Shown piece by piece: positions 1-64,000 of a stretch of DNA of 64,000 nt. Both the position numbers and the translations under genes were made by a program. Under the pieces are notes generated by a model. That model was not told where the DNA came from, did not search any database, and saw only the letters and a list, made by a program, of their open reading frames with translations. The DNA lies in contig CALXQJ010000002.1 of NCBI GenBank assembly GCA_944390575.1, forward strand, positions 186,001-250,000, read 5' to 3'. Source of the DNA: an uncultured Spirochaetota bacterium (lineage in GTDB: Bacteria > Spirochaetota > Brachyspiria > Brachyspirales > Brachyspiraceae). Numbering within the stretch: position 1 is the stretch's first letter; the number at the start of each line of letters is the position of its first letter.

Positions 1-291
1 CATATTGCTTCTGAGAAACCTCTTGCTTTAAATAGAGAAGGTGTTGATGCTGCTGCTGTGGCTGAGCAGAAAGAGATTTTTGCTAAACAAGTAGAAGATA
101 AGCCTGAGAATATGAGAGAGAAAATTATAGAAGGTAAGATGAACTCTTGGTATTCTGAGAGCGTTTTAATAGACCAAAAATTATTTACAGATAATAAAGT
201 TACTATTAAAAGCTTAGTTGAAGAGATAGGTAAAGAAGCTGGTGCTACAGCTGAGATAAAGAGCTTTTCTATTATTTCTTTAGGTGTTTAA
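1..291 (+). CDS. tsf: Elongation factor Ts, C-terminal part (truncated by window start)
   Basis: EF-Ts is the nucleotide exchange factor that recycles EF-Tu-GDP in translation. The frame is open from base 1 and gives 96 residues ending at TAA 289-291. The end of the core domain (IASEKPLALNREGV) is followed by the typical region EKIIEGKMNSWYSESVLIDQ and a last segment with FTDNKVTIKSLV. These match the C-terminal end of EF-Ts. The start lies upstream of the window, probably after rpsB as in most bacteria, but this cannot be seen here. A hairpin plus T-run follows, so the gene is probably last in its transcript. Confidence 0.93.
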   Translation, partial: HIASEKPLALNREGVDAAAVAEQKEIFAKQVEDKPENMREKIIEGKMNSWYSESVLIDQKLFTDNKVTIKSLVEEIGKEAGATAEIKSFSIISLGV

Positions 292-312
292 ATAATTTTA
301 TATTTTATCTAT

Positions 313-350
313 AAAGTGAAGTGCTTTAAAAGTGCTTCACTTTTTTAATT
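313..350 (+). terminator. Rho-independent terminator after tsf
   Basis: The sequence AAGTGAAG pairs with CTTCACTT over 8 bp, with a 13-nt inner segment that can pair partly. It is followed at once by a run of six T and further T-rich sequence. It sits 22 bases after the tsf stop. Confidence 0.8.
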
Positions 351-400
351 TTTTTATATTATAAGTCGATAATATATAATAATTTTTAAGGTATATTAAA

Positions 401-940
401 ATGTTTAAACTTTACATTATTTCTTTATTATCTTCTTTTCTTATTTTTTCTTGTGCTTCTACAACAACAATGGCACATCTTAATAAATCATATAATAATG
501 ACTGGATTCGTAGTGTTAAGGGGAAAAAAGTAGTTGCCCCTAATGGATATTTATATCATTTTGAAGATAATGGTAATGTTGAGTATAAATTATTTGGTAA
601 GACTGTTGGTCGTGGTATTTTTGTTTATGCTGATAGTTCTACTAATGCATATTATTATGAGGATATATCATTAAAAAGAGTGGCTTCTGATGTTAAGGGA
701 TTATATAATTATAATTCTACAAATGTTAGTATGTATCTTGCTTTTATACTTGATAATAATAATATCAAAATGACTTCTGGATATACTAAAGATTATTATA
801 CACGTCTTTCTAATTGGAAAAAAAGCAATTTAACTTTATCTGGGTTTGTTCGTGAGGGTAGTGATTTATCTGATTATCCTATTCCTTATATTAGTGAAGT
901 TGATTTTAATAAGACTATAGAGTTTGGCAAATTAAGATAA
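401..940 (+). CDS. Hypothetical lipoprotein (179 aa)
   Basis: Not recognised as a known family. The first 17 residues form a lysine-containing hydrophobic signal that ends at a lipobox (LIFSC), with the acylated cysteine at residue 18. This predicts a membrane-anchored lipoprotein in the cell envelope. The mature part is rich in Tyr, Asn and Ser with alternating hydrophobic positions, as in a small beta-rich domain. It contains repeated short Tyr-rich stretches such as YYYEDISLKRV. It is flanked by the tsf terminator upstream and a promoter for nrdA downstream, so it is probably a single-gene unit. Function unknown. Confidence 0.75.
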   Translation: MFKLYIISLLSSFLIFSCASTTTMAHLNKSYNNDWIRSVKGKKVVAPNGYLYHFEDNGNVEYKLFGKTVGRGIFVYADSSTNAYYYEDISLKRVASDVKGLYNYNSTNVSMYLAFILDNNNIKMTSGYTKDYYTRLSNWKKSNLTLSGFVREGSDLSDYPIPYISEVDFNKTIEFGKLR

Positions 941-1015
941 ATTTTCTTACAATATATTCTCTTATTTTAATATATTTTGTTTCTTAATTTTAAATGCGGT
1001 TATGTCAACATTTTA

Positions 1016-1044
1016 TTGAAATAAAGTATTAAATTCTGTATAAT
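1016..1044 (+). promoter_or_regulatory. Predicted sigma-70-type promoter for nrdA
   Basis: TTGAAA (1016-1021), a 17-base spacer and TATAAT (1039-1044). The start codon at 1074 follows with a GAGGTG ribosome binding site at 1061-1066. Confidence 0.7.
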
Positions 1045-1073
1045 TCGGTTTCTATATAAAGAGGTGAACAGTT

Positions 1074-3392
1074 ATGATTCAATTAACTAAAGATAAAAAA
1101 CATATAATCATAAAGAGAGATGGTAGAGAAGAGCCATTTAATGAAGAAAAACTAAGAAAAGTTATATCTTGGGCTACTGATGGTAGTGATGTATTTACAA
1201 AACAGCTTTTAGAAAGCTTAAATATTAAAATTAATGATAAAATGAAGATAGAAGTTTTATATGATGAGCTTATTAATACTGCTGTAAACAAAATAAGTAC
1301 ATTATACCCAGTATATGATAATATAGCCCAAAAACTTTATCTTATGAAAATATATAAAGAAACTTGTGGACTTAAAAAAATAGGTTCATATCCACATCTT
1401 GAAACTTTCTTAAAGAAGGGGCTTAAGTATAAAATATATGATAGAGATGTTTTAAGTCATTTTACAGATGAAGAAATAGACAAGATTAATGCTATGATAG
1501 AGCCTAATAGGGATTTGAATTTTACTTATAAGGGTATTGTTATTTTCTTTAAGAAGTATTGTAAGAATATTGGTAGTAAGAAATTAGAATTACCACAGGT
1601 AACTTATATGCTTGCTGCTATGTTTTCATTTTATGATGATTATTATAAGGGTACTGATAAAGACAAAATAGATAAATCTCGTGAACTTCGTTTAGAGAAT
1701 ATTAAAAAGACTTATGATATGCTTTCAAATCATGAGGTTACTTTTGCTACACCAAGAATAGCAAATAGTATGAGTATTAAGTCTCAGCTTGCTTCTTGTA
1801 TTTTAAATACTCCTGATGATGATACTTGGAGTTTGAATCAGACAGATTCTAATATGGCTTTATATTCAAAATTTTCTGGTGGTATTGCTTATGATGCTTC
1901 TTATATAAGGGCTTCTGGTTCATCTATTCAAACTAATAGAGGGCGTTCTGATGGACCTGTACCTTTTATTAAGCGTGTTGAACAGACTATTAGTTCTTTT
2001 AATCAGGGTGGGGTACGAAAAGGTGCTTGTGTTGTAACTTTTCCTTGGTGGCATTTGGATGTACAGGATTTGATAATGCTTAAAGATGCTGGTGGTACTG
2101 AGGATACTCGTGCGAGAAAGCTTGTTTATTCTATTCGTATTAGTAATATTTTTAGAGAGAGAGTGAATAATGATGATTATATCACTTTGTTTGATCCTAA
2201 GGACACTCCGCTTCTAAATGAAGAATATGGTGAAAAGTTTAATTTAGCTTATCAATATTATGAAAGTAAGTCTTCTATTAGAAAAAAGAGAATTAAGGCT
2301 AAGGATTTACTTTTTAATATATTAAAGGTGCGTCAAGAAACTGGTAATTTATATTTAACTTTTGTTGATAATATAAATGAACAGAATATGGTTAATACTT
2401 TTGTTGGTGCTTCTAATCTTTGTCAGGAGATTGTTATACCTTCATATCCTTCTAAGCTATTAGAGGAGAAGTATATTATTAATGAAGATGGTGAATATGA
2501 AATTATACAAAAGAAAAAAGCTGGTGAGATTGGTATTTGTAATTTAGTTTCTATTAATTTAATGACTTGGGTTGAGTTTGATAGTCAAAAGAAGAAGGAT
2601 TTTTGTTATTCTCTTCTTCGTGGTTGTGATAATATAATAGATACTCAGTTTTATCCTGTTAAGGAAGGAGAAATAGCTAATAAGCGTAATCGACCTATTG
2701 GTATTGGTGTTATTAATTATGCTAATTTGCTTGCTTCAAATAAACTTAAATATACAGACAAAGAGGCTTTAGAGTTTACAAATAAAGTTTTTGATGATTT
2801 ATATTATCATATTTATGAGGCTTCTAATATATTAGCAAAAGAGCGTGGTCCTTATAAAACTTTTGATAATTCTAAGTGGAAAGATGGTATTACTCCTTTT
2901 CATATATCATTATTAACTAAGAATAATAATGATCTTGGTGTTCATATAGATAAAGATAAGTGGGATAGATTATCTGAAAGTATAAAAGATTTTGGTGTTC
3001 GTTTTTCTTTTCACGGAGCAATAGCACCTACTGCTACATCTGGAAAGAGTGTTTCTGCTACTGAGAGTATTGAACCTATTGTTGATTTATTCTTTGTAGA
3101 AGAGGGTACTCAAACTTTACCTTCTTTAGCACCTAATCTACAGAAAAATAGGGAATACTATCAAAGATGTTGGACTATTCCACCTAAGACTATAATAGAG
3201 CTTGCTGCAATTAGACAGAGATATATTGATCAATCACAGTCTATTAACTTATATTATATAAAGCCTGATTCTGCAAAAGAGCTTTGGGATGATATACAGT
3301 ATGCTATGGATTTGGGACTTAAAACTTTATATTATATGAAAACACCTAAATCTAACTTTGAACTTGAAGAAGTTTGTGAGTCTTGTACTTGA
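1074..3392 (+). CDS. nrdA: Ribonucleoside-diphosphate reductase, class I alpha subunit
   Basis: Reduces ribonucleoside diphosphates to deoxyribonucleotides; the large catalytic subunit. The N-terminus has an ATP-cone (IIIKRDGREEPF), so dATP/ATP activity control is likely. The catalytic core shows the first redox cysteine Cys242 (QLASCIL), the radical triad Asn448-Cys450-Glu452 (NLCQE), the second redox cysteine Cys489 (GICNL) and the Tyr727-Tyr728 radical-transfer pair (NLYYIKP). The C-terminal swinging pair Cys768/Cys771 (CESC) would be re-reduced by thioredoxin or glutaredoxin. The 772-residue length fits class Ia enzymes. The beta subunit gene nrdB is not adjacent or anywhere in the window. 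The start is fixed by the GAGGTG site seven bases upstream. Confidence 0.96.
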   Translation: MIQLTKDKKHIIIKRDGREEPFNEEKLRKVISWATDGSDVFTKQLLESLNIKINDKMKIEVLYDELINTAVNKISTLYPVYDNIAQKLYLMKIYKETCGLKKIGSYPHLETFLKKGLKYKIYDRDVLSHFTDEEIDKINAMIEPNRDLNFTYKGIVIFFKKYCKNIGSKKLELPQVTYMLAAMFSFYDDYYKGTDKDKIDKSRELRLENIKKTYDMLSNHEVTFATPRIANSMSIKSQLASCILNTPDDDTWSLNQTDSNMALYSKFSGGIAYDASYIRASGSSIQTNRGRSDGPVPFIKRVEQTISSFNQGGVRKGACVVTFPWWHLDVQDLIMLKDAGGTEDTRARKLVYSIRISNIFRERVNNDDYITLFDPKDTPLLNEEYGEKFNLAYQYYESKSSIRKKRIKAKDLLFNILKVRQETGNLYLTFVDNINEQNMVNTFVGASNLCQEIVIPSYPSKLLEEKYIINEDGEYEIIQKKKAGEIGICNLVSINLMTWVEFDSQKKKDFCYSLLRGCDNIIDTQFYPVKEGEIANKRNRPIGIGVINYANLLASNKLKYTDKEALEFTNKVFDDLYYHIYEASNILAKERGPYKTFDNSKWKDGITPFHISLLTKNNNDLGVHIDKDKWDRLSESIKDFGVRFSFHGAIAPTATSGKSVSATESIEPIVDLFFVEEGTQTLPSLAPNLQKNREYYQRCWTIPPKTIIELAAIRQRYIDQSQSINLYYIKPDSAKELWDDIQYAMDLGLKTLYYMKTPKSNFELEEVCESCT

Positions 3393-3415
3393 TTATTGAT
3401 TTATATATAATAATT

Positions 3416-3450
3416 AAGGTTTATTAAATTATATTTTAATAAGCCTTATT
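3416..3450. terminator. Bidirectional terminator between nrdA and the GT9 gene
   Basis: Thirteen-base stem (3416-3428 with 3435-3447, one G-U pair) around a short loop, lying between two convergent genes. T-rich sequence on the right and A-rich on the left let it serve both strands. Confidence 0.7.
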
Positions 3451-4432
3451 ATTTATATATTTCTAATAGATGTGGCAATATTTCTTCTGCTTTTAATCTG
3501 TTTAGGCAGTCTACTGTTTTACAGCCTCTTTTAATATATTCACATTTATAACTTTTTAGTGTAGTGCAGTATTTTTTTCTATTTTCTATATTAATAGCCT
3601 TTTTTCCTCTAACTCCATATATAAGAGGGAGAGTGTCACCATAAATACCTATAGAGTATATTCCAAGAGCATTTGCTATATGTAGTGGCGAGCTATCTCC
3701 TCCTATAAGTGCATATCCTTGATTTATTACTGATATTAATTCTCTTATTGTAAGCTTATTTGTGAAATCTTCTTTTATTATATTTCCTAATTTTTCTTTA
3801 ATGTAATTTGAAAAATCTAAATCATCTTTTGATCCTATTAAAACTATATTTGCTTTTGTATGTTCATAAAACATTTGTAATAATTTTGTAAAGTTTTCTT
3901 TATTATATCTCTTACTAACTCTTGTTGCTCCTCCATGCACTATTAATGCTTTTTCTATATTTTGCATTTTTGTTTTGCCTTGATTTACTTCTTCTTCTGT
4001 TAGAAATAACTCTGTATTTTTATTTTTTACTTCTATATTTAATTTTTCTAATGGAGAGAGTATAGTGTCTATTATATGTCTGTTATGTTTTTTCCAAGAA
4101 GTTTTATGAGTGAGTAAAAAACCTCTAAGTTCACTATTAACACCTGCTCTTATTGGAATTAATGCTTTATATAGCATACTTGCACCATAGAATGCTGTTG
4201 TAGCAGTGTAGCCTATATCGTATTTTTCTTTTTTTATATATTCTAATGTATCTTTATCATTTATTATTACTTTATTAATATATGGATTTTCTTTTAGAAT
4301 ATCAATTCCTTTAATTCCATTTACAACATCTATTATACAGTCTTTATAGTGTTCTTTTAATGTTCTTATTAAAGGAGTTATAAATATAGTATCTCCTATA
4401 TAATTCATTCCTATTATAATTATTTTTTTCAT
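3449..4432 (-). CDS. Glycosyltransferase family 9 (heptosyltransferase-like)
   Basis: Likely adds a sugar to the inner core of lipooligosaccharide from a nucleotide-heptose or similar donor, on the cytoplasmic face of the inner membrane. The protein has the GT-B fold marks of ADP-heptose transferases: N-terminal IIIGMNYIGDTIFITPLI, a mid-protein VHGGATRVSKR, LIGSKDD starting the donor half, and the family signature GGDSSPLHIANALG at residues 244-257. The 327-residue length is usual. A cysteine-rich C-terminus (four Cys in about 22 residues) is unusual. It shares an ATGA overlap with the upstream permease gene, so the two are translationally coupled. The exact sugar cannot be told from sequence. 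Confidence 0.85.
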   Translation of the reverse strand: MKKIIIIGMNYIGDTIFITPLIRTLKEHYKDCIIDVVNGIKGIDILKENPYINKVIINDKDTLEYIKKEKYDIGYTATTAFYGASMLYKALIPIRAGVNSELRGFLLTHKTSWKKHNRHIIDTILSPLEKLNIEVKNKNTELFLTEEEVNQGKTKMQNIEKALIVHGGATRVSKRYNKENFTKLLQMFYEHTKANIVLIGSKDDLDFSNYIKEKLGNIIKEDFTNKLTIRELISVINQGYALIGGDSSPLHIANALGIYSIGIYGDTLPLIYGVRGKKAINIENRKKYCTTLKSYKCEYIKRGCKTVDCLNRLKAEEILPHLLEIYK

Positions 4433-5547
4433 ATTTTTCTTAATTTTTTTTCTTTATTTGCTTTTGAATGACGCTCTTCATTAAATATTTTCATAAGTTC
4501 AAAAAATAATATAAAAGTAAGAGGTCCAAGTATTATACCAGAAAGTCCGAAAAATATAACTCCCCCAAGAATAGCAAAGAATATAAAAAGAGGATGTAAT
4601 TCTATTCTATTACCTAATAATAAAGGGCGAACAAAGTTATCTGGTATTGTAATGAAAAACCAAGCACATACTATAAATATTAAGCCTTTTAATAGAGAAC
4701 CTGTTATCATAAATAGTATACCAAGTGGTAGCCATATTATTGTTGTACCTATAACTGGCATAAATGCTGCTATAATAGTGAGAAATGCTAATGTAAATGA
4801 ATTTTCTACTCTAAATATTGAGTATACAATAAATGCTGATATTCCTTGAACTATACCTGTAAAAAGATTACCAAATACAATACCTTTTATTCCTTCAGAT
4901 ACTTGATTAAAAAGTCTGTCTACATACTTAGCTTCTATTGGCAAAATATTTCTAACTTGTTCTTTAAGATATTCACCATCCAAGAAAAAGAAGAACAGTG
5001 AGAACATCATAAAGATAAATGAACTTATAAATACTCCTGTTTGTTTTAGTATATTTGCTACATTTTGTGTTAGGTATGTACTTACAGAACTTAAATTTGA
5101 TACTATGATATTTTGTGCTTCTTTAAGTATTTGATTTATTGAAATATCTATTGGTAATAATTGTAGTATTTTATTTATTCTTTCATTATTGCTATCTATT
5201 ATATTAGATATATCTACTTTCATTAAGAAGTTTATTGCTATATTTGATATATTTATTATTTGATTTATGATTGTATAAAATAGTAGGCTCGTAGGCACTA
5301 AAAATATTATTAATGAAAATAAAGAAAATATAATTGCCAATGTATTTCTTTTTATAATAGAAAGTTTATCTTTTTTATGATAGCTACTTCCCATTGCTTT
5401 TATAAATAATGGATTAAGTACTACATAAAATACAAGAGCAAAAAATATAATAAGTCCAAATGGTTTTAATATTTGATACATTAATATTAATGATAAAAAC
5501 ACAAAAGAAATAAAAAATATAGAGTATATATTATCTTTTTTTATCAT
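4429..5547 (-). CDS. AI-2E family transporter (PerM-like permease)
   Basis: Polytopic inner-membrane protein of the AI-2 exporter/PerM family; members move diverse small molecules or ions, and the substrate here is unknown. About eight hydrophobic segments are visible in 372 residues: two near residues 10-45, one near 65-90, a long soluble/amphipathic part at about 100-165, then the C-terminal membrane half. The conserved family region appears as PVIGTTIIWLPLGI, followed by the last segments with GLSGIILGP. The C-terminus is lysine-rich. It overlaps the GT9 gene by ATGA. Upstream is a 64-base gap to the acetyltransferase gene on the same strand. Confidence 0.87.
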   Translation of the reverse strand: MIKKDNIYSIFFISFVFLSLILMYQILKPFGLIIFFALVFYVVLNPLFIKAMGSSYHKKDKLSIIKRNTLAIIFSLFSLIIFLVPTSLLFYTIINQIINISNIAINFLMKVDISNIIDSNNERINKILQLLPIDISINQILKEAQNIIVSNLSSVSTYLTQNVANILKQTGVFISSFIFMMFSLFFFFLDGEYLKEQVRNILPIEAKYVDRLFNQVSEGIKGIVFGNLFTGIVQGISAFIVYSIFRVENSFTLAFLTIIAAFMPVIGTTIIWLPLGILFMITGSLLKGLIFIVCAWFFITIPDNFVRPLLLGNRIELHPLFIFFAILGGVIFFGLSGIILGPLTFILFFELMKIFNEERHSKANKEKKLRKI

Positions 5548-5611
5548 AGTAAATTAACCTAAATATATTATTCTATAATGAAATAAATTTTCTGTAAAGA
5601 ATCTTTATATA

Positions 5612-6076
5612 TTAAATATATAAAATCATGCTATAAAAATGAACTCCATATTCTATTTTTATATTTTCTACAGTTGGTATGAATCCTAATTTTTTATAAA
5701 ATTCAAAAGCATAAATACTAGAGTTTACTGTATATACATTATTTTGTAGTATATTATGTGCTTTTTCAAACAGTCTTTTTCCTATTCCTTTTTTTATATA
5801 ATCTTTATCTATAAAAAAAGAGGATATATGATTTTTTCTTATTATTTCTATTATTCCTATTATCTTATTATTTTCTTTTGCAATTAAAAGAAGATTATCA
5901 TCCAATAAATACCTTATTCTCATATTATCTATAGACATAAACTTTAATACATTTTCTCTACCTTCTTTAGTGTCTACTTTTGAGTTAAATTCTAAGTATG
6001 TATTACAAGCTAAAATAGAAGCTTCTTCTACTTCATTTATCTTTGCTATTTCTATATCCATATTTTTCATAAACAT
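5612..6076 (-). CDS. GNAT family N-acetyltransferase
   Basis: Transfers an acetyl group from acetyl-CoA to an unknown amine. The 154 residues hold one GNAT domain. A beta strand with LLLIAKENNKIIGIIEII is followed by FIDKDYIKKGIGKRLF, whose KKGIGKRL (residues 95-102) is the Q/R-x-x-G-x-G/A pyrophosphate-binding motif. The C-terminal NSSIYAFEFYKKLGF is the usual end of the fold. The first ATG is used here; Met3 or Met6 are possible starts, and no clear ribosome site decides between them. It is the first gene of the minus-strand group with the AI-2E permease and GT9 genes. Confidence 0.85.
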   Translation of the reverse strand: MFMKNMDIEIAKINEVEEASILACNTYLEFNSKVDTKEGRENVLKFMSIDNMRIRYLLDDNLLLIAKENNKIIGIIEIIRKNHISSFFIDKDYIKKGIGKRLFEKAHNILQNNVYTVNSSIYAFEFYKKLGFIPTVENIKIEYGVHFYSMILYI

Positions 6077-6186
6077 AAGTTTAGTATTTGTATATTAAAT
6101 TCATTTTTTTGAAATATTGAAATTTTATGATAATTACAATATATTTATTAATATAATTTATATTTTTAAATAGTGTTGTATTTTTT

Positions 6187-7167
6187 ATGAATAAAATAAT
6201 AAGAAGTAACAATTTTGGTGTATCATTTTTATATACATATCCATTTTGGTCTACTATAATATTTATTTCTCTTTTAATTAATTATTTATTTTTTAGAAGT
6301 ATTTTTATTAAAGAAAACTCTATTTTCTTTTTAATAAACTCTATTATTAATTATGGTATTTTTACTTTATTCTTTTTTTTACTATTATATAAGTTTTATA
6401 ATTTTATTTTTATAAATAATTTTTTTATTTCTTCTCTTGGCATAATATTTTTATTTTCAGCTGTTATGAAATTATATATTAGTAATGTTGTAGTATCAAA
6501 TATATTAGACTTAATATTTTTTATATCTACTATTTCTATTTGCTTATATATTTTACTTAGATTAATTTTTATGCCTGATATGATAGAGTATAAAAGAGGG
6601 GTGTATGTATTTATACTCATAGCATTACTTTCTTCAAGCTTGCATTTTATTTTTATAACATTAAATAGTATTATTGATATTAGTTTTTTTTCTTTTCTTT
6701 CTTATCATATAGGTAATTATACAGAGAAAGTCTCTTCTATGTTTTTTATTATACTTTTTATTATTTATATGTTATTTGCAGTTAAAGAAGTTTTAGTTAA
6801 AAATATTCATACTTCTTCATATATATCTATTATTATATTATCTTTGAGTTTATTTTTAATATATAAGTATTCTAATATATTTTATTTATTTATAACTTCT
6901 TTTTATAATTCATTTGCAGTATCTTTATATTTTTCTCAATTTATATATTTAGTTTTTATGTTATTATTTTTATTAATTATAATATCATCTACTATAACAT
7001 TATTTATTACTAAGCAATATTCGTATAGTTTTATTTTATTTTCTTTATTGATTATATCAGGTTTAGATATGAGTAATTTTACATTTAGGTTTATATCAAT
7101 ATTTTCTCTTTTAGAGCTTTATAGTATAGAAAGTAATAATTTTACAAATACTGAAAAAGTATTTTGA
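6187..7167 (+). CDS. Hypothetical multi-spanning membrane protein (326 aa)
   Basis: Not recognised. Almost the whole protein is hydrophobic (Ile, Leu, Phe, Ser, Tyr), with about nine or ten likely membrane helices and only short basic loops. The first helix begins near residue 20 after a short polar N-terminus. No transporter signature or catalytic motif is visible. The ATG follows a T-run with no obvious ribosome binding site. The next gene, 47 bases downstream on the same strand, is a metzincin-like lipoprotein; a joint role is possible but not shown. Confidence 0.72.
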   Translation: MNKIIRSNNFGVSFLYTYPFWSTIIFISLLINYLFFRSIFIKENSIFFLINSIINYGIFTLFFFLLLYKFYNFIFINNFFISSLGIIFLFSAVMKLYISNVVVSNILDLIFFISTISICLYILLRLIFMPDMIEYKRGVYVFILIALLSSSLHFIFITLNSIIDISFFSFLSYHIGNYTEKVSSMFFIILFIIYMLFAVKEVLVKNIHTSSYISIIILSLSLFLIYKYSNIFYLFITSFYNSFAVSLYFSQFIYLVFMLLFLLIIISSTITLFITKQYSYSFILFSLLIISGLDMSNFTFRFISIFSLLELYSIESNNFTNTEKVF

Positions 7168-7214
7168 TTTTTTATAAATTATTATATAAATAATATATAA
7201 TTTATGAGGGTTTT

Positions 7215-8031
7215 ATGAAAATACTTAAAGTATTTCTTTTTATTTATATCTTGTCAATCTAATAATACTAAACCAGAATCATCAGATGATTTTTCTACTA
7301 CAACTCTTTTAGGTAATAACTCTAATAATAGTGAAGTTGTGTATACAGAAGAAGAATTGGAATTAATATCTGAAATGGATAGAAAATATCCTTATTTCAA
7401 TGTTAATTTAGATAGTTTTAAGGTTCATGTTGATGCACCTTTAAGTGCTACTATTACAGTTGATGATAAAATTTATGCTTTAGAGTTATTGGCACTTCTT
7501 AGACTATCTGTTAATAAAGATGAATTTGCCAATGTTGTTAGAAGTCGTAGTTTTAAGTCTTCAGTTACTGATTCTTATCCTGGTAGTGCTTTTAATATTA
7601 ATTTTGGAGATACTTATAATAATGAGAGATTAATAATTGTATTAAAAAATGCTTCTTATAATACTACATATATAAAAAATTATCATACTACTCAAATAGC
7701 GTATGCTGATGTTGGCAATTCTTTATATGTACGCTATGGTTATCAGAGTGATATAAAGTTTGGAAAGCAGATACTTTTACCTAATATTAATTGGCAGACA
7801 GAATTTGCATCAGGTATAGGTTTTTATTTCGCAGCATTACTTTTTCACGAGCATATGCATAATCTTGGCTTTGATCATAAAGGTAGTTTCAATACTCCAT
7901 TAGATTTTCAAAATATGCTTCCTCGAGAGGTATTTAGGGAAATGACGCTTAAATATCCTATAGAGTATGAAAAATTAAAAAAGTATTATTTACTTAGATA
8001 TAGAAAATTCTTAACTTCTGATACTATTTAA
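7215..8031 (+). CDS. Metzincin-like zinc metallopeptidase lipoprotein, frameshift in signal peptide
   Basis: The downstream frame (open through 8031, e.g. from GTG 7339) carries HEHMHNLGFDH at bases 7846-7878. This is the HExxHxxGxxH zinc motif of metzincin proteases. The natural start ATG 7215, with GAGGG upstream, begins a lipoprotein signal in another frame and hits TAA after 15 codons. Removing one T from the five-T run at 7237-7241 would give MKILKVFLLFISCQSNN, a perfect lipobox, joined to the protease frame. So either one base has been inserted (mutation or read error), or the gene switches on and off by slippage at this tract. As written, no export signal is translated. The mature domain looks intact (about 250 residues). 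Substrate unknown. Confidence 0.72.
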
Positions 8032-8127
8032 TATAATATTCTAAAAAAAGTCTAATAAAAATAAAAAAATATACGAGACTATAATAATAGTAGAAAATTG
8101 TTTTTTATTTTTAAGGAGACTAATATA

Positions 8128-10035
8128 ATGTCAACAAGCTCATTTTTTGGTATAGAATTAGGTAAAAGATCGCTTCAAAACTTTAAAACAGCATTAGAAG
8201 TTACAGGTCATAATATTAATAATGTAGCTACTAAAGGTTATAGTAGACAAAGAGTAGTTATGCGTTCTTTTGATAAACCATTAGAAAGCCCTACATTAAA
8301 TAGAGCAGAGCGTGCTGGTCAAATAGGTCAAGGTGCTGAAATAACAACTATAGAAAGAGTTCGTGATCAATTAATAGACTCTAAAATTATGAAAGAGCTT
8401 GGTACTGATGGATATTGGAAAACAAAGACAGATTATTTAAAACAATTAGAAGCTATTTATAATGAGCCTGGTTCTGCTAATTTAAGAAATGATTTGGATG
8501 CTTTTTTTGATGCTTGGCAGGAAATGAGTGTTAATCCTACAGAGAGAGCTACTCGCTTTTTACTTGTAGAGCGTGCTAATAGAATTAACTCTTCTCTTAA
8601 TTATACATATGATCAAATGAATAATATGCGTAATAATTTGAATACATTAGTTGAGAGTAAGGTTAATAGAATCAATAGTATTGCAAGTTCTATTAAAGAT
8701 TTAAATACTGAAATAGTAAAACAAGAAGCATTAGGTCAAAGTCCAAATGATTTATTAGATAGAAGAGATTTACTTATAGATGAATTATCTTCTATTGTTA
8801 ATGTTGAAGTTAAGTCTACAGATCCTGATGAGACTATTGTTTATATAGGTGGTCGTTCACTTATTCAAGGTGGAACTGTTAATAAACTATCTCTTGTTAG
8901 AAGTGAAAATAATGAGGGTATGTTTGACGTTTATTGGGAAAGAGATAATGTGCAGGCTAATTTAGAAGGTGGAGAGCTTAAGGCTTTAATTGAGCTTAGA
9001 GATATCGATACTGTTGATGCTATTAATGATTTGGATAATTTTGCTATTGGTTTTGCTGATTCTGTTAATGAAATTCATAGAAGTGGATTTGGTTTGAATC
9101 AGGAGACTGGTATTGACTTTTTTACTATGAGTAAAAATACATCATCTACTATTGGTAATTATGATTTAAATAATGATGGTACTGAGGATTCTACTATAAT
9201 GTTTAAGGTATCTGGAGTTAATAGTGTTAATATGTCTGATAGCATTGGAAGTAGTGGTACTTTAACTTTTGGTAGTAGAGATAGAGAAGGTGCTGATGTA
9301 AATATAGATTATACTTCTTCTATGAAGGTTTCTGAGCTTGTTGAAAAGATTAATGCAAGTAATGCTAATGTTAGTGCTTATTTAGATGATAATAATAAAT
9401 TAGTACTTAAAGCACGTGGTTTTGAAGACTATATTAAACCTTCTTATTTTATTAAGCATATAGAAGACTCTGGTGATTTTTTAGTTGGTATTACAGGAGT
9501 ATTAAATAATTCTGGCAATGCTGGTGCTTATAATTGGCAAAATATCAATCAAATAGAGCAACTTGCAGGTGACTTTAGAAATTTCACTATAACTCCTCAA
9601 AGACATCCTGCAGCAAGTATTTCTATTAACCCTATAATACAAAATGATGTAAACTATATAGCAGCATCTAAGGGTATAGATACTACAGGTAATGGCTTTG
9701 CAGATAAATGGAATGGTATTGGAGATGGTTCTAATGCTTTAGCTATTGCATCTCTTAAAAATAAAGCTATTATGAATGATTCTACTTTTAATGAGTATTA
9801 TACAGGAAGTATTTCTCGTATAGCTTCTCGTACTGAGACTGCTAATGCTGAAACTGATAAGCAGACTATAGTTATGGAGTATCTTGAGAGACTTAGACAA
9901 TCTGTTTCTGGTGTTAACTTAGATGAAGAGGTTGCTCAGATGGCTGTTTATCAACATGGTTATAATGCTTCTGCAAGAGTAGTTAGTGTTATGGATCAAC
10001 TTCTTGATGTTGTTATAAATAGAATGGGTGTTTAA
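8128..10035 (+). CDS. flgK: Flagellar hook-associated protein 1 (FlgK)
   Basis: HAP1 forms the junction between hook and filament; in spirochaetes this is in the periplasm. The N-terminus FGIELGKRSLQNF with TGHNINNVATKGYSRQRV is the conserved rod/hook-family helix. The C-terminal end LDEEVAQMAVYQHGYNASAR with MDQLLDVVINRMG is the matching FlgK coiled-coil end. The 635 residues are slightly longer than the enteric protein, with a variable middle. The start at 8128 is chosen because AAGGAG lies at 8112-8117; ten more in-frame codons upstream lack a site. The usual partner flgL does not follow: the next gene is a chemotaxis receptor after a terminator. Confidence 0.95.
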   Translation: MSTSSFFGIELGKRSLQNFKTALEVTGHNINNVATKGYSRQRVVMRSFDKPLESPTLNRAERAGQIGQGAEITTIERVRDQLIDSKIMKELGTDGYWKTKTDYLKQLEAIYNEPGSANLRNDLDAFFDAWQEMSVNPTERATRFLLVERANRINSSLNYTYDQMNNMRNNLNTLVESKVNRINSIASSIKDLNTEIVKQEALGQSPNDLLDRRDLLIDELSSIVNVEVKSTDPDETIVYIGGRSLIQGGTVNKLSLVRSENNEGMFDVYWERDNVQANLEGGELKALIELRDIDTVDAINDLDNFAIGFADSVNEIHRSGFGLNQETGIDFFTMSKNTSSTIGNYDLNNDGTEDSTIMFKVSGVNSVNMSDSIGSSGTLTFGSRDREGADVNIDYTSSMKVSELVEKINASNANVSAYLDDNNKLVLKARGFEDYIKPSYFIKHIEDSGDFLVGITGVLNNSGNAGAYNWQNINQIEQLAGDFRNFTITPQRHPAASISINPIIQNDVNYIAASKGIDTTGNGFADKWNGIGDGSNALAIASLKNKAIMNDSTFNEYYTGSISRIASRTETANAETDKQTIVMEYLERLRQSVSGVNLDEEVAQMAVYQHGYNASARVVSVMDQLLDVVINRMGV

Positions 10036-10058
10036 TTTTTATAAATATATATTTTTAT

Positions 10059-10092
10059 AAGCGATACTTAAAAAAGGTATCGCTTTTTTTTT
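10059..10092 (+). terminator. Rho-independent terminator after flgK
   Basis: Perfect 9-bp stem AAGCGATAC / GTATCGCTT (10059-10067 with 10077-10085), a nine-base loop and a run of T to 10092. Confidence 0.9.
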
Positions 10093-10143
10093 ATTTCTAA
10101 TATAAAATATTATGATAACCAGTGTTTATTTTTTGGAGTATCA

Positions 10144-12951
10144 ATGGGAATAAGAGCTAGGATTATTTTATCTATAATACTTGTTATTATTACTATAATA
10201 TTTAGTTTATTTTTTCTTAATAGTAACTTAAATATAGAAACTTTTTATAATATCGTAGATGAAGATATTAATGGTAGATTTGATTATATTGCAAATAAAT
10301 TTGAAAATAATATTCTTTTTGCAAAAGAAGAAGTTAGTAAATTATCGTATGGAATATCTTTTTTATATAATAGACTTCCAAGTTATGAAGACTTTAATGT
10401 GTACTCTAATATAAATCTGTTTATTTCTAATTCTTTTTATAATGATAATTATATTAGAATATTTGAAGTTGTATTATTTAATAGTGATATATTTAATAAT
10501 ACAAATAATAATATTTATAGATATCTTAATAAGGATAAATCATATACAATATATAGTGACTCTTCTGTATATAGTAATTTAACTATGTCTACTAATCAAA
10601 GGTATAATTTATTATTAGATGAAAAAGTTTATAGAACTTTTGTTTCATATGATGTTAATGATAATTTAATTTTAAATATTATTTCAAGTGTAAAAAATGT
10701 TAATAATAATTTAGATATTGGTACTGTTTCTGTTGGTACTATATTTGATTATTCTTCTTCTAAAGTAAAAAATATTTTTGATATAGAAGATGCTAATTTA
10801 ATAGTAATAGATAATAATACAGGTACAATAATAAGTTCTAAAAATAAAATATTGAATAATCTTAAAGTATCATCTACATATTCTAGCTATAGAGATATTT
10901 TTACTTCTATTACAAAGCCACAAGAAACTATATATTATGATATTGCTTTTAATAATATTAGGTATAAGGCATTTATACGTACTATAGATAATTTGTTAAA
11001 TGTTGTAATGCTTATCCCTATAGAATATTATGAAACAGAAATAAAAGAGATGAACACAAATACATTTTATACTATAGTTATAACATTAGTAGTAACTATG
11101 ATGATTCTTATTTTTATTGTAGTTCTTATATTCTCTTCTGTAACTAAAACTACTAATGCTATAGGAAACTCTATTAGTAATAATGATTTTACAAATGATT
11201 TTCATGATATCGATGGAGGTGATGAAATAGCGGAACTTACAAAATGGTTTAGTATTATGGAGTTAAATTTAAAAAATAGTTTTTTAAATATTAATAATAG
11301 TATTAATTATCTTAAAGAACAAAATGATAATTTATCAAATAATATAAATGATAATGTTTATAATATTTCAAATGTGAATAGTTCTATTGATATTATTAGA
11401 AATAATATATCTGATAGTTTAGATCAGGTGAATTTTATTAGTAGTAATAATGATGCTATTAATGAGTATATAGAAAATAATAATAATGATATAGATGCTA
11501 TGAATAGAGAGGCTAAAGTTTTTAGAGAAAAGATGATAGATGATACTGAAAATATAGAAAAGTTAATATCTTCTATGGAGGATATTAGTAAAAATCTTGA
11601 GAGTATTGACTTTACTATGTTTAGTGCGGCAACTAAGACTAAAGAACTTTATGGTACTTCTTTGAAAAATAGTTCTAATATAAAATCTACATATTCAGCT
11701 ACTATAGAATTAAAGAATGCTCTACAGTTTATATCAAACTTTGTAAACTCTATTCGTAATATTGCCCATCAAACTAATTTACTTGCTATGAATGCGGCTA
11801 TTGAGGCGGCACATGCTGGGGATTATAGTTCTGGTTTTGCTGTGGTTGCTGAAGAGATTCGTAAACTATCTGAGGTTTCAAATGAGCAGGCTGATAATGC
11901 ATATAAGATTCTTCAGAGATTAGAAGAGAAAGTTATTACTACTACTACAGAACTAAGTCAAACTGCTTCTGACTTTGATATTTTAACTAAAGAAGTAAAA
12001 GAGGTTAATGAAATTATTGACAAGGCTAGTCATTTATCTTCTACTCAAGTTAAATCTGTTAATGAGCTTGTGAACTCTGTTAGTTATATTTCTGAGTATA
12101 ATGAGACTATTAAAAATAATTATTTAGATATGTCATCAAAATTGAATGATGTTAATAGTAAGTTTGAGGCTATATCATCTTTTGTTTCTTCATCAAGTAA
12201 AACTACAAATAAATTACATAATATATATTCTAATATTAATAAAGTAATAGAGGAGATTTCTAATTATTATAACTCTATAAGTATGATATCAAACTCTATT
12301 AATAATTTTTACAATAAAAATACAGATCTTATTAAAAATATAGAAGTAGAAATGAGTAAATATAAGCTCAAGTATGATGCTACATTTGAGGATAATCAAG
12401 TAAGTGGACTTAATATTATTTTTCTTAGTAATTTTGTGAGAAGTAAATTTTCTGATGATGATTATTATAAATGGATATCTCAGATGGATTCTTCTTCTGA
12501 GTTGATATTTAAAGGAGATATTCAAAATAAGGAGTGGTATTCATATACCAATGCTTTTGAGAAACCTTATAAATTAATTTGTAATTTATTTTATGAGGGT
12601 AGTGGAGATGCTATTAAAGATATAGTAGATTATTATTGCTCTAGAATGTTTAATGAATTTTTGAAGTTTATTTTATTTTTTACTCCTAAATATAATATAT
12701 TATCTTATACTTTTGATTATGTATTACCTTCATTATTTAATAATTTAAAGTTAGATATTATTAGAAGTAGAAAGAGAATGATTATAGTTCATTTTCAGAG
12801 TGTGAATAATAATGCTGATATATTAGAACCTTTAGTATTATATTGTTGTTCTACAGTATTAGAGTCTATAACACATGTAAAAACACATATAAAAATTACA
12901 AAGTCTATAAATGCGGGTAATAATTATTCTGAGTTTGTAATTCGTTGGTAG
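10144..12951 (+). CDS. Methyl-accepting chemotaxis protein with extra C-terminal domain
   Basis: Transmembrane chemoreceptor that would signal to CheA/CheW. Order: membrane helix at about 5-25, an Asn-rich extracytoplasmic sensor (about 26-300), a second helix at about 305-331 ([18 protein letters not shown]), a HAMP-like linker with [14 protein letters not shown], then a long coiled coil. The hairpin tip of the signalling domain is clear near residues 540-575 ([16 protein letters not shown] and [12 protein letters not shown]). After the coiled coil there is an unusual globular tail, about residues 752-935, not seen in standard receptors; see the findings. It has 935 residues against about 550-700 for typical receptors. 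It stands alone after the flgK terminator and ends two bases from convergent yifB. Confidence 0.9.
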
Positions 12952-12953
12952 TA

Positions 12954-14483
12954 TTAATTTAGATTAAATCTATATTGTAGGGCTTCTGTTATATGCTCTG
13001 TTTTTATAATGTCTTCATTTTCTAAATCTGCTATAGTTCTTGACACTTTTAGTATTTTATCATAGCTTCTTGCACTTAAAGAAAATTTTTCTATAGCCAT
13101 ATTTAATAAATTATTAGCTTTATCATCCATACTCATACTACAGAACTTTCTTGTTTCTTTTATACCCATAGCTGAATTAGAAAAAATTTTTAATCCATTT
13201 TCTTTAAAACGCTTAATTTGTTTCTCTCTCGCAGAAATAACTAATTTACGCATAGATTTTGAAGTTTCACCATCTGCTTTAGAAATTAGTTTTTTATAAT
13301 CAACAGCTCTCACCTCTATAGAAATATCAATTCTATCTAAAATAGGTCCAGATAGTTTTGCTATATATTTTTTTCTTGCATACTCAGAGCATCTACAAAC
13401 ATTATTCTCATCACCATAATAACCACAAGGGCAAGGATTCATAGCAGCAATTAGTGTAAAGTTTGCAGGAAATTTTATACTTCCATTAGCTCTACTAATA
13501 GTAACAACCTTCTCTTCCATAGGTTCTCTAAGAGTTTGTAAAGCAGAACTTTGAAACTCTACAAACTCATCTAAAAATAATATACCATTATGAGCAAGTG
13601 TTATCTCACCTGCCTTGATATTTCTACCACCCCCAACCAAGCTAACATAAGAAGAAGTATGATGAGGTATTCTAAAAGGTCTTTGTTTTATTAGCGGAGT
13701 ATTTTTATCAAGCATTCCATATGAAGAATATATTTTTGTAGTTTCTAATGCTTCTTCAAATGTAAGTGGCGGAAGTATTGTAGACATTCTTTTTGCAATT
13801 AAAGTTTTACCACATCCAGGAGAACCTATCATAATAAAATTATGCCCACCAGCAGCAGCTATCATAGCAGCACGTTTTGCATATTCTTGTCCCTTAACAT
13901 CTGAAAAATCTATACTATCTTCTTCTGTATTATTAAAATTATATTTACCTTTTGATATTATACCTTCTTTTCTACCTTCTACAGTATCTATTGCTTCTTT
14001 TAAACTTTTTACAGGATATATTTTCAAACCTTCTATTATATTTGCTTCTTCCAAATTATCAAAAGGTATAATAGCATTTTTTATTCCAGATTCTTTTGCA
14101 TTCAAAAGCATAGAAAATATTCCATTAACTTCCCTCACACTTCCATCTAAAGCTAATTCTCCAAGTATTATAGTTTCACTTATAAAATCTTCAAAAAATA
14201 TTTGTGCAGATGAAGATAGTATACCTAATGCAAATGGAAGATCGTATAAACTACCTGTTTTTTTTATATTTGCAGGGGCTAAATTAATTGTAATTCTCTT
14301 TGGTGGAAAAAATCTATCACTATTATTAATCGCAGCAATAACCCTCTCTCTTGCCTCACTAACAGCTTGATCAGGAAGACCAACAACATCAAATTTAGGA
14401 AGTCCATTTGATATATTTACTTCTATGACTATAGGTATTCCTTCTATTCCATATAGTGCTTCTGAATATATTTTTGTATGCAT
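12954..14483 (-). CDS. yifB: YifB/ComM family Mg-chelatase-like AAA+ ATPase
   Basis: ComM/YifB proteins are hexameric AAA+ helicases that promote branch migration during integration of transformed DNA in some bacteria; the role in a spirochaete is inferred. An N-terminal Lon-S5-like ChlI domain (residues 1-170, with GLPDQAVSEARERV) precedes the AAA+ module. Walker A is GSPGCGKT (220-227) and Walker B ILFLDEF (301-307). A cysteine cluster follows in MNPCPCGYYGDENNVCRCSE (348-367). The C-terminal helical lid ends with SARSYDKILKVSRTIADLE. The 509-residue length is normal. The gene stands alone on the minus strand, with an AT-rich upstream gap shared with a divergent glycosyltransferase. Confidence 0.94.
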   Translation of the reverse strand: MHTKIYSEALYGIEGIPIVIEVNISNGLPKFDVVGLPDQAVSEARERVIAAINNSDRFFPPKRITINLAPANIKKTGSLYDLPFALGILSSSAQIFFEDFISETIILGELALDGSVREVNGIFSMLLNAKESGIKNAIIPFDNLEEANIIEGLKIYPVKSLKEAIDTVEGRKEGIISKGKYNFNNTEEDSIDFSDVKGQEYAKRAAMIAAAGGHNFIMIGSPGCGKTLIAKRMSTILPPLTFEEALETTKIYSSYGMLDKNTPLIKQRPFRIPHHTSSYVSLVGGGRNIKAGEITLAHNGILFLDEFVEFQSSALQTLREPMEEKVVTISRANGSIKFPANFTLIAAMNPCPCGYYGDENNVCRCSEYARKKYIAKLSGPILDRIDISIEVRAVDYKKLISKADGETSKSMRKLVISAREKQIKRFKENGLKIFSNSAMGIKETRKFCSMSMDDKANNLLNMAIEKFSLSARSYDKILKVSRTIADLENEDIIKTEHITEALQYRFNLN

Positions 14484-14614
14484 ATTATTTTATATCCTTT
14501 TTTATATTTTTATATTTTTTAGTTAAACAATATTTTTATAAAAATATGCTTATAATAATACAAAAATAATGTATACTTTAATAATAAAGTATATTTATTA
14601 TTATAAGGAATATT

Positions 14615-15721
14615 ATGCCAAAAGTTTCTGTTGTTTTACCTATTTATAATGTAGAGAAGTATATTTCTAAATGTTTGGATAGTGTTATTAATCAAACCTT
14701 AGGAGATATTGAAATTATATGTGTTAATGATTGTTCTACTGATAATAGTGCATATATTGTAGAAGAGTATATTAAAAAAGATAATAGAGTAAGATTAATT
14801 AATCATAAAGAAAATAAGGGGCTTGGATTATCTCGTAATACTGGTATTTATGAAAGTAGTTGTTCTTATATTATATTTATAGATTCTGATGATTATATTT
14901 CTAATAATTTTGTTGAGGAGTTGTATAATACAGCAATTAAATATAATTCTGATATAGTATTTACTAATAATATCTATACAGTTAATGAAAGTACAAATAA
15001 AATAAAACCTTATTATCATAATAGAGTAAATATATGGAAAAGAAATTATAAAAAATCATATTTAGAAGGCATTAGTTATTTTAATGTTGATACTTTTGAA
15101 AAAGAAAATACTCCAGAGTATCCTCTTGTTGTAGCTTGGAATAAACTATATAAAAAGGATTTCTTTTTAAAAAATAATTTATTTTTTTCTGATTTTAGAA
15201 TTGCTGAAGATGTAGATATGTTTTATAGATTATTATTATACTCACCAATTATGTCTTATAATAATAATGCAAAATACTATTATCTGCAAAGAAGCACTTC
15301 TTTAGCAGGTAATGTATCGCATACAAATAAAATTCCAACAGCAATACTAGATGTCTTTAAGAATGTATTTAATAACTATAATAGTATAAATAAATCTCTT
15401 TTAATAGATTCTAACTATTACAACTTTATTTCTTTAATGCATACTTTTAATAATTATAAAGCAGGTAATAAAAGTGAGTTTTATAAAATGTGTCATAATA
15501 TGCTTAAAAGCTTAAATGTTGAAATAGACAGAAATAATCACACATTTATATCTTACTCTTGCTATATAATGAAAACTTTTGATAGTTATGATATTTATAT
15601 TGATAAAGTTGAGTCTATAAAAGAGAAAGTATTCAAAGTTGCTTGGTGGATACCTAACATTACATTGAGAGAGAAGTATAAAAAAGTTATGTTGGATAAA
15701 TTAGCAAATAAATATTTTTAA
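14615..15721 (+). CDS. Glycosyltransferase family 2
   Basis: Cytoplasmic GT-A transferase that likely builds an envelope glycan (lipooligosaccharide or capsule). The N-terminal nucleotide-sugar domain has VSVVLPIYNVEKYISKCLDS, then IICVNDCSTDNS and the metal-binding FIDSDDYI (DxD-type). The acceptor half contains AWNKLYKKDFF and AEDVDMFYRLLLYS, as in the WaaV/CpsI-like group of GT2 enzymes. There are 368 residues in total, with no membrane segment. A TAAGGAA site lies just upstream of the ATG. Its stop overlaps by four bases the stop of the convergent lipoprotein gene. Donor and acceptor sugars are not deducible. Confidence 0.9.
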   Translation: MPKVSVVLPIYNVEKYISKCLDSVINQTLGDIEIICVNDCSTDNSAYIVEEYIKKDNRVRLINHKENKGLGLSRNTGIYESSCSYIIFIDSDDYISNNFVEELYNTAIKYNSDIVFTNNIYTVNESTNKIKPYYHNRVNIWKRNYKKSYLEGISYFNVDTFEKENTPEYPLVVAWNKLYKKDFFLKNNLFFSDFRIAEDVDMFYRLLLYSPIMSYNNNAKYYYLQRSTSLAGNVSHTNKIPTAILDVFKNVFNNYNSINKSLLIDSNYYNFISLMHTFNNYKAGNKSEFYKMCHNMLKSLNVEIDRNNHTFISYSCYIMKTFDSYDIYIDKVESIKEKVFKVAWWIPNITLREKYKKVMLDKLANKYF

Positions 15722-16659
15722 AAATTATCCTTATATTCACTTATAGTTTTATATGGCTGCTTAAGTTCAAAGTTAATAATATTATTATACCAAGTATAAT
15801 AGTCAAAGTCCTTAACTTCTGCCATTATAGAATGATTTTCAAATTCATGTATATCATACTTAGGGTATAGCATAGCTACAGTTTGTACTATATAATATGA
15901 AAACATACTAATAACAGTTTTATAGTCTAATTTATTTATAATTTCATTAGAAAGTAATGGATATATACTCACAATAGCTATTGCTTTTGTTGGTATGATA
16001 TTTTCATTATAAAGAACTAATCTATCTATTATTCCATTATCTGCTATATTTTTTACACTAATATTTTTAGAACTTGCAACTATAGGGGTATTTACTACTA
16101 TTATATCAATTTCTTCTATTTCAGGTAATATAGCTTTCCAATATACATCACTATATAGTAAATAATCTTTTTTTTCTATATTTAATTGCTTTGAAACTTT
16201 ATTTATATTATCTTTTATTATTTTTGTTTTTGTATTTGCTATTTGCTTTACATTTGTACTTTTAAATAATCTTTGAAGATTATATCTTGTATCATCTGAT
16301 AGAGATTTTGTTATATATTTATTTAATTCATTTTCATTTAATTTATTTACGTTTAAATAATTTTTTTTGATTATTTTAGATACTTCTTTTAACTTTTTTC
16401 TATTTTGTCTATAAAAGCTATCTGCTGATGTTGATGTTATTAAATTATACTGTATTTTATATCCTAATATATTGTATGTAATTTGAGGAAGTAATTGCTT
16501 AAAAATATCTAAAAAAGTTTTAGGTTGTAATGAAGTAGTATCTGTATCTTCTATATATAATACATTAACAGTATATGTCTTATTATTTTTTACAGGAGTA
16601 ATTCTTTGAGAGCAAGAAGCTATAAATATAATAACGATTAATATATATATTTTGTTCAT
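15718..16659 (-). CDS. Hypothetical lipoprotein downstream of the Lpt cluster (313 aa)
   Basis: Not recognised. A short hydrophobic signal ends at IASC, with lipid-bearing Cys16, so it should be an envelope lipoprotein. The remainder is Lys/Asn/Ile-rich; a basic helical stretch lies at about residues 85-145 and an alpha/beta region after residue 150 (EEIDIIVVNTPIV, KAIAIVSIYPLLS). It lies only 24 bases after the OstA-like gene on the same strand, at the place where lptB is found in many Lpt operons. No ATPase motif is present, so it is not LptB. A role in envelope assembly is only suggested by position. Confidence 0.75.
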   Translation of the reverse strand: MNKIYILIVIIFIASCSQRITPVKNNKTYTVNVLYIEDTDTTSLQPKTFLDIFKQLLPQITYNILGYKIQYNLITSTSADSFYRQNRKKLKEVSKIIKKNYLNVNKLNENELNKYITKSLSDDTRYNLQRLFKSTNVKQIANTKTKIIKDNINKVSKQLNIEKKDYLLYSDVYWKAILPEIEEIDIIVVNTPIVASSKNISVKNIADNGIIDRLVLYNENIIPTKAIAIVSIYPLLSNEIINKLDYKTVISMFSYYIVQTVAMLYPKYDIHEFENHSIMAEVKDFDYYTWYNNIINFELKQPYKTISEYKDNF

Positions 16660-16683
16660 ATTTTCTTAATTTTTACTGTTTTA

Positions 16684-18024
16684 TTATTGAGGAATCTCTC
16701 CGCTAATTCCAAAAGCCTTAACTACTTCAGTATCTATATAATACCTGATTTCTCTTCCCCTAATAATACTATCACCTTGTTTTAATGTAGGGTTCTGTCC
16801 CCATAATCTCATATATCTGCTTTTTTCAAGATATGTAGCCCATGTACTTGTGGCATTCATATCTTTACTTGTAATTATAACATTTCCATTAGCACGTATT
16901 TTTTCATCATCATTAAATATTTGCATAGTATCTGATGTTATCTTTATAGTTCTATTTTCAACATAAGCCTTTGGACTACCACTAACAGTAGCTACCTTAG
17001 TATCAGGGTCTAAATGTAATACTTCACCTTCTAATGATAATTTAGTATCATAATCTATCATTATTACATCATTATGAAATATAATATCTTTAAATCCTTC
17101 TTCTTTTTTATACTCAAGCCACTCTCCAAAAGCTATAATACCCTTATCAGGTATACGTACAGTAGGGGATTGATATAAATATAAATGTTCCTCATCTATA
17201 TTATATTCTATATATCCACCTTTTAATATCATATTCTCTTCATAAAAGAAAGCATTAATATTACCATATCCATAAAGCATTCTTGTATTTTGATTGCTAC
17301 CACCTCTATTATCTAAAAATAATCTATCAGCAGTAATAATATTATAATTGCTTATGTTTTCTCTATTTCTATTTGTAGAAGAACTATTAACATAATTATT
17401 AGTTTGTAGAATGTATATTTTACCTCTACCCATAACATTTGCTACAGATTTTCTAGCATCATACTCTAATATTTCACCTTCAAGTTTATCTTTCTCTTGA
17501 TATAGTACAGGATTTCCTTGCATTACAGATATTTCTGTATCTGAATTATAAACTAATTCTCTTGCATATCCATCAGTTTTTCTATTATTTTCTTTATCTA
17601 TATGTGTTAGATGTACATTTTCTCTTGCTTTTGCTATTGGAGTATTAAAATCTCTTTCCATAAATCTACTTCTAATGATTAGATTATTTGTAGGGGATCT
17701 TAGTATAGGTCTGTTTCTTATGTATGCATATCTTGTTTTACCATTATAACTTGCATATCCAGCTGTTATTGTAGAATCATTTGTTCTGCTTGCAAGTTTT
17801 ACATTTCCACTAAAAGTTGCTAATTCTGTCTCTCTATAAAAAGTCATAGTATGACTTGTAATAACTGCAGAAGTATCTTCTAATCTTGCATCTCCAATAT
17901 ATTGAAATACTTGAGTTTTATTATCATAAGTAAATTTCTTAGCACTTCTTCGAGAAGTTTCTTGAGAAAGTAGGGTAATAGCTACTAATAATATTATTAT
18001 ATATATGATATTCTTATTCGGCAA
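16684..18024 (-). CDS. OstA/LptA-like lipopolysaccharide transport protein (extended)
   Basis: LptA-type proteins bridge the periplasm and pass LPS from LptC to LptD. After a signal peptide (about residues 1-20) the 446 residues are almost all beta strands. OstA-type units recur: TAVITSHTMTFYRETELATF plus FSGNVKL; SVMQGNPVLYQEKDKLEGEI; LYLYQSPTVRIP; ATVSGSPKAYVENRTIKITS; and GNVIITSKDMNA. This is more than twice the length of E. coli LptA (185 residues), so it would form a longer beta-jellyroll groove. It is too short for LptD and lacks an obvious C-terminal barrel. It overlaps lptC by 11 bases and is co-transcribed with kdsC and lptC. Confidence 0.82.
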   Translation of the reverse strand: MPNKNIIYIIILLVAITLLSQETSRRSAKKFTYDNKTQVFQYIGDARLEDTSAVITSHTMTFYRETELATFSGNVKLASRTNDSTITAGYASYNGKTRYAYIRNRPILRSPTNNLIIRSRFMERDFNTPIAKARENVHLTHIDKENNRKTDGYARELVYNSDTEISVMQGNPVLYQEKDKLEGEILEYDARKSVANVMGRGKIYILQTNNYVNSSSTNRNRENISNYNIITADRLFLDNRGGSNQNTRMLYGYGNINAFFYEENMILKGGYIEYNIDEEHLYLYQSPTVRIPDKGIIAFGEWLEYKKEEGFKDIIFHNDVIMIDYDTKLSLEGEVLHLDPDTKVATVSGSPKAYVENRTIKITSDTMQIFNDDEKIRANGNVIITSKDMNATSTWATYLEKSRYMRLWGQNPTLKQGDSIIRGREIRYYIDTEVVKAFGISGEIPQ

Positions 18025-18574
18025 TTGGAACTCCTATATTATTTCCCTCATCTACTTCATCATATATAGTAATAAATTCAAGTCCCAAATCACTCTCTAA
18101 GCTACTTCCAGTAAGCCAGCTACCATCTTCTTGTATAACCTTAATAGGTACAGGACTTTTTAAAAATCTATTTGAATTGTCATATTGTATATGTTCAGAG
18201 TATAGTGTTGTATTATTTGAAGATTTTACAACAACATTTGTATATATTTCTGTAAATAATGTATTTTGATTTACAGTTAAAAACTGTCCAGATACTCTTG
18301 CAGCTACAGTTCCATCAGCCTGATATGTATAACTTCTTGTATCGTATAACTGTATATCTTTATTTTTCTCATAAAACTTTGCATTTGTAGCAAAAAGTTC
18401 TACTCTTTTAAAGTTTGTATCAAAACTTTCATATCTAAACCCAAAAAATTCCATATCAGGTGGAGCTACAAAGTTAGTGTCATTTGCTCTACGCTCTAAC
18501 GTTTTAAAATTAGTGCAAGATATAATAATAAAAATTATAATAAAATTAATAATAGCTTTGTATAATTTCATCAT
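18014..18574 (-). CDS. lptC: LptC-like LPS export protein (lipoprotein-type)
   Basis: LptC receives lipopolysaccharide from the LptB2FG transporter and hands it to LptA. The N-terminus is a hydrophobic signal ending in IIISC (Cys20). A lipid anchor could therefore replace the usual single membrane helix, although a helix anchor remains possible. The body (residues 35-175) has the LptC beta-jellyroll pattern with FFGFRYESFDTNFKRVELFA, NTLFTEIYTNVVVKSSNNTT and PIKVIQEDGSWLTGSSLESD. The 186-residue length matches the family. It overlaps kdsC by 29 bases upstream and the OstA-like gene by 11 bases downstream, so the three are tightly coupled. Confidence 0.84.
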   Translation of the reverse strand: MMKLYKAIINFIIIFIIISCTNFKTLERRANDTNFVAPPDMEFFGFRYESFDTNFKRVELFATNAKFYEKNKDIQLYDTRSYTYQADGTVAARVSGQFLTVNQNTLFTEIYTNVVVKSSNNTTLYSEHIQYDNSNRFLKSPVPIKVIQEDGSWLTGSSLESDLGLEFITIYDEVDEGNNIGVPIAE

Positions 18575-19100
18575 AATTACCCTTAGCTCTTAATATCATT
18601 TCAATAGCTAATCTAACAGCACCATTACCACCACTTTTACTTAAAACAATATTAGCTTCTTTTTTTACTTCTTTAATAGCATTTTTTGGTGCAAAAGATA
18701 TACCCGCATTATGAATAGGTGCTAAATCTATAATATCATCTCCAATATAAGCACACTCCTCTTTAGAAAACCCATATTTCTCTATTAATGTTAAAAGTGT
18801 AGGTAGTTTATTTTCAGTACCTATAATTATATCTTCAGGGTTTATTTTGCTGAATTTTTTAAATCTATTTATAATAGAATTAGACTTACTTCCAGATATA
18901 ATAGCTATTTTTATTCCAGCATTTAATGCCATAGCAATAGCAGAACCATCTAAAGCGCTAAAAATCTTAGTTTCATTTCCATTATCATCAAAGAGTAAAT
19001 CTCCATTAGTCATTACACCATCTACATCAGAGATAATAATTTTTATATTTTTTAATTTATTAGAGAATTTTAGAAGTGATAATCTATCTTTAATAGTCAT
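18546..19100 (-). CDS. kdsC: KdsC-like HAD phosphatase (Kdo-8-phosphate phosphatase family)
   Basis: KdsC removes phosphate from 3-deoxy-manno-octulosonate 8-phosphate in the pathway to Kdo, the first core sugar of LPS. The 184 residues show all HAD motifs of subclass III (no cap): IISDVDGVMTNG with nucleophile Asp25 and acid Asp27, IAIISGSKS (motif II), a Lys before the last motif, and CAYIGDDIIDL (motif III). The start of the family consensus DVDGVMTDG is nearly exact. It heads the operon with lptC and the OstA-like gene, as in Gram-negative bacteria. The substrate could be Kdo-8-P or a related acid sugar phosphate, so specificity is a family-based inference. Confidence 0.87.
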   Translation of the reverse strand: MTIKDRLSLLKFSNKLKNIKIIISDVDGVMTNGDLLFDDNGNETKIFSALDGSAIAMALNAGIKIAIISGSKSNSIINRFKKFSKINPEDIIIGTENKLPTLLTLIEKYGFSKEECAYIGDDIIDLAPIHNAGISFAPKNAIKEVKKEANIVLSKSGGNGAVRLAIEMILRAKGNYDEIIQSYY

Positions 19101-19125
19101 TTTAATATTTAATTAGCTTTTAACT

Positions 19126-19198
19126 TGGGGCTTACAGGACTCGAACCTGCCCACCCAGTTTAGGAAACTAGTGCTCTATCCAGATGAGCTAAAGCCCC
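19126..19198 (-). tRNA. tRNA-Arg (anticodon CCT)
   Basis: Read on the minus strand: acceptor GGGGCTT/AAGCCCC, D stem GCTC/GAGC, anticodon stem CTAGT/ACTGG around loop TTCCTAA (anticodon CCT, reads AGG), and T stem GCAGG/CCTGT with TTCGAGT. Discriminator A; CCA not encoded. It lies just upstream of kdsC. Confidence 0.93.
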
Positions 19199-19212
19199 GT
19201 ATTAAAAAGATT

Positions 19213-19295
19213 CGGAGAGTGTGGGACTCGAACCCACATGGGTGTTAGCCCGGCGGTTTTCAAGACCGCTGCTCTACCAATTGAACGAACTCTCC
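19213..19295 (-). tRNA. tRNA-Ser (anticodon TGA)
   Basis: Minus strand: acceptor GGAGAGT/ACTCTCC, anticodon stem GCGGT/ACCGC around loop CTTGAAA (anticodon TGA, reads UCA). It has a long class II variable arm with GGG/CCC pairing, and T stem GTGGG/CCCAC. Discriminator G; no encoded CCA. Fourteen bases separate it from tRNA-Arg, so the two are probably one transcript. Confidence 0.93.
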
Positions 19296-19351
19296 AAAGT
19301 ATGAAATATATTATATCACTAATAAAAAATAATTTCAAGTATTTTTTATCT

Positions 19352-20323
19352 TTATTTAAAAGAATTTATATTAAATAAAGATGTTTTTTCATTTCTTATA
19401 TCTATAATATTTCCTGCCATATCTATAATTTTGTTTTCAAACATAGGTGTAAATTTTCTGTATTCTACACCTAAGGGCAAATTAATATGTTCAAGAGAAC
19501 CATTATCTTCATCTATTCTAAATAAAACCATATTCTTGCTATTTTGATTGACAGCAGGAGTATCAAAATATATTTTTTTATCAAGATGAAAGAATCCACC
19601 ATCATATTCAGATATAAATAACTCAGATAATTCTAATTTCCAAATTACCTTTCTTTTATAATAGAGATAAAGAGATTTATTAGCAGGTTCTATTAATAGT
19701 AATTCTTTATTATTAATAAGTTTAACACTATTTACAAAAATATGGATACTTGATACATCTATTTTACTTGTAGATAATGTTTCAAAGTTTAAACGATTAA
19801 TAGAGTAATCATCTTTTTCTCTACTTGGAAATAGAAAATTACTTCTTTTTCCATCGAAACAACCATTTTGTATGAAGATTTTATCATTGATATTATGAAC
19901 TATTTTATTTGATTCTATATCATATACATATATATAGTTATCATTAAAGTATTTAACTCTACATATAATATATTTTGGGTTTGCAGTAAAGTATGCTTCA
20001 TATGTATAGAAGTCTCTATTTTCAAATAAAACTTTATTAGTACCTATCTCTAATATTTTTAATATATTATTATGAGTTTTATCTATATTCTTATTTGAAA
20101 TTGTAATTATTTTACTACCATCTGGAGATAGATCTAATATAGTGTATGTATTTGCATACTTATGAAATTTCCTACATTTTTCTAAGTTAAAATCATAAAA
20201 GAAGCTATTAGAATCCCCTTTATAATGTGGGTTAAAAATACCTTTTTTTCTATAGGGATTAATATTGATAAAATAGTCTTTTTTATCCATCTTAGTAAAT
20301 ATTACACTATTTTTAGATATCAT
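19352..20323 (-). CDS. Hypothetical beta-propeller-like protein (323 aa)
   Basis: No assigned family. The sequence suggests a WD40/YVTN-like propeller: repeated blades with ILDLSPDGSKIITISNKN, YIYVYDIESNKIVHNI and LLIEPANKSLYLYYKRKVIW. These are typical strand-turn-strand units of about 40 residues. No signal peptide or membrane segment is present, so it is probably cytoplasmic. It is on the minus strand 30 bases after the CsgG/FlgT-like gene and may be co-transcribed with it. Scaffold or binding functions are common in this fold, but no partner can be named. Confidence 0.7.
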   Translation of the reverse strand: MISKNSVIFTKMDKKDYFININPYRKKGIFNPHYKGDSNSFFYDFNLEKCRKFHKYANTYTILDLSPDGSKIITISNKNIDKTHNNILKILEIGTNKVLFENRDFYTYEAYFTANPKYIICRVKYFNDNYIYVYDIESNKIVHNINDKIFIQNGCFDGKRSNFLFPSREKDDYSINRLNFETLSTSKIDVSSIHIFVNSVKLINNKELLLIEPANKSLYLYYKRKVIWKLELSELFISEYDGGFFHLDKKIYFDTPAVNQNSKNMVLFRIDEDNGSLEHINLPLGVEYRKFTPMFENKIIDMAGNIIDIRNEKTSLFNINSFK

Positions 20324-20352
20324 TATGATTTATTCCTTAATTATTTTTTATA

Positions 20353-21402
20353 CTACTTTTTTAATACTACTTTCATAGTAAGTTCTAATTTATTATTTTT
20401 ATTATTATTATATTCTTCTAATATAGCATAAGTATTATAAAGCTCAATAACTTTTAGAGTTGTTATAAAAGTTTCTCTATAGTCCATAAGAGTATATTTA
20501 AATAGTTTTTCACTTGTATACCATACTTCATCATTATCATTACTTCTTATATTTTGATATCCATAAAATGAGTTTGTATCTAATACATTTGTATATTTTT
20601 GATTATTATTAACTTTTTTTTCTATATTACTAAACTCATATAATTTATCATAATTTTTTTTGTTTTCTAAAAATTTATTAGTGTTAATATAGTTTTCAAC
20701 TTTATACACTTCAAATAAATCATCCACTTTTACACCATTTCTTTTACCAAGATTAATATATATTTTATTATTATCTATCCTTGTTATTATTCCAGTTGTG
20801 GAGTTTATATTTAGATTTGATATTATATCAGAAGCTATATTATCAGAAGCTTTCATAGTAGCTTTTCCAAGTATAGACTCATAAAACAAAGAATCTTCAG
20901 CAGTATATACTTTACTTTGTTGTTTTTTCTTGTTCTCATTAACAGTAGCTTTATGAGTAAAAGAGTATATAGTTTTTAGATTATTTATATCTATTAAGTT
21001 TGCCTTTATTTCTACAGTTGCTTTATTTTCTTTTTGACCATTTGTTATAAGTGTAAAGTCTAATACTTCACCATTTATTAGATAGTCTACATTAAATATT
21101 TTTTTTATGAAGTTTGTAGCTATCTCAGTATTTGTAGCTATTGTTTTATAATCTATTACAGTTTCGTATGATGCGAAGTATGATGCAAATATATCATAAT
21201 CAATTACTTTTACTTTTCTTGTATTTATAAGAGAATCTACAATTGTACGAGGTATACCATCATCTACTAAATAATTTGTAATCCAATTATTATCTTTAGA
21301 TGTAAATGGTAATACAGCTATAGTAGTTGGGTATAGATTTGCACTAATGATTAGTAGTAGTATTAAATTATACTTTAATAAGTATATAAAAAACATCTTC
21401 AT
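20353..21402 (-). CDS. CsgG/FlgT-like secreted protein
   Basis: The N-terminus (residues 1-27) is a signal peptide. The following stretch TTIAVLPFTSKDNNWITNYL starts a CsgG-like domain (strand, then helix) with DSLINTRKVKVIDYD and NVDYLINGEVLDFTL as its later strands. The second half has TGIITRIDNNKIYINLGKRN followed by GVKVDDLFEVYKV, matching the C-terminal SH3-like domain of FlgT and related proteins. Family members act in the periplasm around secretion or flagellar structures; here the role is unknown. The 349 residues end with a short beta segment. The family call is by motif pattern only. Confidence 0.65.
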   Translation of the reverse strand: MKMFFIYLLKYNLILLLIISANLYPTTIAVLPFTSKDNNWITNYLVDDGIPRTIVDSLINTRKVKVIDYDIFASYFASYETVIDYKTIATNTEIATNFIKKIFNVDYLINGEVLDFTLITNGQKENKATVEIKANLIDINNLKTIYSFTHKATVNENKKKQQSKVYTAEDSLFYESILGKATMKASDNIASDIISNLNINSTTGIITRIDNNKIYINLGKRNGVKVDDLFEVYKVENYINTNKFLENKKNYDKLYEFSNIEKKVNNNQKYTNVLDTNSFYGYQNIRSNDNDEVWYTSEKLFKYTLMDYRETFITTLKVIELYNTYAILEEYNNNKNNKLELTMKVVLKK

Positions 21403-21506
21403 AATTAATTAAGTATAACATATACTTAATATAAAGATATAGATTTTTAAAAAAATATTAGTATAATGTTTCTTAGTATATCTTAGTAGTATTATATAAT
21501 TAGAGT

Positions 21507-21535
21507 TTGACAACTTATAAAGCATAATATATTAT
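21507..21535 (+). promoter_or_regulatory. Predicted promoter for the LCP gene
   Basis: TTGACA (21507-21512), 17-base spacer, TATTAT (21530-21535). The ATG at 21545 is only 10 bases after the -10, so the message would be nearly leaderless. Confidence 0.5.
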
Positions 21536-21544
21536 ATTTTACCT

Positions 21545-22774
21545 ATGAATAATGATAATAAAGACAATAAAAAACAAGCAAAAATACTAAAAACTATAAG
21601 TAAAACAAATAAGAAAGCTTTAATATTATTATTTGTTTTTATTACTATTTTTGTAAGTATTATTTTATTTATTTTTTACTATTTTTTTAGAAGTGAGCTT
21701 CATACTTCAAAGAAAGATGATAGAGAATTATACTTTTCTATATTATTTATAAATGAAAATGAGATTCCTTATGGGGCTTATATAGGAGTAGTATCAAGTC
21801 TTCATAATAGAATAGGGCTTGTAGGACTTCCTAAAAATACAGGGCTTTGGGTTAATGGAGATAAGAATAAGCGTAGTGTTTCTTTAGAGAGACTTTATAA
21901 GGATGGGGGGAGTAAGAGTGTTTTTAATTCTATAGAGGGTACTATTGAAAAGAAATTAAGCTATACTATGACTATTAAGGCTAAAGAATTTTCTGATATT
22001 GTGGATATATTTGGAGGTGTTGATATGTATGTAGAATCTCCAATTAATTTTACAAATAATGGGTATGAACTTTCTTTTGATGTTGGTATTTGGCCTTTTC
22101 AGGGTAATAAGGCTTTGGCATATTTGAATTATACTACTATATCGGGTTATGAGTCTTTTGAGGTTTTATATAGGCTTGAAGATATTCTTATTAATGCTAT
22201 GATTAGTATTATACAAAGTTCTGAGTTAAAAAGTATAATGCATTCTAGTAGTTTTAGAAGAAAGATTTTTTCTAAAGTAAGATCTAATTTGCGTCCTCCA
22301 GATATTAAATCTTTGTTTAATATACTTGCAAATGTTAATGAGGGGAGTTTGATAATAGAAGCATTAGATGCTCGTATAGATGGTAGGGGTGTTTTAGAGC
22401 CTATTTTAAATGGTAGTGCTTTGATTAAACAGCTTGATAATATGGCTTTATATGTTGGACTTAAAACACAGAGAAGTGAAATTAATAATGAAGATATTAA
22501 TGTTATTGTATTAAATGCTACTGATGTTTCTGGTCTTGCAGATAGAATTAATATTAGAATGCGTTATAGGGGATTTTTAGCTGGAGAGTATGGCAATTTT
22601 CCTTATGCTAAGCTTAAGGAGAGTGTTGTTCTTATTAGAGATGGTCAAATAGAAAAAGCTTTTAAGGTTGCTCGCGAGTGTAGAATAAGTAAAGTTTATT
22701 CTAGCACTGATAGACGAGTTCTTAATAATGCTGTATTAATATTGGGGAATGATTATTATGAAATTAAACGATGA
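21545..22774 (+). CDS. LCP (LytR-CpsA-Psr) family protein with LytR_C domain
   Basis: LCP proteins transfer lipid-linked glycans to the cell wall or act in related envelope steps. A basic cytoplasmic N-terminus and one membrane helix (about residues 25-46) anchor an extracytoplasmic LCP domain. That domain contains the family pattern IGLVGLPKNTGLWVNGD, KAKEFSDIVDIFGGVDMYVE and GNKALAYLNY. After residue 315, INVIVLNATDVSGLADRI with the following strands is a LytR_C domain. The usual Arg/Asp set is only partly visible. The gene overlaps rsfS, an arrangement seen in several phyla. No ribosome site precedes the ATG. Confidence 0.83.
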   Translation: MNNDNKDNKKQAKILKTISKTNKKALILLFVFITIFVSIILFIFYYFFRSELHTSKKDDRELYFSILFINENEIPYGAYIGVVSSLHNRIGLVGLPKNTGLWVNGDKNKRSVSLERLYKDGGSKSVFNSIEGTIEKKLSYTMTIKAKEFSDIVDIFGGVDMYVESPINFTNNGYELSFDVGIWPFQGNKALAYLNYTTISGYESFEVLYRLEDILINAMISIIQSSELKSIMHSSSFRRKIFSKVRSNLRPPDIKSLFNILANVNEGSLIIEALDARIDGRGVLEPILNGSALIKQLDNMALYVGLKTQRSEINNEDINVIVLNATDVSGLADRINIRMRYRGFLAGEYGNFPYAKLKESVVLIRDGQIEKAFKVARECRISKVYSSTDRRVLNNAVLILGNDYYEIKR

Positions 22775-23198
22775 AAACAAAAATCTAACTTCTACACAAA
22801 TTATTGATGATATAAAGAAAAAAAGAAAACCTAAAAAATCTAAGTTTATAGATAAAGAAAAAGCTTTAGAACTTACAAAGCTTGCTTTTAAGAGTTTGGA
22901 TGATAAAAAATTAGAAGATATAGTTGTTTTAGACTTGGATGGAGTTTCTTCTGTTTCTGATTATTTTATAATAGCTACAGCATCATCTTCACCACAAATG
23001 AAGGCTGGTTGTGATTCTATTTATAAGGAGTTTAAAAAAGAAGGTATACTTCCTTATGCAGAAAATGATAATGGTGCTGAGTCTGTATGGTATTTAATGG
23101 ATTATGGTTTTTTAGTTGTTCATATTTTTACTCAAGAGGGTAGAGAATATTATGATTTGGATAAGCTTTGGTATGAGGCTAAAAAGATAGATATATAA
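22758..23198 (+). CDS. rsfS: Ribosomal silencing factor RsfS (Iojap family)
   Basis: RsfS binds ribosomal protein uL14 on the large subunit and blocks joining of the small subunit when nutrients are low. Residues 35-145 form the full domain: ALELTKLAFKSLDDKKLEDI, VSDYFIIATASSSPQMKAG, ENDNGAESVWYLMDYGFLVV and HIFTQEGREYYDLDKLW, including the conserved W-x-L-x-D-Y-G and the HIF...R-x-Y-Y-x-L. A basic 30-residue N-terminal tail precedes the domain. The ATG at 22758 lies inside the LCP gene, nine bases after another ATG (22749) in the same frame; the two genes are translationally coupled. Confidence 0.92.
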   Translation: MKLNDENKNLTSTQIIDDIKKKRKPKKSKFIDKEKALELTKLAFKSLDDKKLEDIVVLDLDGVSSVSDYFIIATASSSPQMKAGCDSIYKEFKKEGILPYAENDNGAESVWYLMDYGFLVVHIFTQEGREYYDLDKLWYEAKKIDI

Positions 23199-23208
23199 TA
23201 ATATTATT

Positions 23209-23943
23209 ATGAGATTTTTATTAATTATTATTCTTATTTTACATTCTACATTTAATCTTGCATTTTCTAGAGAAGAGGGTGTTGAGATTATGTTTAGTGT
23301 TCCTTTTGGTGGATCTTATAGCTATCATAATGTTAATTTTGTTAATAATCCTGATATAGATTTTTTCTTTACTTATAATAAAAATAGGGTTCATAAGTCT
23401 GGTTTTGAGACAGGTTTTGAATTCTTAGTAGGGTATTTTCTTCCTTTGAGTAGTTTTGATATGTCTATATTTGCTAATATTGCTTATAGTTATGATTATT
23501 TTGGACTTAAAGTTTTGGATGTTAATGAGAGTTATAGTTTTAATAATTTGAAATTAGGTCTTGATTTAAAGTTTTTTGTAGATAATCTTTCTATAGGTCT
23601 TGCAGCTGGTTTAAAAGTTCCTCTTGGTTTAATATTTACAACTTATAGTAGTTATATGATTGGGGATTTTTACTATTCTGCATCTGATTTGAATGAAAAA
23701 TTAAAATTACGTATAATGCCATATTTGCAATTATCATTGGATTATATTTTTAAATTTGATTATTTTAATATACTTATAGGTCCCTATGTAGGGTATGATT
23801 TTGGACTTTTGGTTAATAGTGATGATATTTATATAGATACAAAAGATTTATCTTCTGTTGATTTTGGTATTAAAATTTCTATGTTATTATCTATCAATAA
23901 TTTTATCAATAAAAAGGAAAATGATAATGAGCTTATTTTTTAG
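23209..23943 (+). CDS. Hypothetical outer-membrane beta-barrel protein, copy 1
   Basis: Signal peptide (about 1-19, ending at AFS) followed by about 225 residues of alternating hydrophobic and aromatic residues, as in small outer-membrane barrels. Strand-like segments include YDYFGLKVLDVNESYSFN, LKLGLDLKFFVDNLS, FNILIGPYVGYDFGLLV and VDFGIKISMLL. It is a paralogue of the next gene: both share FGxK, LGxDxK, GYDF and DFGxxxS blocks at the same spacing. It starts 10 bases after rsfS and overlaps the next gene by 17 bases. The family is unknown to me; it may be a Brachyspira-specific surface protein. Confidence 0.72.
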   Translation: MRFLLIIILILHSTFNLAFSREEGVEIMFSVPFGGSYSYHNVNFVNNPDIDFFFTYNKNRVHKSGFETGFEFLVGYFLPLSSFDMSIFANIAYSYDYFGLKVLDVNESYSFNNLKLGLDLKFFVDNLSIGLAAGLKVPLGLIFTTYSSYMIGDFYYSASDLNEKLKLRIMPYLQLSLDYIFKFDYFNILIGPYVGYDFGLLVNSDDIYIDTKDLSSVDFGIKISMLLSINNFINKKENDNELIF

Positions 23944-24625
23944 AAATATTTTTATTATATTTTTAATTTTTAGTAGTTTTTTATTTGCAGATAGCGGGTT
24001 TAAAATGAATATAATACTTCCTGTAGGAGGTACTTATAGTGTTTATGAGCCTATTTTTAAACAAGATTTAGGTATAGATGCTATTTATGAATATAATAAA
24101 GATAATGGGGATTTATTTGGTTTTGAGAGTGGATTTGAAGTTTTACCTGGTTATTTATTTGACTTTAATGATGATTTAGGTCTTGGTCTTTTTGGAAATA
24201 TTGGTTATTCTTATGATTTTTTTGGTTTTAAAAGACTCTCTTTTAAAGAACAATATAATATTCATAGTGTAAAATTAGGTTTTGATTCTAAATTATACTT
24301 TAGTGATTTTGCGTTTGGTCTTGGTTTTGGAATTAAAGTTCCATTTTATATAAAAAGTCAACTTGAGAATTATGGAATATCAGGAACTATTAATTATTCT
24401 GCTAATTCTCTAAATAATATTCTTGTTAATCCTTTATTTACATATATTCAATTTTCTGCTGATTATATATTTGATTTAGATAATTTTGATTTAGGTCTTG
24501 GTCTTTATTTTGGTTATGATTTTGCTCTTTCATTAAAGACTATAGAGTCTGTTTTATCTAGTATGGATTTTTATGCTTTTGATTTTGGTTTAAGATTATC
24601 TTTTATTATTGGAGAATCTATTTAA
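23927..24625 (+). CDS. Hypothetical outer-membrane beta-barrel protein, copy 2
   Basis: Second tandem paralogue. The start at 23927 is favoured because AAGGAA sits about seven bases upstream and a clean signal peptide follows (cleavage near FADSGF). Earlier in-frame starts lie inside copy 1 and would spoil it. The barrel half shows LGLGLFGNIGYSYDFFGF, VKLGFDSKLYFSD, FGLGFGIKVPF, LDNFDLGLGLYFGYDF and FDFGLRLSFIIG. These line up with copy 1 in order and spacing. The two were probably produced by duplication and then diverged. No catalytic motif is visible. Confidence 0.72.
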   Translation: MSLFFRNIFIIFLIFSSFLFADSGFKMNIILPVGGTYSVYEPIFKQDLGIDAIYEYNKDNGDLFGFESGFEVLPGYLFDFNDDLGLGLFGNIGYSYDFFGFKRLSFKEQYNIHSVKLGFDSKLYFSDFAFGLGFGIKVPFYIKSQLENYGISGTINYSANSLNNILVNPLFTYIQFSADYIFDLDNFDLGLGLYFGYDFALSLKTIESVLSSMDFYAFDFGLRLSFIIGESI

Positions 24626-24634
24626 GAAATTTAT

Positions 24635-24663
24635 TTGCAATAAAATTAAAATTATGTTATATT
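24635..24663 (+). promoter_or_regulatory. Predicted promoter for tRNA-Arg(GCG)
   Basis: TTGCAA (24635-24640), 17-base spacer and TATATT (24658-24663) with an extended-10 TG one base upstream. The tRNA begins 17 bases later. Confidence 0.6.
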
Positions 24664-24680
24664 ACTTGCAAACATATTTT

Positions 24681-24754
24681 GTGCCCATAGCTCAACTGGA
24701 TAGAGCATCAGATTGCGGTTCTGAAGGTTGGAAGTTCAAATCTTCTTGGGCACG
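24681..24754 (+). tRNA. tRNA-Arg (anticodon GCG)
   Basis: Acceptor GTGCCCA/TGGGCAC, D stem GCTC/GAGC with GGATA in the loop (A20, an arginine identity base), and perfect anticodon stem TCAGA/TCTGA around loop TTGCGGT. This gives anticodon GCG (reads CGC and CGU). T stem GGAAG/CTTCT. Discriminator G; CCA not encoded. Most bacteria use ACG here, changed to inosine; see the findings. Confidence 0.93.
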
Positions 24755-24807
24755 TATTTTAAGATATAAAAAATATTAATTTTTATTTCTTAAAAATATC
24801 TACATCT

Positions 24808-24911
24808 CTTATAATGGGTTCCTACGGCAAACCCTAATGAATCCGCCAGGTTGGAAACAAAGCAACGGTAAGTTAGTAAGTTTGGGTGCTAGAAAACCTA
24901 TTATAAGGGGC
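24808..24911 (+). ncRNA. ffs: Small signal recognition particle RNA (4.5S type)
   Basis: RNA scaffold of SRP that binds Ffh. CTTATAATGGG at the 5' end pairs with CCTATTATAAG at the 3' end (one G-U). The centre holds the domain IV core: CCAGG on one side, a GGAA tetraloop, then AAGCA on the other. Total about 100 bases. A T-run (from 24912) follows and likely ends the transcript. Confidence 0.85.
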
Positions 24912-24951
24912 TTTTTTTATTATTCTATTTTTATATAGTTTGTTTTTTCTA

Positions 24952-24980
24952 TTGACAAATATAATGTATAAATATACAAT
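24952..24980 (+). promoter_or_regulatory. Predicted promoter for recA
   Basis: TTGACA (24952-24957), spacer of 17, TACAAT (24975-24980). A second TATAAT follows at 24980-24985 with a poorer spacing. I see no convincing LexA-type palindrome. Confidence 0.6.
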
Positions 24981-25014
24981 ATAATTGTTCTAAATTATTT
25001 TGGAGATTCTAATA

Positions 25015-26256
25015 ATGGCTACTAAAAAGAAAGAAGGTACTGAAACAAAAAAGGATGGTAAGGCTGAGGCTATAGAGGCTATTACCGAACAGATAAATAA
25101 AAAATATGGTCAAGGCTCTTTTATGCGTCTTGGGTCTGATAAAACTGTAAATGTTGATGTGATATCTACTGGAGCTTTAACATTAGATCATGCTTTGGGG
25201 GTTGGTGGTATCCCTAAGGGTAGAATTATTGAGATATATGGTCATGAGGCTTCTGGTAAAACTACCTTAACTTTGCATGTGGTAGCTGAGGCACAAAAAG
25301 CTGGTGGATATGCTGCTTTTATTGATGCTGAACATGCACTTGATCCTGTTTATGCTTCTGCTTTGGGAGTTGATATTGATAATTTATATATTTCACAGCC
25401 AAATTCTGGTGAAGAGGCTCTTGAGATATTAGAAAAGGTTGTAGCTTCTGCTGCTTTTGATATTGTTATTGTAGACTCTGTTGCTGCTTTGGTATCTAAA
25501 GCTGAGCTTGCAGGAGATATAGGGGATGCTCATATTGCATTACAGGCGAGACTTATGAGTCATGCTCTTAGAAAACTTACTGCTATTATTAGTAATACAA
25601 ATACTGCTGTTATTTTCATAAATCAGCTTCGTCAAAATATTGCTACTACTGGATATGGTGCTGGTCCTACTGAAACTACTACTGGTGGTAAGGCTTTAAA
25701 GTTTTATGCTTCTGTTCGTCTTGATATTAGAAGAACTGAGTGGATTAAGAAAGGAGATGATACTATAGGGCATAAAGTTAAAATTAAAGTTGTAAAAAAT
25801 AAGCTTTCTGCTCCTTTTAAAGTTGTTAATTTAGAGATTATTTTTGGTAAGGGTATTTCTTCTGAAGGACTTCTTATAGATTTAGCTATGGAGGCTAAGA
25901 TTATTACAAGAAGTGGTGCTTGGTTTTATTATAATGGGGAACAGATGGCTCAGGGTAAGGAGCGTGTTAGAGAAATACTTGCTAATGATCAGAAACTCAG
26001 ATATGAGCTTGAAATTCAAATTAGAGAGGCTCTTGGTATGGGTGGTATTGATAAGGTTAAAGAAAGCCTACAAGAATATTTAGATAATATGAAAAATGGA
26101 ACATTAGAAAATACTAATGATAAAAAAATAACTTCTGAAGATACTGAAGAGAAAAAGTCTAAAGATGATACAGTTCCTGAGGCTACTTTCTTGGATGATG
26201 ATGAATATGATGATGATGATTTTGAGGATACTATAGTGACACCTGTTAAGGGTTAA
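25015..26256 (+). CDS. recA: Recombinase RecA
   Basis: ATP-dependent strand-exchange protein for homologous recombination and SOS signalling. The start at 25015 is set by GGAG nine bases upstream. Walker A is GHEASGKTT (residues 76-84). The conserved core has [26 protein letters not shown], the L1/L2 DNA-binding loop region with [14 protein letters not shown] and [18 protein letters not shown]. The 413 residues include a long acidic tail ([10 protein letters not shown]) that is more extended than in E. coli, and a basic N-terminal tail. No intein. A terminator follows and the gene stands as its own unit. Confidence 0.97.
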
Positions 26257-26282
26257 ACTTTTATTGATATTTTTTATGAATT

Positions 26283-26320
26283 AAGCTTATCTTTATTTTT
26301 TTAAAGATGAGCTTTTTAAT
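26283..26320 (+). terminator. Rho-independent terminator after recA
   Basis: Stem AAGCTTATCTTTA (26283-26295) with TAAAGATGAGCTT (26302-26314), 13 bp with one G-U pair, six-base T loop, then T-rich tail. Confidence 0.75.
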
Positions 26321-26408
26321 TTTGAATAATAAAACTCTTGATAAAATGAATATTTTTGTTATAATTAGATAATTTTGTATGTTTAGTGTTTATTGATAAG
26401 GATTTTTT

Positions 26409-27176
26409 ATGGCTAAAGTAGTCTCTATAGTAAATCAAAAAGGTGGTGTTGGTAAAACTACTACTGCTGTTAATTTGAGTGCAGTGATTGCATCTATGGG
26501 ACATAAGACACTTTTAATAGATATAGATCCGCAGGCTAATGCTTGTCTTGGACTTGGTATTACTAAGGATATGGTTCAAAAGAGTGTTTATCATTTATTA
26601 ATATCTGAAGCTAATGCTAATGAAATAGTTTTATCTACATATCTGCCTAACTTATCTGTTATGCCGTCAAGTACAGACTTGGTTGGTGCACAAGTAGAAC
26701 TTATCAATGAAATTGCTCGTGAGTTTAAATTAAAGAATGCTATAGAAAGTATAAAAGATGATTATGATTATATTTTCATAGATTGTCCTCCAACACTTGG
26801 TATATTAACACTCAATGCATTAACAGCTTCTGATTCTGTTATTATTCCTATACAGTGTGAGTTTTATGCTTTGGATGGACTTATAGAACTTAATAAAACT
26901 ATAGCACTTATTTCTAATAATCTTAATACCAAGTTATATATAGAAGGTGTTTTACTTACTATGTATGATAGTAGAACTAATTTGGCTAATGATGTTATTA
27001 AACAGGTTGTTAATTTATTTAAAGAGAGAACATATAAAACTATGATACCACGTAATGTACGTTTGAGTGAGGCTCCTTCTTATGGGCGTGCTATTTGTGA
27101 TTATGATAAGGATTGTGTTGGAGCTCGTAGTTATAGTGAGTTTGCTAAAGAGTTTTTGGTTAGAAGTAGTAGTTAA
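26409..27176 (+). CDS. parA: Chromosome partitioning ATPase ParA (Soj type)
   Basis: Non-specific DNA-binding ATPase that moves ParB-parS complexes during chromosome segregation. It begins [20 protein letters not shown]: a deviant Walker A (KGGVGKTT, residues 11-18) with the signature first Lys. The Walker A' IDIDPQAN and Walker [10 protein letters not shown] follow. The 255-residue form without an N-terminal operator-binding domain is the chromosomal Soj type. AAGGA lies about seven bases upstream of the ATG. parB starts 19 bases after its stop. Confidence 0.95.
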
Positions 27177-27195
27177 TTTATTTTGGGGGAATTAG

Positions 27196-28176
27196 ATGTC
27201 TAAAAAAGGTGGGCTTGGAGGTGCTGGACTTAATGCTTTACTTCAATCTGCTGGGATGAATAGTGTAGAAGTACAAAAATCTGTTGAGGAAGCTGAGAAA
27301 ACTGGAGTTTTAGAGATAGATATTTCTTTGATAGAGCTTAATCCAGATCAACCACGTAAGATTTTTAAAGATGATGAAATAGAAGGTTTAGCTAAATCTA
27401 TTTTAGAGAATGGGCTTATTAATCCTGTTACTCTTAGGGAAAAAGATGGACGTTATCAAATTATTTCTGGTGAGAGACGTTTTAGAGCATTAAAGTTTCT
27501 TAATAAAACAAAAATTCCTTCTCTTGTATTAAAAAATATTCCTGATAGTAAGATGCTTGAACTTACATTAGTAGAGAATATTCAACGTTCTGATTTGAAT
27601 GCTATAGAGATTGCAAGAAGTTATAAAAAACTTATAGAAGAACTTAATATTAAACAAGAAGAACTTGCAAATAGAATTGGAAAAAGTAGAAGTTCTATTT
27701 CAAACTCTATGAGGCTTTTAGATTTGAGTGATTCTATTCAAGAATTAGTTTTAGATGGAAAAATTACTGAAGGGCACGCACGCAGTATTTTATCATTAGA
27801 AGATAATGATGATAGAGAGATTATGGCATTAGAAATTATAGAGAATAATTACTCCGTGCGTGAAACTGAGAGATTAGTTAAAGAGAAAAAAGATTCTAAA
27901 ACAACTAATATAAATATAAAGACAGAAGAAAGTACATCATCTATAAAGAAAGAAAATATTAATTCTACTATAATAAACAAAGATCCTAATATAAGACGAT
28001 TAGAGGATGATTTAGAGAAAATATTTGCTACTAAGGTTAATGTTGTTGATAAAAATGGTCGTGAGGGAAAGATAGTTATTGAGTATTATAGTTCTGACGA
28101 TTTGGAGAGAATAATGGATATGCTTGATAGCATAGATATCAATAAAAGCTATAGGGAACCTAAACTTGAGTATTAG
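27196..28176 (+). CDS. parB: Chromosome partitioning protein ParB (Spo0J type)
   Basis: CTP-dependent clamp that loads at parS and spreads on nearby DNA. The N-terminal CTP-binding domain contains LNPDQPRKIF and the hallmark GERRFRALKF, followed by VENIQRSDLNAIEIA. A helix-turn-helix domain includes QEELANRIGKSRSSISNSMR and GHARSIL. The C-terminal dimerisation segment begins near DPNIRRLEDDLEKIFATKV. The 326 residues include a Lys/Ser-rich linker. I saw no parS consensus (TGTTTCACGTGAAACA) in the window, so the site must lie elsewhere. Confidence 0.95.
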   Translation: MSKKGGLGGAGLNALLQSAGMNSVEVQKSVEEAEKTGVLEIDISLIELNPDQPRKIFKDDEIEGLAKSILENGLINPVTLREKDGRYQIISGERRFRALKFLNKTKIPSLVLKNIPDSKMLELTLVENIQRSDLNAIEIARSYKKLIEELNIKQEELANRIGKSRSSISNSMRLLDLSDSIQELVLDGKITEGHARSILSLEDNDDREIMALEIIENNYSVRETERLVKEKKDSKTTNINIKTEESTSSIKKENINSTIINKDPNIRRLEDDLEKIFATKVNVVDKNGREGKIVIEYYSSDDLERIMDMLDSIDINKSYREPKLEY

Positions 28177-28184
28177 GGGCAATT

Positions 28185-29519
28185 TTGAAGTATATTTTTT
28201 TAATTATAATTTTTTCTGTAGTACCTTTATTTGCTACTGAAAAATTACAAATATCTACTGTTGATTTAGATCATCATTTTAAGATTAATAAAGAACTTAG
28301 AAAAGAGTTTATTCGTATATTAAATAGATATCCATATTTAGAAGATAGAAAAACAATAACTGTAGATATTATGAAAGATAAATTGTTTTCTACAAATGAT
28401 CTTAATATAGAAAATGGAATAGAAGTAGCTTCAAATCTTAATACTAAAGTTGCTATTTTATTTAATGCTGAGAAAATATTATTGTCAAATAATATGCCTA
28501 CTAATAATAATATAGTAATGTCAAATAGAAATGATAATATAATAACAACTAATAATATGTCATCATCAACTAATACAGATTATTCTGCTCTACTAAGTTC
28601 TATAAATAGTTCATTAATAATAAAAACTAATAATTTTTCTTCAAATAAGGATATTAAAGAGAAAAAAGAAGAGGTTAGTGATAATCAAACTTCTACTAAT
28701 GAAAGTGCTACTAATATTATTTCAAATCTTATAGAGTCTAGTCTTGAAAGTAGTACTACAAATAATATTAGTATATATGATTATAATTATAATTTTAGTA
28801 TTATAAATGTTGATACTAAAGAAGTTTTAAAGGAATATACTAATGTAGCTTCTAATAATGTTATTAATGAGTTTCAAAATATTTCTCGTTTTCTTGATTA
28901 TTATTATGCTGCTGAAACTTTAGATTCTATTGAGAGTTATGATAATGATATTAGGCTTGATTTTATTATAGAGCGTATAAGCTTGGAAAATAAGACTAAT
29001 GCTTTATATTCTGATGGTAGTATTTTGCAAGGTGAATCTTTTAATCTTAAATTTCGTTCCAATAAATCTGGGTATTTATATATATTAGCATTACAAAATA
29101 ATGGGAATATTATTATAATGTTTCCTAATGATTTTAATAATTATCTTTATAATAATAACGTAGAAAAAGATGAGTTTATAGAAGAGTATACTACTTATGT
29201 TATTCCTCCTGATAATGCTATTTTTAAGATTGTAGTTAGTAGTTTTTTTGAGGATACTACTGATAAATTTTATGCTATATACACTAAAGATAAAATAGAT
29301 TTTGGTGTTGCTAAATTTTGTAATGGTGATGGTTTTAGACTTTGTGATAAGAGTGTAGTATCTGATTTTGCTACAAAGTTATTATTAAGGCTTAAGCTCG
29401 TGGCACCTTCAGATTATCAAGTATCAAAAATATCATTAAAAGCATTAAAAGCTACAGTAGAAAATCAAAAGAGATTAGAAATATCAAATAATAGTAAGAT
29501 ATTATTCATCAACCTATAG
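28185..29519 (+). CDS. DUF4384-containing exported protein
   Basis: A hydrophobic signal peptide (residues 1-17) follows a TTG start preceded by AGGGGC. The middle (about 100-200) is a low-complexity Asn/Thr/Ser region. The C-terminal part has a DUF4384-like domain: LKFRSNKSGYLYILALQNNG followed by NIIIMFPNDFNNY and the strand TTYVIPPDNAIFKIVVSS. DUF4384 proteins are usually envelope-linked and found with peptidases or kinases; the exact role is unknown. It starts eight bases after parB, so it likely shares the transcript. It ends overlapping the convergent TrkH gene by 11 bases. Confidence 0.75.
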   Translation: MKYIFLIIIFSVVPLFATEKLQISTVDLDHHFKINKELRKEFIRILNRYPYLEDRKTITVDIMKDKLFSTNDLNIENGIEVASNLNTKVAILFNAEKILLSNNMPTNNNIVMSNRNDNIITTNNMSSSTNTDYSALLSSINSSLIIKTNNFSSNKDIKEKKEEVSDNQTSTNESATNIISNLIESSLESSTTNNISIYDYNYNFSIINVDTKEVLKEYTNVASNNVINEFQNISRFLDYYYAAETLDSIESYDNDIRLDFIIERISLENKTNALYSDGSILQGESFNLKFRSNKSGYLYILALQNNGNIIIMFPNDFNNYLYNNNVEKDEFIEEYTTYVIPPDNAIFKIVVSSFFEDTTDKFYAIYTKDKIDFGVAKFCNGDGFRLCDKSVVSDFATKLLLRLKLVAPSDYQVSKISLKALKATVENQKRLEISNNSKILFINL

Positions 29520-31263
29520 TAACATCACAAGTAGGTAAATCTACATATGTATATTTACCCTGTCCTATAGATCCAATACTCATAAATAATGTTAAATAAC
29601 CAACTCTACCTATAAACATTAATGATATAATAATAATCTTACTCCAAAATGATAATTGAGTAGTTAATCCTAATGTTAACCCTACAGTTGATATTGCAGA
29701 AACTGTTTCAAATATTACAGGAAGCATTTCAGTATGTCCATCTATATAATAAATCAAAAATGCTGAGAGTATTGATATTGCTAATGCTAATGTGAAGATA
29801 GAAATAGATCTTGTAACTGCAGTATCTTTAATTTTTCTATTTTTTACAACAATAAATGGTCTGTTAGTTATAGATGTTATAATAGAAGCTACAAATACAA
29901 ATAATGTAGTTGTTTTTACACCACCTCCAGTACTTGATGGTGAAGCTCCTATAAACATTAAAAATATAACAATTCCAATAGTTACATTACTCATAGAAGA
30001 ATAGCTAATAGTCTCAAATCCGGCTGTTCTTGGGCTTATACTTTGAAACATTGCTACTAATATTTTATCTTTAAGTGATAGATTATTTAATGCTCCATAA
30101 TATTCATTAAATAAAATAAATAAAAATCCAAATAGTAAAAGAATAGCACTTGTAAATAGTACAATAATTGTTTGAGATTCTACTATATGCCTTGTTCCAT
30201 TAATCTTATTTTTTATAATATCATAAATATTTAATAAAACAGGATATCCTATTCCACCAAATATAATTAAAAGTGATACTACTATTACTATTATAGGATT
30301 ATATGCAAAAGAGTGTAGGCTATCTGTGTATAATGCAAATCCAGCATTACAAAAAGAACTAATAGAATGAAATATTGCACTAAATATTCTATATGTCAGA
30401 TTATCATTTTTCATAGAGAAAAATAAAAAAACACTTCCAATTAATTCTATTATAAAAGTTGATAAAAATATAACTTTAACTGTATTTTTTATAACATCCT
30501 TATTTTGAACACTAAACATTTCTAATGTTCTAACTCTATCTTGTACAGAGCCTTTTACTGCAAATAAAAGAAGAATTGCAGATATAGTCATAATACCAAG
30601 TCCACCTATTTGTATTAGAAAAATTAATACTATCTGTCCAAATAAAGTTAATTCTTTTGATACATCTAATACACTTAAACCTGTTACACATACTGCACTT
30701 GTTGCTGTAAATAGTGAATCTATAAATTTAATAGAACCTGTTGTTGTACTTATTGGAAGATATAATAATAAACTGCCAAGTGTAATTACAAACACAAATG
30801 AGTATGTTATCATCTGAGATAGTGTAAACTTAGAATATGAAAGTCTAAGCCAATTTATAACTATAATAGAGAAAAATAATACAGAACCAAATATTATCCA
30901 TACTATTCTTTTAGATATAATATCATAATATTCTTTGCTGTAGTAGTTTAAAAGTATTATTGATATAATATCTATTATTGATATTATTATATATAATTTT
31001 CTAGGTGCTATTTTAATCTGATATAATAACATTATAATAAATGATATAGCTATTATATCTATTAGTTTGTCATAGTTATTAATATAAAAATTACTTATAT
31101 TATCCGTTCTCACTTGCATAAGCAGAACAAATATAGAAAATATAGAACCTACTATTGCAATTAAATTTGAAAGTCTTTTTAATAATTCATTTATAGATTG
31201 TTTAAAAATTTTTTGTTCTTTTATTCTATTTTTTTTCATAATAAATATTTTAATATAAATCAA
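29509..31263 (-). CDS. TrkH/KtrB-family potassium transporter subunit
   Basis: Membrane subunit of a Trk/Ktr K+ uptake system. The four pore loops are visible: DSLFTATSAVCVTGLSVLD, FHSISSFCNAGFALYT, FQSISPRTAGFETISYS and FETVSAISTVGLTLG, each with a central Gly of the selectivity filter. A further N-terminal stretch of about five helices precedes the first pore unit. The 584 residues are longer than KtrB (about 450) because of this addition. Met9 (codon at 31239) is an alternative start; no clear ribosome site decides. The regulatory subunit TrkA/KtrA is not adjacent and must be coded elsewhere. Confidence 0.88.
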   Translation of the reverse strand: MIYIKIFIMKKNRIKEQKIFKQSINELLKRLSNLIAIVGSIFSIFVLLMQVRTDNISNFYINNYDKLIDIIAISFIIMLLYQIKIAPRKLYIIISIIDIISIILLNYYSKEYYDIISKRIVWIIFGSVLFFSIIVINWLRLSYSKFTLSQMITYSFVFVITLGSLLLYLPISTTTGSIKFIDSLFTATSAVCVTGLSVLDVSKELTLFGQIVLIFLIQIGGLGIMTISAILLLFAVKGSVQDRVRTLEMFSVQNKDVIKNTVKVIFLSTFIIELIGSVFLFFSMKNDNLTYRIFSAIFHSISSFCNAGFALYTDSLHSFAYNPIIVIVVSLLIIFGGIGYPVLLNIYDIIKNKINGTRHIVESQTIIVLFTSAILLLFGFLFILFNEYYGALNNLSLKDKILVAMFQSISPRTAGFETISYSSMSNVTIGIVIFLMFIGASPSSTGGGVKTTTLFVFVASIITSITNRPFIVVKNRKIKDTAVTRSISIFTLALAISILSAFLIYYIDGHTEMLPVIFETVSAISTVGLTLGLTTQLSFWSKIIIISLMFIGRVGYLTLFMSIGSIGQGKYTYVDLPTCDVTIG

Positions 31264-31341
31264 GTTATATGTAAATATTTATTCATAATAAAAAATAACA
31301 GATATATTATAATATATCTGTTATTTAGGTATTTTTGTTAT

Positions 31342-31743
31342 TTATGCTATTTCTATTTTTCTTTCATAGATAACATTTTCTTTTTTAGGTAGTTCTATAT
31401 ATAAAACACCATTTTCTAAATTTGCTTTAATATTATCTATATCTATCTTTTCATTTTTAATATTAAATCTTTCCTCATATTTTGATACTACCACTTCTTC
31501 TTTAGTTTCTCCTTTTTCTTCATCTACAATAGTCTTTTCTTTTTTTCTAAGTCCTATTATAGAGAGTATATTTTCTTTTATGTTTATTTGTAGGTCTTCT
31601 TTTTTTACACCTGGTATATCCATTTCTATAATATAATTTTTATCTTTTTCTTCGTATTTACAATTATTAGTTTGCATAATAGCTCCTTCATTTGTTATAT
31701 TTAATAACTCATTAAAAAATGGTGAAAATATTGCTTTAGTCAT
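31342..31743 (-). CDS. Small heat-shock protein, Hsp20/alpha-crystallin family
   Basis: ATP-independent holdase that keeps unfolded proteins soluble. The 133 residues hold one alpha-crystallin domain: NYIIEMDIPGVKKEDLQINI, then NILSIIGLRKKEKT, and the terminal strands with NIDNIKANLENGVLYIELPK. A conserved A-x-x-x-x-G-V-L-x-I/L motif is present. A short C-terminal extension (VIYERKIEIA) gives an I-x-I-like anchoring tail. AAAGGAG sits upstream of the ATG. It is a single gene with no chaperone partner nearby; no CIRCE element was seen upstream. Confidence 0.93.
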   Translation of the reverse strand: MTKAIFSPFFNELLNITNEGAIMQTNNCKYEEKDKNYIIEMDIPGVKKEDLQINIKENILSIIGLRKKEKTIVDEEKGETKEEVVVSKYEERFNIKNEKIDIDNIKANLENGVLYIELPKKENVIYERKIEIA

Positions 31744-32053
31744 ATTTAAACTCCTTTGTGTTTTTTTTTTATTTTATCAAATTGCTTACACTACTATATA
31801 TGCAATAAATATGCCTAAAATAAAATTTATTTTGTATTGTAATAATACTATTTTCTATAAATTACAAATTATAATTTTATTATGATGTAGTATTTTAATA
31901 CACTATATTTTGAGTTTTGTATATAATTATTATTAATAATAAATGTTTATAGTGTATATGTTTAATTTTATAATATTTTTATAAAAAAATAATTTACTAA
32001 AAAAATAATTTCATATATAATCACTTTCAAGTTTATTTTTATATTATTATATT
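31744..32053. other. AT-rich intergenic region (310 bases) between hsp20 and a lipoprotein gene
   Basis: Divergent promoter region. It holds the hsp20 ribosome site at the left end, a small palindrome (GTATT TT AATAC) near 31890-31901, and a 10-bp inverted repeat ATACACTATA / TATAGTGTAT at 31898-31907 and 31948-31957. No open reading frame, tRNA or clear sRNA was seen. Much of the rest is plain A/T sequence. Confidence 0.6.
31898..31957. repeat. Inverted repeat, 10 bp perfect, 40-base spacer
   Basis: ATACACTATA (31898-31907) and its exact reverse complement TATAGTGTAT (31948-31957). It could bind a dimeric regulator or form a weak stem; chance is possible in such AT-rich DNA. Confidence 0.4.
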
Positions 32054-33571
32054 ATGAGAAAGATTAAATATTTATTGTTTTTATTATTAATATTTTCTAT
32101 ATCTTGCTATAGAAGTTTTGACCCGAGACAGTATTATCGTATATGGAATAAGAATAAGAATGTTAATGTTGTTACAAATGATATAGATTTAGAAGAAGAT
32201 GTAATAGACCCAAAATTAGATCCATTTAAGACAGGCGATTGGAATAGAGTAGACTATAATGGTTTTACTATAAACTTAGACGATTATGTTATGATAGCTT
32301 CATTTGGTGAGAAAAATAAACCAACATATAAGTTAGAGTATAGACCAAATACATGGAAATCTAAGGATTTATCATTAAATGAGTATTATTATGAAGGGGC
32401 TAATACGTCTGGTGGCGGTGTTACTATGACTGGAGTTGTATACTATATGTATAAGGGTAAAAATCCTGCATTTAGTTCTACAAGCTCTTATAATAAAAGT
32501 TCAAGGCTTACTCGATTTTATTTTTATAGAATAACAGCAACACCTGCAAATCAGAATTTAGATAATTATTTAATAGTTATAGATAGTTATTCTAAGTTGG
32601 TATATGGGTTTGGAATTCCTACATCTTGGAGTGAGATAGTTGGTATTCCGACTCCAACATCTTGGGGACCTGTTGAACTTGGTTGGGAAGCTGATACTGC
32701 TACTGGTAATCGTATTAATTTTGGAGTTGATGGTCTTAAGTATTTTTATGAGTATGATCCTGTTGGTATTTTAAATAAAGATGGAACTATTACTATATAT
32801 CAGTGGTGTATAGATTCTATAGCACAAAACAGGTATGCACCAAGATTTAATGGAAAAATAGAAGATACTAAAAGAGCTATAGCTACTTATGGTAAAGATG
32901 GTCGCTCTCCTTATATGCCACTTGTTATAGCTGATAAGGTTGAAGATAAAATATCTGTTTCTTTGAAAAGTATTAAGAATATTAATTTAAGAAGCAAAGA
33001 GTTTAAACTATTTGGAAATCCTACATTAAAAGATAGTGCTTGGCTTACTTATAGTATAGGTGCAACTGTTTATGATAATGATATAGTAAAACCAGTAGAG
33101 AATATAGTTGATTTAGATCCTCAACCTATACCTATACTTGGAATGGGGATAGATAAAACTAAAAGTATTGATGTAAACTCTATTGTAAGCTTTAATGAAA
33201 GTAGAGAGTTTGTTGTTAATAATATAGACAGTGTAGGTGGATTTATAGAATTATCTTCTCGTATAGATAAATATAATAAAAATAAGTTCGGACAAGCGGA
33301 TACTGGAGATTTTGGAAAAAATGGTAGTGGTAGAATTAGTTCTAAAGATGCACCTAAAATAAAAATGAAGTATGATATTAATTCTAAGACATTTATTATT
33401 GATGGTTCTTCTATTAATTCTACAGAAGATACGGATATAGAGTATGATACATCTTTTAGTATTAAGCGTGGAGAGACTAAAGAGTTTGTTATAAAATACA
33501 TTTGGAAAAAAGGTAATGAAGCAAAAGAAGAATTAGAAATAACTTATAGTATAGAGTTTAAAAATAGATAA
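32054..33571 (+). CDS. Hypothetical large lipoprotein (505 aa)
   Basis: Not recognised. The signal MRKIKYLLFLLLIFSISC ends at lipobox Cys18. The mature part is mostly beta with several short Gly- and Ser-rich turns. Noteworthy stretches are EGANTSGGGVTMTGVVYYMY, SWSEIVGIPTPTSWGPVELG and PQPIPILGMGIDKTKSIDVN. The C-terminal 120 residues look like an Ig-type or carbohydrate-binding beta sandwich (FNESREFVVNNIDSVGGFIE, then SIKRGETKEFVIKYIW). It is probably exposed in the periplasm or on the surface. It is a single gene, ending at a strong terminator shared with nox. Function unknown. Confidence 0.75.
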   Translation: MRKIKYLLFLLLIFSISCYRSFDPRQYYRIWNKNKNVNVVTNDIDLEEDVIDPKLDPFKTGDWNRVDYNGFTINLDDYVMIASFGEKNKPTYKLEYRPNTWKSKDLSLNEYYYEGANTSGGGVTMTGVVYYMYKGKNPAFSSTSSYNKSSRLTRFYFYRITATPANQNLDNYLIVIDSYSKLVYGFGIPTSWSEIVGIPTPTSWGPVELGWEADTATGNRINFGVDGLKYFYEYDPVGILNKDGTITIYQWCIDSIAQNRYAPRFNGKIEDTKRAIATYGKDGRSPYMPLVIADKVEDKISVSLKSIKNINLRSKEFKLFGNPTLKDSAWLTYSIGATVYDNDIVKPVENIVDLDPQPIPILGMGIDKTKSIDVNSIVSFNESREFVVNNIDSVGGFIELSSRIDKYNKNKFGQADTGDFGKNGSGRISSKDAPKIKMKYDINSKTFIIDGSSINSTEDTDIEYDTSFSIKRGETKEFVIKYIWKKGNEAKEELEITYSIEFKNR

Positions 33572-33595
33572 TAGATAAAAAAAGTTAATATAAAA

Positions 33596-33634
33596 AACCT
33601 TAAGAGATTAATTCTCTTAAGGTTCTTTTTTTTT
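33596..33634. terminator. Bidirectional terminator between the lipoprotein gene and nox
   Basis: Perfect 12-bp stem AACCTTAAGAGA (33596-33607) with TCTCTTAAGGTT (33613-33624), then C plus nine T on the right and A-rich sequence on the left. It lies between convergent genes. Confidence 0.9.
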
Positions 33635-33649
33635 ATATTAAAGTTTTTA

Positions 33650-35008
33650 TTAGTTAGCAGTAAAAGCTACAGCAGTAAGCCAAGAAACAGGCTTATTGTA
33701 ATGAGGTAAGAAGAAGAAGTCAGATAATGCAAATTGATCAACAGTCATTTCATTTGCAATAGCAAGTGAGAATGCGTGAATAGCTTCTGCGTGATTATTT
33801 TTAGAAGCAATTTGAGCACCAACTAAACGTCTGCTATGTTCATCATAAACAATTTTAACTAATACATCTTCATAAGAAGGCATAAACTCAGGTCTGTCAG
33901 CATCTTTTAAGAAGTTAGTTTTTACTTTTAATCCCTTCTTCTTAGCAGTCTCTTCAGACCAACCAGTAGAAGCCATATTATAACCAAATACACAAATAGC
34001 ATTAGAACCTTGAGTACCAGAATACTCAACTTTTCTTCCTAATACATTGTTAGCAGCAACAACACCCATTCTAACAGCATTAGTAGCTAAAGCCACATAT
34101 TCATGTGTTTTAGAAGCAGAAGAATAAACAGTAGAACAGTCACCAATAGCATAAATATCATCATCTTTAGTAGATTTCATAGAAGTGTCTACTAAAACAG
34201 CACCATTAGGTAAAGTTTCCAAATAGTCTTTGTAAAGGTCGCTATTAGGTCTGAAACCAACACACATAATAGCCATATCAACTTGATATTCACCTTTATC
34301 AGTGATAACCTTTTCAAGTCTCTTTTCACCTACAAACTCTTTAACAGTTTCACCTAATCTACAGTCAATACCAGCTTCTTTAATTCTCTTTTCAGCTTCA
34401 TCAGTAATTTCTTTATCAAAATAGTTAGCCATTACACGAGGATTTGACTCCATAAGTATAACTTCTTTACCATGATTTTTGAAAGCCTCAATTAATTCTA
34501 CACCAATATATCCAGCACCAATAACCATAACTTTTTTAATTTCAGGCTTTTTAAGCTCTTCAATAATATCTTGAGCTTGTTGATATAATTTAGAGAAGAA
34601 AATACCTTCTTTTAATCCATACTTAGTACCTTCTTGAGTTAATCCAGTAATAGGAGGTTTAACAGGAGTAGAACCAACAGCTAAGATCATTTTATCATAA
34701 TTATCTTCAAATTCTTTTCCAGTAGCTAATTCTTTTACTTTAATTTTTTTATTAGCCCAATCTATAGAAGTAACTTCATGTCCCATTTTTACATTTATGC
34801 CTTCACCATTTAACATTTCAGGATTAGCATAAAATAATCCTTGAGGATCTTTAACAACATTTCCAACCCATAAAGCAATACCACAAGCTAAAAATGAAAT
34901 ATTAGTATTTTTGTCATAAGTAGTAACTTCACAACTTGGATCGATTTTCTTTAAGAATCTTGCAGCAGCAGTACCAGCATGATTACAGCCTAATACTATA
35001 ACTTTCAT
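33650..35008 (-). CDS. nox: NADH oxidase (water-forming, CoA-disulfide reductase-like)
   Basis: Flavoprotein that reduces O2 to water with NADH; important for oxygen tolerance in Brachyspira and the standard PCR-typing gene of that genus. The N-terminus KVIVLGCNHAGTAAARFLKK is the FAD dinucleotide fold. The redox cysteine is Cys42 in NISFLACGIALWVG. The NAD site is KVMVIGAGYIGVELIEAF, and DDDIYAIGDCSTVY is the second FAD contact. The C-terminal dimerisation domain includes VGAQIASKNNHAEAIHAFSL. The 452-residue length is typical. An AGGAG-type ribosome site lies upstream. It is monocistronic, with a strong terminator after it. Recognition of the Brachyspira type is from memory of the family. 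Confidence 0.95.
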   Translation of the reverse strand: MKVIVLGCNHAGTAAARFLKKIDPSCEVTTYDKNTNISFLACGIALWVGNVVKDPQGLFYANPEMLNGEGINVKMGHEVTSIDWANKKIKVKELATGKEFEDNYDKMILAVGSTPVKPPITGLTQEGTKYGLKEGIFFSKLYQQAQDIIEELKKPEIKKVMVIGAGYIGVELIEAFKNHGKEVILMESNPRVMANYFDKEITDEAEKRIKEAGIDCRLGETVKEFVGEKRLEKVITDKGEYQVDMAIMCVGFRPNSDLYKDYLETLPNGAVLVDTSMKSTKDDDIYAIGDCSTVYSSASKTHEYVALATNAVRMGVVAANNVLGRKVEYSGTQGSNAICVFGYNMASTGWSEETAKKKGLKVKTNFLKDADRPEFMPSYEDVLVKIVYDEHSRRLVGAQIASKNNHAEAIHAFSLAIANEMTVDQFALSDFFFLPHYNKPVSWLTAVAFTAN

Positions 35009-35211
35009 AATATAAAACTCCTTTATAATATACTTAAACTGTATTTAATTATAATATAAAAGTCATTAATAGTCAAGATATATTACTATATATATTTTAT
35101 ATAATAAATATATTTTACATAAAAAATGATACAAAAAATGATATTGTTTATTTAAGATATATACTTTAATTCATAAGTATATTTTTTATTAATAATTTTT
35201 TTAAATTGTAG

Positions 35212-35239
35212 TTGACAAAAAAATATAGTATGTTAATAT
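35212..35239 (+). promoter_or_regulatory. Predicted promoter for tRNA-Gln and prs
   Basis: TTGACA (35212-35217), spacer of 16, TAATAT (35234-35239) with an extended-10 TG at 35231-35232. The tRNA begins 39 bases downstream. Confidence 0.65.
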
Positions 35240-35277
35240 CTCTAAATCCTAAGAATTATATTAAATATAATTAATAC

Positions 35278-35349
35278 TGGGGTGTCGTCAAGCGGTAAGA
35301 CAATTGGTTTTGGTCCAATCATTCGGGGGTTCGAATCCTCCCACCCCAA
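35278..35349 (+). tRNA. tRNA-Gln (anticodon TTG)
   Basis: Acceptor TGGGGTG/CACCCCA, anticodon stem ATTGG/CCAAT around loop TTTTGGT (anticodon TTG), T arm GGGGG TTCGAAT CCTCC with a G-rich variable end. Discriminator A; CCA not encoded. prs starts 30 bases later on the same strand and may share the transcript. Confidence 0.93.
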
Positions 35350-35379
35350 CTTTTTTATTTACTTGTTAAGAGTGTTTCA

Positions 35380-36333
35380 ATGAGTATCGGTGAAGAAATA
35401 TTAGTTTTTAGTGGAAGTGCTAATTATGAACTTTCTAAGTCTATCGCTAAATGTCTTGGTATTAACTTAGGTAATATGCAACTTCGTAGATTCGCAGATG
35501 GCGAAGTTTTTGTTCAAATAGATGAAACAGTTAGAAATAAAGATACTTATGTAATACAATCTACAGGTAGACCATCTAGTAATGAAAATTGGATGGAGTT
35601 ATATTGTATTATAGATGCTCTAAAAAGAGCAAGTGCTAAGCGAATTACAGCAGTTATTCCTTATTATGGATACTCAAGACAAGATAGAAAAAATGAACCA
35701 AGAGTTCCTATAACAGCTAAACTTGTTGCTAATCTTCTTACTACTGCTGGTGCGAATAGAGTGCTTGCATTAGAACTTCATGCATCACAGATACAAGGTT
35801 TCTTCGATATACCAGTAGATCATATGCTTTCTAAAAATGTGTTCTTAGATAAAATTTATAAAGATATAGATTTATCTAATGCTATTATAGTATCTCCTGA
35901 TATAGGGGGAGTAGGTAGATCTCGTTTTATTGCTAAAGCTCTTAATCTTGATATTGCTATCATAGATAAAAGACGTGATAGGGCTAATGAATGTGAAATA
36001 ATGAACATTGTAGGTGATGTAAAAGGAAAAGATGCTATTATTATAGATGATATTATAGATACTGGTGGAACTCTTATCAAAGGTATTAATGCTCTTAAAC
36101 AGGCTGGTATGAATAAAATATATGTTTTTGTAACTCATGCCGTTTGCTCTGGTGATGCTTATGAGAGAATTAATAGTAGCCCAGTTGATAAGCTTTATAT
36201 TACTGATAGTCTACAGGTAATGAAAGATAGACTTGGAAGTAAAATAGAGGTTCTTAGTGTGGATCAAGTTATAGCTGATGCTATAAAATGTATACATATG
36301 GAGCAGTCTATTAGTGTTCTATTTAATAATTAA
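35380..36333 (+). CDS. prs: Ribose-phosphate pyrophosphokinase (PRPP synthetase)
   Basis: Makes 5-phosphoribosyl-1-pyrophosphate from ribose 5-phosphate and ATP for nucleotide, His and Trp synthesis. Class I enzyme of 317 residues with FSGSANYELSKSIAKCLGI, the ATP-site AVIPYYGYSRQDRKNEPR, flexible-loop region and PRPP signature IIIDDIIDTGGTLI. His residues for metal binding appear in ALELHASQIQGFFD. It has the normal bacterial length and an AAGAG ribosome site. Together with rplY and pth downstream it forms the prs-rplY-pth cluster common in bacteria. Confidence 0.96.
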   Translation: MSIGEEILVFSGSANYELSKSIAKCLGINLGNMQLRRFADGEVFVQIDETVRNKDTYVIQSTGRPSSNENWMELYCIIDALKRASAKRITAVIPYYGYSRQDRKNEPRVPITAKLVANLLTTAGANRVLALELHASQIQGFFDIPVDHMLSKNVFLDKIYKDIDLSNAIIVSPDIGGVGRSRFIAKALNLDIAIIDKRRDRANECEIMNIVGDVKGKDAIIIDDIIDTGGTLIKGINALKQAGMNKIYVFVTHAVCSGDAYERINSSPVDKLYITDSLQVMKDRLGSKIEVLSVDQVIADAIKCIHMEQSISVLFNN

Positions 36334-36380
36334 GTAAAATATTTTTTGAATGATAAAATTGATAAAATAAGGATTGAATT

Positions 36381-36947
36381 ATGAGTTATACTATTAAGGC
36401 TTTACAAAGAGATACTAAAACTAAAAGTACTTCAAAAAAATTAATAAATGATGGATATGCTCTTGCTACTATGTATGGTAGAGAAAAAGAGTATTCTATT
36501 GCTGTTGAACTTAGAGAGTTTAATAAGGTTTTTTCTCTTGCAGGACAGCATGATATTATTACATTAGATATTGAAAATGATAAAACTAGAGAGGTTCTTG
36601 TTAAAGACTATCAAATAGATGGTATTAAAAGAACTATTAGACATATAGACTTCTATGAAATAGATAGAAATAAGAAAATCAAAACTAATGTTCATATACG
36701 CTTAGAGGGAACTCCTGAGGGTGTTCGCTTGAATGGTGGTATTATGGAACAAGTTGAGCATGTACTTCCTATTAGAGCACTTCCTGCTTCTATTCCTCGT
36801 GAAATTGTTATTGATGTTACTGACTTAAAAGTAGGTAGTAGTTTACATGTTAGCGACATCAAATTCCCAGAAGGTGTAGAGGCTCTTGGTGATAGTGCTA
36901 AGGCTATAGTGACAGTTGTAGCTGGTGCTGAAGAAGAAGCTAAGTAA
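36381..36947 (+). CDS. rplY: 50S ribosomal protein L25/general stress protein Ctc
   Basis: Binds 5S rRNA in the large ribosomal subunit; the long CTC form adds a second domain. Residues 1-95 are the L25 beta-barrel (KALQRDTKTKSTSKKL, MYGREKEYSIAVELREFNKV, DYQIDGIKRTIRHIDFYE). Residues 96-185 are the TL5/CTC C-terminal domain with RLEGTPEGVRLNGGIMEQVE and LPIRALPASIPREIVIDVTD. The total of 188 residues matches the CTC class rather than the short E. coli L25. It is 47 bases after prs and 38 bases before pth. Confidence 0.95.
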   Translation: MSYTIKALQRDTKTKSTSKKLINDGYALATMYGREKEYSIAVELREFNKVFSLAGQHDIITLDIENDKTREVLVKDYQIDGIKRTIRHIDFYEIDRNKKIKTNVHIRLEGTPEGVRLNGGIMEQVEHVLPIRALPASIPREIVIDVTDLKVGSSLHVSDIKFPEGVEALGDSAKAIVTVVAGAEEEAK

Positions 36948-36985
36948 TTTTATTAATTTTTACTTTAATAGGAATATTCATTAAT

Positions 36986-37579
36986 ATGATGAAATTAGTT
37001 ATGGGGCTTGGCAATCCTGGCGAGGAGTATAAAAATCATAGACATAATGTTGGGTATATGATTTTAGATAGGGTTGCAAAGAGACTTAATGTAGATCTAA
37101 ATGTAAAAAAGAAGAAAACTGTTTTTGGTCGTGCAAAGCAGGGTAAAATAGAGTATTTGCTTCTTAAACCGCAAACTTTTATGAATCTTTCAGGTGAGGC
37201 TGCTTTATATATGGCTAGCTTTATGAAGATACTTGTTGATGATATTATTGTTATTTATGATGATATGAATATTCCTATTGGTAGTTTTAAAATTATTCCT
37301 TCTAGAGATGAGGATGATAATTCTAATGAACCTCGTGAGGGTTTAATTAAGCATAATGGAATAAAGAGTATAGAAGAATCTTTAAAAAGCGATAATTTTA
37401 CACGAGTAGCTGTTGGTATTGGTATGCCTGATGATGAGAATGATATTGCTGATTTTTTACTTTCTCCTTTTTCTAAGGATGAAAGAAAAAAGATTAGAGA
37501 TATTTCTGATAGTATTGTAGATGCTACTTGTATGGCTCTTTTTGAATCTCCTAAAAAAGCAAGTGAAGAGTATTCTTAA
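36986..37579 (+). CDS. pth: Peptidyl-tRNA hydrolase, copy 1 (divergent loop)
   Basis: Cleaves peptidyl-tRNA to free tRNA. Key residues of the E. coli enzyme are kept: Asn10 (GLGNPGEEY), His20 (NHRHNVG), Asn in FMNLSG, Asp in IYDDM and Asn in HNGIKS. However, the glycine-rich loop before HNG (GGGHGGHNG in E. coli) is replaced by about 11 extra, partly acidic residues: SRDEDDNSNEPREGLIKHNG. This loop lies beside the substrate cleft, so activity or specificity may differ. The 197 residues begin at ATG ATG. The stop is immediately followed by the start of a second pth gene. Confidence 0.9.
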   Translation: MMKLVMGLGNPGEEYKNHRHNVGYMILDRVAKRLNVDLNVKKKKTVFGRAKQGKIEYLLLKPQTFMNLSGEAALYMASFMKILVDDIIVIYDDMNIPIGSFKIIPSRDEDDNSNEPREGLIKHNGIKSIEESLKSDNFTRVAVGIGMPDDENDIADFLLSPFSKDERKKIRDISDSIVDATCMALFESPKKASEEYS

Positions 37580-38170
37580 ATGTCTAATTTATCTTCCAAT
37601 ACTAAATTGATAGTAGGACTTGGAAATCCTGGTGAGCAATATAAAAATCAGAGACATAATGTTGGATTTATTCTTTTAGATAAGATAGCTTCATATTTTT
37701 CTACTAATTTTGATAATAATAAAAAGAAATCATTATATTCAAGATTTAAGTATGATGGGAATGATATTATTTTATTAAAACCGCAAACTTTTATGAATTT
37801 ATCTGGTGAATCGGTTCTTTATGTGGCTAAATTCTATAATGTTTCTATAGACAATATTATTGTGGTATATGATGATATGGATATACCTTTTGGCTCTATT
37901 AAAATAAAAAAGTCTGGTAGTGCTGCTGGACATAATGGAATTAAGAATATAATAGCACAAATTCAAAGCGATAATTTTATTAGACTTAGAGTTGGAATTA
38001 GTAGACCTCCTGCTGGAAAACCTATTAATGATTATGTATTATCATCTTTTAGTAAATCTGAGAGAAATTCTATTGATAATGAGATATATTCTGATGTTTT
38101 AGATGCTATTAAAACTTTGATTTTTGATGGTATAGATATTGCACAGCAGAAATTCAATTCTAAAAAATAA
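37580..38170 (+). CDS. pth: Peptidyl-tRNA hydrolase, copy 2 (canonical)
   Basis: Second, tandem Pth. All motifs are standard: VGLGNPGEQYKNQRHNVGF, KPQTFMNLSGESVLYV, VVYDDMDIPFGSIKIK, the intact SGSAAGHNGIKNIIAQI loop and RLRVGISRPPAGKPINDYVL. The 196 residues match the family. The ATG directly follows the stop of copy 1 with no gap, so the two are probably translationally coupled. The two share the same layout, which suggests an old duplication. This copy is the likely housekeeping enzyme; the role of copy 1 needs a test. Confidence 0.94.
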   Translation: MSNLSSNTKLIVGLGNPGEQYKNQRHNVGFILLDKIASYFSTNFDNNKKKSLYSRFKYDGNDIILLKPQTFMNLSGESVLYVAKFYNVSIDNIIVVYDDMDIPFGSIKIKKSGSAAGHNGIKNIIAQIQSDNFIRLRVGISRPPAGKPINDYVLSSFSKSERNSIDNEIYSDVLDAIKTLIFDGIDIAQQKFNSKK

Positions 38171-38191
38171 TTAATAATAGGATATTAAATT

Positions 38192-38472
38192 ATGATTAAA
38201 ATAGTGGATAAAGCTCGTGTTTTAGAAAATAATATAGATAATTTTATTAATATATCAAAGACTTTAATAGAAGAAAGTAGAAAAGAAGAGGGGTGTATAT
38301 ATTACTCTCTTCATAAAAGTTTAGATGGTAAATATTTAACATTTATAGAAGAGTGGAAGTCTATGGAAGCTATAGACTATCATAAAACACAGAGCATTTT
38401 AAGTCTATAGTACCACAGCTACTTAATCTCATAGAAGGAGATTTTGATGCTGTATTATATGAAGAAGTTTAA
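38192..38472 (+). pseudogene. Antibiotic-biosynthesis-monooxygenase-like protein, frameshifted
   Basis: The frame from ATG 38192 (KIVDKARVLENNIDNFINIS, EEGCIYYSLHKSLDGKYLTF) is an ABM/YgiN-like ferredoxin-fold domain. It breaks at about base 38394, just where the family has a conserved H-x-x-x-x-HF. After the break another frame gives HFKSIVPQLLNLIEGDFD and ends LYEEV-stop at 38472, an ordinary C-terminus. One missing base near 38394 explains this. The gene is therefore either recently broken or mis-read; the change is not at a slippery tract. ABM enzymes act as small quinol or heme monooxygenases; this copy's substrate is unknown. It ends overlapping convergent lrgB by four bases. Confidence 0.72.
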
Positions 38473-39188
38473 AAACTCCAAATAGTTTCTAACATTTTAT
38501 AAAGTATAGGAAGTAATACAACAGTAGAAGCTCCAGCTATACCAATAGCAAGTCCAGCCATAGCTCCTTCAGTTTCACCCATTTCTATAGCCTTACTAGT
38601 ACCAATAGCATGTGAAGCAGTACCCATAGCAAGTCCTTTAGCTAATGGAGAGTTTATTCTTAATAATTTACAAACAGTAGGACCTATTATAGCTCCAGCT
38701 ACTCCAGATATTTGTACTGCCAAAATAGCTATAGAACGTATTCCTTTAATATTCTCAGTTAAGTCTATTGCTATTGCAGAAGTTACCGATTTTGTTAGAA
38801 GCGATCTTAATATAGGATCAGATACTCCATACATCTTAGACATAATAAAGACACCAATAATACTAATAGCAGCCCCTATAGATACACTTATTAATATTAC
38901 AGCTAAGTTTGCTTTAAGTATAGGTAAATTTCTATAAATAGGTAGTGCCAATACAACAGTAGCAGGACTAGCTAATGCTCCGATAGTTCTTCCACCATTT
39001 CTATAGTATGTATTATAGTCTATATCCAAGAAATACATACAAATGCCTATTAGTATTACAGAAGTAACTAAAGGAGTTAGAACAGGTATTTTTGTTTTTA
39101 TATATATAGCATAAGATATTATATACGCTATAAGAGTTATTGATATTGTAGTAATAGGGCTAGATTGTATTATTTCTGATAAACTCAC
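38469..39188 (-). CDS. lrgB: LrgB/CidB family protein
   Basis: Inner-membrane partner of LrgA, thought to counter holin-like activity or transport small acids. The 239 residues have about seven hydrophobic helices. The family core is PATVVLALPIYRNLPILKAN, LLTKSVTSAIAIDLTENIKG and GTASHAIGTSKAIEMGETEG, all near-exact LrgB blocks. Translation starts at GTG, sharing GTGA with the stop of lrgA, so the pair is coupled. Several members of this pair export pyruvate or glycolate in other bacteria; the substrate here is not known. Confidence 0.92.
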   Translation of the reverse strand: MSLSEIIQSSPITTISITLIAYIISYAIYIKTKIPVLTPLVTSVILIGICMYFLDIDYNTYYRNGGRTIGALASPATVVLALPIYRNLPILKANLAVILISVSIGAAISIIGVFIMSKMYGVSDPILRSLLTKSVTSAIAIDLTENIKGIRSIAILAVQISGVAGAIIGPTVCKLLRINSPLAKGLAMGTASHAIGTSKAIEMGETEGAMAGLAIGIAGASTVVLLPILYKMLETIWSF

Positions 39189-39553
39189 TTTTTTTTTCTC
39201 CTCATCTTATTAAAAACTTTTTCTAATACCTGAGCTGACCACCCAGTTGATAACATAATAATAATAACCATAAATACACATATAGTGACAAAAGGTATTA
39301 CTTCATCTTTTAAGTATTCATACTCTTCTATAATAGCAAGAGTATCAGGCACATAAAAAAGAGACATATTAGAAATTAAAAAACTCGAAACATCATCTAT
39401 ATGATGTTCTTTTATTACTTTTGTATATAGCAATATAAATAATAAAGCCATACCTATAACGCTTCCTGGTATAGGAAGATTAAAAAATTTACTTATGATA
39501 TAGGATATAGAATATATGGAAAATATGATAGCAGCTTGTTTTATTATTTTCAT
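39185..39553 (-). CDS. lrgA: LrgA/CidA family holin-like protein
   Basis: Small inner-membrane protein, 122 residues with four membrane helices. The conserved block NLPIPGSVIGMALLFILLYT and the following SSFLISNMSLFYVPDTLAII match CidA/LrgA. It ends in basic residues (RRKKK). Together with lrgB it forms the holin/antiholin-like pair that affects autolysis or carboxylate export. It starts 18 bases after truA on the same strand, so it may be co-transcribed with truA. Confidence 0.92.
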   Translation of the reverse strand: MKIIKQAAIIFSIYSISYIISKFFNLPIPGSVIGMALLFILLYTKVIKEHHIDDVSSFLISNMSLFYVPDTLAIIEEYEYLKDEVIPFVTICVFMVIIIMLSTGWSAQVLEKVFNKMRRKKK

Positions 39554-39571
39554 TTTGTTTATAGTCCCTTT

Positions 39572-40324
39572 TTAATTTATATTTGAAAATAAAGCTTTTC
39601 TAAAATATAGACCATAAGGAGGAGCTGTTATAAATGCTTCTGCTCTATTTTCCTTTTTTATAATTTCTTTTATAAAATCTAAAGGTTCTTTTTTTCTTTG
39701 TCCTTCTATTAGAGTACCTACTATAATTCTAACCATATTATGTAGAAAAGCATTTCCTCTTATAATAAAGTATACAAAATCCTTTTTTCTAATAGCATAA
39801 GCTCTTTTTATATATCTATATTTAGAATCATTTTCATCTTCAGTAGAACAAAAAGATGTAAAATTATGTTCTCCTAATAAATATTCTGAGTATTTATTTA
39901 TTAATTCTTCATTAATAATGTTTTTTCTATAAAACCAAGCATATTTTTCATAAAAAGGAGAAGATATATCAGCATTATATATAGCATATATATATTCTCT
40001 AAAAGTAGCAGAAGCTCTTGAATTAAAATCATCAGGCATAAGTTCTGCTTTTATAATTCTTATATCTTTAGGTAGACAAGAGTTTAGTGCTATATGAACT
40101 CTTTCTATAGGAACAAGCATTTTTTCTACTTTAAAGTTTGCCACTTGTCCTAAGGCATGAACACCAGCATCTGTTCTACCACATCCATATATTGTACTTT
40201 TTTTATAATAAACTTTTTCTACTGCTTTATATATTTCTCCCTGAATTGTTCTAAGGTTTGGCTGTATTTGCCATCCATAGAAATTAGTACCATCATATTG
40301 TATTGTTATTTTTATATTAAACAT
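39572..40324 (-). CDS. truA: tRNA pseudouridine synthase A
   Basis: Modifies U38-U40 in the anticodon stem-loop of many tRNAs. ATG 40324 is chosen (250 residues) since the family begins with strand NIKITIQYDGTNFYGWQ; the longer start at 40384 adds 20 residues that overlap the neighbouring gene and match nothing. The catalytic Asp52 lies in GCGRTDAGVHALGQ. Further motifs are FNSRASATFREYIYAI, GEHNFTSFC and FIIRGNAFLHNMVRIIVGTL. Length is normal. The upstream SNF gene ends 22 bases before this start. Confidence 0.93.
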   Translation of the reverse strand: MFNIKITIQYDGTNFYGWQIQPNLRTIQGEIYKAVEKVYYKKSTIYGCGRTDAGVHALGQVANFKVEKMLVPIERVHIALNSCLPKDIRIIKAELMPDDFNSRASATFREYIYAIYNADISSPFYEKYAWFYRKNIINEELINKYSEYLLGEHNFTSFCSTEDENDSKYRYIKRAYAIRKKDFVYFIIRGNAFLHNMVRIIVGTLIEGQRKKEPLDFIKEIIKKENRAEAFITAPPYGLYFRKALFSNIN

Positions 40325-40346
40325 CGTATATATTATATAACATTTA

Positions 40347-41732
40347 TTAGTTAAATACAAATTTGTGTAGATATTCATACACAAAAATTATAACAATCAT
40401 AATAGGTATTATATAGCTTACATATATTTTTAGATTTTTAGAGAATTTAATACCTTCTCCAGTATTAGCCTCATTTATAAAGTTATCAAATCCCCATCCA
40501 AATTTTCTAGTACAAAATAGTATAGTAACTAAAGCACCAAGAGGTAGTATATTATTTGATACTATAAAGTCTAATAAATCCATAATAACAGTTCCTTCTC
40601 CAAGTGGCTGAATGAATGATAATTTATTAAATCCAAGAGTTGTAGGTAAACTTAATATAAATAGTAAAGGTAGTAGTATTATAGATGTTTTAGTTCTACT
40701 CATATTAAATTTGTCCATTACAAAAGAATAAATATTTTCTAATACTCCAATAACAGTAGTTAAAGCAGCCATTGCAAGGAACAAGAAAAATAAAGATCCC
40801 CAAACTTGTCCAAGAGGCATAGAATTAAATATATTAGGTAAAGTTATAAAAGCAAGTCCAGCCCCTTGTCCAGGATTTACACCAAATGCAAAACTAGCAG
40901 GAAATATTAAAAGCCCAGCAAGTAATGCTACTAATGTATCTAAAGCTATAATAATTAAAGCTTCCCCTGTTAATCTTCTTTTTTTATCTATATAAGAACC
41001 AAATATAGCCATTCCCCCTTGTCCTACACTTAGAGAGAAAAAAGCCTGCCCAATAGCTGCATATACTATAGCTATAAAAGAAGTAATTCCATTTTCAAAT
41101 AATTTAGAGAAATCAGGTATTAGATAGAATTTTAATCCCTCTAAAGCACCATCTAAAGTGACAGCTCTTATAATTAGAAGTATAAGTAAAGCAAATAGTG
41201 AAATCATCATAAACTTACTAGCTCTCTCTACACCATTTTGTAACCCTTTAGAACATATAAAAATACCTAATGCTAAACTAATAAACATCCATAGAGTTAG
41301 AGTATAAGGATTTGCTAAAGTATTTCCAAAGAATACTCCTATTTCTTCTGTATTAAGATTTGATAGCTTACCTGTAGCTGTGAAGTAGAAATAAGATAAA
41401 CTCCAGCCACATATTGTAGTATAGAATAGCATAAGTATAACATTTCCTAATATTTGAACATATCCTATTTTATGCCAATACTGTCCTTTTTTTTCTAATT
41501 TTTGAAAAGAGCTAGCTATATCATGTCCACCAGCACGTCCTACAGCAAATTCCATAATCATAGGAGCAATACCAAATAGTATTATAGATATAATATATAC
41601 AAGTACAAAAGCACCACCACCATATTGTCCAGTTATATAAGGAAAACGCCATACATTACCCATTCCAACAGCACATCCTGCAGAAACCAATATAAATCCA
41701 AGCCTACTAGTTAGTTTTTCTCTTTGTTTCAT
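40347..41732 (-). CDS. Sodium:neurotransmitter symporter family (SNF) transporter
   Basis: Na+-coupled amino-acid uptake protein of the LeuT fold. The 461 residues have about 11 to 12 helices. The first helix carries the unwound Na+/substrate motif GCAVGMGNVWRFPYITGQYG, followed by GGAFVLVYI. The middle shows YAAIGQAFFSLSVGQGGMAI (helix 6 region) and the later AALTTVIGVLENIYSF (helix 8 Na+ site). Bacterial members transport Leu, Tyr, Trp or other amino acids; the substrate is unknown. It is divergent from the glycine reductase operon with about 240 bases between them. Confidence 0.92.
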   Translation of the reverse strand: MKQREKLTSRLGFILVSAGCAVGMGNVWRFPYITGQYGGGAFVLVYIISIILFGIAPMIMEFAVGRAGGHDIASSFQKLEKKGQYWHKIGYVQILGNVILMLFYTTICGWSLSYFYFTATGKLSNLNTEEIGVFFGNTLANPYTLTLWMFISLALGIFICSKGLQNGVERASKFMMISLFALLILLIIRAVTLDGALEGLKFYLIPDFSKLFENGITSFIAIVYAAIGQAFFSLSVGQGGMAIFGSYIDKKRRLTGEALIIIALDTLVALLAGLLIFPASFAFGVNPGQGAGLAFITLPNIFNSMPLGQVWGSLFFLFLAMAALTTVIGVLENIYSFVMDKFNMSRTKTSIILLPLLFILSLPTTLGFNKLSFIQPLGEGTVIMDLLDFIVSNNILPLGALVTILFCTRKFGWGFDNFINEANTGEGIKFSKNLKIYVSYIIPIMIVIIFVYEYLHKFVFN

Positions 41733-41918
41733 AATGAATATTCCTTTAGTTTATTATATATTACTAATGATAGTATTTTTGATTATAGATTATACACTGT
41801 ATAAATTATATAATCAATAATTTTATTTATTAATATTTTTATATATTTTCTTATTGTGAATATATTTTGTTTTATGTCTCTTTTTTATATAAATTTTTTA
41901 TATAAATGTATATAAAAC

Positions 41919-41946
41919 TTGACAAATAGTAAAAATGTATTATATT
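41919..41946 (+). promoter_or_regulatory. Predicted promoter for the grd operon
   Basis: TTGACA (41919-41924), spacer of 16, TATATT (41941-41946), about 40 bases before grdX. No glycine riboswitch fold (paired aptamers) was seen in the leader, which is only about 30 bases long from the predicted start. Confidence 0.6.
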
Positions 41947-41985
41947 TTATGTATCAAGTGTTAATTTTAATGTGTGTTAAGAGTT

Positions 41986-42384
41986 ATGATAGAGGATAAG
42001 ATTGTACAAAAAATCGTAGTTACAAATAATCCGAAAGTTTTAGAGAACATAGAAAATAAGAATATTAAAATTTCTTATTATCAAGATTATAGCTATATTG
42101 ATATACTATATAAAGTGAGAGATTTAGTACATTTAGGCTATAGTCTATTAACTCATCCTATAGTTAGTAGTATCAAACCTTATGAAACACCGTATAAAAC
42201 AATAGTTCTATGCGAGTCTAATTCTAATTTAGATATAGATTCTTTATATCTTATAGAAAATGCTATTTCTTTATCATTAAATTTCTTAGATAAACCAGTA
42301 AGAAAGTTAACACCTTCTATAGATGAAGATTTTAAATTGATAGATTATAAATTAGTATTTGATTCAATAGAAAATATTTTATAA
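41986..42384 (+). CDS. grdX: GrdX protein
   Basis: Small protein of unknown biochemical role that heads glycine/betaine reductase operons in clostridia. It begins VVTNNPKVLEN after a short lead, with a middle segment VRDLVHLGYSLLTHPIVSSI and PYKTIVLCE typical of GrdX. About 132 residues from ATG 41986; GTG 41974 is a possible earlier start, and neither has a good ribosome site. It is the first gene of the operon and precedes trxB by about 44 bases, as in the known order grdX-trxB-grdE-grdA. The operon context is strong support. Confidence 0.88.
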   Translation: MIEDKIVQKIVVTNNPKVLENIENKNIKISYYQDYSYIDILYKVRDLVHLGYSLLTHPIVSSIKPYETPYKTIVLCESNSNLDIDSLYLIENAISLSLNFLDKPVRKLTPSIDEDFKLIDYKLVFDSIENIL

Positions 42385-42428
42385 GAAGATATTTTGTAAG
42401 TATATATTTTGTGTTTTAAGGAGAAAAT

Positions 42429-43388
42429 ATGAGTAATATTTATGATTGTATTATTATAGGAGGTGGTCCTTCAGGGCTTGCAGCTTCTATTTACTCAGCA
42501 AGAGGTAGAATGAAAACATTATTATTAGAGAAAGGAAGTTTTGGAGGACAGATTTCTATTACAGAGGAACTTGCCAATTATCCTGGTTTTTATAGTGATC
42601 ATGAAGAGGATTTACATCCAAAGAATTTAATAAATAAAATGATAGATCAAGCTAAGGCTTTTGGAGCAGAAATAGTTCATAAAGAAGTTTCAGATGTTTC
42701 TTTAGATGATAAGATAAAAAAAGTTACACTTGCATATGGCACAGTTTATGAGACTAAGTCTGTTATTTTAGCTACAGGAGCAACTCCAAGAAAATTAGGC
42801 TGTAAGGGTGAGGTTGAGTATACTGGTAAGGGTGTTTCTTATTGTGCTACTTGTGATGCCAATTTCTTTGAAGATATGGAGGTATTTTGTGTTGGTGGAG
42901 GTGACACTGCTGTAGAGGAAGCTATTTATTTATCTAAGTTTGCACGTAAGGTTACATTATTAGTTAGAAAAGATCATGTTAGATGTGCTAAGTCTTATTT
43001 AGAAAAAGCTAATGCTAATCCTAAGATTGAAATTAAGTATAGACATGAATTATTAGAGCTTAAGGGTGATGGTATTGTAGAGTCTGCTATATTATTAAAT
43101 AATGAAACTGGAGAGACTTTTGAATATTTTGCTGATGAGAATGATGGTACATTTGGAGTCTTCATTTTTGTAGGTTATGTTCCACAGACAAAATTATTTG
43201 ATGGTAAGGTTGGTATGCAAGATGGGTATATTCTTACAGATGAGGAAATGAAGACTAATGTTGCTGGAGTTTTTGCTTGTGGAGATTTACGCCCTAAGAT
43301 GCTTAAACAGGTTATTACTGCTACTGCTGATGGAGCTATTGCTGCTATATCTGCTCATAAGTATGTAGAAGAGAATTTTGATCATTAA
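42429..43388 (+). CDS. trxB: Thioredoxin reductase of the glycine reductase operon
   Basis: FAD enzyme that moves electrons from NADPH or NADH to thioredoxin, which reduces protein A of the glycine reductase. The FAD site is DCIIIGGGPSGLAASIYSAR. The redox pair is CATC (Cys139 and Cys142 in SYCATCDANFF). The nucleotide-binding site is CVGGGDTAVEEAIYLSKFAR, and the C-terminal FAD contact GVFACGDLRPKMLKQVITAT. 319 residues, as in E. coli TrxB. A GGAG site lies upstream. No thioredoxin gene (grd-associated trxA) is found in the operon here. Confidence 0.95.
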   Translation: MSNIYDCIIIGGGPSGLAASIYSARGRMKTLLLEKGSFGGQISITEELANYPGFYSDHEEDLHPKNLINKMIDQAKAFGAEIVHKEVSDVSLDDKIKKVTLAYGTVYETKSVILATGATPRKLGCKGEVEYTGKGVSYCATCDANFFEDMEVFCVGGGDTAVEEAIYLSKFARKVTLLVRKDHVRCAKSYLEKANANPKIEIKYRHELLELKGDGIVESAILLNNETGETFEYFADENDGTFGVFIFVGYVPQTKLFDGKVGMQDGYILTDEEMKTNVAGVFACGDLRPKMLKQVITATADGAIAAISAHKYVEENFDH

Positions 43389-43423
43389 AGTTTTTTTATA
43401 ATAAAATTTTATAAGGAGAGTAT

Positions 43424-44710
43424 ATGAAATTAGAAGTATGCGAGATTAATATTAAAGATATTAAGCTTGACAAGATTTCTAAGGTAGAGAATGGTGTTCT
43501 TTATGTTAATGCTGAAGAAGTAGAGAATATAGTTCTTGAAGATGAAAAGCTAAAAAGCGTAAAGATTGAAGTTGCTCGTCCTGGGGAGTCTGTTCGTATA
43601 ACACCTGTTAAGGATGTTATAGAACCTAGAGTAAAAGTTGAGGGCAAGGGAGGAATATTCCCTGGAATGATCTCAAAAGTAGATACTGTAGGTGAAGGTA
43701 AAACTAATGTATTAAAAGGAGCTGCCGTAGTTACTTGTGGTAAGATAGTAGGCTTCCAAGAGGGTATTATTGATATGACAGGCCCTGGAGCAGATTATAC
43801 TCCTTTCTCTAAACTTAATAATCTTTGTTTAGTTATAGAGCCAAATGAACCTATAGAAAAACATGATTATGAGGCAGCAGTTAGAGGAGCAGGTTTAAGA
43901 GTAGCTACATATTTGGGTAAATTAGCTAAAGACTTAAAAGCTGATTCTTCTAAAACTTATGAAACTAAACCTTTATTACAGCAAGCAGCAGAATATCCAA
44001 ACTTACCAAAAGTAGGATATATTTATATGCTTCAAACACAAGGTTTATTACATGATACTTATGTTTATGGAGTTGATGCAAAAAAGATAGTTCCTACATT
44101 TATGTATCCAACAGAAGTAATGGATGGAGCTATATTAAGTGGTAACTGTGTATCTGCTTGTGATAAGAATACTACTTATCATCATTTAAACAATCCTATT
44201 ATTAAAGCTTTATATGAGAAACACGGTAAAGAAATAAACTTTATGGGTGTTATAATCACTAATGAGAATGTATTCTTAGCAGATAAGGTACGTTCATCAG
44301 ATTGGGCTTCTAAACTTGCTAATTATTTTGGGTTTGATGGTGTTATTATTTCTGAGGAAGGATTTGGTAATCCAGATTCTGATTTGATTATGAATTGTAA
44401 GAAAGCTGAGGCTTTTGGTATTAAAACTTGTCTTGTAACAGATGAGTATGCTGGACGTGATGGATCTTCACAGTCTTTAGCAGATGCTGATATTTCTGCT
44501 AATGCTGTAGTATCTGGTGGTAATGCTAACTTTGTTATTACTTTACCTAAGATGGATAAAGTTATAGGTATGTTAGATTATACAGATAAGATAGCTGGAG
44601 GATTTGATGGTTCATTAAAAGCGGATGGTTATATAGAAGCTGAAATACAAGTTATTACAGGTGCTACTAATGAATTAGGTTTTAATAAGTTTAGTGCTAT
44701 TGGGTATTAA
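43424..44710 (+). CDS. grdE: Glycine reductase protein B, alpha/beta proprotein GrdE
   Basis: Precursor of the two non-selenium subunits of the substrate-binding protein B. It is cut at a cysteine whose N becomes a pyruvoyl group that binds glycine as a Schiff base. The motif GNCVSACDKNTTYHH has Cys242, which matches the known cleavage site in clostridial GrdE. N-terminal part: KVEGKGGIFPGMISKVDTVG. Other blocks are TGPGADYTPFSKLNNLCLVI, RGAGLRVATYLGKLAKDL and GFDGVIISEEGFGNPDSDLI. 428 residues, normal for the family. AAGGAG lies upstream; grdA follows 51 bases later. Confidence 0.95.
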   Translation: MKLEVCEINIKDIKLDKISKVENGVLYVNAEEVENIVLEDEKLKSVKIEVARPGESVRITPVKDVIEPRVKVEGKGGIFPGMISKVDTVGEGKTNVLKGAAVVTCGKIVGFQEGIIDMTGPGADYTPFSKLNNLCLVIEPNEPIEKHDYEAAVRGAGLRVATYLGKLAKDLKADSSKTYETKPLLQQAAEYPNLPKVGYIYMLQTQGLLHDTYVYGVDAKKIVPTFMYPTEVMDGAILSGNCVSACDKNTTYHHLNNPIIKALYEKHGKEINFMGVIITNENVFLADKVRSSDWASKLANYFGFDGVIISEEGFGNPDSDLIMNCKKAEAFGIKTCLVTDEYAGRDGSSQSLADADISANAVVSGGNANFVITLPKMDKVIGMLDYTDKIAGGFDGSLKADGYIEAEIQVITGATNELGFNKFSAIGY

Positions 44711-44761
44711 TTCTAATATCATTAATCTTTTTAGAATATAAATTTTTTACGGAGGAAAGCT

Positions 44762-45238
44762 ATGAGTATCTTAAATGGTAAGAAAGTAATTATCATTGGC
44801 GATAGAGACGGCATTCCTGGTGAAGCTATCAAAGCTTGTGTTGAAACTGTTAGTGATGCAGAAGTTTTGTTTGCTGCTACGGAGTGTTTTGTTTGAACAG
44901 CCGCAGGAGCAATGGATTTAGAGAATCAAAAGAGAATTAAAGAATTTGTAGAAAAATTCGGTGGAGAGAATATAGTTATATTATTAGGTGCAGCAGAAGC
45001 AGAGGCTACAGGTTTAGCAGCTGAAACAGTTATGATAGGAGACCCTACATACGCAGGTGCTTTAGCTAATGTTTCTTTAGGTTTAGCTGCTTATCATGCA
45101 GTAGAGCCTGAGTTCAAATCAGCTGTAGATGCTAATGTTTATGAAGAACAAGTTGGTATGGCTGAGATGACTTTAAATTGTGATGAAATCATTGCGGAAA
45201 TAAAAAAATTACGCGATGAAAATTGTAAATATAAATAA
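44762..45238 (+). CDS. grdA: Glycine reductase selenoprotein A (Sec at internal TGA)
   Basis: Carries the carboxymethyl group between proteins B and C as a selenoether. The frame runs from ATG 44762 (GGAGG upstream) through an in-frame TGA at 44894-44896 to TAA 45236-45238, 158 residues. The TGA is residue 45 in CFVU, the hallmark CxxU motif with Cys42. Both sides of the TGA read as Grd[21 protein letters not shown] before it, and [20 protein letters not shown] after it. A weak stem-loop (GC AGGA GC, 44903-44910) lies just after the TGA as a SECIS candidate. Translation as selenocysteine is needed; no selA, selB or selD is in the window. Confidence 0.96.
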
Positions 45239-45293
45239 TATATAACTATATAATTAAAATTAAATATTCTCTAAAAAATAATCCATTGTATAT

Positions 45294-45310
45294 AAAACCA
45301 GGTTGGTTTT
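45294..45310 (+). other. Small hairpin between grdA and grdB
   Basis: AAAACCA (45294-45300) pairs with TGGTTTT (45304-45310) around a 3-base loop. No T-run beyond; more likely a stabilising or processing element than a terminator. Confidence 0.5.
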
Positions 45311-45320
45311 AATAAAACAC

Positions 45321-45359
45321 GGCAACTTATTAATAAATATTTTATTTAAGTTGCCTTTA
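45321..45359 (+). terminator. Intergenic hairpin between grdA and grdB
   Basis: Nine-bp stem GGCAACTTA (45321-45329) with TAAGTTGCC (45347-45355), a 17-base A/T loop and TTTAATT after it. It is a weak or partial terminator that could lower transcription after grdA, or protect the 3' end of the grdA message. Confidence 0.6.
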
Positions 45360-45381
45360 ATTAAAAAATTAGGAGGCTTAA

Positions 45382-46680
45382 ATGCCAGAATATAAAATAG
45401 TTCATTATATAAATCAGTTCTTTGCTAATATTGGTGGTGAAGAGAAAGCTGATATTGCTCCAGAAAAAAGAGATGGAGTGGTTGGTCCGGGTGCTGGATT
45501 AGAGGGCGAATTAAAGAAACTTGGAGTTGAGGCAAAAGTTGTTGGTACTGTTATTTGTGGAGACTCTTACTTTAATGAGAATTTAGACAAAGCTAAGAAA
45601 GAAGTTTTAGACTTAATTAAAAGTTATAATCCAGATTTAGTTATAGCAGGTCCTGCTTTTAATGCTGGTCGTTATGGTACTGCTTGTGGTACTGTAGCAA
45701 AAATGGTACAAGATGAGTTAAAAATTGATGCTATTACAGGTATGTATATTGAAAACCCAGGTGCTGATATGTTTAAGAAGGATGTTTATATTGCTTCTAC
45801 TAAAGATAGTGCAGCTGGTATGAGAGATGCTTTACCTAAAATGGCTAAAATAGCTAAGAAACTTCTTAATAAGGAAGAAATGGGTACTTCTGAAGAGGAT
45901 GGCTATATTGCACGTGGTGTTAGAAAAGTTCTTTTCAGAGAGAAAATTGGGGCAGAAAGAGCAGTTGATATGCTTATTAAAAAGTTAAAGGGTGAAGAGT
46001 TTACTACTGAATACCCTATGCCTGATTTTGATAGAGTAACACCAGGTGAAGCTATTAAAGATATTACTAAAGTAAAAATAGCATTAGTAACAAGTGGTGG
46101 TATAGTACCATCAGGAAACCCAGATCATATAGAGTCTTCATCAGCATCTAAATATGGTAGATACTCTATTAAAGACATGGGAGAAACAGCACATGGTGGT
46201 TATGACCCTACTTATGCAAATGCTGATCCTAATAGAGTGCTTCCTGTAGATGTATTAGAAGATTTACAGAAAGAAGGTAAAATAGGTGAATTATATCCTT
46301 ATTACTATACTACTACTGGTAATGGTACATCAGTAAAAAATTCAAAGGCTTTTGCTTCTGAGTTTTCTCAAGAGTTGGTAAAAGATGGTGTACAGGCTGT
46401 AATTCTAACATCTACTTGAGGAACTTGTACTCGTTGCGGTGCAACGATGGTTAAGGCTATAGAGGCTACTGGAATACCTGTAGTTCATATCTGTACTATA
46501 GTTCCTATTTCTTTAACTGTAGGTGCTAATAGAATAGTTCCTGCTATTGCGATTCCTCATCCACTTGGTAATCCTAATTTAACTAAAGAAGATGAAAAGA
46601 AAATTAGACGTGAGATAGTTGAAAAAGCTCTTAAAGCTTTAACAACTCCTGTAGATTCACAGACAGTTTTTGAGAATTAA
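45382..46680 (+). CDS. grdB: Glycine reductase protein B, selenoprotein subunit gamma (Sec at internal TGA)
   Basis: Substrate-specific selenoprotein of component B; attacks the glycine bound to GrdE. ATG 45382 (AGGAGG upstream) to TAA 46680, 432 residues, with an in-frame TGA at 46417-46419 as residue 346. The motif is STUGTCTRCGA, the UxxCxxC of GrdB. The N-terminal part has RDGVVGPGAGLEGELKKLG and IESSSASKYGRYSIKDMGET; after the TGA come HICTIVPISLTVGANRIVPA and IPHPLGNPNL. A hairpin CGTTGC-GGT-GCAACG (46432-46446) lies 12 bases after the TGA, a good SECIS candidate. The gene is split in naive calling. Confidence 0.96.
46432..46446 (+). promoter_or_regulatory. Candidate bacterial SECIS hairpin in grdB
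   Basis: Perfect 6-bp stem CGTTGC/GCAACG with apical GGT, 12 bases after the UGA codon, inside the reading frame. This spacing and a GU-bearing apical loop agree with SelB-bound bacterial SECIS elements. Confidence 0.7.
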
Positions 46681-46701
46681 TTTCTAAAAGTTAAATAAAA
46701 T

Positions 46702-46757
46702 AAAAAAGGGGTTGTACAATTAATATATAGATATATTTCTTGTGTGGCCTCTTTTTT
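46702..46757 (+). terminator. Long hairpin with G-U pairs between grdB and grdC
   Basis: Bases 46702-46718 can pair with 46741-46757 over 17 positions, six of them G-U in RNA, with a loop of about 22 bases. The stem ends in six T, terminator-like. Being inside the operon, it may act as an attenuator that reduces grdC and grdD. Confidence 0.65.
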
Positions 46758-46790
46758 ATTAATAACAAATAAAAACTTGGAGTAAATAAT

Positions 46791-48380
46791 ATGAGTTATG
46801 CAGTATTAAAGGCCGCTTCTTATGCTTTAGTACATACACCTGATATGATTATTCATAATGGTACTACACAAACCGTAGAAATGAAAGTTAATCCTGATTC
46901 TCAGTATTTGAAAGATATTAAGAAGTTTATTAGAAAATTTGATGAGGTTGTAAATTATGCTCCTAATCAAACTTATATAGGCAATTTACATCCTTCTGAG
47001 CTTAAAACATTATCTGAGAAAGTTGCTGATGATATTAAAAAGGTTGGTGCTTCTTGGGTTGGAGTTTCTTGTTCTGGTAGTAGAGATGGTAAGCTTGGTG
47101 GAATATATCCTGAAGATGAGTTTATCTTTATGATGAAAGTTTGTGATGTTTTTGAGCTTGTTTATTTAGAGGCTGATTTTGAAAAGAAAATGAAGGAAGT
47201 ATATTTAAAAAATGAATCTAAATATAGAAGTGAAGAAGATATTAAAAAAGAATTAGATAAGTTCAAGTTTGACACTAATATTTCTGACATTGAAAAACTT
47301 ATGAAAGAAGAGCATGCTGAAGGATTATACTTTGAAGAGAAATTAGTTGGATGTATAAAAAGAGCACATGATGTAGATGAAAACTTAACTTCTCATGTTA
47401 TTTTTGAAAATTTAGTAGTTAAGGCATCTGGAGTTATTGCTTTAAAAGAGCTTATAAGAAAAAATAAGATAGAGCCTTCTACTATAGATTTGGTTATTGA
47501 GTGTTCTGAGGAAGCTTGTGGTGATATGAATCAAAGAGGTGGTGGAAACTTTGCTAAGGCTATAGCAGAAATCGCAGGACTTCCAAATGCTACTGGATTT
47601 GATATTAGAGGATTCTGTGCTGCTCCTACACATACACTTGTAACAGCAGCTTCTTTAGTTAAGGCTGGTTCTTATAAAAATGTTGTTATAGTTGCTGGTG
47701 GGGCTACTGCTAAATTGGGTATGAATGGTAAGAGTCATCTTGCTAAAAATCTTCCTATATTAGAAGATGTTCTTGGAGCTTTTGCTGTTCTTATTTCTGA
47801 GAATGATGGAGTTCATCCTATTATTAGAACTGATTTACTTGGTACTCATACTGTTGCAACTGGATCTGCTCCTCAGGCTGTTATGAACTCATTGATTGTA
47901 AATCCTCTACAAAAGGCTAATTTAAAAGTTACAGATATTGATAAATATTCTGTAGAAATGCAAAATCCAGATGTTACAAAAACAGCTGGTGCAGGGGATG
48001 TTCCAGAAGCTAATTATAAAATGATAGGTGCTATAGGAGTTAAAGAAGGTCATATTGAAAAACCTCAATTAGCTGAGTTTGTAGAGAAGCATGGTATGTC
48101 TGGTTGGGCTCCTACTCAGGGACATATTCCTTCTGGGGTTCCTTATCTTGGATTTGCTATAGAAGATATTATGTCTGGAAATATTAATCGAGTGATGATT
48201 GTTGGTAAGGGTTCTTTATTTTTAGGTAGAATGACTAATTTATTTGATGGTATTTCTGTTATTATAGAGAAAAATGATGGAAAGACTTCATCTAATAATG
48301 GTGTATCTAAAGAAGAGGTTAATAAGCTTATAGCTAATGCTATGAGAGACTTTGCTAAGAATATATTAGCTAATGAATAG
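46791..48380 (+). CDS. grdC: Glycine reductase protein C, beta subunit GrdC
   Basis: Works with GrdD to turn the Se-carboxymethyl group on protein A into acetyl phosphate. The 529-residue protein is related to beta-ketoacyl synthase III. Blocks include PDMIIHNGTTQTVEMKVNPD, GVSCSGSRDGKLGGIYPEDE, EACGDMNQRGGGNFAKAIAE, GFCAAPTHTLVTAASLVKAG and MSGWAPTQGHIPSGVPYLGF, all close to GrdC. The ATG follows GGAG, ten bases after the operon hairpin tail. grdD starts ten bases after its stop. Confidence 0.95.
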   Translation: MSYAVLKAASYALVHTPDMIIHNGTTQTVEMKVNPDSQYLKDIKKFIRKFDEVVNYAPNQTYIGNLHPSELKTLSEKVADDIKKVGASWVGVSCSGSRDGKLGGIYPEDEFIFMMKVCDVFELVYLEADFEKKMKEVYLKNESKYRSEEDIKKELDKFKFDTNISDIEKLMKEEHAEGLYFEEKLVGCIKRAHDVDENLTSHVIFENLVVKASGVIALKELIRKNKIEPSTIDLVIECSEEACGDMNQRGGGNFAKAIAEIAGLPNATGFDIRGFCAAPTHTLVTAASLVKAGSYKNVVIVAGGATAKLGMNGKSHLAKNLPILEDVLGAFAVLISENDGVHPIIRTDLLGTHTVATGSAPQAVMNSLIVNPLQKANLKVTDIDKYSVEMQNPDVTKTAGAGDVPEANYKMIGAIGVKEGHIEKPQLAEFVEKHGMSGWAPTQGHIPSGVPYLGFAIEDIMSGNINRVMIVGKGSLFLGRMTNLFDGISVIIEKNDGKTSSNNGVSKEEVNKLIANAMRDFAKNILANE

Positions 48381-48390
48381 GGGGTATTAA

Positions 48391-49557
48391 ATGAGTAATA
48401 CTTCTATAAAGTCTATGATAGCTTCTACTTTTGAAGAGCTTGCTAATGCATTAGAGACTGGAGAGTTTGGTAAGAAGGTAGTTATTGGTATTACTAATAA
48501 AGGAAGCGAACATGGTGTTGAGGCTGTTTCTTTAGGTGGACTAATTGCTACTAAAAAAAATAAAAATATTGAAGTAGTTTTAATAGGTGAAAAAAATAGC
48601 ACTGGACTTAGAACTATTGAAACGAATACTGAAGAAGAAGCTCATAAAGTAATGGAAGATATGATTAAAAAAGGAGAATTAGATACTTGTGTTACTATGC
48701 ATTATAATTTTCCTATAGGCGTTTCTACTGTTGGTAGAGTTATTTCTCAAGCCGATGGTAAGGAGGCATTCATTGCTACTACTACTGGTACTTCTGCTAC
48801 TGTTAGAGATCAGGCTATGTTTAAAAATGCTATATATGGTATTATTGCTGCCAAAGCTTGCGGTATTAAAGAACCTACTGTTGGTATATTAAATGTAGAT
48901 TCTGCTAGATCTGTAGAGAGGGCTTTAAATGAGCTTGTAGCTAATGGTTATAATTTAAAGTTTGGTTCTTCTAATAGAGCTGATGGTGGAGCTATTTTAC
49001 GTGGTAATGATCTTATTACAGGGGCTGTTGATGTTGTTGTTTGTGATTCTCTTACTGGAAACATTTTGATGAAGATATTTTCTTCTTTCAATAGTGGTGG
49101 TTCTTATGAGGCTATTGGATATGGTTATGGTCCTGGTATAGGGTTTGACTTTGAGCTTCCTATATTTATTATATCTCGTGCTTCGGGTAGTAATGTTATT
49201 GCTGGTGCTTTGGAGTATGCTTATCAGTGTATTAGCGGTAATTTAATTGATACTATTAAAAAAGAAGTTCTTGAGATTAAAAAGTATGGCTTTGATTCTA
49301 TATTAGAAAGTTTAAAGCCTAAAAATTCTATAGTGTCTGATAATAATAAAAAGAAAGTAGAAGTTGCAAAGGAGGTTGTAACTTCTCAAATATCTGGTAT
49401 TGAAGTTACAGATTTGGATGATGCTGTTGATTTACTTATGTCAAATGGCATATATGCAGAATCTGGAATGGGATGTACTGGACCCATCATATTAGTGAGT
49501 GATAATAATACAGAAAAAGCTAAAAATATATTAAAAGAAGGAAATTTTATTTCTTAA
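48391..49557 (+). CDS. grdD: Glycine reductase protein C, alpha subunit GrdD
   Basis: PlsX/Pta-like subunit that completes release of acetyl phosphate. The 388 residues have GKKVVIGITNKGSEHGVEA, PTVGILNVDSARSVERALNE, DVVVCDSLTGNILMKIFSSF and IISRASGSNVIAGALEYAYQ. Near the end the conserved SGMGCTGPIILVS holds a Cys at residue 362, which in the family carries the acetyl thioester. GGGGGT-type ribosome site upstream. A strong terminator follows 23 bases after the stop. Confidence 0.94.
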   Translation: MSNTSIKSMIASTFEELANALETGEFGKKVVIGITNKGSEHGVEAVSLGGLIATKKNKNIEVVLIGEKNSTGLRTIETNTEEEAHKVMEDMIKKGELDTCVTMHYNFPIGVSTVGRVISQADGKEAFIATTTGTSATVRDQAMFKNAIYGIIAAKACGIKEPTVGILNVDSARSVERALNELVANGYNLKFGSSNRADGGAILRGNDLITGAVDVVVCDSLTGNILMKIFSSFNSGGSYEAIGYGYGPGIGFDFELPIFIISRASGSNVIAGALEYAYQCISGNLIDTIKKEVLEIKKYGFDSILESLKPKNSIVSDNNKKKVEVAKEVVTSQISGIEVTDLDDAVDLLMSNGIYAESGMGCTGPIILVSDNNTEKAKNILKEGNFIS

Positions 49558-49580
49558 TCTATATTTTATAGGCTTTTATA

Positions 49581-49626
49581 AATAATGAGGCTCATATACT
49601 AATTTTTTTATTTGAGCCTTATTATT
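49581..49626 (+). terminator. Terminator after grdD
   Basis: Fourteen-bp stem AATAATGAGGCTCA (49581-49594) with TGAGCCTTATTATT (49613-49626), one G-U, followed by TTTA. It lies before the transporter gene, so that gene may have its own promoter or read through. Confidence 0.75.
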
Positions 49627-49682
49627 TTTATAATTAATAATGTGAATAATAGTGTGTTTATTTTTAAAATTAGGAGATTATA

Positions 49683-51095
49683 ATGGTGTTAATAGAGCAA
49701 ATAGTTGGTAAAATGAATTCTTTTTTATGGGATTATTTACTTATAATATTACTTGTAGGTAGTGGTATATATTTAACTATTAGATTAAAATTTATTCAGA
49801 TAAGAGAGTTTGTATATAGTGTAAAACATACTCTATCAGGTTTTTCAAGAAAATCAAAAGATAATAATACAGATGGAAAAATCACATCTTTTCAATCTTT
49901 AGCAACATCTATTGCAGGACAAGTAGGTACAGGAAATTTAACAGGAACAGCTACAGCATTAATGGCTGGTGGTCCTGGTGCTATTTTTTGGCTTTGGGTA
50001 TCTGCTTTTTTTGGTATGGCTACTATATTTTCTGAGGCTACTCTTGCATTGAAGTTTAAAGAGACTACAAAAGAAGGTAAAACTGTAGGAGGTCCTTCAT
50101 ACTATATTAAGGCAGCTTTTAAAGGAAGTTTTGGTAAGTTTTTAGCTGCTTTATTTTCTATTTTTATTATACTTGCATTAGGATTTATGGGCAATATGGT
50201 GCAATCGAACTCTATAGGATCTGCTTTTAGTAATGCTTTTGGAATTAATAAGATTATAGTTGGAATAGTAGTTGCTATATTAGCAGGTTTTATATTTCTT
50301 GGGGGTATTAGTAGAATTGCAAAGACTACAGAAAAGATAGTACCTATTATGGGAATTTTATATATTTTAGGAGCTATTATTTTTATTCTTCTTAATGCAA
50401 ATAGAATACCTGAAGCTTTTAGACTTATATTTGTTGGAGCTTTTACACCACAAGCTGTACTTGGAGGTTCTCTTGGAATTGGTATTCAACAGGCTATGCG
50501 TTTTGGTATAGCTCGAGGTTTATTTTCTAATGAAGCTGGTATGGGTTCTACTCCTCATGCTCATGCTTTGGCGGATGTTGAGCATCCTTGCGAGCAGGGG
50601 GCTGTTGCTATTATGGGAGTTTTTGCTGTATTTGTTGTTGTTACTTTAACTTCTTTAGTTATGCTTACTTCTGGTATTTTACAAGAACAAGTTTATACGT
50701 TAAATTCTATATCTGAAGTAGAAGAATCTCTAAAGGGAATAGGGCTTGCACAAGAAGCTTTTAGAACTAAGTTTGGATATATTGGAGTTATTTTTGTTGC
50801 TGTTTCTTTGCTTTTTTTTGCTTTCTCTACTATTATTGCTTGGTACTTTTTTGCAGAACAGAACGTTAGATATTTATTTGGTGAGAAGGCTGTAAAAATC
50901 TACTCTATCATTGCTATTATATTTATATTTATAGGTTCTACATTAAAAGTAGATTTAGTATGGGCTTTGGCTGATTGTTTTAATGCTCTTATGGTTATTC
51001 CTAATATTATAGGAGTATTGGCATTAAGTGGAACTGTTGTACTTGCTACTAAAGAGTATGAACAGATTAAAAGAGATAGATTAAAAAAGAAATAA
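49683..51095 (+). CDS. AGCS family sodium:amino-acid symporter
   Basis: Na+-driven uptake of Ala or Gly. The 470 residues have about ten helices. The signature GQVGTGNLTGTATALMAGG comes first, then ARGLFSNEAGMGSTPHAHA and the last Na+-site helix. Directly after the glycine reductase operon and a terminator, it is probably the glycine importer; this is inference from position. An AGGAG site lies upstream of the ATG. The bidirectional terminator after it is shared with msrB. Confidence 0.93.
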   Translation: MVLIEQIVGKMNSFLWDYLLIILLVGSGIYLTIRLKFIQIREFVYSVKHTLSGFSRKSKDNNTDGKITSFQSLATSIAGQVGTGNLTGTATALMAGGPGAIFWLWVSAFFGMATIFSEATLALKFKETTKEGKTVGGPSYYIKAAFKGSFGKFLAALFSIFIILALGFMGNMVQSNSIGSAFSNAFGINKIIVGIVVAILAGFIFLGGISRIAKTTEKIVPIMGILYILGAIIFILLNANRIPEAFRLIFVGAFTPQAVLGGSLGIGIQQAMRFGIARGLFSNEAGMGSTPHAHALADVEHPCEQGAVAIMGVFAVFVVVTLTSLVMLTSGILQEQVYTLNSISEVEESLKGIGLAQEAFRTKFGYIGVIFVAVSLLFFAFSTIIAWYFFAEQNVRYLFGEKAVKIYSIIAIIFIFIGSTLKVDLVWALADCFNALMVIPNIIGVLALSGTVVLATKEYEQIKRDRLKKK

Positions 51096-51114
51096 TAATA
51101 TTAAAAAAACAAAT

Positions 51115-51157
51115 AAAAAAGCAAGAAATATAGTAGTAAGCTATATATCTTGCTTTT
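51115..51157. terminator. Bidirectional terminator between the AGCS gene and msrB
   Basis: Long imperfect stem: AAAAGCAAGA and ATATAG on the left (51115-51132) pair with CTATAT and TCTTGCTTTT on the right (51140-51157). It lies between convergent genes. Confidence 0.8.
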
Positions 51158-51164
51158 AGTTTTT

Positions 51165-51527
51165 TTATTCTTTAGGTTTGAAAACTAAAGATATAGAGTT
51201 TACACAATGTCTAATATTTTTAGGTGTAAAACCTTCACCCTGAAAAACATGTCCTAAGTGTCCTCCACATCTATTGCAAGTTATCTCTATTCTATAACCA
51301 TCAGCATCCATAGTTCTTCTTACAGCATTTGGTATTTCATCATCAAAAGAAGGCCATCCACAACCAGACTTAAACTTATCTTTAGAATGATAAAGAGGTG
51401 CATCACATTGTTTGCAATGATAAGTACCCTCTTCATAAAAGTCATTATACTCACCAGTACCAGGATATTCTGTACCTTTATATATAATTACATCTTTTTC
51501 TTCTTTAGTTAATTTTCTATATTCCAT
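51165..51527 (-). CDS. msrB: Peptide methionine-R-sulfoxide reductase (MsrB)
   Basis: Repairs methionine-R-sulfoxide in proteins. The 120 residues show the zinc site CKQC (Cys38/Cys41) and CNRC (Cys84/Cys87), the loop GCGWPSFDD, and the catalytic Cys108 in [12 protein letters not shown]. No Sec codon is used, in contrast with the grd genes. Short single-domain form without MsrA. It is the last gene of a minus-strand run and follows pepF by 18 bases. Confidence 0.95.
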
Positions 51528-51545
51528 ATTATAATACTCCTTTTG

Positions 51546-53360
51546 TTAATTTATACTTTTTAATTCCTCAACTTCTTTTTCAAAACTATTTAAAGCATTT
51601 TCTACAACTTCAGGTTTTGTCATATCAACACCAGCAACTTTTAAATTTTCAATAGGAGTTCTGCTTCCTCCACTTTTTAAGAACTTTAAATAATTATCTC
51701 TATTAGTAAAGTCATTTTTACTATTACCTTTTAATACTCCATTAGATAAAGCAACAGCAGCACTCATACCAGTAGCATATTTATATACATAAAAAGAACG
51801 ATAAAAATGTGGAATTCTTAAGCACTCTAAATCACTAACTTCTTCTAATACAGCATTTTTACCAAAGTATTTAACTAATAAATCCTTATATACCTTGCGT
51901 ATAAGTTCTAATGTAGTAGGATTTCCTTCTTCTGCTTCTTTATGTATAATATGTTCAAACTCAGCAAACATAGTTTGTCTAAATACTGTAGCCACAAAGC
52001 CATTAATATCTTTATTTAATAAAAATGCTCTAACATCTTTTTTTTCTTCTTTTTTCATTAAGTAGTCAAATAATAGTTTTTCATTGAATGTAGATGCTAC
52101 TTCTGCTTCAAATATACTATAATCATGATGTTGATATGGATTATTTTTTCTACTATAGTAGCTATGCATACTATGTCCAGCTTCATGAGCTAAAGTAAAT
52201 ACAGATTCTATACTTTCATCTCTAAAGTTCATTAATATATAAGGCTCAGAAGTATAACATCCCGCAGAGAAAGCTCCGCTACTTTTTCCTTTATTTTCAT
52301 ATTTATCAACCCATCTATTATTAAGTCCATTAAGAAGTGTTGATACATATTCCTCGCCAAGTGGTGCAAAAGCATTACCTAATAATTCTATTGCTTCATT
52401 GAATGTGTTTTTTATTTTTACATCCTTAACCACAGGAGCATATTTATCATACTGTCTGAAATCATTAATAGATAATTTTTTCTGACAATAATCATAATAA
52501 CTATGAACAGCTGGAAGCATATTATGTACACTTTTAATTAAGCTATCATATACACTAACTGGTATATCATCTGCAAATAATTCTTGTTCACGAACTGTAT
52601 TAAAATTTCTAATTTTTGCATTAAATATATCTTGTTTAATTTGGCTTGCATAAAGCTCTGCTAATGTATTTTTATGTTTGTCATATTCTTTATAAAATTG
52701 AATATAGCTATTTTTTCTTATTTCTCTATCTTCACTTTCTTGAAAACTTGAAAAAGTTGCGTGAGTTAGAGGTATCATTTTTCCATTTACTTCTAATTCA
52801 CCAAAGTCTAAATCTGCATCATTTAATGTGTCAAATACATTTGAAGCTGTTGATGCTAATTCACTTTGTAGAGCGAGTATTCTCTCTTCTTTTTCTGATA
52901 GAGTATGTGGTTTATATTTTAATATATTATTTAAGTATATTTTATAGTCTTTTAATTCTTCACTCTTTAGAAAGTCATTTATAATATTATCTTCTATAGA
53001 CATTAATTCAGGGTCGAAGAAGCTTAAATTTGCAGAAAACTCAGAAGCTAATTTTGAAAATCTTGCCATTTTTACATTAGAATCATTATTAGTTAAATCT
53101 TCTGTTTGCTTTAAAAAAGAATAAGAACCTAATTTCTCTAATATTATAGAAGTATTCATTATAGAGTCTAATATATTTCTTAATTCTTTAGCACTTGTTT
53201 TTAACTTTCCCTTATATTTAGAGACACTATTTGAAAAATCTTCTACAGTTTTAAAATCTTTTTCAAACTCATCATCATTTTTATAAAGTAAAGTTAAATC
53301 CCAAGTATCTTCTATTTTTACATCTTTTCTTTCTATTACGATATCTTTATTTTTTTCCAT
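51546..53360 (-). CDS. pepF: Oligoendopeptidase F
   Basis: Cytoplasmic M3-family zinc peptidase that cleaves short peptides. The 604 residues include HEAGH at residues 392-396 (HExxH) with the third ligand Glu near FEAEVASTFNE. Substrate-binding motif GAFSAGCYTSEPYILMNF precedes it, and FYVYKYATGMSAAVALSNGV follows. N-terminal half is the helical PepF domain with TWDLTLLYKNDDEFEKDFKT. Length is normal. It lies 28 bases after the SbcC-like gene on the same strand. Confidence 0.94.
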   Translation of the reverse strand: MEKNKDIVIERKDVKIEDTWDLTLLYKNDDEFEKDFKTVEDFSNSVSKYKGKLKTSAKELRNILDSIMNTSIILEKLGSYSFLKQTEDLTNNDSNVKMARFSKLASEFSANLSFFDPELMSIEDNIINDFLKSEELKDYKIYLNNILKYKPHTLSEKEERILALQSELASTASNVFDTLNDADLDFGELEVNGKMIPLTHATFSSFQESEDREIRKNSYIQFYKEYDKHKNTLAELYASQIKQDIFNAKIRNFNTVREQELFADDIPVSVYDSLIKSVHNMLPAVHSYYDYCQKKLSINDFRQYDKYAPVVKDVKIKNTFNEAIELLGNAFAPLGEEYVSTLLNGLNNRWVDKYENKGKSSGAFSAGCYTSEPYILMNFRDESIESVFTLAHEAGHSMHSYYSRKNNPYQHHDYSIFEAEVASTFNEKLLFDYLMKKEEKKDVRAFLLNKDINGFVATVFRQTMFAEFEHIIHKEAEEGNPTTLELIRKVYKDLLVKYFGKNAVLEEVSDLECLRIPHFYRSFYVYKYATGMSAAVALSNGVLKGNSKNDFTNRDNYLKFLKSGGSRTPIENLKVAGVDMTKPEVVENALNSFEKEVEELKSIN

Positions 53361-53388
53361 AAATATTTCCTTAATTTTTTATTCTTTA

Positions 53389-55533
53389 TTATGATAGCTC
53401 ATTTATTATTATATCTTTATAACCTTTTAGTACATTTTTTGTAAACTCATCTTTTGTAAATAGAACTATAGGAATATTATATATTTTAGAATAATTGCAA
53501 ATAAGCTCTATTGAATCTTTTATTCTATTATTATCAAAAGTTATAAAAGGATCATCTAATAGTATTATTCTACCTTCTTTATGAATTTGAGTTAATATTG
53601 ATAGACGCATTGCTATATATACTGCATCTTTAGTTGCTGAAGATAATGATTCAATATTTCTTTCATTGTTTGATTTATCTATAACTGTTATTTTATCACT
53701 ATTAAAACCATTCATTAAGATAGTATCAGTATTTAAATCCTTTGAAAGCATTTTATTATATAATACTTTAGAGTTGTTTGATAATACTTTAAAAGTATCA
53801 TTGTTTTTTTTACTAATAGAGTTTAGTATATCTTCCAATATTATTAATGCTTTTTTTCTTTTTTCTATATCATTTATTTGTTCTTCTACATTTGCATATT
53901 CACTTTCTAATTCTACTATTTTATTATGAATATTTTCTGTACTGTTTAATTCTCCATTAATATATGCCATATCTGATTTAATTTTATTTATTTCTTCTTT
54001 TATACTACTTATTTCTATATTTAGATTATTAAGATTTTTTTCAAGATTTTTAATTTCAGTTTCATTATATTCATCAGAGTGTATATTTTCAAGCTCTTTT
54101 AATATTCTGCTACATTCCACCTCTAAACTATTTATATTATTTAATGATAACTTCTTAGCTTCTAACATTAAAGAATTATGTAATTTCTCTGTAGAGTTAT
54201 ATAGATTATCATATTCATTTTTTACTTCATAGTAGTTTTCTTTATTTTTTATATTTAATTGTATAAATAGTTCTTTTAAGAATTTTTCTTCTTGTTCTAA
54301 TTCATTTTTATTTTTATTTATTTCTCTTATATATTGAGATAATTCTTCTGATGAATCATTATTCATTTTTATTTCTAATTTTGCCAATTCTTTATTTAAT
54401 TCTTCTTTTAATGAAACAATATCTCTTGAGTATAGATTAATCTCTGGAAGATTATCTATAATATCATCTAATAATTTTTCATTATTAACATTATCTTTAA
54501 TAAAGAAAACAGGTAAAGATGGTAGTATTATTAATAGCCAAAGAGGACTTTTATAGTATATAATTAATGTTGTTGCTACTAATGATATTATTAGTATAAT
54601 AATCCATTTTGGTATTTTCTTTGTACTATTTAAAAAATCATCTATTTTGTTTATAGATTTTTCTATTCTTCTTATTATGCTATTATAGTCTAAGTTTGAG
54701 TTATCATTTTTTTGTAGAGTTTCTATTTTTCCATTTAGAAATGATATATTATTTTTTAATTTCTCTATTTTTGATGTGGCATTATTTATATCTTCTGAGT
54801 AGTCTTCTTTTAGATATTTATTTTCATTTAAGAATTTTTCTCTTCTGCGTAATTCATTAATTTGTGATAGTATTTCTAATTTTTTTGTTTTATTCTCTGA
54901 GCTTTTTTTTGTGTTTATTAATAATTGTATTTTATTATACTCTTCTTCTTTTTCTCTTAATATATTTATACTATTATTGAGCTTATTTGTAAGAGAATCT
55001 ATTTTGTCTTTTTTTGTATTTACAGAAGTATTTTTATTATATAGATTATATAAGTCTTCTTTTAAATTTTCTTTTTTTAATTCTAATTCATTAATTCTAT
55101 TTGGAATTGCATTTTGTGATCTTGAGGAGTATTCTGCTTTTACTTCTGATATTATTTTTCCTATATCAATGTCTGAGGAAAATAATTTCTTTTTTATTTC
55201 ACTCTCCCAGTCTTTTGAATCTTTTTTATTATCTGATATTTCAAAAATTATTTCACTTTGCCTAATAGCATATAAGTTATTGTATGACTGTGGATGTAAT
55301 TTTATTTCTTTTTCTACAGGAGGTATAATTTCTACATCTATATCATTTGCATATCTATTTTTTAATTGTTTATAGAATGTAGATGATTTTTTATTTTCAG
55401 AAAATAAATACATTAGAGAGTCAAAAATTGTAGTTTTACCAGATTCATTTTCTCCATAAAATAAAGTTATATAATTAGATATTTCAAATTCTCTATTTTT
55501 AAACTTTCCAAAATTATTTAGTTTTAATATCAT
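53389..55533 (-). CDS. SbcC/YhaN-like ATPase with internal membrane helices
   Basis: DNA repair/end-processing ATPase of the Rad50/SbcC group. Walker A is GENESGKT (residues 27-34) and the C-terminal half has the signature IESLSSATKDAVYIAMRLS with Walker B RIILLDDPFITFD. Between them are two long coiled coils. At about residues 305-345 there are two hydrophobic segments (WIIILIISLVATTLIIYY and WLLIILPSLPVFFI), as in YhaN of Bacillus rather than SbcC. No zinc hook CxxC is seen. It starts 13 bases after the nuclease gene, so the pair should form a complex. 714 residues, shorter than YhaN. Confidence 0.82.
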   Translation of the reverse strand: MILKLNNFGKFKNREFEISNYITLFYGENESGKTTIFDSLMYLFSENKKSSTFYKQLKNRYANDIDVEIIPPVEKEIKLHPQSYNNLYAIRQSEIIFEISDNKKDSKDWESEIKKKLFSSDIDIGKIISEVKAEYSSRSQNAIPNRINELELKKENLKEDLYNLYNKNTSVNTKKDKIDSLTNKLNNSINILREKEEEYNKIQLLINTKKSSENKTKKLEILSQINELRRREKFLNENKYLKEDYSEDINNATSKIEKLKNNISFLNGKIETLQKNDNSNLDYNSIIRRIEKSINKIDDFLNSTKKIPKWIIILIISLVATTLIIYYKSPLWLLIILPSLPVFFIKDNVNNEKLLDDIIDNLPEINLYSRDIVSLKEELNKELAKLEIKMNNDSSEELSQYIREINKNKNELEQEEKFLKELFIQLNIKNKENYYEVKNEYDNLYNSTEKLHNSLMLEAKKLSLNNINSLEVECSRILKELENIHSDEYNETEIKNLEKNLNNLNIEISSIKEEINKIKSDMAYINGELNSTENIHNKIVELESEYANVEEQINDIEKRKKALIILEDILNSISKKNNDTFKVLSNNSKVLYNKMLSKDLNTDTILMNGFNSDKITVIDKSNNERNIESLSSATKDAVYIAMRLSILTQIHKEGRIILLDDPFITFDNNRIKDSIELICNYSKIYNIPIVLFTKDEFTKNVLKGYKDIIINELS

Positions 55534-55546
55534 TGTGTAAGCCTAA

Positions 55547-56608
55547 TTATATATTTTTCTTGCTTTGTAATGCAGAGTATATTTTTTCTATTCCTATTTT
55601 TTTTGCTAATTCTAATATATCTTTTTCTTCATCATTTATATTATAATTATTTATGACATCTAAAAATTCTTTTATTATATTTTCATTTTTAGCATTTTCT
55701 AATAAAAATAATTTATCAGTTTTTATATTAATAGCTCTAATATATTTTTTATATTTATTAATAATATCTTTTATCTTCTTACTAAAATCATTTTCATCTT
55801 CTATTATACCATAAACACTAATATCTATAATATCTTCTATACTCCAGTTTATAGCTTCTCTATCTAATAAAGATTCTATACTATCAATACTAACCTCATA
55901 AACTCTATACTCACCAGCACTTTTTAAGTTTATATATTTTTTAGTAATAATACCATTTGAAACATTAATACCCAAGCATTTACGTATACCCATTTCCGAT
56001 TTACTTCTTCTCCAAACTCTTGCAGAACCAGGGTATATTATGTTAATATTATTAATATTTAATTCCATATTTTTATGAATATGTCCAATAATAGCAAGTT
56101 TCGGATTAATTTTTTTTATTAGTTCTATAGGTATACTTGCTTTATCTTCTCCACTTTCTAAAGACCATAAAGTACCTTCTACAATACCATGTCCTATAAA
56201 AATAATATTGTCTAACTTTTTTATCTCATTGATAATACTATCATTAATATTATATTCTTCATTATAGGCAACAGCTACAATAATAGTTTCATCAATATCA
56301 AAAACATCAATATCTTCTATTATATTTACATTATTTGGAAATTGTAAATTTGATAGCTTTATGTTGTTTGATTTTAATAGTTCATGATTACCTTTTAATA
56401 TATATACTGGTTTTTTATAATACTCTATTCTTCTATTAAAATCATCTTTTAAAGCTTTTACATCTTCAAAAGTATTAAAAGTATCTCCTAATAGTAGAAG
56501 AGCATCATAACTTAGAGCATTTTCTATAATCTCATCTAATACTGCAAAAGAATAATTTTTTTCTTCTACACTTATATGTAAATCAGTAGCTATTAATAGA
56601 TTGGGCAT
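55547..56608 (-). CDS. SbcD/YhaO-like DNA exonuclease (Mre11-type metallophosphoesterase)
   Basis: Nuclease partner of the SbcC-like protein. The phosphoesterase motifs are all present in 353 residues: LIATDLHISVEEKN (I), LLLGDTFN (II), ILKGNHELL (III), FIGHGIVEGT (IV) and IIGHIHKN (V). The C-terminal third is a YhaO-like adaptor with helices that would bind the coiled-coil base of the ATPase. It is likely co-transcribed with the ATPase and with pepF downstream. The pair would process blocked DNA ends; this is family knowledge. Confidence 0.86.
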   Translation of the reverse strand: MPNLLIATDLHISVEEKNYSFAVLDEIIENALSYDALLLLGDTFNTFEDVKALKDDFNRRIEYYKKPVYILKGNHELLKSNNIKLSNLQFPNNVNIIEDIDVFDIDETIIVAVAYNEEYNINDSIINEIKKLDNIIFIGHGIVEGTLWSLESGEDKASIPIELIKKINPKLAIIGHIHKNMELNINNINIIYPGSARVWRRSKSEMGIRKCLGINVSNGIITKKYINLKSAGEYRVYEVSIDSIESLLDREAINWSIEDIIDISVYGIIEDENDFSKKIKDIINKYKKYIRAINIKTDKLFLLENAKNENIIKEFLDVINNYNINDEEKDILELAKKIGIEKIYSALQSKKNI

Positions 56609-56689
56609 AACTTAATACTTTAGTTTTTTATTTAAGACTGTATTTTTATATTATATATAATTATATAAAAATAATCAATATAATATATT

Positions 56690-57871
56690 TTAATTCTCTT
56701 TTTGTAAAAGTTTTTTATAAGTTATATTCATAATTGTAGAAGATATAGGGGCTGTTATTATTATAGATAATACCGCTATAGTAAGTATAATTTCTCCAGA
56801 TTTTAATCCAACAGATAAGGCAATAGAGCCAATAGCTGCTTGAACTGTAGCTTTAGGAGTGTATGAAATCATAGCAAATATTTTTTCTTTTATATTTAAA
56901 TTAGTTTTTAATATAGATAAGTATACACCAATCATTCTAAATATTAAAGCAAATATTATTATGATAATCCCATTTATACCAGATTTTAATATATAATTAA
57001 TATCAACAGTAGCACCCACTAATACAAATAATATAATCTCAAAACATACCCAAAGTTCTGAATATTTATTAGATAATTTTATAGATATATCATAGTTAAA
57101 TTTATTAATAAATATACCAATAGTCATTATAGCAAGTAGGGCAGAGAATGTAATAAAATATTCTATACTGTTTTCTATATAGATAAGCAAAAATGATACG
57201 CTTAAAACTATTATAACTTTTATACTGTCTCTCATATTTATTTTTGTAAATAATTTTACCAATATAAAAGCAATAATAATACCAATAGCTATTCCAAGAA
57301 TAATAGAGGTTGGTATTTTTATAAGGTTTAGTATAGATGTATTACCAGTTTGTAGTATAGATAAAAAAGAGGAAAATAATACTATAACAAAAATATCATC
57401 TAATGAAGAGCCTGCCATTAATAATTGTGGTATTTTTTTATTTGTACCATATTTTTCTTTTATAAGTTTTAGCATAGTAGGTATTAATATAGCAGGAGAA
57501 ACAGCAGCAACAACACTACCCATTAATAGAGATTCTAATATAGTGATATTCAAAAGCTTTGTAGCTATTATAACTATACCAATTATTTCAAAAGATGCAG
57601 GAAGAAAACTCATTAATATAGCAGGTCTTCCAACAGCTTTTAAATCATCTGTTTGTAAATTTAACCCCGCTCTTGTTAGAATGATTATAAGAGCTATTTG
57701 CCTTAATTCTTTCGATATAGATAGTATAGAAGAATCTAATAAATTAAAAGAGTAGGGACCTATTATTATGCCTGCAAGAATAAAGCCTATAAGGGATGGA
57801 AGTTTAAATATACTACATATTTTAGCAGATAATAGTCCAACTATAAATATAAGTGCTAAACTTAATAACAT
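56690..57871 (-). CDS. Cation:proton antiporter, CPA2 family
   Basis: Membrane exchanger of Na+ or K+ for H+. About 12 helices in 393 residues. Core motifs: FKLPSLIGFILAGIIIGPYS near residue 25, LIIILTRAGLNLQTDDLKAV, and the catalytic region MAGSSLDDIFVIVLFSSFLS, whose Asp pair (DD) is the ion site. No C-terminal TrkA_N domain is present, so it is not a Kef type with regulator. It starts five bases after the DUF3810 gene, so it is co-transcribed with it. Confidence 0.9.
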   Translation of the reverse strand: MLLSLALIFIVGLLSAKICSIFKLPSLIGFILAGIIIGPYSFNLLDSSILSISKELRQIALIIILTRAGLNLQTDDLKAVGRPAILMSFLPASFEIIGIVIIATKLLNITILESLLMGSVVAAVSPAILIPTMLKLIKEKYGTNKKIPQLLMAGSSLDDIFVIVLFSSFLSILQTGNTSILNLIKIPTSIILGIAIGIIIAFILVKLFTKINMRDSIKVIIVLSVSFLLIYIENSIEYFITFSALLAIMTIGIFINKFNYDISIKLSNKYSELWVCFEIILFVLVGATVDINYILKSGINGIIIIIFALIFRMIGVYLSILKTNLNIKEKIFAMISYTPKATVQAAIGSIALSVGLKSGEIILTIAVLSIIITAPISSTIMNITYKKLLQKEN

Positions 57872-57875
57872 AGAT

Positions 57876-58934
57876 TTATATTATACCTTTATCTTTATGA
57901 TAGGCAACTAATAAATTAACAACTCTTGAATAGCTTTTTATTCCATCATTTTGATTATTTGCTTTTAAGTATGTATCATTAACTTTTGCACTTACTTTTG
58001 ATGCTTTTCCCTGATATTGATTCCAGAAATTATAATACTCTCTTATATCATTTTTTGTATTTTCATTAAGATTTGATATTAGGTATGAGTATTTTTCATT
58101 TCTAGGAAGAGAATATAGTATATATAGTAGTCCTTCGAAGTATGCTGAGTATTTTATAAATAATTCTTCACTTTGTGATGTAGCTAAAAATGCTATAAAA
58201 TTTGCTTCATCTTCGTATGCTATACCTATTTGATGAGCCATTTCATGTGCTATTATAAATGGTAGTGTTATATTTGGAGATTTTATATTAACATTAGCTT
58301 CTGATGTGAATGGAGAGTATATTCCTGTTATATTTAGATATAAAAATATTTTTGATATATTAATAGGTTTTGTTTTTGAGTATTTCATATTTAAAAATGG
58401 AAATTCATTAAAAATATTATTATACTCACTTTCTACTATTCTATTGATAGCTTGATAGTTTGTTACACTATTTTGATATTGCATTTCTGCTTCTATTTTG
58501 TTTATTTCTTTTATCATATATTCTGATAAATTATAAACATCTTCAGTTGTTGCTTTTTTATAAGAATAGTTTTCACTTAAAGGCAGTCTATAATAATTAA
58601 GCCCCCATACAGACATAAAAACTATATATATAATAATTAGTATACATATTAGTGAATATAAAAAGTTAAAAGTAGATTTTAGTTTATTAGGCATTAATAT
58701 AATATTTTTTATATTTAAGATAATAAAAAGCAAAATAGCTATTATAAATATAAATAATAATATCTCTGCAATAGAAAAAGGTAGCAAAGATGTTGCTTTA
58801 TTTATATTTCCTGATATATTTTTATATATTAATCTAGAATAAAAATTTTCTACAAAATTCTTAGAATTAGTAATAATCTTTATTATAGAAGCTATAAATA
58901 TTATTGTAAGTAAAAATACTATTTTGCTTTTCAT
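57876..58934 (-). CDS. DUF3810 membrane-bound zinc metallopeptidase-like protein
   Basis: Three helices in the first 125 residues (about 5-25, 55-75, 90-115) anchor a periplasmic or cytoplasmic catalytic part. The motif FIIAHEMAHQIGIAYEDEAN has HEMAH at residues 230-234 plus a downstream Glu, a gluzincin-like zinc site. SVWGLNYYRLPL in the linker and SPNITLPFIIAHE are DUF3810 blocks. 352 residues. Placed between a coiled-coil protein (eight bases upstream) and a CPA2 antiporter. The peptidase role is inferred from the motif. Confidence 0.82.
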   Translation of the reverse strand: MKSKIVFLLTIIFIASIIKIITNSKNFVENFYSRLIYKNISGNINKATSLLPFSIAEILLFIFIIAILLFIILNIKNIILMPNKLKSTFNFLYSLICILIIIYIVFMSVWGLNYYRLPLSENYSYKKATTEDVYNLSEYMIKEINKIEAEMQYQNSVTNYQAINRIVESEYNNIFNEFPFLNMKYSKTKPINISKIFLYLNITGIYSPFTSEANVNIKSPNITLPFIIAHEMAHQIGIAYEDEANFIAFLATSQSEELFIKYSAYFEGLLYILYSLPRNEKYSYLISNLNENTKNDIREYYNFWNQYQGKASKVSAKVNDTYLKANNQNDGIKSYSRVVNLLVAYHKDKGII

Positions 58935-58942
58935 TTATGAAA

Positions 58943-59743
58943 TTATTTCATTTGTTTGAGATCTGCATCTAATTTCTTTTTCCAAAGATCATATATTTTT
59001 TTTTGTTCTTCAGATTCTTCATTTTCATTAAGATATATATATATTCTTCTTAGAGTAGCACATATATTTAATGCAAGCTTCATATCATCTATTCTCTTTG
59101 TAGTTTCATATCTTGTTCTATATGTTTCAGCAGTGTTTGCAAGCAATTGCTTAACAAGCTTCATCATTTTTACTCTATAAGCATATCCTTCTATTTCAGG
59201 GCTTAATTCTTTAATGTAGCTTTTATAATCTATTAAGTTTTTAGCAACAACAGCAAATCTTCCTTCCATTTCTATAAAGTTTTGTAACCACTTAGAGTTT
59301 TCACCATAACAATACTTAAAATAATCTATAATATATCCAAAAGAGCAAATAAATTTATATCTCCACTCATCAGATATTTGTTCTTTTATATATTCATGTA
59401 TTTCATCATTTAATGTAAGAGAATCATCAGTATGATTACCAAGAGCTTCTTCAAGGAGAATAATAGCCTTATTTAAATATCTACGCCCATCATTAAGCTG
59501 ATTTTCACTTCGAACATCAATATGTTTAATAGATATGTTGCATATATTGGCAATATAAGCCCCTGCCTTTATATAAAGTACAGATAAGTCTATCTTTTGT
59601 TTTGCCTTTTCTAATTCATCATCCATAGTAGCTATGTCTTGTTCTAATTTATCTAATTTTACTTTATTAGCATCAAACAAGACTTTATACTTATCTTGCA
59701 TTCTATTACATTCTGCTTTAGCTGCTTCACTTATTTTAGCCAT
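58943..59743 (-). CDS. Hypothetical coiled-coil protein (266 aa)
   Basis: Not recognised. Residues 1-50 are a heptad-rich coiled coil (ECNRMQDKYKVLFDANKVKL, then LEQDIATMDDELEKAKQKI). The rest is alpha-helical, TPR-like (GRRYLNKAIILLEEALGN, LLANTAETYRTRYETTKRID). No signal or membrane segment. It follows the histidine kinase by about 42 bases on the same strand, and lies directly upstream of the DUF3810 gene. It may be a scaffold for one of these neighbours; this is only suggested by position. Confidence 0.75.
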   Translation of the reverse strand: MAKISEAAKAECNRMQDKYKVLFDANKVKLDKLEQDIATMDDELEKAKQKIDLSVLYIKAGAYIANICNISIKHIDVRSENQLNDGRRYLNKAIILLEEALGNHTDDSLTLNDEIHEYIKEQISDEWRYKFICSFGYIIDYFKYCYGENSKWLQNFIEMEGRFAVVAKNLIDYKSYIKELSPEIEGYAYRVKMMKLVKQLLANTAETYRTRYETTKRIDDMKLALNICATLRRIYIYLNENEESEEQKKIYDLWKKKLDADLKQMK

Positions 59744-59785
59744 ATTCTATAATACACTCCGATAGTACATTTTCGGTAAAAAAAA

Positions 59786-62188
59786 TTAATTGTTTAAACT
59801 TACAGGTATAGAAATAATAAAATTAGTCACTTCAAAGTATTTGTTGCTTGTTTTTATATCTATACTACCATTATGAGCTTCTACAATTCTTTTTGATGTA
59901 GCAAGCCCTATACCAACTCCATGACTTTTTGTTGTAAAGAAAGGAGTAAATATTTGTTTTAATACATCTTCTTTTATATAAGAATGAGTATTTTCTACTG
60001 TTATATCTATAATAGAGTCTTTATAATCATTATCATCAAATATTAAGCTTATAATAGCACTCTCATACTTAGTATTAGACATTTCTATAGCATCTATAGC
60101 ATTAACTATAAGATTCATAATAACTTCATTAATTCTTTCATAATCCCAGTATACTTTACTTTCTTTAGTATTTTTAAAAGCAAAAAATCTAATATCCTTT
60201 GCACTCTTTTTAATATACTCATAAGCAATTAGAGTAAGATATTTAATAAGCTCATCAATATCTATTTCTACTATAGTGAGATTAATACTCTTAGCAAAAG
60301 ATAGATTCTTTTTTATGTAGTTTTCTAGCTTTTCTACTTCATTATATATAATATTAGCATAATTTTTAACATTATCATCTTTACTAACTTTAATAAGTCT
60401 ATTTGCAAAACCAGCAATAGGAACTATAAAATTTCTTAAATTATGTGTAATAGATGCACTCATTTCCCCAATAATAGCAAGACTTTGTAAATCTAATAAT
60501 CTTTTTTTTGCTCTATTAAGCTCATTATTATTTTTATCAATTTTGTTATATAAAGCTGAATATTCAAGAGCTACAGCAGCCTGACGTCCAAACATCTTTA
60601 AATACTCTAAGTCATTATCAGGTATAGGCATATTATTATATGGATTATCAACAACTATCATTCCAATACACTTTGTAGCATTCATAATAGGTATAATAGC
60701 AAATGGGTAGTCTCCTATTATAGTTATATAATTTTGTAATTGTTTTACTTTTTCATTATTATGTACATCTTTTATATTTATACTTTCTTTTTTTGTAAAT
60801 ACATTGAAAAATAATTTGCAATACTTACTATTTGGTATAACAGTATTTAAGAATGTTTGATTTAGTGTCCAAGATTCTTCTAAGTTGCTTTTACTTAAAG
60901 AAATCATAAGTTTCTCTCTAAGTGAGCATTTATCTAATGCTTTCATATTGTTCCAAATCTCATTAGCATCCGAACCATCTCTTGGAGCTACGCACATTCT
61001 CCCTCTAAATACATTAAACTCTTCATCATATAAAAAAGCAAAAGCCCTATTAAAAGCAAAAGCTTCACCTATTGTAGTTACAGTTAGAAGTAGGAATAAT
61101 ATATCTTCTGTTTTAGAGCGTTCTAATAGAATATTACTAATATCATATAATGTGTTTAGTCTTGACATATTTTTAGAGTTGATTTCATTTGCTTTTTTTA
61201 ATTCTATAATACTATAATACTCATATATTCTACTTGATGTTGTAGATAATATTGTATTAAACAACTCTAAATCATTATCACTAAAATATCCTAATGGATT
61301 ATTAGCATCTGAAATTTTATCTATTATGATAATATAGCTTATTGTATTTATTTTTCTTGATAATTTACTAAATAAAACAGATTTGCTTATTATATTTGTA
61401 AAGTATTTGCTTTCTTCTTTTTTAGTTATATCATTTATATATGTAATTTGTGATGTAGAGAAATATTTTTTATATTCTTTATTTTCAAATATAGAATGGT
61501 CAAAATTGTCATCAAATCCATATTTTATTATAAACTCTTTATTTTCTTTTGAGTTGATTTTTATAAATGCTTTTTTAGCTTTAAAAATATGAGCTATATC
61601 TTTTGCTAAGTCTTTTAAGTTTTCTTCAAAATTATTATTATCTATAAGTTTAGATTCTAACTTTCTAAATAAAGTTAATTGTTTATTTCTATCTTCATAT
61701 ATACTAGCCCGTAATACATTATTAACACATATAGAAAAATGCCCTACAGTCTCTTTTAGTTCTTCTAATATAGAATTAAAGTATTCAAATTTCTCTTCTT
61801 TAGTTCTAAAAACAACAACACCTATAGCCCTATTATGGAAGAATATAGGTAGTATAATCATTGATTTATAATGATTGAATATATCTTCATTAGAGTAGTT
61901 TGTATTATTTGTTATAAGAGTATTTATATTATCTAATGTATCTTCATAGCAAGTATTTTTTATATAAAACTCTATTTTACATACATAATACCTATCTATA
62001 CCATAAACGCCTCTAAGTATAAGAGAATCATTTTTCGCAGAATAAACCTCACCAAGATCAAAATTATAAAATTGACAAGTTTTTTCTAAAAAAAAGTCTA
62101 CAACATTATCTATTTCATTTGTATTTACAGCAGATAGTAGCCCTTTAGATAGTTCTACAAAAAAAGATTCTCTAGATTTATTTTGCAT
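59786..62188 (-). CDS. GAF-domain sensor histidine kinase (atypical ATP-binding box)
   Basis: Cytoplasmic two-component kinase, 800 residues with no membrane helix. Three GAF-like domains come first (about 25-160, 185-320 and 350-545; e.g. MIILPIFFHNRAIGVVVF and FAIIPIMNATKCIGMIVVDN). The H box has His582 in MSASITHNLRNFIVPIAGF. The N box is INEVIMNLIVNAIDAIEMS and the F/G2 region TPFFTTKSHGVGIGLATSKR. The G1 box reads VENTHSYIKED, without the usual D-x-G. Its likely partner is the divergent response-regulator-like gene 171 bases away. Signals sensed by the GAF domains are unknown. Confidence 0.9.
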   Translation of the reverse strand: MQNKSRESFFVELSKGLLSAVNTNEIDNVVDFFLEKTCQFYNFDLGEVYSAKNDSLILRGVYGIDRYYVCKIEFYIKNTCYEDTLDNINTLITNNTNYSNEDIFNHYKSMIILPIFFHNRAIGVVVFRTKEEKFEYFNSILEELKETVGHFSICVNNVLRASIYEDRNKQLTLFRKLESKLIDNNNFEENLKDLAKDIAHIFKAKKAFIKINSKENKEFIIKYGFDDNFDHSIFENKEYKKYFSTSQITYINDITKKEESKYFTNIISKSVLFSKLSRKINTISYIIIIDKISDANNPLGYFSDNDLELFNTILSTTSSRIYEYYSIIELKKANEINSKNMSRLNTLYDISNILLERSKTEDILFLLLTVTTIGEAFAFNRAFAFLYDEEFNVFRGRMCVAPRDGSDANEIWNNMKALDKCSLREKLMISLSKSNLEESWTLNQTFLNTVIPNSKYCKLFFNVFTKKESINIKDVHNNEKVKQLQNYITIIGDYPFAIIPIMNATKCIGMIVVDNPYNNMPIPDNDLEYLKMFGRQAAVALEYSALYNKIDKNNNELNRAKKRLLDLQSLAIIGEMSASITHNLRNFIVPIAGFANRLIKVSKDDNVKNYANIIYNEVEKLENYIKKNLSFAKSINLTIVEIDIDELIKYLTLIAYEYIKKSAKDIRFFAFKNTKESKVYWDYERINEVIMNLIVNAIDAIEMSNTKYESAIISLIFDDNDYKDSIIDITVENTHSYIKEDVLKQIFTPFFTTKSHGVGIGLATSKRIVEAHNGSIDIKTSNKYFEVTNFIISIPVSLNN

Positions 62189-62359
62189 AATTATTTTTTA
62201 TAACTTAATAATATTAATAAAGTATATACTATATATTATATAATAATTTTCTAAAAAACAATATAATTAGAAAATAAATTTAATTGATGAAAACTATTTT
62301 TTGTATTATAATCGCTTAGTTATATATAAAAAATATTTTTCTGGATAAATTGTATAATT

Positions 62360-63064
62360 ATGAGAATATTAATATATGAGCCTAATTCTCTAATAAGAGA
62401 TGGTCTTATTACAGTATTTATAGTTGCTGGTTATGAGATAGTGATAGTTCGAGATAAGAGACTTATTTTGAGTATGCTTGGTAAGCGTCCTTTTGTTGTG
62501 GCGATATTGGATGTTGTTAATGATGATGAGGATATGATGAATATTTTAAGAACTATTCATAGTGATGTTAGGTATAGTAATGTTAAGGTTATGGCACATA
62601 TTCTTGATCCTACAAAAGAAAGTATGAGTGAAATGCTTAAGATAGGTGTATTTGCATTTTTATTTAAGCCGTTTATAGAGAAAGATTTTTTATCTCGCTT
62701 TGAGCTTATTTTACAAAAAAATAATTTAATGCCAAAGAGAAAGTGTCATACTGTTATCAATAATATTAATCTCTCTTTAAGTTTTAGAAATGATGAGACA
62801 AGGCAGATGCTTAATGCTCGGGTTGTAGAGCTTTCTACTATTAGTATGCGTTTTGTACCTGGATATGAGAATACATCTATTAGTGTGGGTAATACTATTA
62901 ATAATGCTTCTTTAAGTGTTGCTGGTACTAATGTTCAATTGTCTGTTACTGTTGTTGGTAAGGACGGTCCTGAATACATTGCGAATATTACAGATATTAC
63001 TTCTTTTAATATGAAGTTACTTTGTAAGATTATTTATGATAAATATATAGAGTTGTTAAAATAA
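62360..63064 (+). CDS. Response-regulator-like protein with possible PilZ-type C-terminus
   Basis: Residues 1-118 are a receiver domain: RILIYEPNSLIRDGL, phosphoryl Asp51 (FVVAILDVVND) and Lys103 (AFLFKPF). The acidic pair is reduced to Glu7 next to Pro, and the usual Thr/Ser before the fourth loop is Ala79, so signalling may be atypical. Residues 128-234 form a beta-rich domain with LNARVVELSTISMRFVPGYE and an SVGNTINNASLSVAGTNV stretch. This looks like a PilZ c-di-GMP-type fold, but the RxxxR part is not clear. It is divergent from the GAF histidine kinase. Confidence 0.75.
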   Translation: MRILIYEPNSLIRDGLITVFIVAGYEIVIVRDKRLILSMLGKRPFVVAILDVVNDDEDMMNILRTIHSDVRYSNVKVMAHILDPTKESMSEMLKIGVFAFLFKPFIEKDFLSRFELILQKNNLMPKRKCHTVINNINLSLSFRNDETRQMLNARVVELSTISMRFVPGYENTSISVGNTINNASLSVAGTNVQLSVTVVGKDGPEYIANITDITSFNMKLLCKIIYDKYIELLK

Positions 63065-63085
63065 ATATTTTTGGAGTTTTATATT

Positions 63086-63886
63086 ATGCTAAAGGCTTTA
63101 ACTATAGCTGGTTTTGATGGTTCTGGTGGAGCTGGGATACAGGCTGATTTAAAAACTTTTTCTGCTTTAGGTTGTTATGGTATGTCTGTTTTAACTGCTT
63201 TACCTGTTCAAAATACTCAGGGTGTTATAAGTTGTTATGAGATAGAGCTTAAGGCTATAGAAGAACAGCTTAATGCTATTTTTGATGATATTATACCTGA
63301 TGCTATTAAGATAGGTATGCTTTTTAATAGTGATATAATAAAGTTGGTTGCTAATTTTTTGTATAAAAATGCTAAAAATATTCCTATTATAGTAGATCCT
63401 GTTATGGTTGCTAAGAGTGGAGATAGGCTTTTACTTTCAAGTGCTGTTGAGAGTTTAAAAGAATATATACTACCTATTGCAAGAGTTGTAACTCCTAATA
63501 TACCAGAGGCTTGCGATTTGGTTGGAGTAAAGAGCATTAATACAGATGATGATATGCTTAAAGTTGCTTCTACAATATTAGATATGGGTGCTTATAGTGT
63601 TATACTTAAAGGAGGGCATTTAGATTCTAATATTGCGAGGGACTTATTTTTAAGTAAAGAAACTAAAGAGTTTATGGATGCTAAAAAAATAGAGACTAAA
63701 AATACTCATGGCACTGGATGTACATTATCTGCTGCTATTTGTAGCTATATTGCTCGTGGGTATAGTGAACTTGAGGCTTGTAAACTTGCTAAGGAGTATC
63801 TATTTAATGCTTTACTTGCTGCTAAAAGCAATAGCGTTGGTAAAGGTGCTGGTCCTGTTCATCATTTTTACTCTATATGGGATTAG
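63086..63886 (+). CDS. thiD: Hydroxymethylpyrimidine/phosphomethylpyrimidine kinase
   Basis: Phosphorylates HMP twice for thiamine synthesis or salvage. The start at 63086 is set by GGAG 12 bases upstream and by the conserved ALTIAGFDGSGGAGIQADLK at the start. Further blocks: GMSVLTALPVQNTQGV, PIIVDPVMVAKSGDRLL, VVTPNIPEACDLVG and NTHGTGCTLSAAICSYIARG with the catalytic Cys/Gly region. 266 residues, normal. No other thiamine gene follows within the window, and the remaining 114 bases have no gene. Confidence 0.93.
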   Translation: MLKALTIAGFDGSGGAGIQADLKTFSALGCYGMSVLTALPVQNTQGVISCYEIELKAIEEQLNAIFDDIIPDAIKIGMLFNSDIIKLVANFLYKNAKNIPIIVDPVMVAKSGDRLLLSSAVESLKEYILPIARVVTPNIPEACDLVGVKSINTDDDMLKVASTILDMGAYSVILKGGHLDSNIARDLFLSKETKEFMDAKKIETKNTHGTGCTLSAAICSYIARGYSELEACKLAKEYLFNALLAAKSNSVGKGAGPVHHFYSIWD

Positions 63887-64000
63887 CTATAGTATATAAT
63901 TTTTATAGATAGTGTAAGAAAATAAAATACTTGAGTTTTATATATTTTTATTATATCATTTATGGTAAATAAAGCATTTTTTATTATCTTACTGTTTAAG

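Follow-up and report, generated by a model that had tools for sequence, protein, structure and literature searches.

A loop-less, rplY-linked peptidyl-tRNA hydrolase beside a canonical copy in Brachyspira, and the possible division of a two-function ancestor

Peptidyl-tRNA hydrolase (Pth) is treated as a single-function enzyme and an antibiotic target, and its catalytic histidine has been termed absolutely conserved (PMC8071115). The occurrence of two Pth genes side by side in an uncultured member of the Brachyspiraceae (Spirochaetota), one of them altered next to the active site, raises the question of what the altered copy does and why it is kept. We addressed this starting from a stretch of 64,000 nucleotides, referred to here as the window, in which the locus comprises the following features (the signature is defined below).

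35380–36333, + strand: prs, which we take to encode ribose-phosphate pyrophosphokinase; first in the conserved prs-rplY-pth order, as judged from the open reading frame and from same-order homologues elsewhere
36381–36947, + strand: rplY/ctc, ribosomal protein bL25; conserved upstream neighbour of the loop-less Pth
36986–37579, + strand: pth copy 1, 197 aa; resident Pth of the prs-rplY-pth operon, loop-less and signature-bearing
37106–37135, + strand: Lys-rich hairpin of copy 1, KKKKTVFGRA, residues 41–50; one half of the signature, which the dead Pths of other Spirochaetota also carry
37166–37231, + strand: hyper-conserved segment of copy 1, KPQTFMNLSGEAALYMASFMKI, residues 61–82; contains LYxASF, the other signature half, and the Asn68 equivalent
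37298–37351, + strand: acidic loop of copy 1, PSRDEDDNSNEPREGLIK, residues 105–122; replaces the Gly-rich segment (E. coli 106–112) before His113-Asn114
37580–38170, + strand: pth copy 2, 196 aa; canonical, with loop and catalytic residues intact and the signature eroded; presumed hydrolase
38192–38410, + strand: ABM-domain open reading frame 3' of copy 2; separate and frame-shifted in the window

Consistent with the original prediction of two complete Pth genes with zero spacing, both open reading frames were confirmed and the TAA of copy 1 directly abuts the ATG of copy 2. Both proteins score well above the cut-offs of PF01195 (176 bits for copy 1 and 224 bits for copy 2; Pfam cut-off 27) and of NCBIfam pth (TIGR00447; 160 and 202 bits, respectively; cut-off 100), and genome-annotation family models label both genes hydrolases. 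Copy 2 is canonical, as had been proposed, given its family match, catalytic set, Gly-rich segment and Arg133 (E. coli numbering), and across Brachyspira the catalytic residues, Lys105 and Arg133 are present in 24/24 copy 2 proteins together with an essentially whole Gly-rich segment. Copy 1 had been described as keeping Asn10, His20, the Asp and the HNG motif while exchanging the glycine-rich loop for a longer acidic segment, and this description is borne out, the protein having N10, H20, N67 (E. coli N68), D92 (D93), and H123 and N124 (H113 and N114). Set against Pth1 (PF01195/TIGR00447; E. coli 2PTH), copy 1 shares the fold and retains N10, H20, N68, D93 and N114, but has a longer acidic loop in place of the Gly-rich segment that contacts A76, has lost Arg133 and carries I/V at K105; Brachyspira further departs from the Pth1 norm in its second, canonical copy adjacent to the first, and families with parallel losses do so in that His20 is gone as well.

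The arrangement is characteristic of the genus. Exactly two Pths were found in 25 of 26 Brachyspira genomes, the remaining one, a fragmented assembly, giving no Pth match, and the copies are adjacent in every genome in which both could be read. Because all 25 Brachyspira genomes with a match carry the pair, it is neither a chance product nor a misread. The stop codon of copy 1 and the start codon of copy 2 overlap by 4 bp in nearly all of these pairs, which makes the zero spacing peculiar to the window genome. Three sister-genus genomes of the family and two order-level relatives each encode one Pth, in which the segment reads GGSDGGHNG. Far from being absent or degraded in other strains, copy 1 is present with intact catalytic residues in all 25 Brachyspira genomes: Asn10, His20, Asn68, Asp93, His113 and Asn114 (E. 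coli numbering) are invariant. In the same 25 proteins the Gly-rich segment before His113-Asn114 (positions 107–112 in this comparison) is replaced throughout, Arg133 is lost (Gly in 24, Ala in 1) and the Lys105 position is occupied by Ile or Val.

The replaced segment is one with a known role in the enzyme. In Thermus thermophilus Pth the equivalents of E. coli residues 111–114 touch the adenine and ribose of A76, and Ala100-Gly101 (E. coli 111–112), which contact A76, match the segment replaced in copy 1; the catalytic His, Asn and Asp are termed strictly conserved in the same work (PMC11994314). Among the matches listed, 58 non-spirochaete Pths, used as a background set and as alignment depth for fold predictions, are invariant for N10, H20, N68 and D93, have R or K at position 133 in 58/58 cases, and carry at least two Gly in the Gly-rich segment in 57/58. 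Loss of Arg133 was rejected as a sole mark of inactivity, many other spirochaetes' sole Pths having Tyr, Phe or Trp at this position; it is a weak criterion since even some sole PF01195 Pths of spirochaetes (e.g. L101, L102, L097 and L139) carry Tyr there.

Selection within Brachyspira acts very differently on the parts of the two proteins. The N-terminal half (N-half) has a dN/dS of 0.037 in copy 1 versus 0.11 in copy 2, while the copy 1 loop, which measures 17–20 residues with a net charge of −2 to −7 in every Brachyspira genome, has a dN/dS of ~1.1. AlphaFold2 predicts a confident Pth fold for copy 1 (pLDDT 93.8, pTM 0.91) with low confidence only at approximately residues 111–120, and a Foldseek search with copy 1 returned Pth structures as top matches (E about 1e-21 to 1e-20, TM 0.86–0.88), CRS2 also being found. 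The original prediction of a "rebuilt active-site loop" is less well supported, since length and acidity are maintained but the sequence is not; given this drift and the low AlphaFold confidence in the same place, it looks more as if the segment that binds A76 was lost than as if a precise new site was built. Comparison with the single Pths of the order yields a mirror image for the two copies: in the helix segment around Asn68, copy 1 is 95–96% identical to them and copy 2 61–62%, whereas in the loop the values are 16% for copy 1 and 61% for copy 2. On sequence grounds, such complementary divergence is what a single ancestral gene under two constraints would be expected to leave behind on being divided between two daughters.

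Loop-less Pths also occur outside Brachyspira. One pth per genome had been taken as the bacterial norm, which does not describe the Spirochaetota, where two PF01195 genes are present in many other families; in the other-family genomes whose positions were listed, these pairs are unlinked and never tandem. In genomes inspected from at least 12 further families (f6, f9, f17, f20, f28, f31, f33, f36, f38, f40, f41 and f46), the rplY-adjacent Pth lacks the Gly-rich segment and usually also His20 and Asn114 (hereafter dead copies), and the other copy is canonical and located away from rplY. In families f12 and f18 the loop is gone but His20 remains. Five dead-copy loci among the matches listed derive from Spirochaetota, Spirochaetes or Spirochaetae MAGs, one MAG being labelled Leptospiraceae. 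Across 561 pairs of genomes that have a dead and a working copy each, N-half identity is 70% for the dead copies versus 42% for their working counterparts, and is higher for the dead copies in all 561; the corresponding values are 65% versus 19% for the Lys-rich hairpin and 84% versus 48% for the helix, with the order reversed in the loop (28% versus 80%). Such tight conservation indicates that the dead copies are maintained by something besides hydrolysis.

Individual genomes add some variety to this picture. Genome G133 encodes three Pths (L196, L197 and L198), one canonical and two dead with the signature. L222 (G105) is the only dead resident Pth whose partner is a weak fragment match (E 9e-5); as the G105 assembly is ~92% complete, this partner could be absent or disrupted. 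Two further Spirochaetota Pths, L091 (G331) and L092 (G262), have a long low-complexity stretch inserted after the N-terminal part and before the Asn68 segment.

The association between loop and N-half was examined using a signature consisting of KKK in the hairpin and L[YF]xA[SA]F in the helix, a rule set after the first data set had been viewed. The signature is present in 70/70 loop-less copies (25 Brachyspira copy 1 proteins and 45 others) and in 0/99 loop-bearing Pths of genomes with two or more, the genomes in both counts being related and not independent, and it is found together with the loop in 17 of 55 sole Pths. These counts indicate that loop and signature co-occur only where Pth is alone. 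None of the 58 non-spirochaete Pths among the matches listed carries the signature. In a held-out test on 39 genomes whose second copies were previously uninspected, segregation of loop and signature was perfect in all 33 genomes with both copies read, these genomes again being related, and rplY adjoins 32/33 signature copies and 0/37 partners.

Phylogenetic analysis indicates that the loop-less state has more than one origin. In a tree built without the loop columns, copy 1 is nested within the single Pths of the Brachyspirales (96/84) and the dead copies form a clade of their own (100/99 for 14/15). The hypothesis that copy 1 and the dead clade share one loss of the loop was rejected (p = 0.0005), and the loop was thus lost at least twice. 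As a third origin, the loss in family f18 could not be told apart from that in the dead clade (p = 0.43). When whole-length sequences are used, copy 2 is placed outside the group that joins copy 1 with the single Pths; there is weak evidence against a clade that unites the two Brachyspira copies (p = 0.04, with p = 0.20 and 0.13 for the halves).

We posit, at somewhat better than even confidence, that an ancestral bifunctional Pth was divided, with a non-hydrolytic role staying with copy 1 and hydrolysis moving to copy 2. Copy 1 would be the original Pth of the prs-rplY-pth operon, and the Pth lineage of Spirochaetota appears to have once been dual, combining hydrolysis, which needs the Gly-rich segment, with a separable second role that is non-hydrolytic and tied to the KKKK hairpin and LYxASF helix of the N-half. 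In Brachyspira, a tandem duplicate, copy 2, would have kept the hydrolase features, while copy 1 would have retained the signature of the N-half but not the loop in which the 3'-terminal adenosine of the tRNA is held. The same split would have arisen independently at least one more time in other Spirochaetota, leaving a catalytically dead resident copy whose partner is an unlinked canonical Pth. In both cases the division would have followed the arrival of a second Pth in the genome. Copy 1 would accordingly hydrolyse peptidyl-tRNA poorly or not at all and copy 2 would be the working hydrolase. The retained role is perhaps to bind RNA, the ribosome or a partner in translation that is co-produced with bL25; contact with RNA or the ribosome is suggested by the basic nature of the hairpin and the constancy of the rplY neighbour.

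Pulling the other way is that all catalytic residues are kept in 25/25 copy 1 proteins, so that the chemistry could still be used. Copy 1 may then be a hydrolase of altered specificity: its catalytic residues and the part of the cleft that faces the peptide would be kept, but the part that grips A76 and the tRNA backbone would have been remodelled into an acidic one, so that a different leaving group or subset of tRNAs is recognised. We consider this unlikely, although it accounts for the invariance of N10, H20, N68, D93, H113 and N114 under strong purifying selection, and for the fact that the residues through which T. thermophilus Pth contacts the peptide (Asn9, Tyr14, His19 and Asn57) correspond to residues invariant in copy 1. 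A substrate-recognition element would be expected to be conserved, unlike the loop sequence, and the acidic loop occupies the site expected for the 3' end of the tRNA. Moreover, His20 was lost from the parallel copies of other families although they have the same N-half, from which it follows that the constraint on the N-half needs no catalysis. As far as sequence comparison goes, these parallel losses, in which His20 and Asn114 are gone too, point to a non-hydrolytic role more than to a new substrate. The earlier proposal that a second, diverged copy has a changed role gains from its universality in the genus and from the strong purifying selection on it, and its version invoking a new substrate is disfavoured. 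Retention of catalytic residues is also less telling in light of CRS2, a Pth-derived splicing factor for chloroplast group II introns that works with RNA and no longer has its ancestral enzymatic activity (PMC10226603). Like copy 1, CRS2 (1RYB/1RYM/1RYN) keeps the catalytic residues and lacks Arg133 in our alignment, and it is the best PDB sequence match of copy 1 by a narrow margin; it differs in keeping the Gly-rich segment and in acting on group II introns. By analogy, CRS2 is a precedent for catalytic residues persisting without activity, although their retention in copy 1 leaves room for a changed hydrolase. A CRS2-like function in intron splicing was considered for copy 1 and judged unlikely: the GIIM domain of group II intron maturases (PF08388) is absent from all 26 Brachyspira genomes, and the job of CRS2 hence does not fit copy 1.

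Two further readings fare worse. Adjacency of the genes in all Brachyspira, with the 4-bp stop/start overlap in nearly all of them, is what one would expect if the two proteins formed a heterodimer in which copy 1 served copy 2 in a regulatory or structural way, translational coupling keeping their amounts equal. Yet the loop-less and canonical copies are unlinked in other families, where the constant neighbour of the loop-less gene is rplY, and Pth is described as a monomer, which makes such a partnership improbable. Still less credible is that copy 1 is simply a redundant Pth of the ordinary kind, its loop free to drift once copy 2 covered the essential function: the loop does evolve as though unconstrained, but a redundant gene would not have persisted in 25/25 genomes while keeping an N-half better conserved than the one in the working Pth.

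We give about an even chance to the broader proposition that Pth in one part of the Spirochaetota is a two-function protein, joining peptidyl-tRNA recycling to a conserved non-enzymatic role linked to bL25 and translation that is strict enough for dead copies elsewhere in the phylum to evolve more slowly than the working enzyme, with loop-less copies having arisen at least twice independently, in Brachyspira by tandem duplication. If true, widespread Pths without an active site that are held more tightly than the working enzyme would expose a hidden second role of this protein, and the Brachyspira tandem pair would place the two roles in two genes that can be studied separately. In the library that we searched, neither Brachyspira Pth nor Pth pseudoenzymes were the subject of any paper, and the Leptospira gene yielded no useful information.

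The region 3' of copy 2 varies within the genus. Among the Brachyspira loci L003–L024, copy 2 continues in frame into an ABM-like C-terminal domain in most genomes (total ~293–301 aa), and the domain forms a separate overlapping open reading frame in a few. In the window it is separate and frame-shifted, and a different reading frame carries what is left of the domain.
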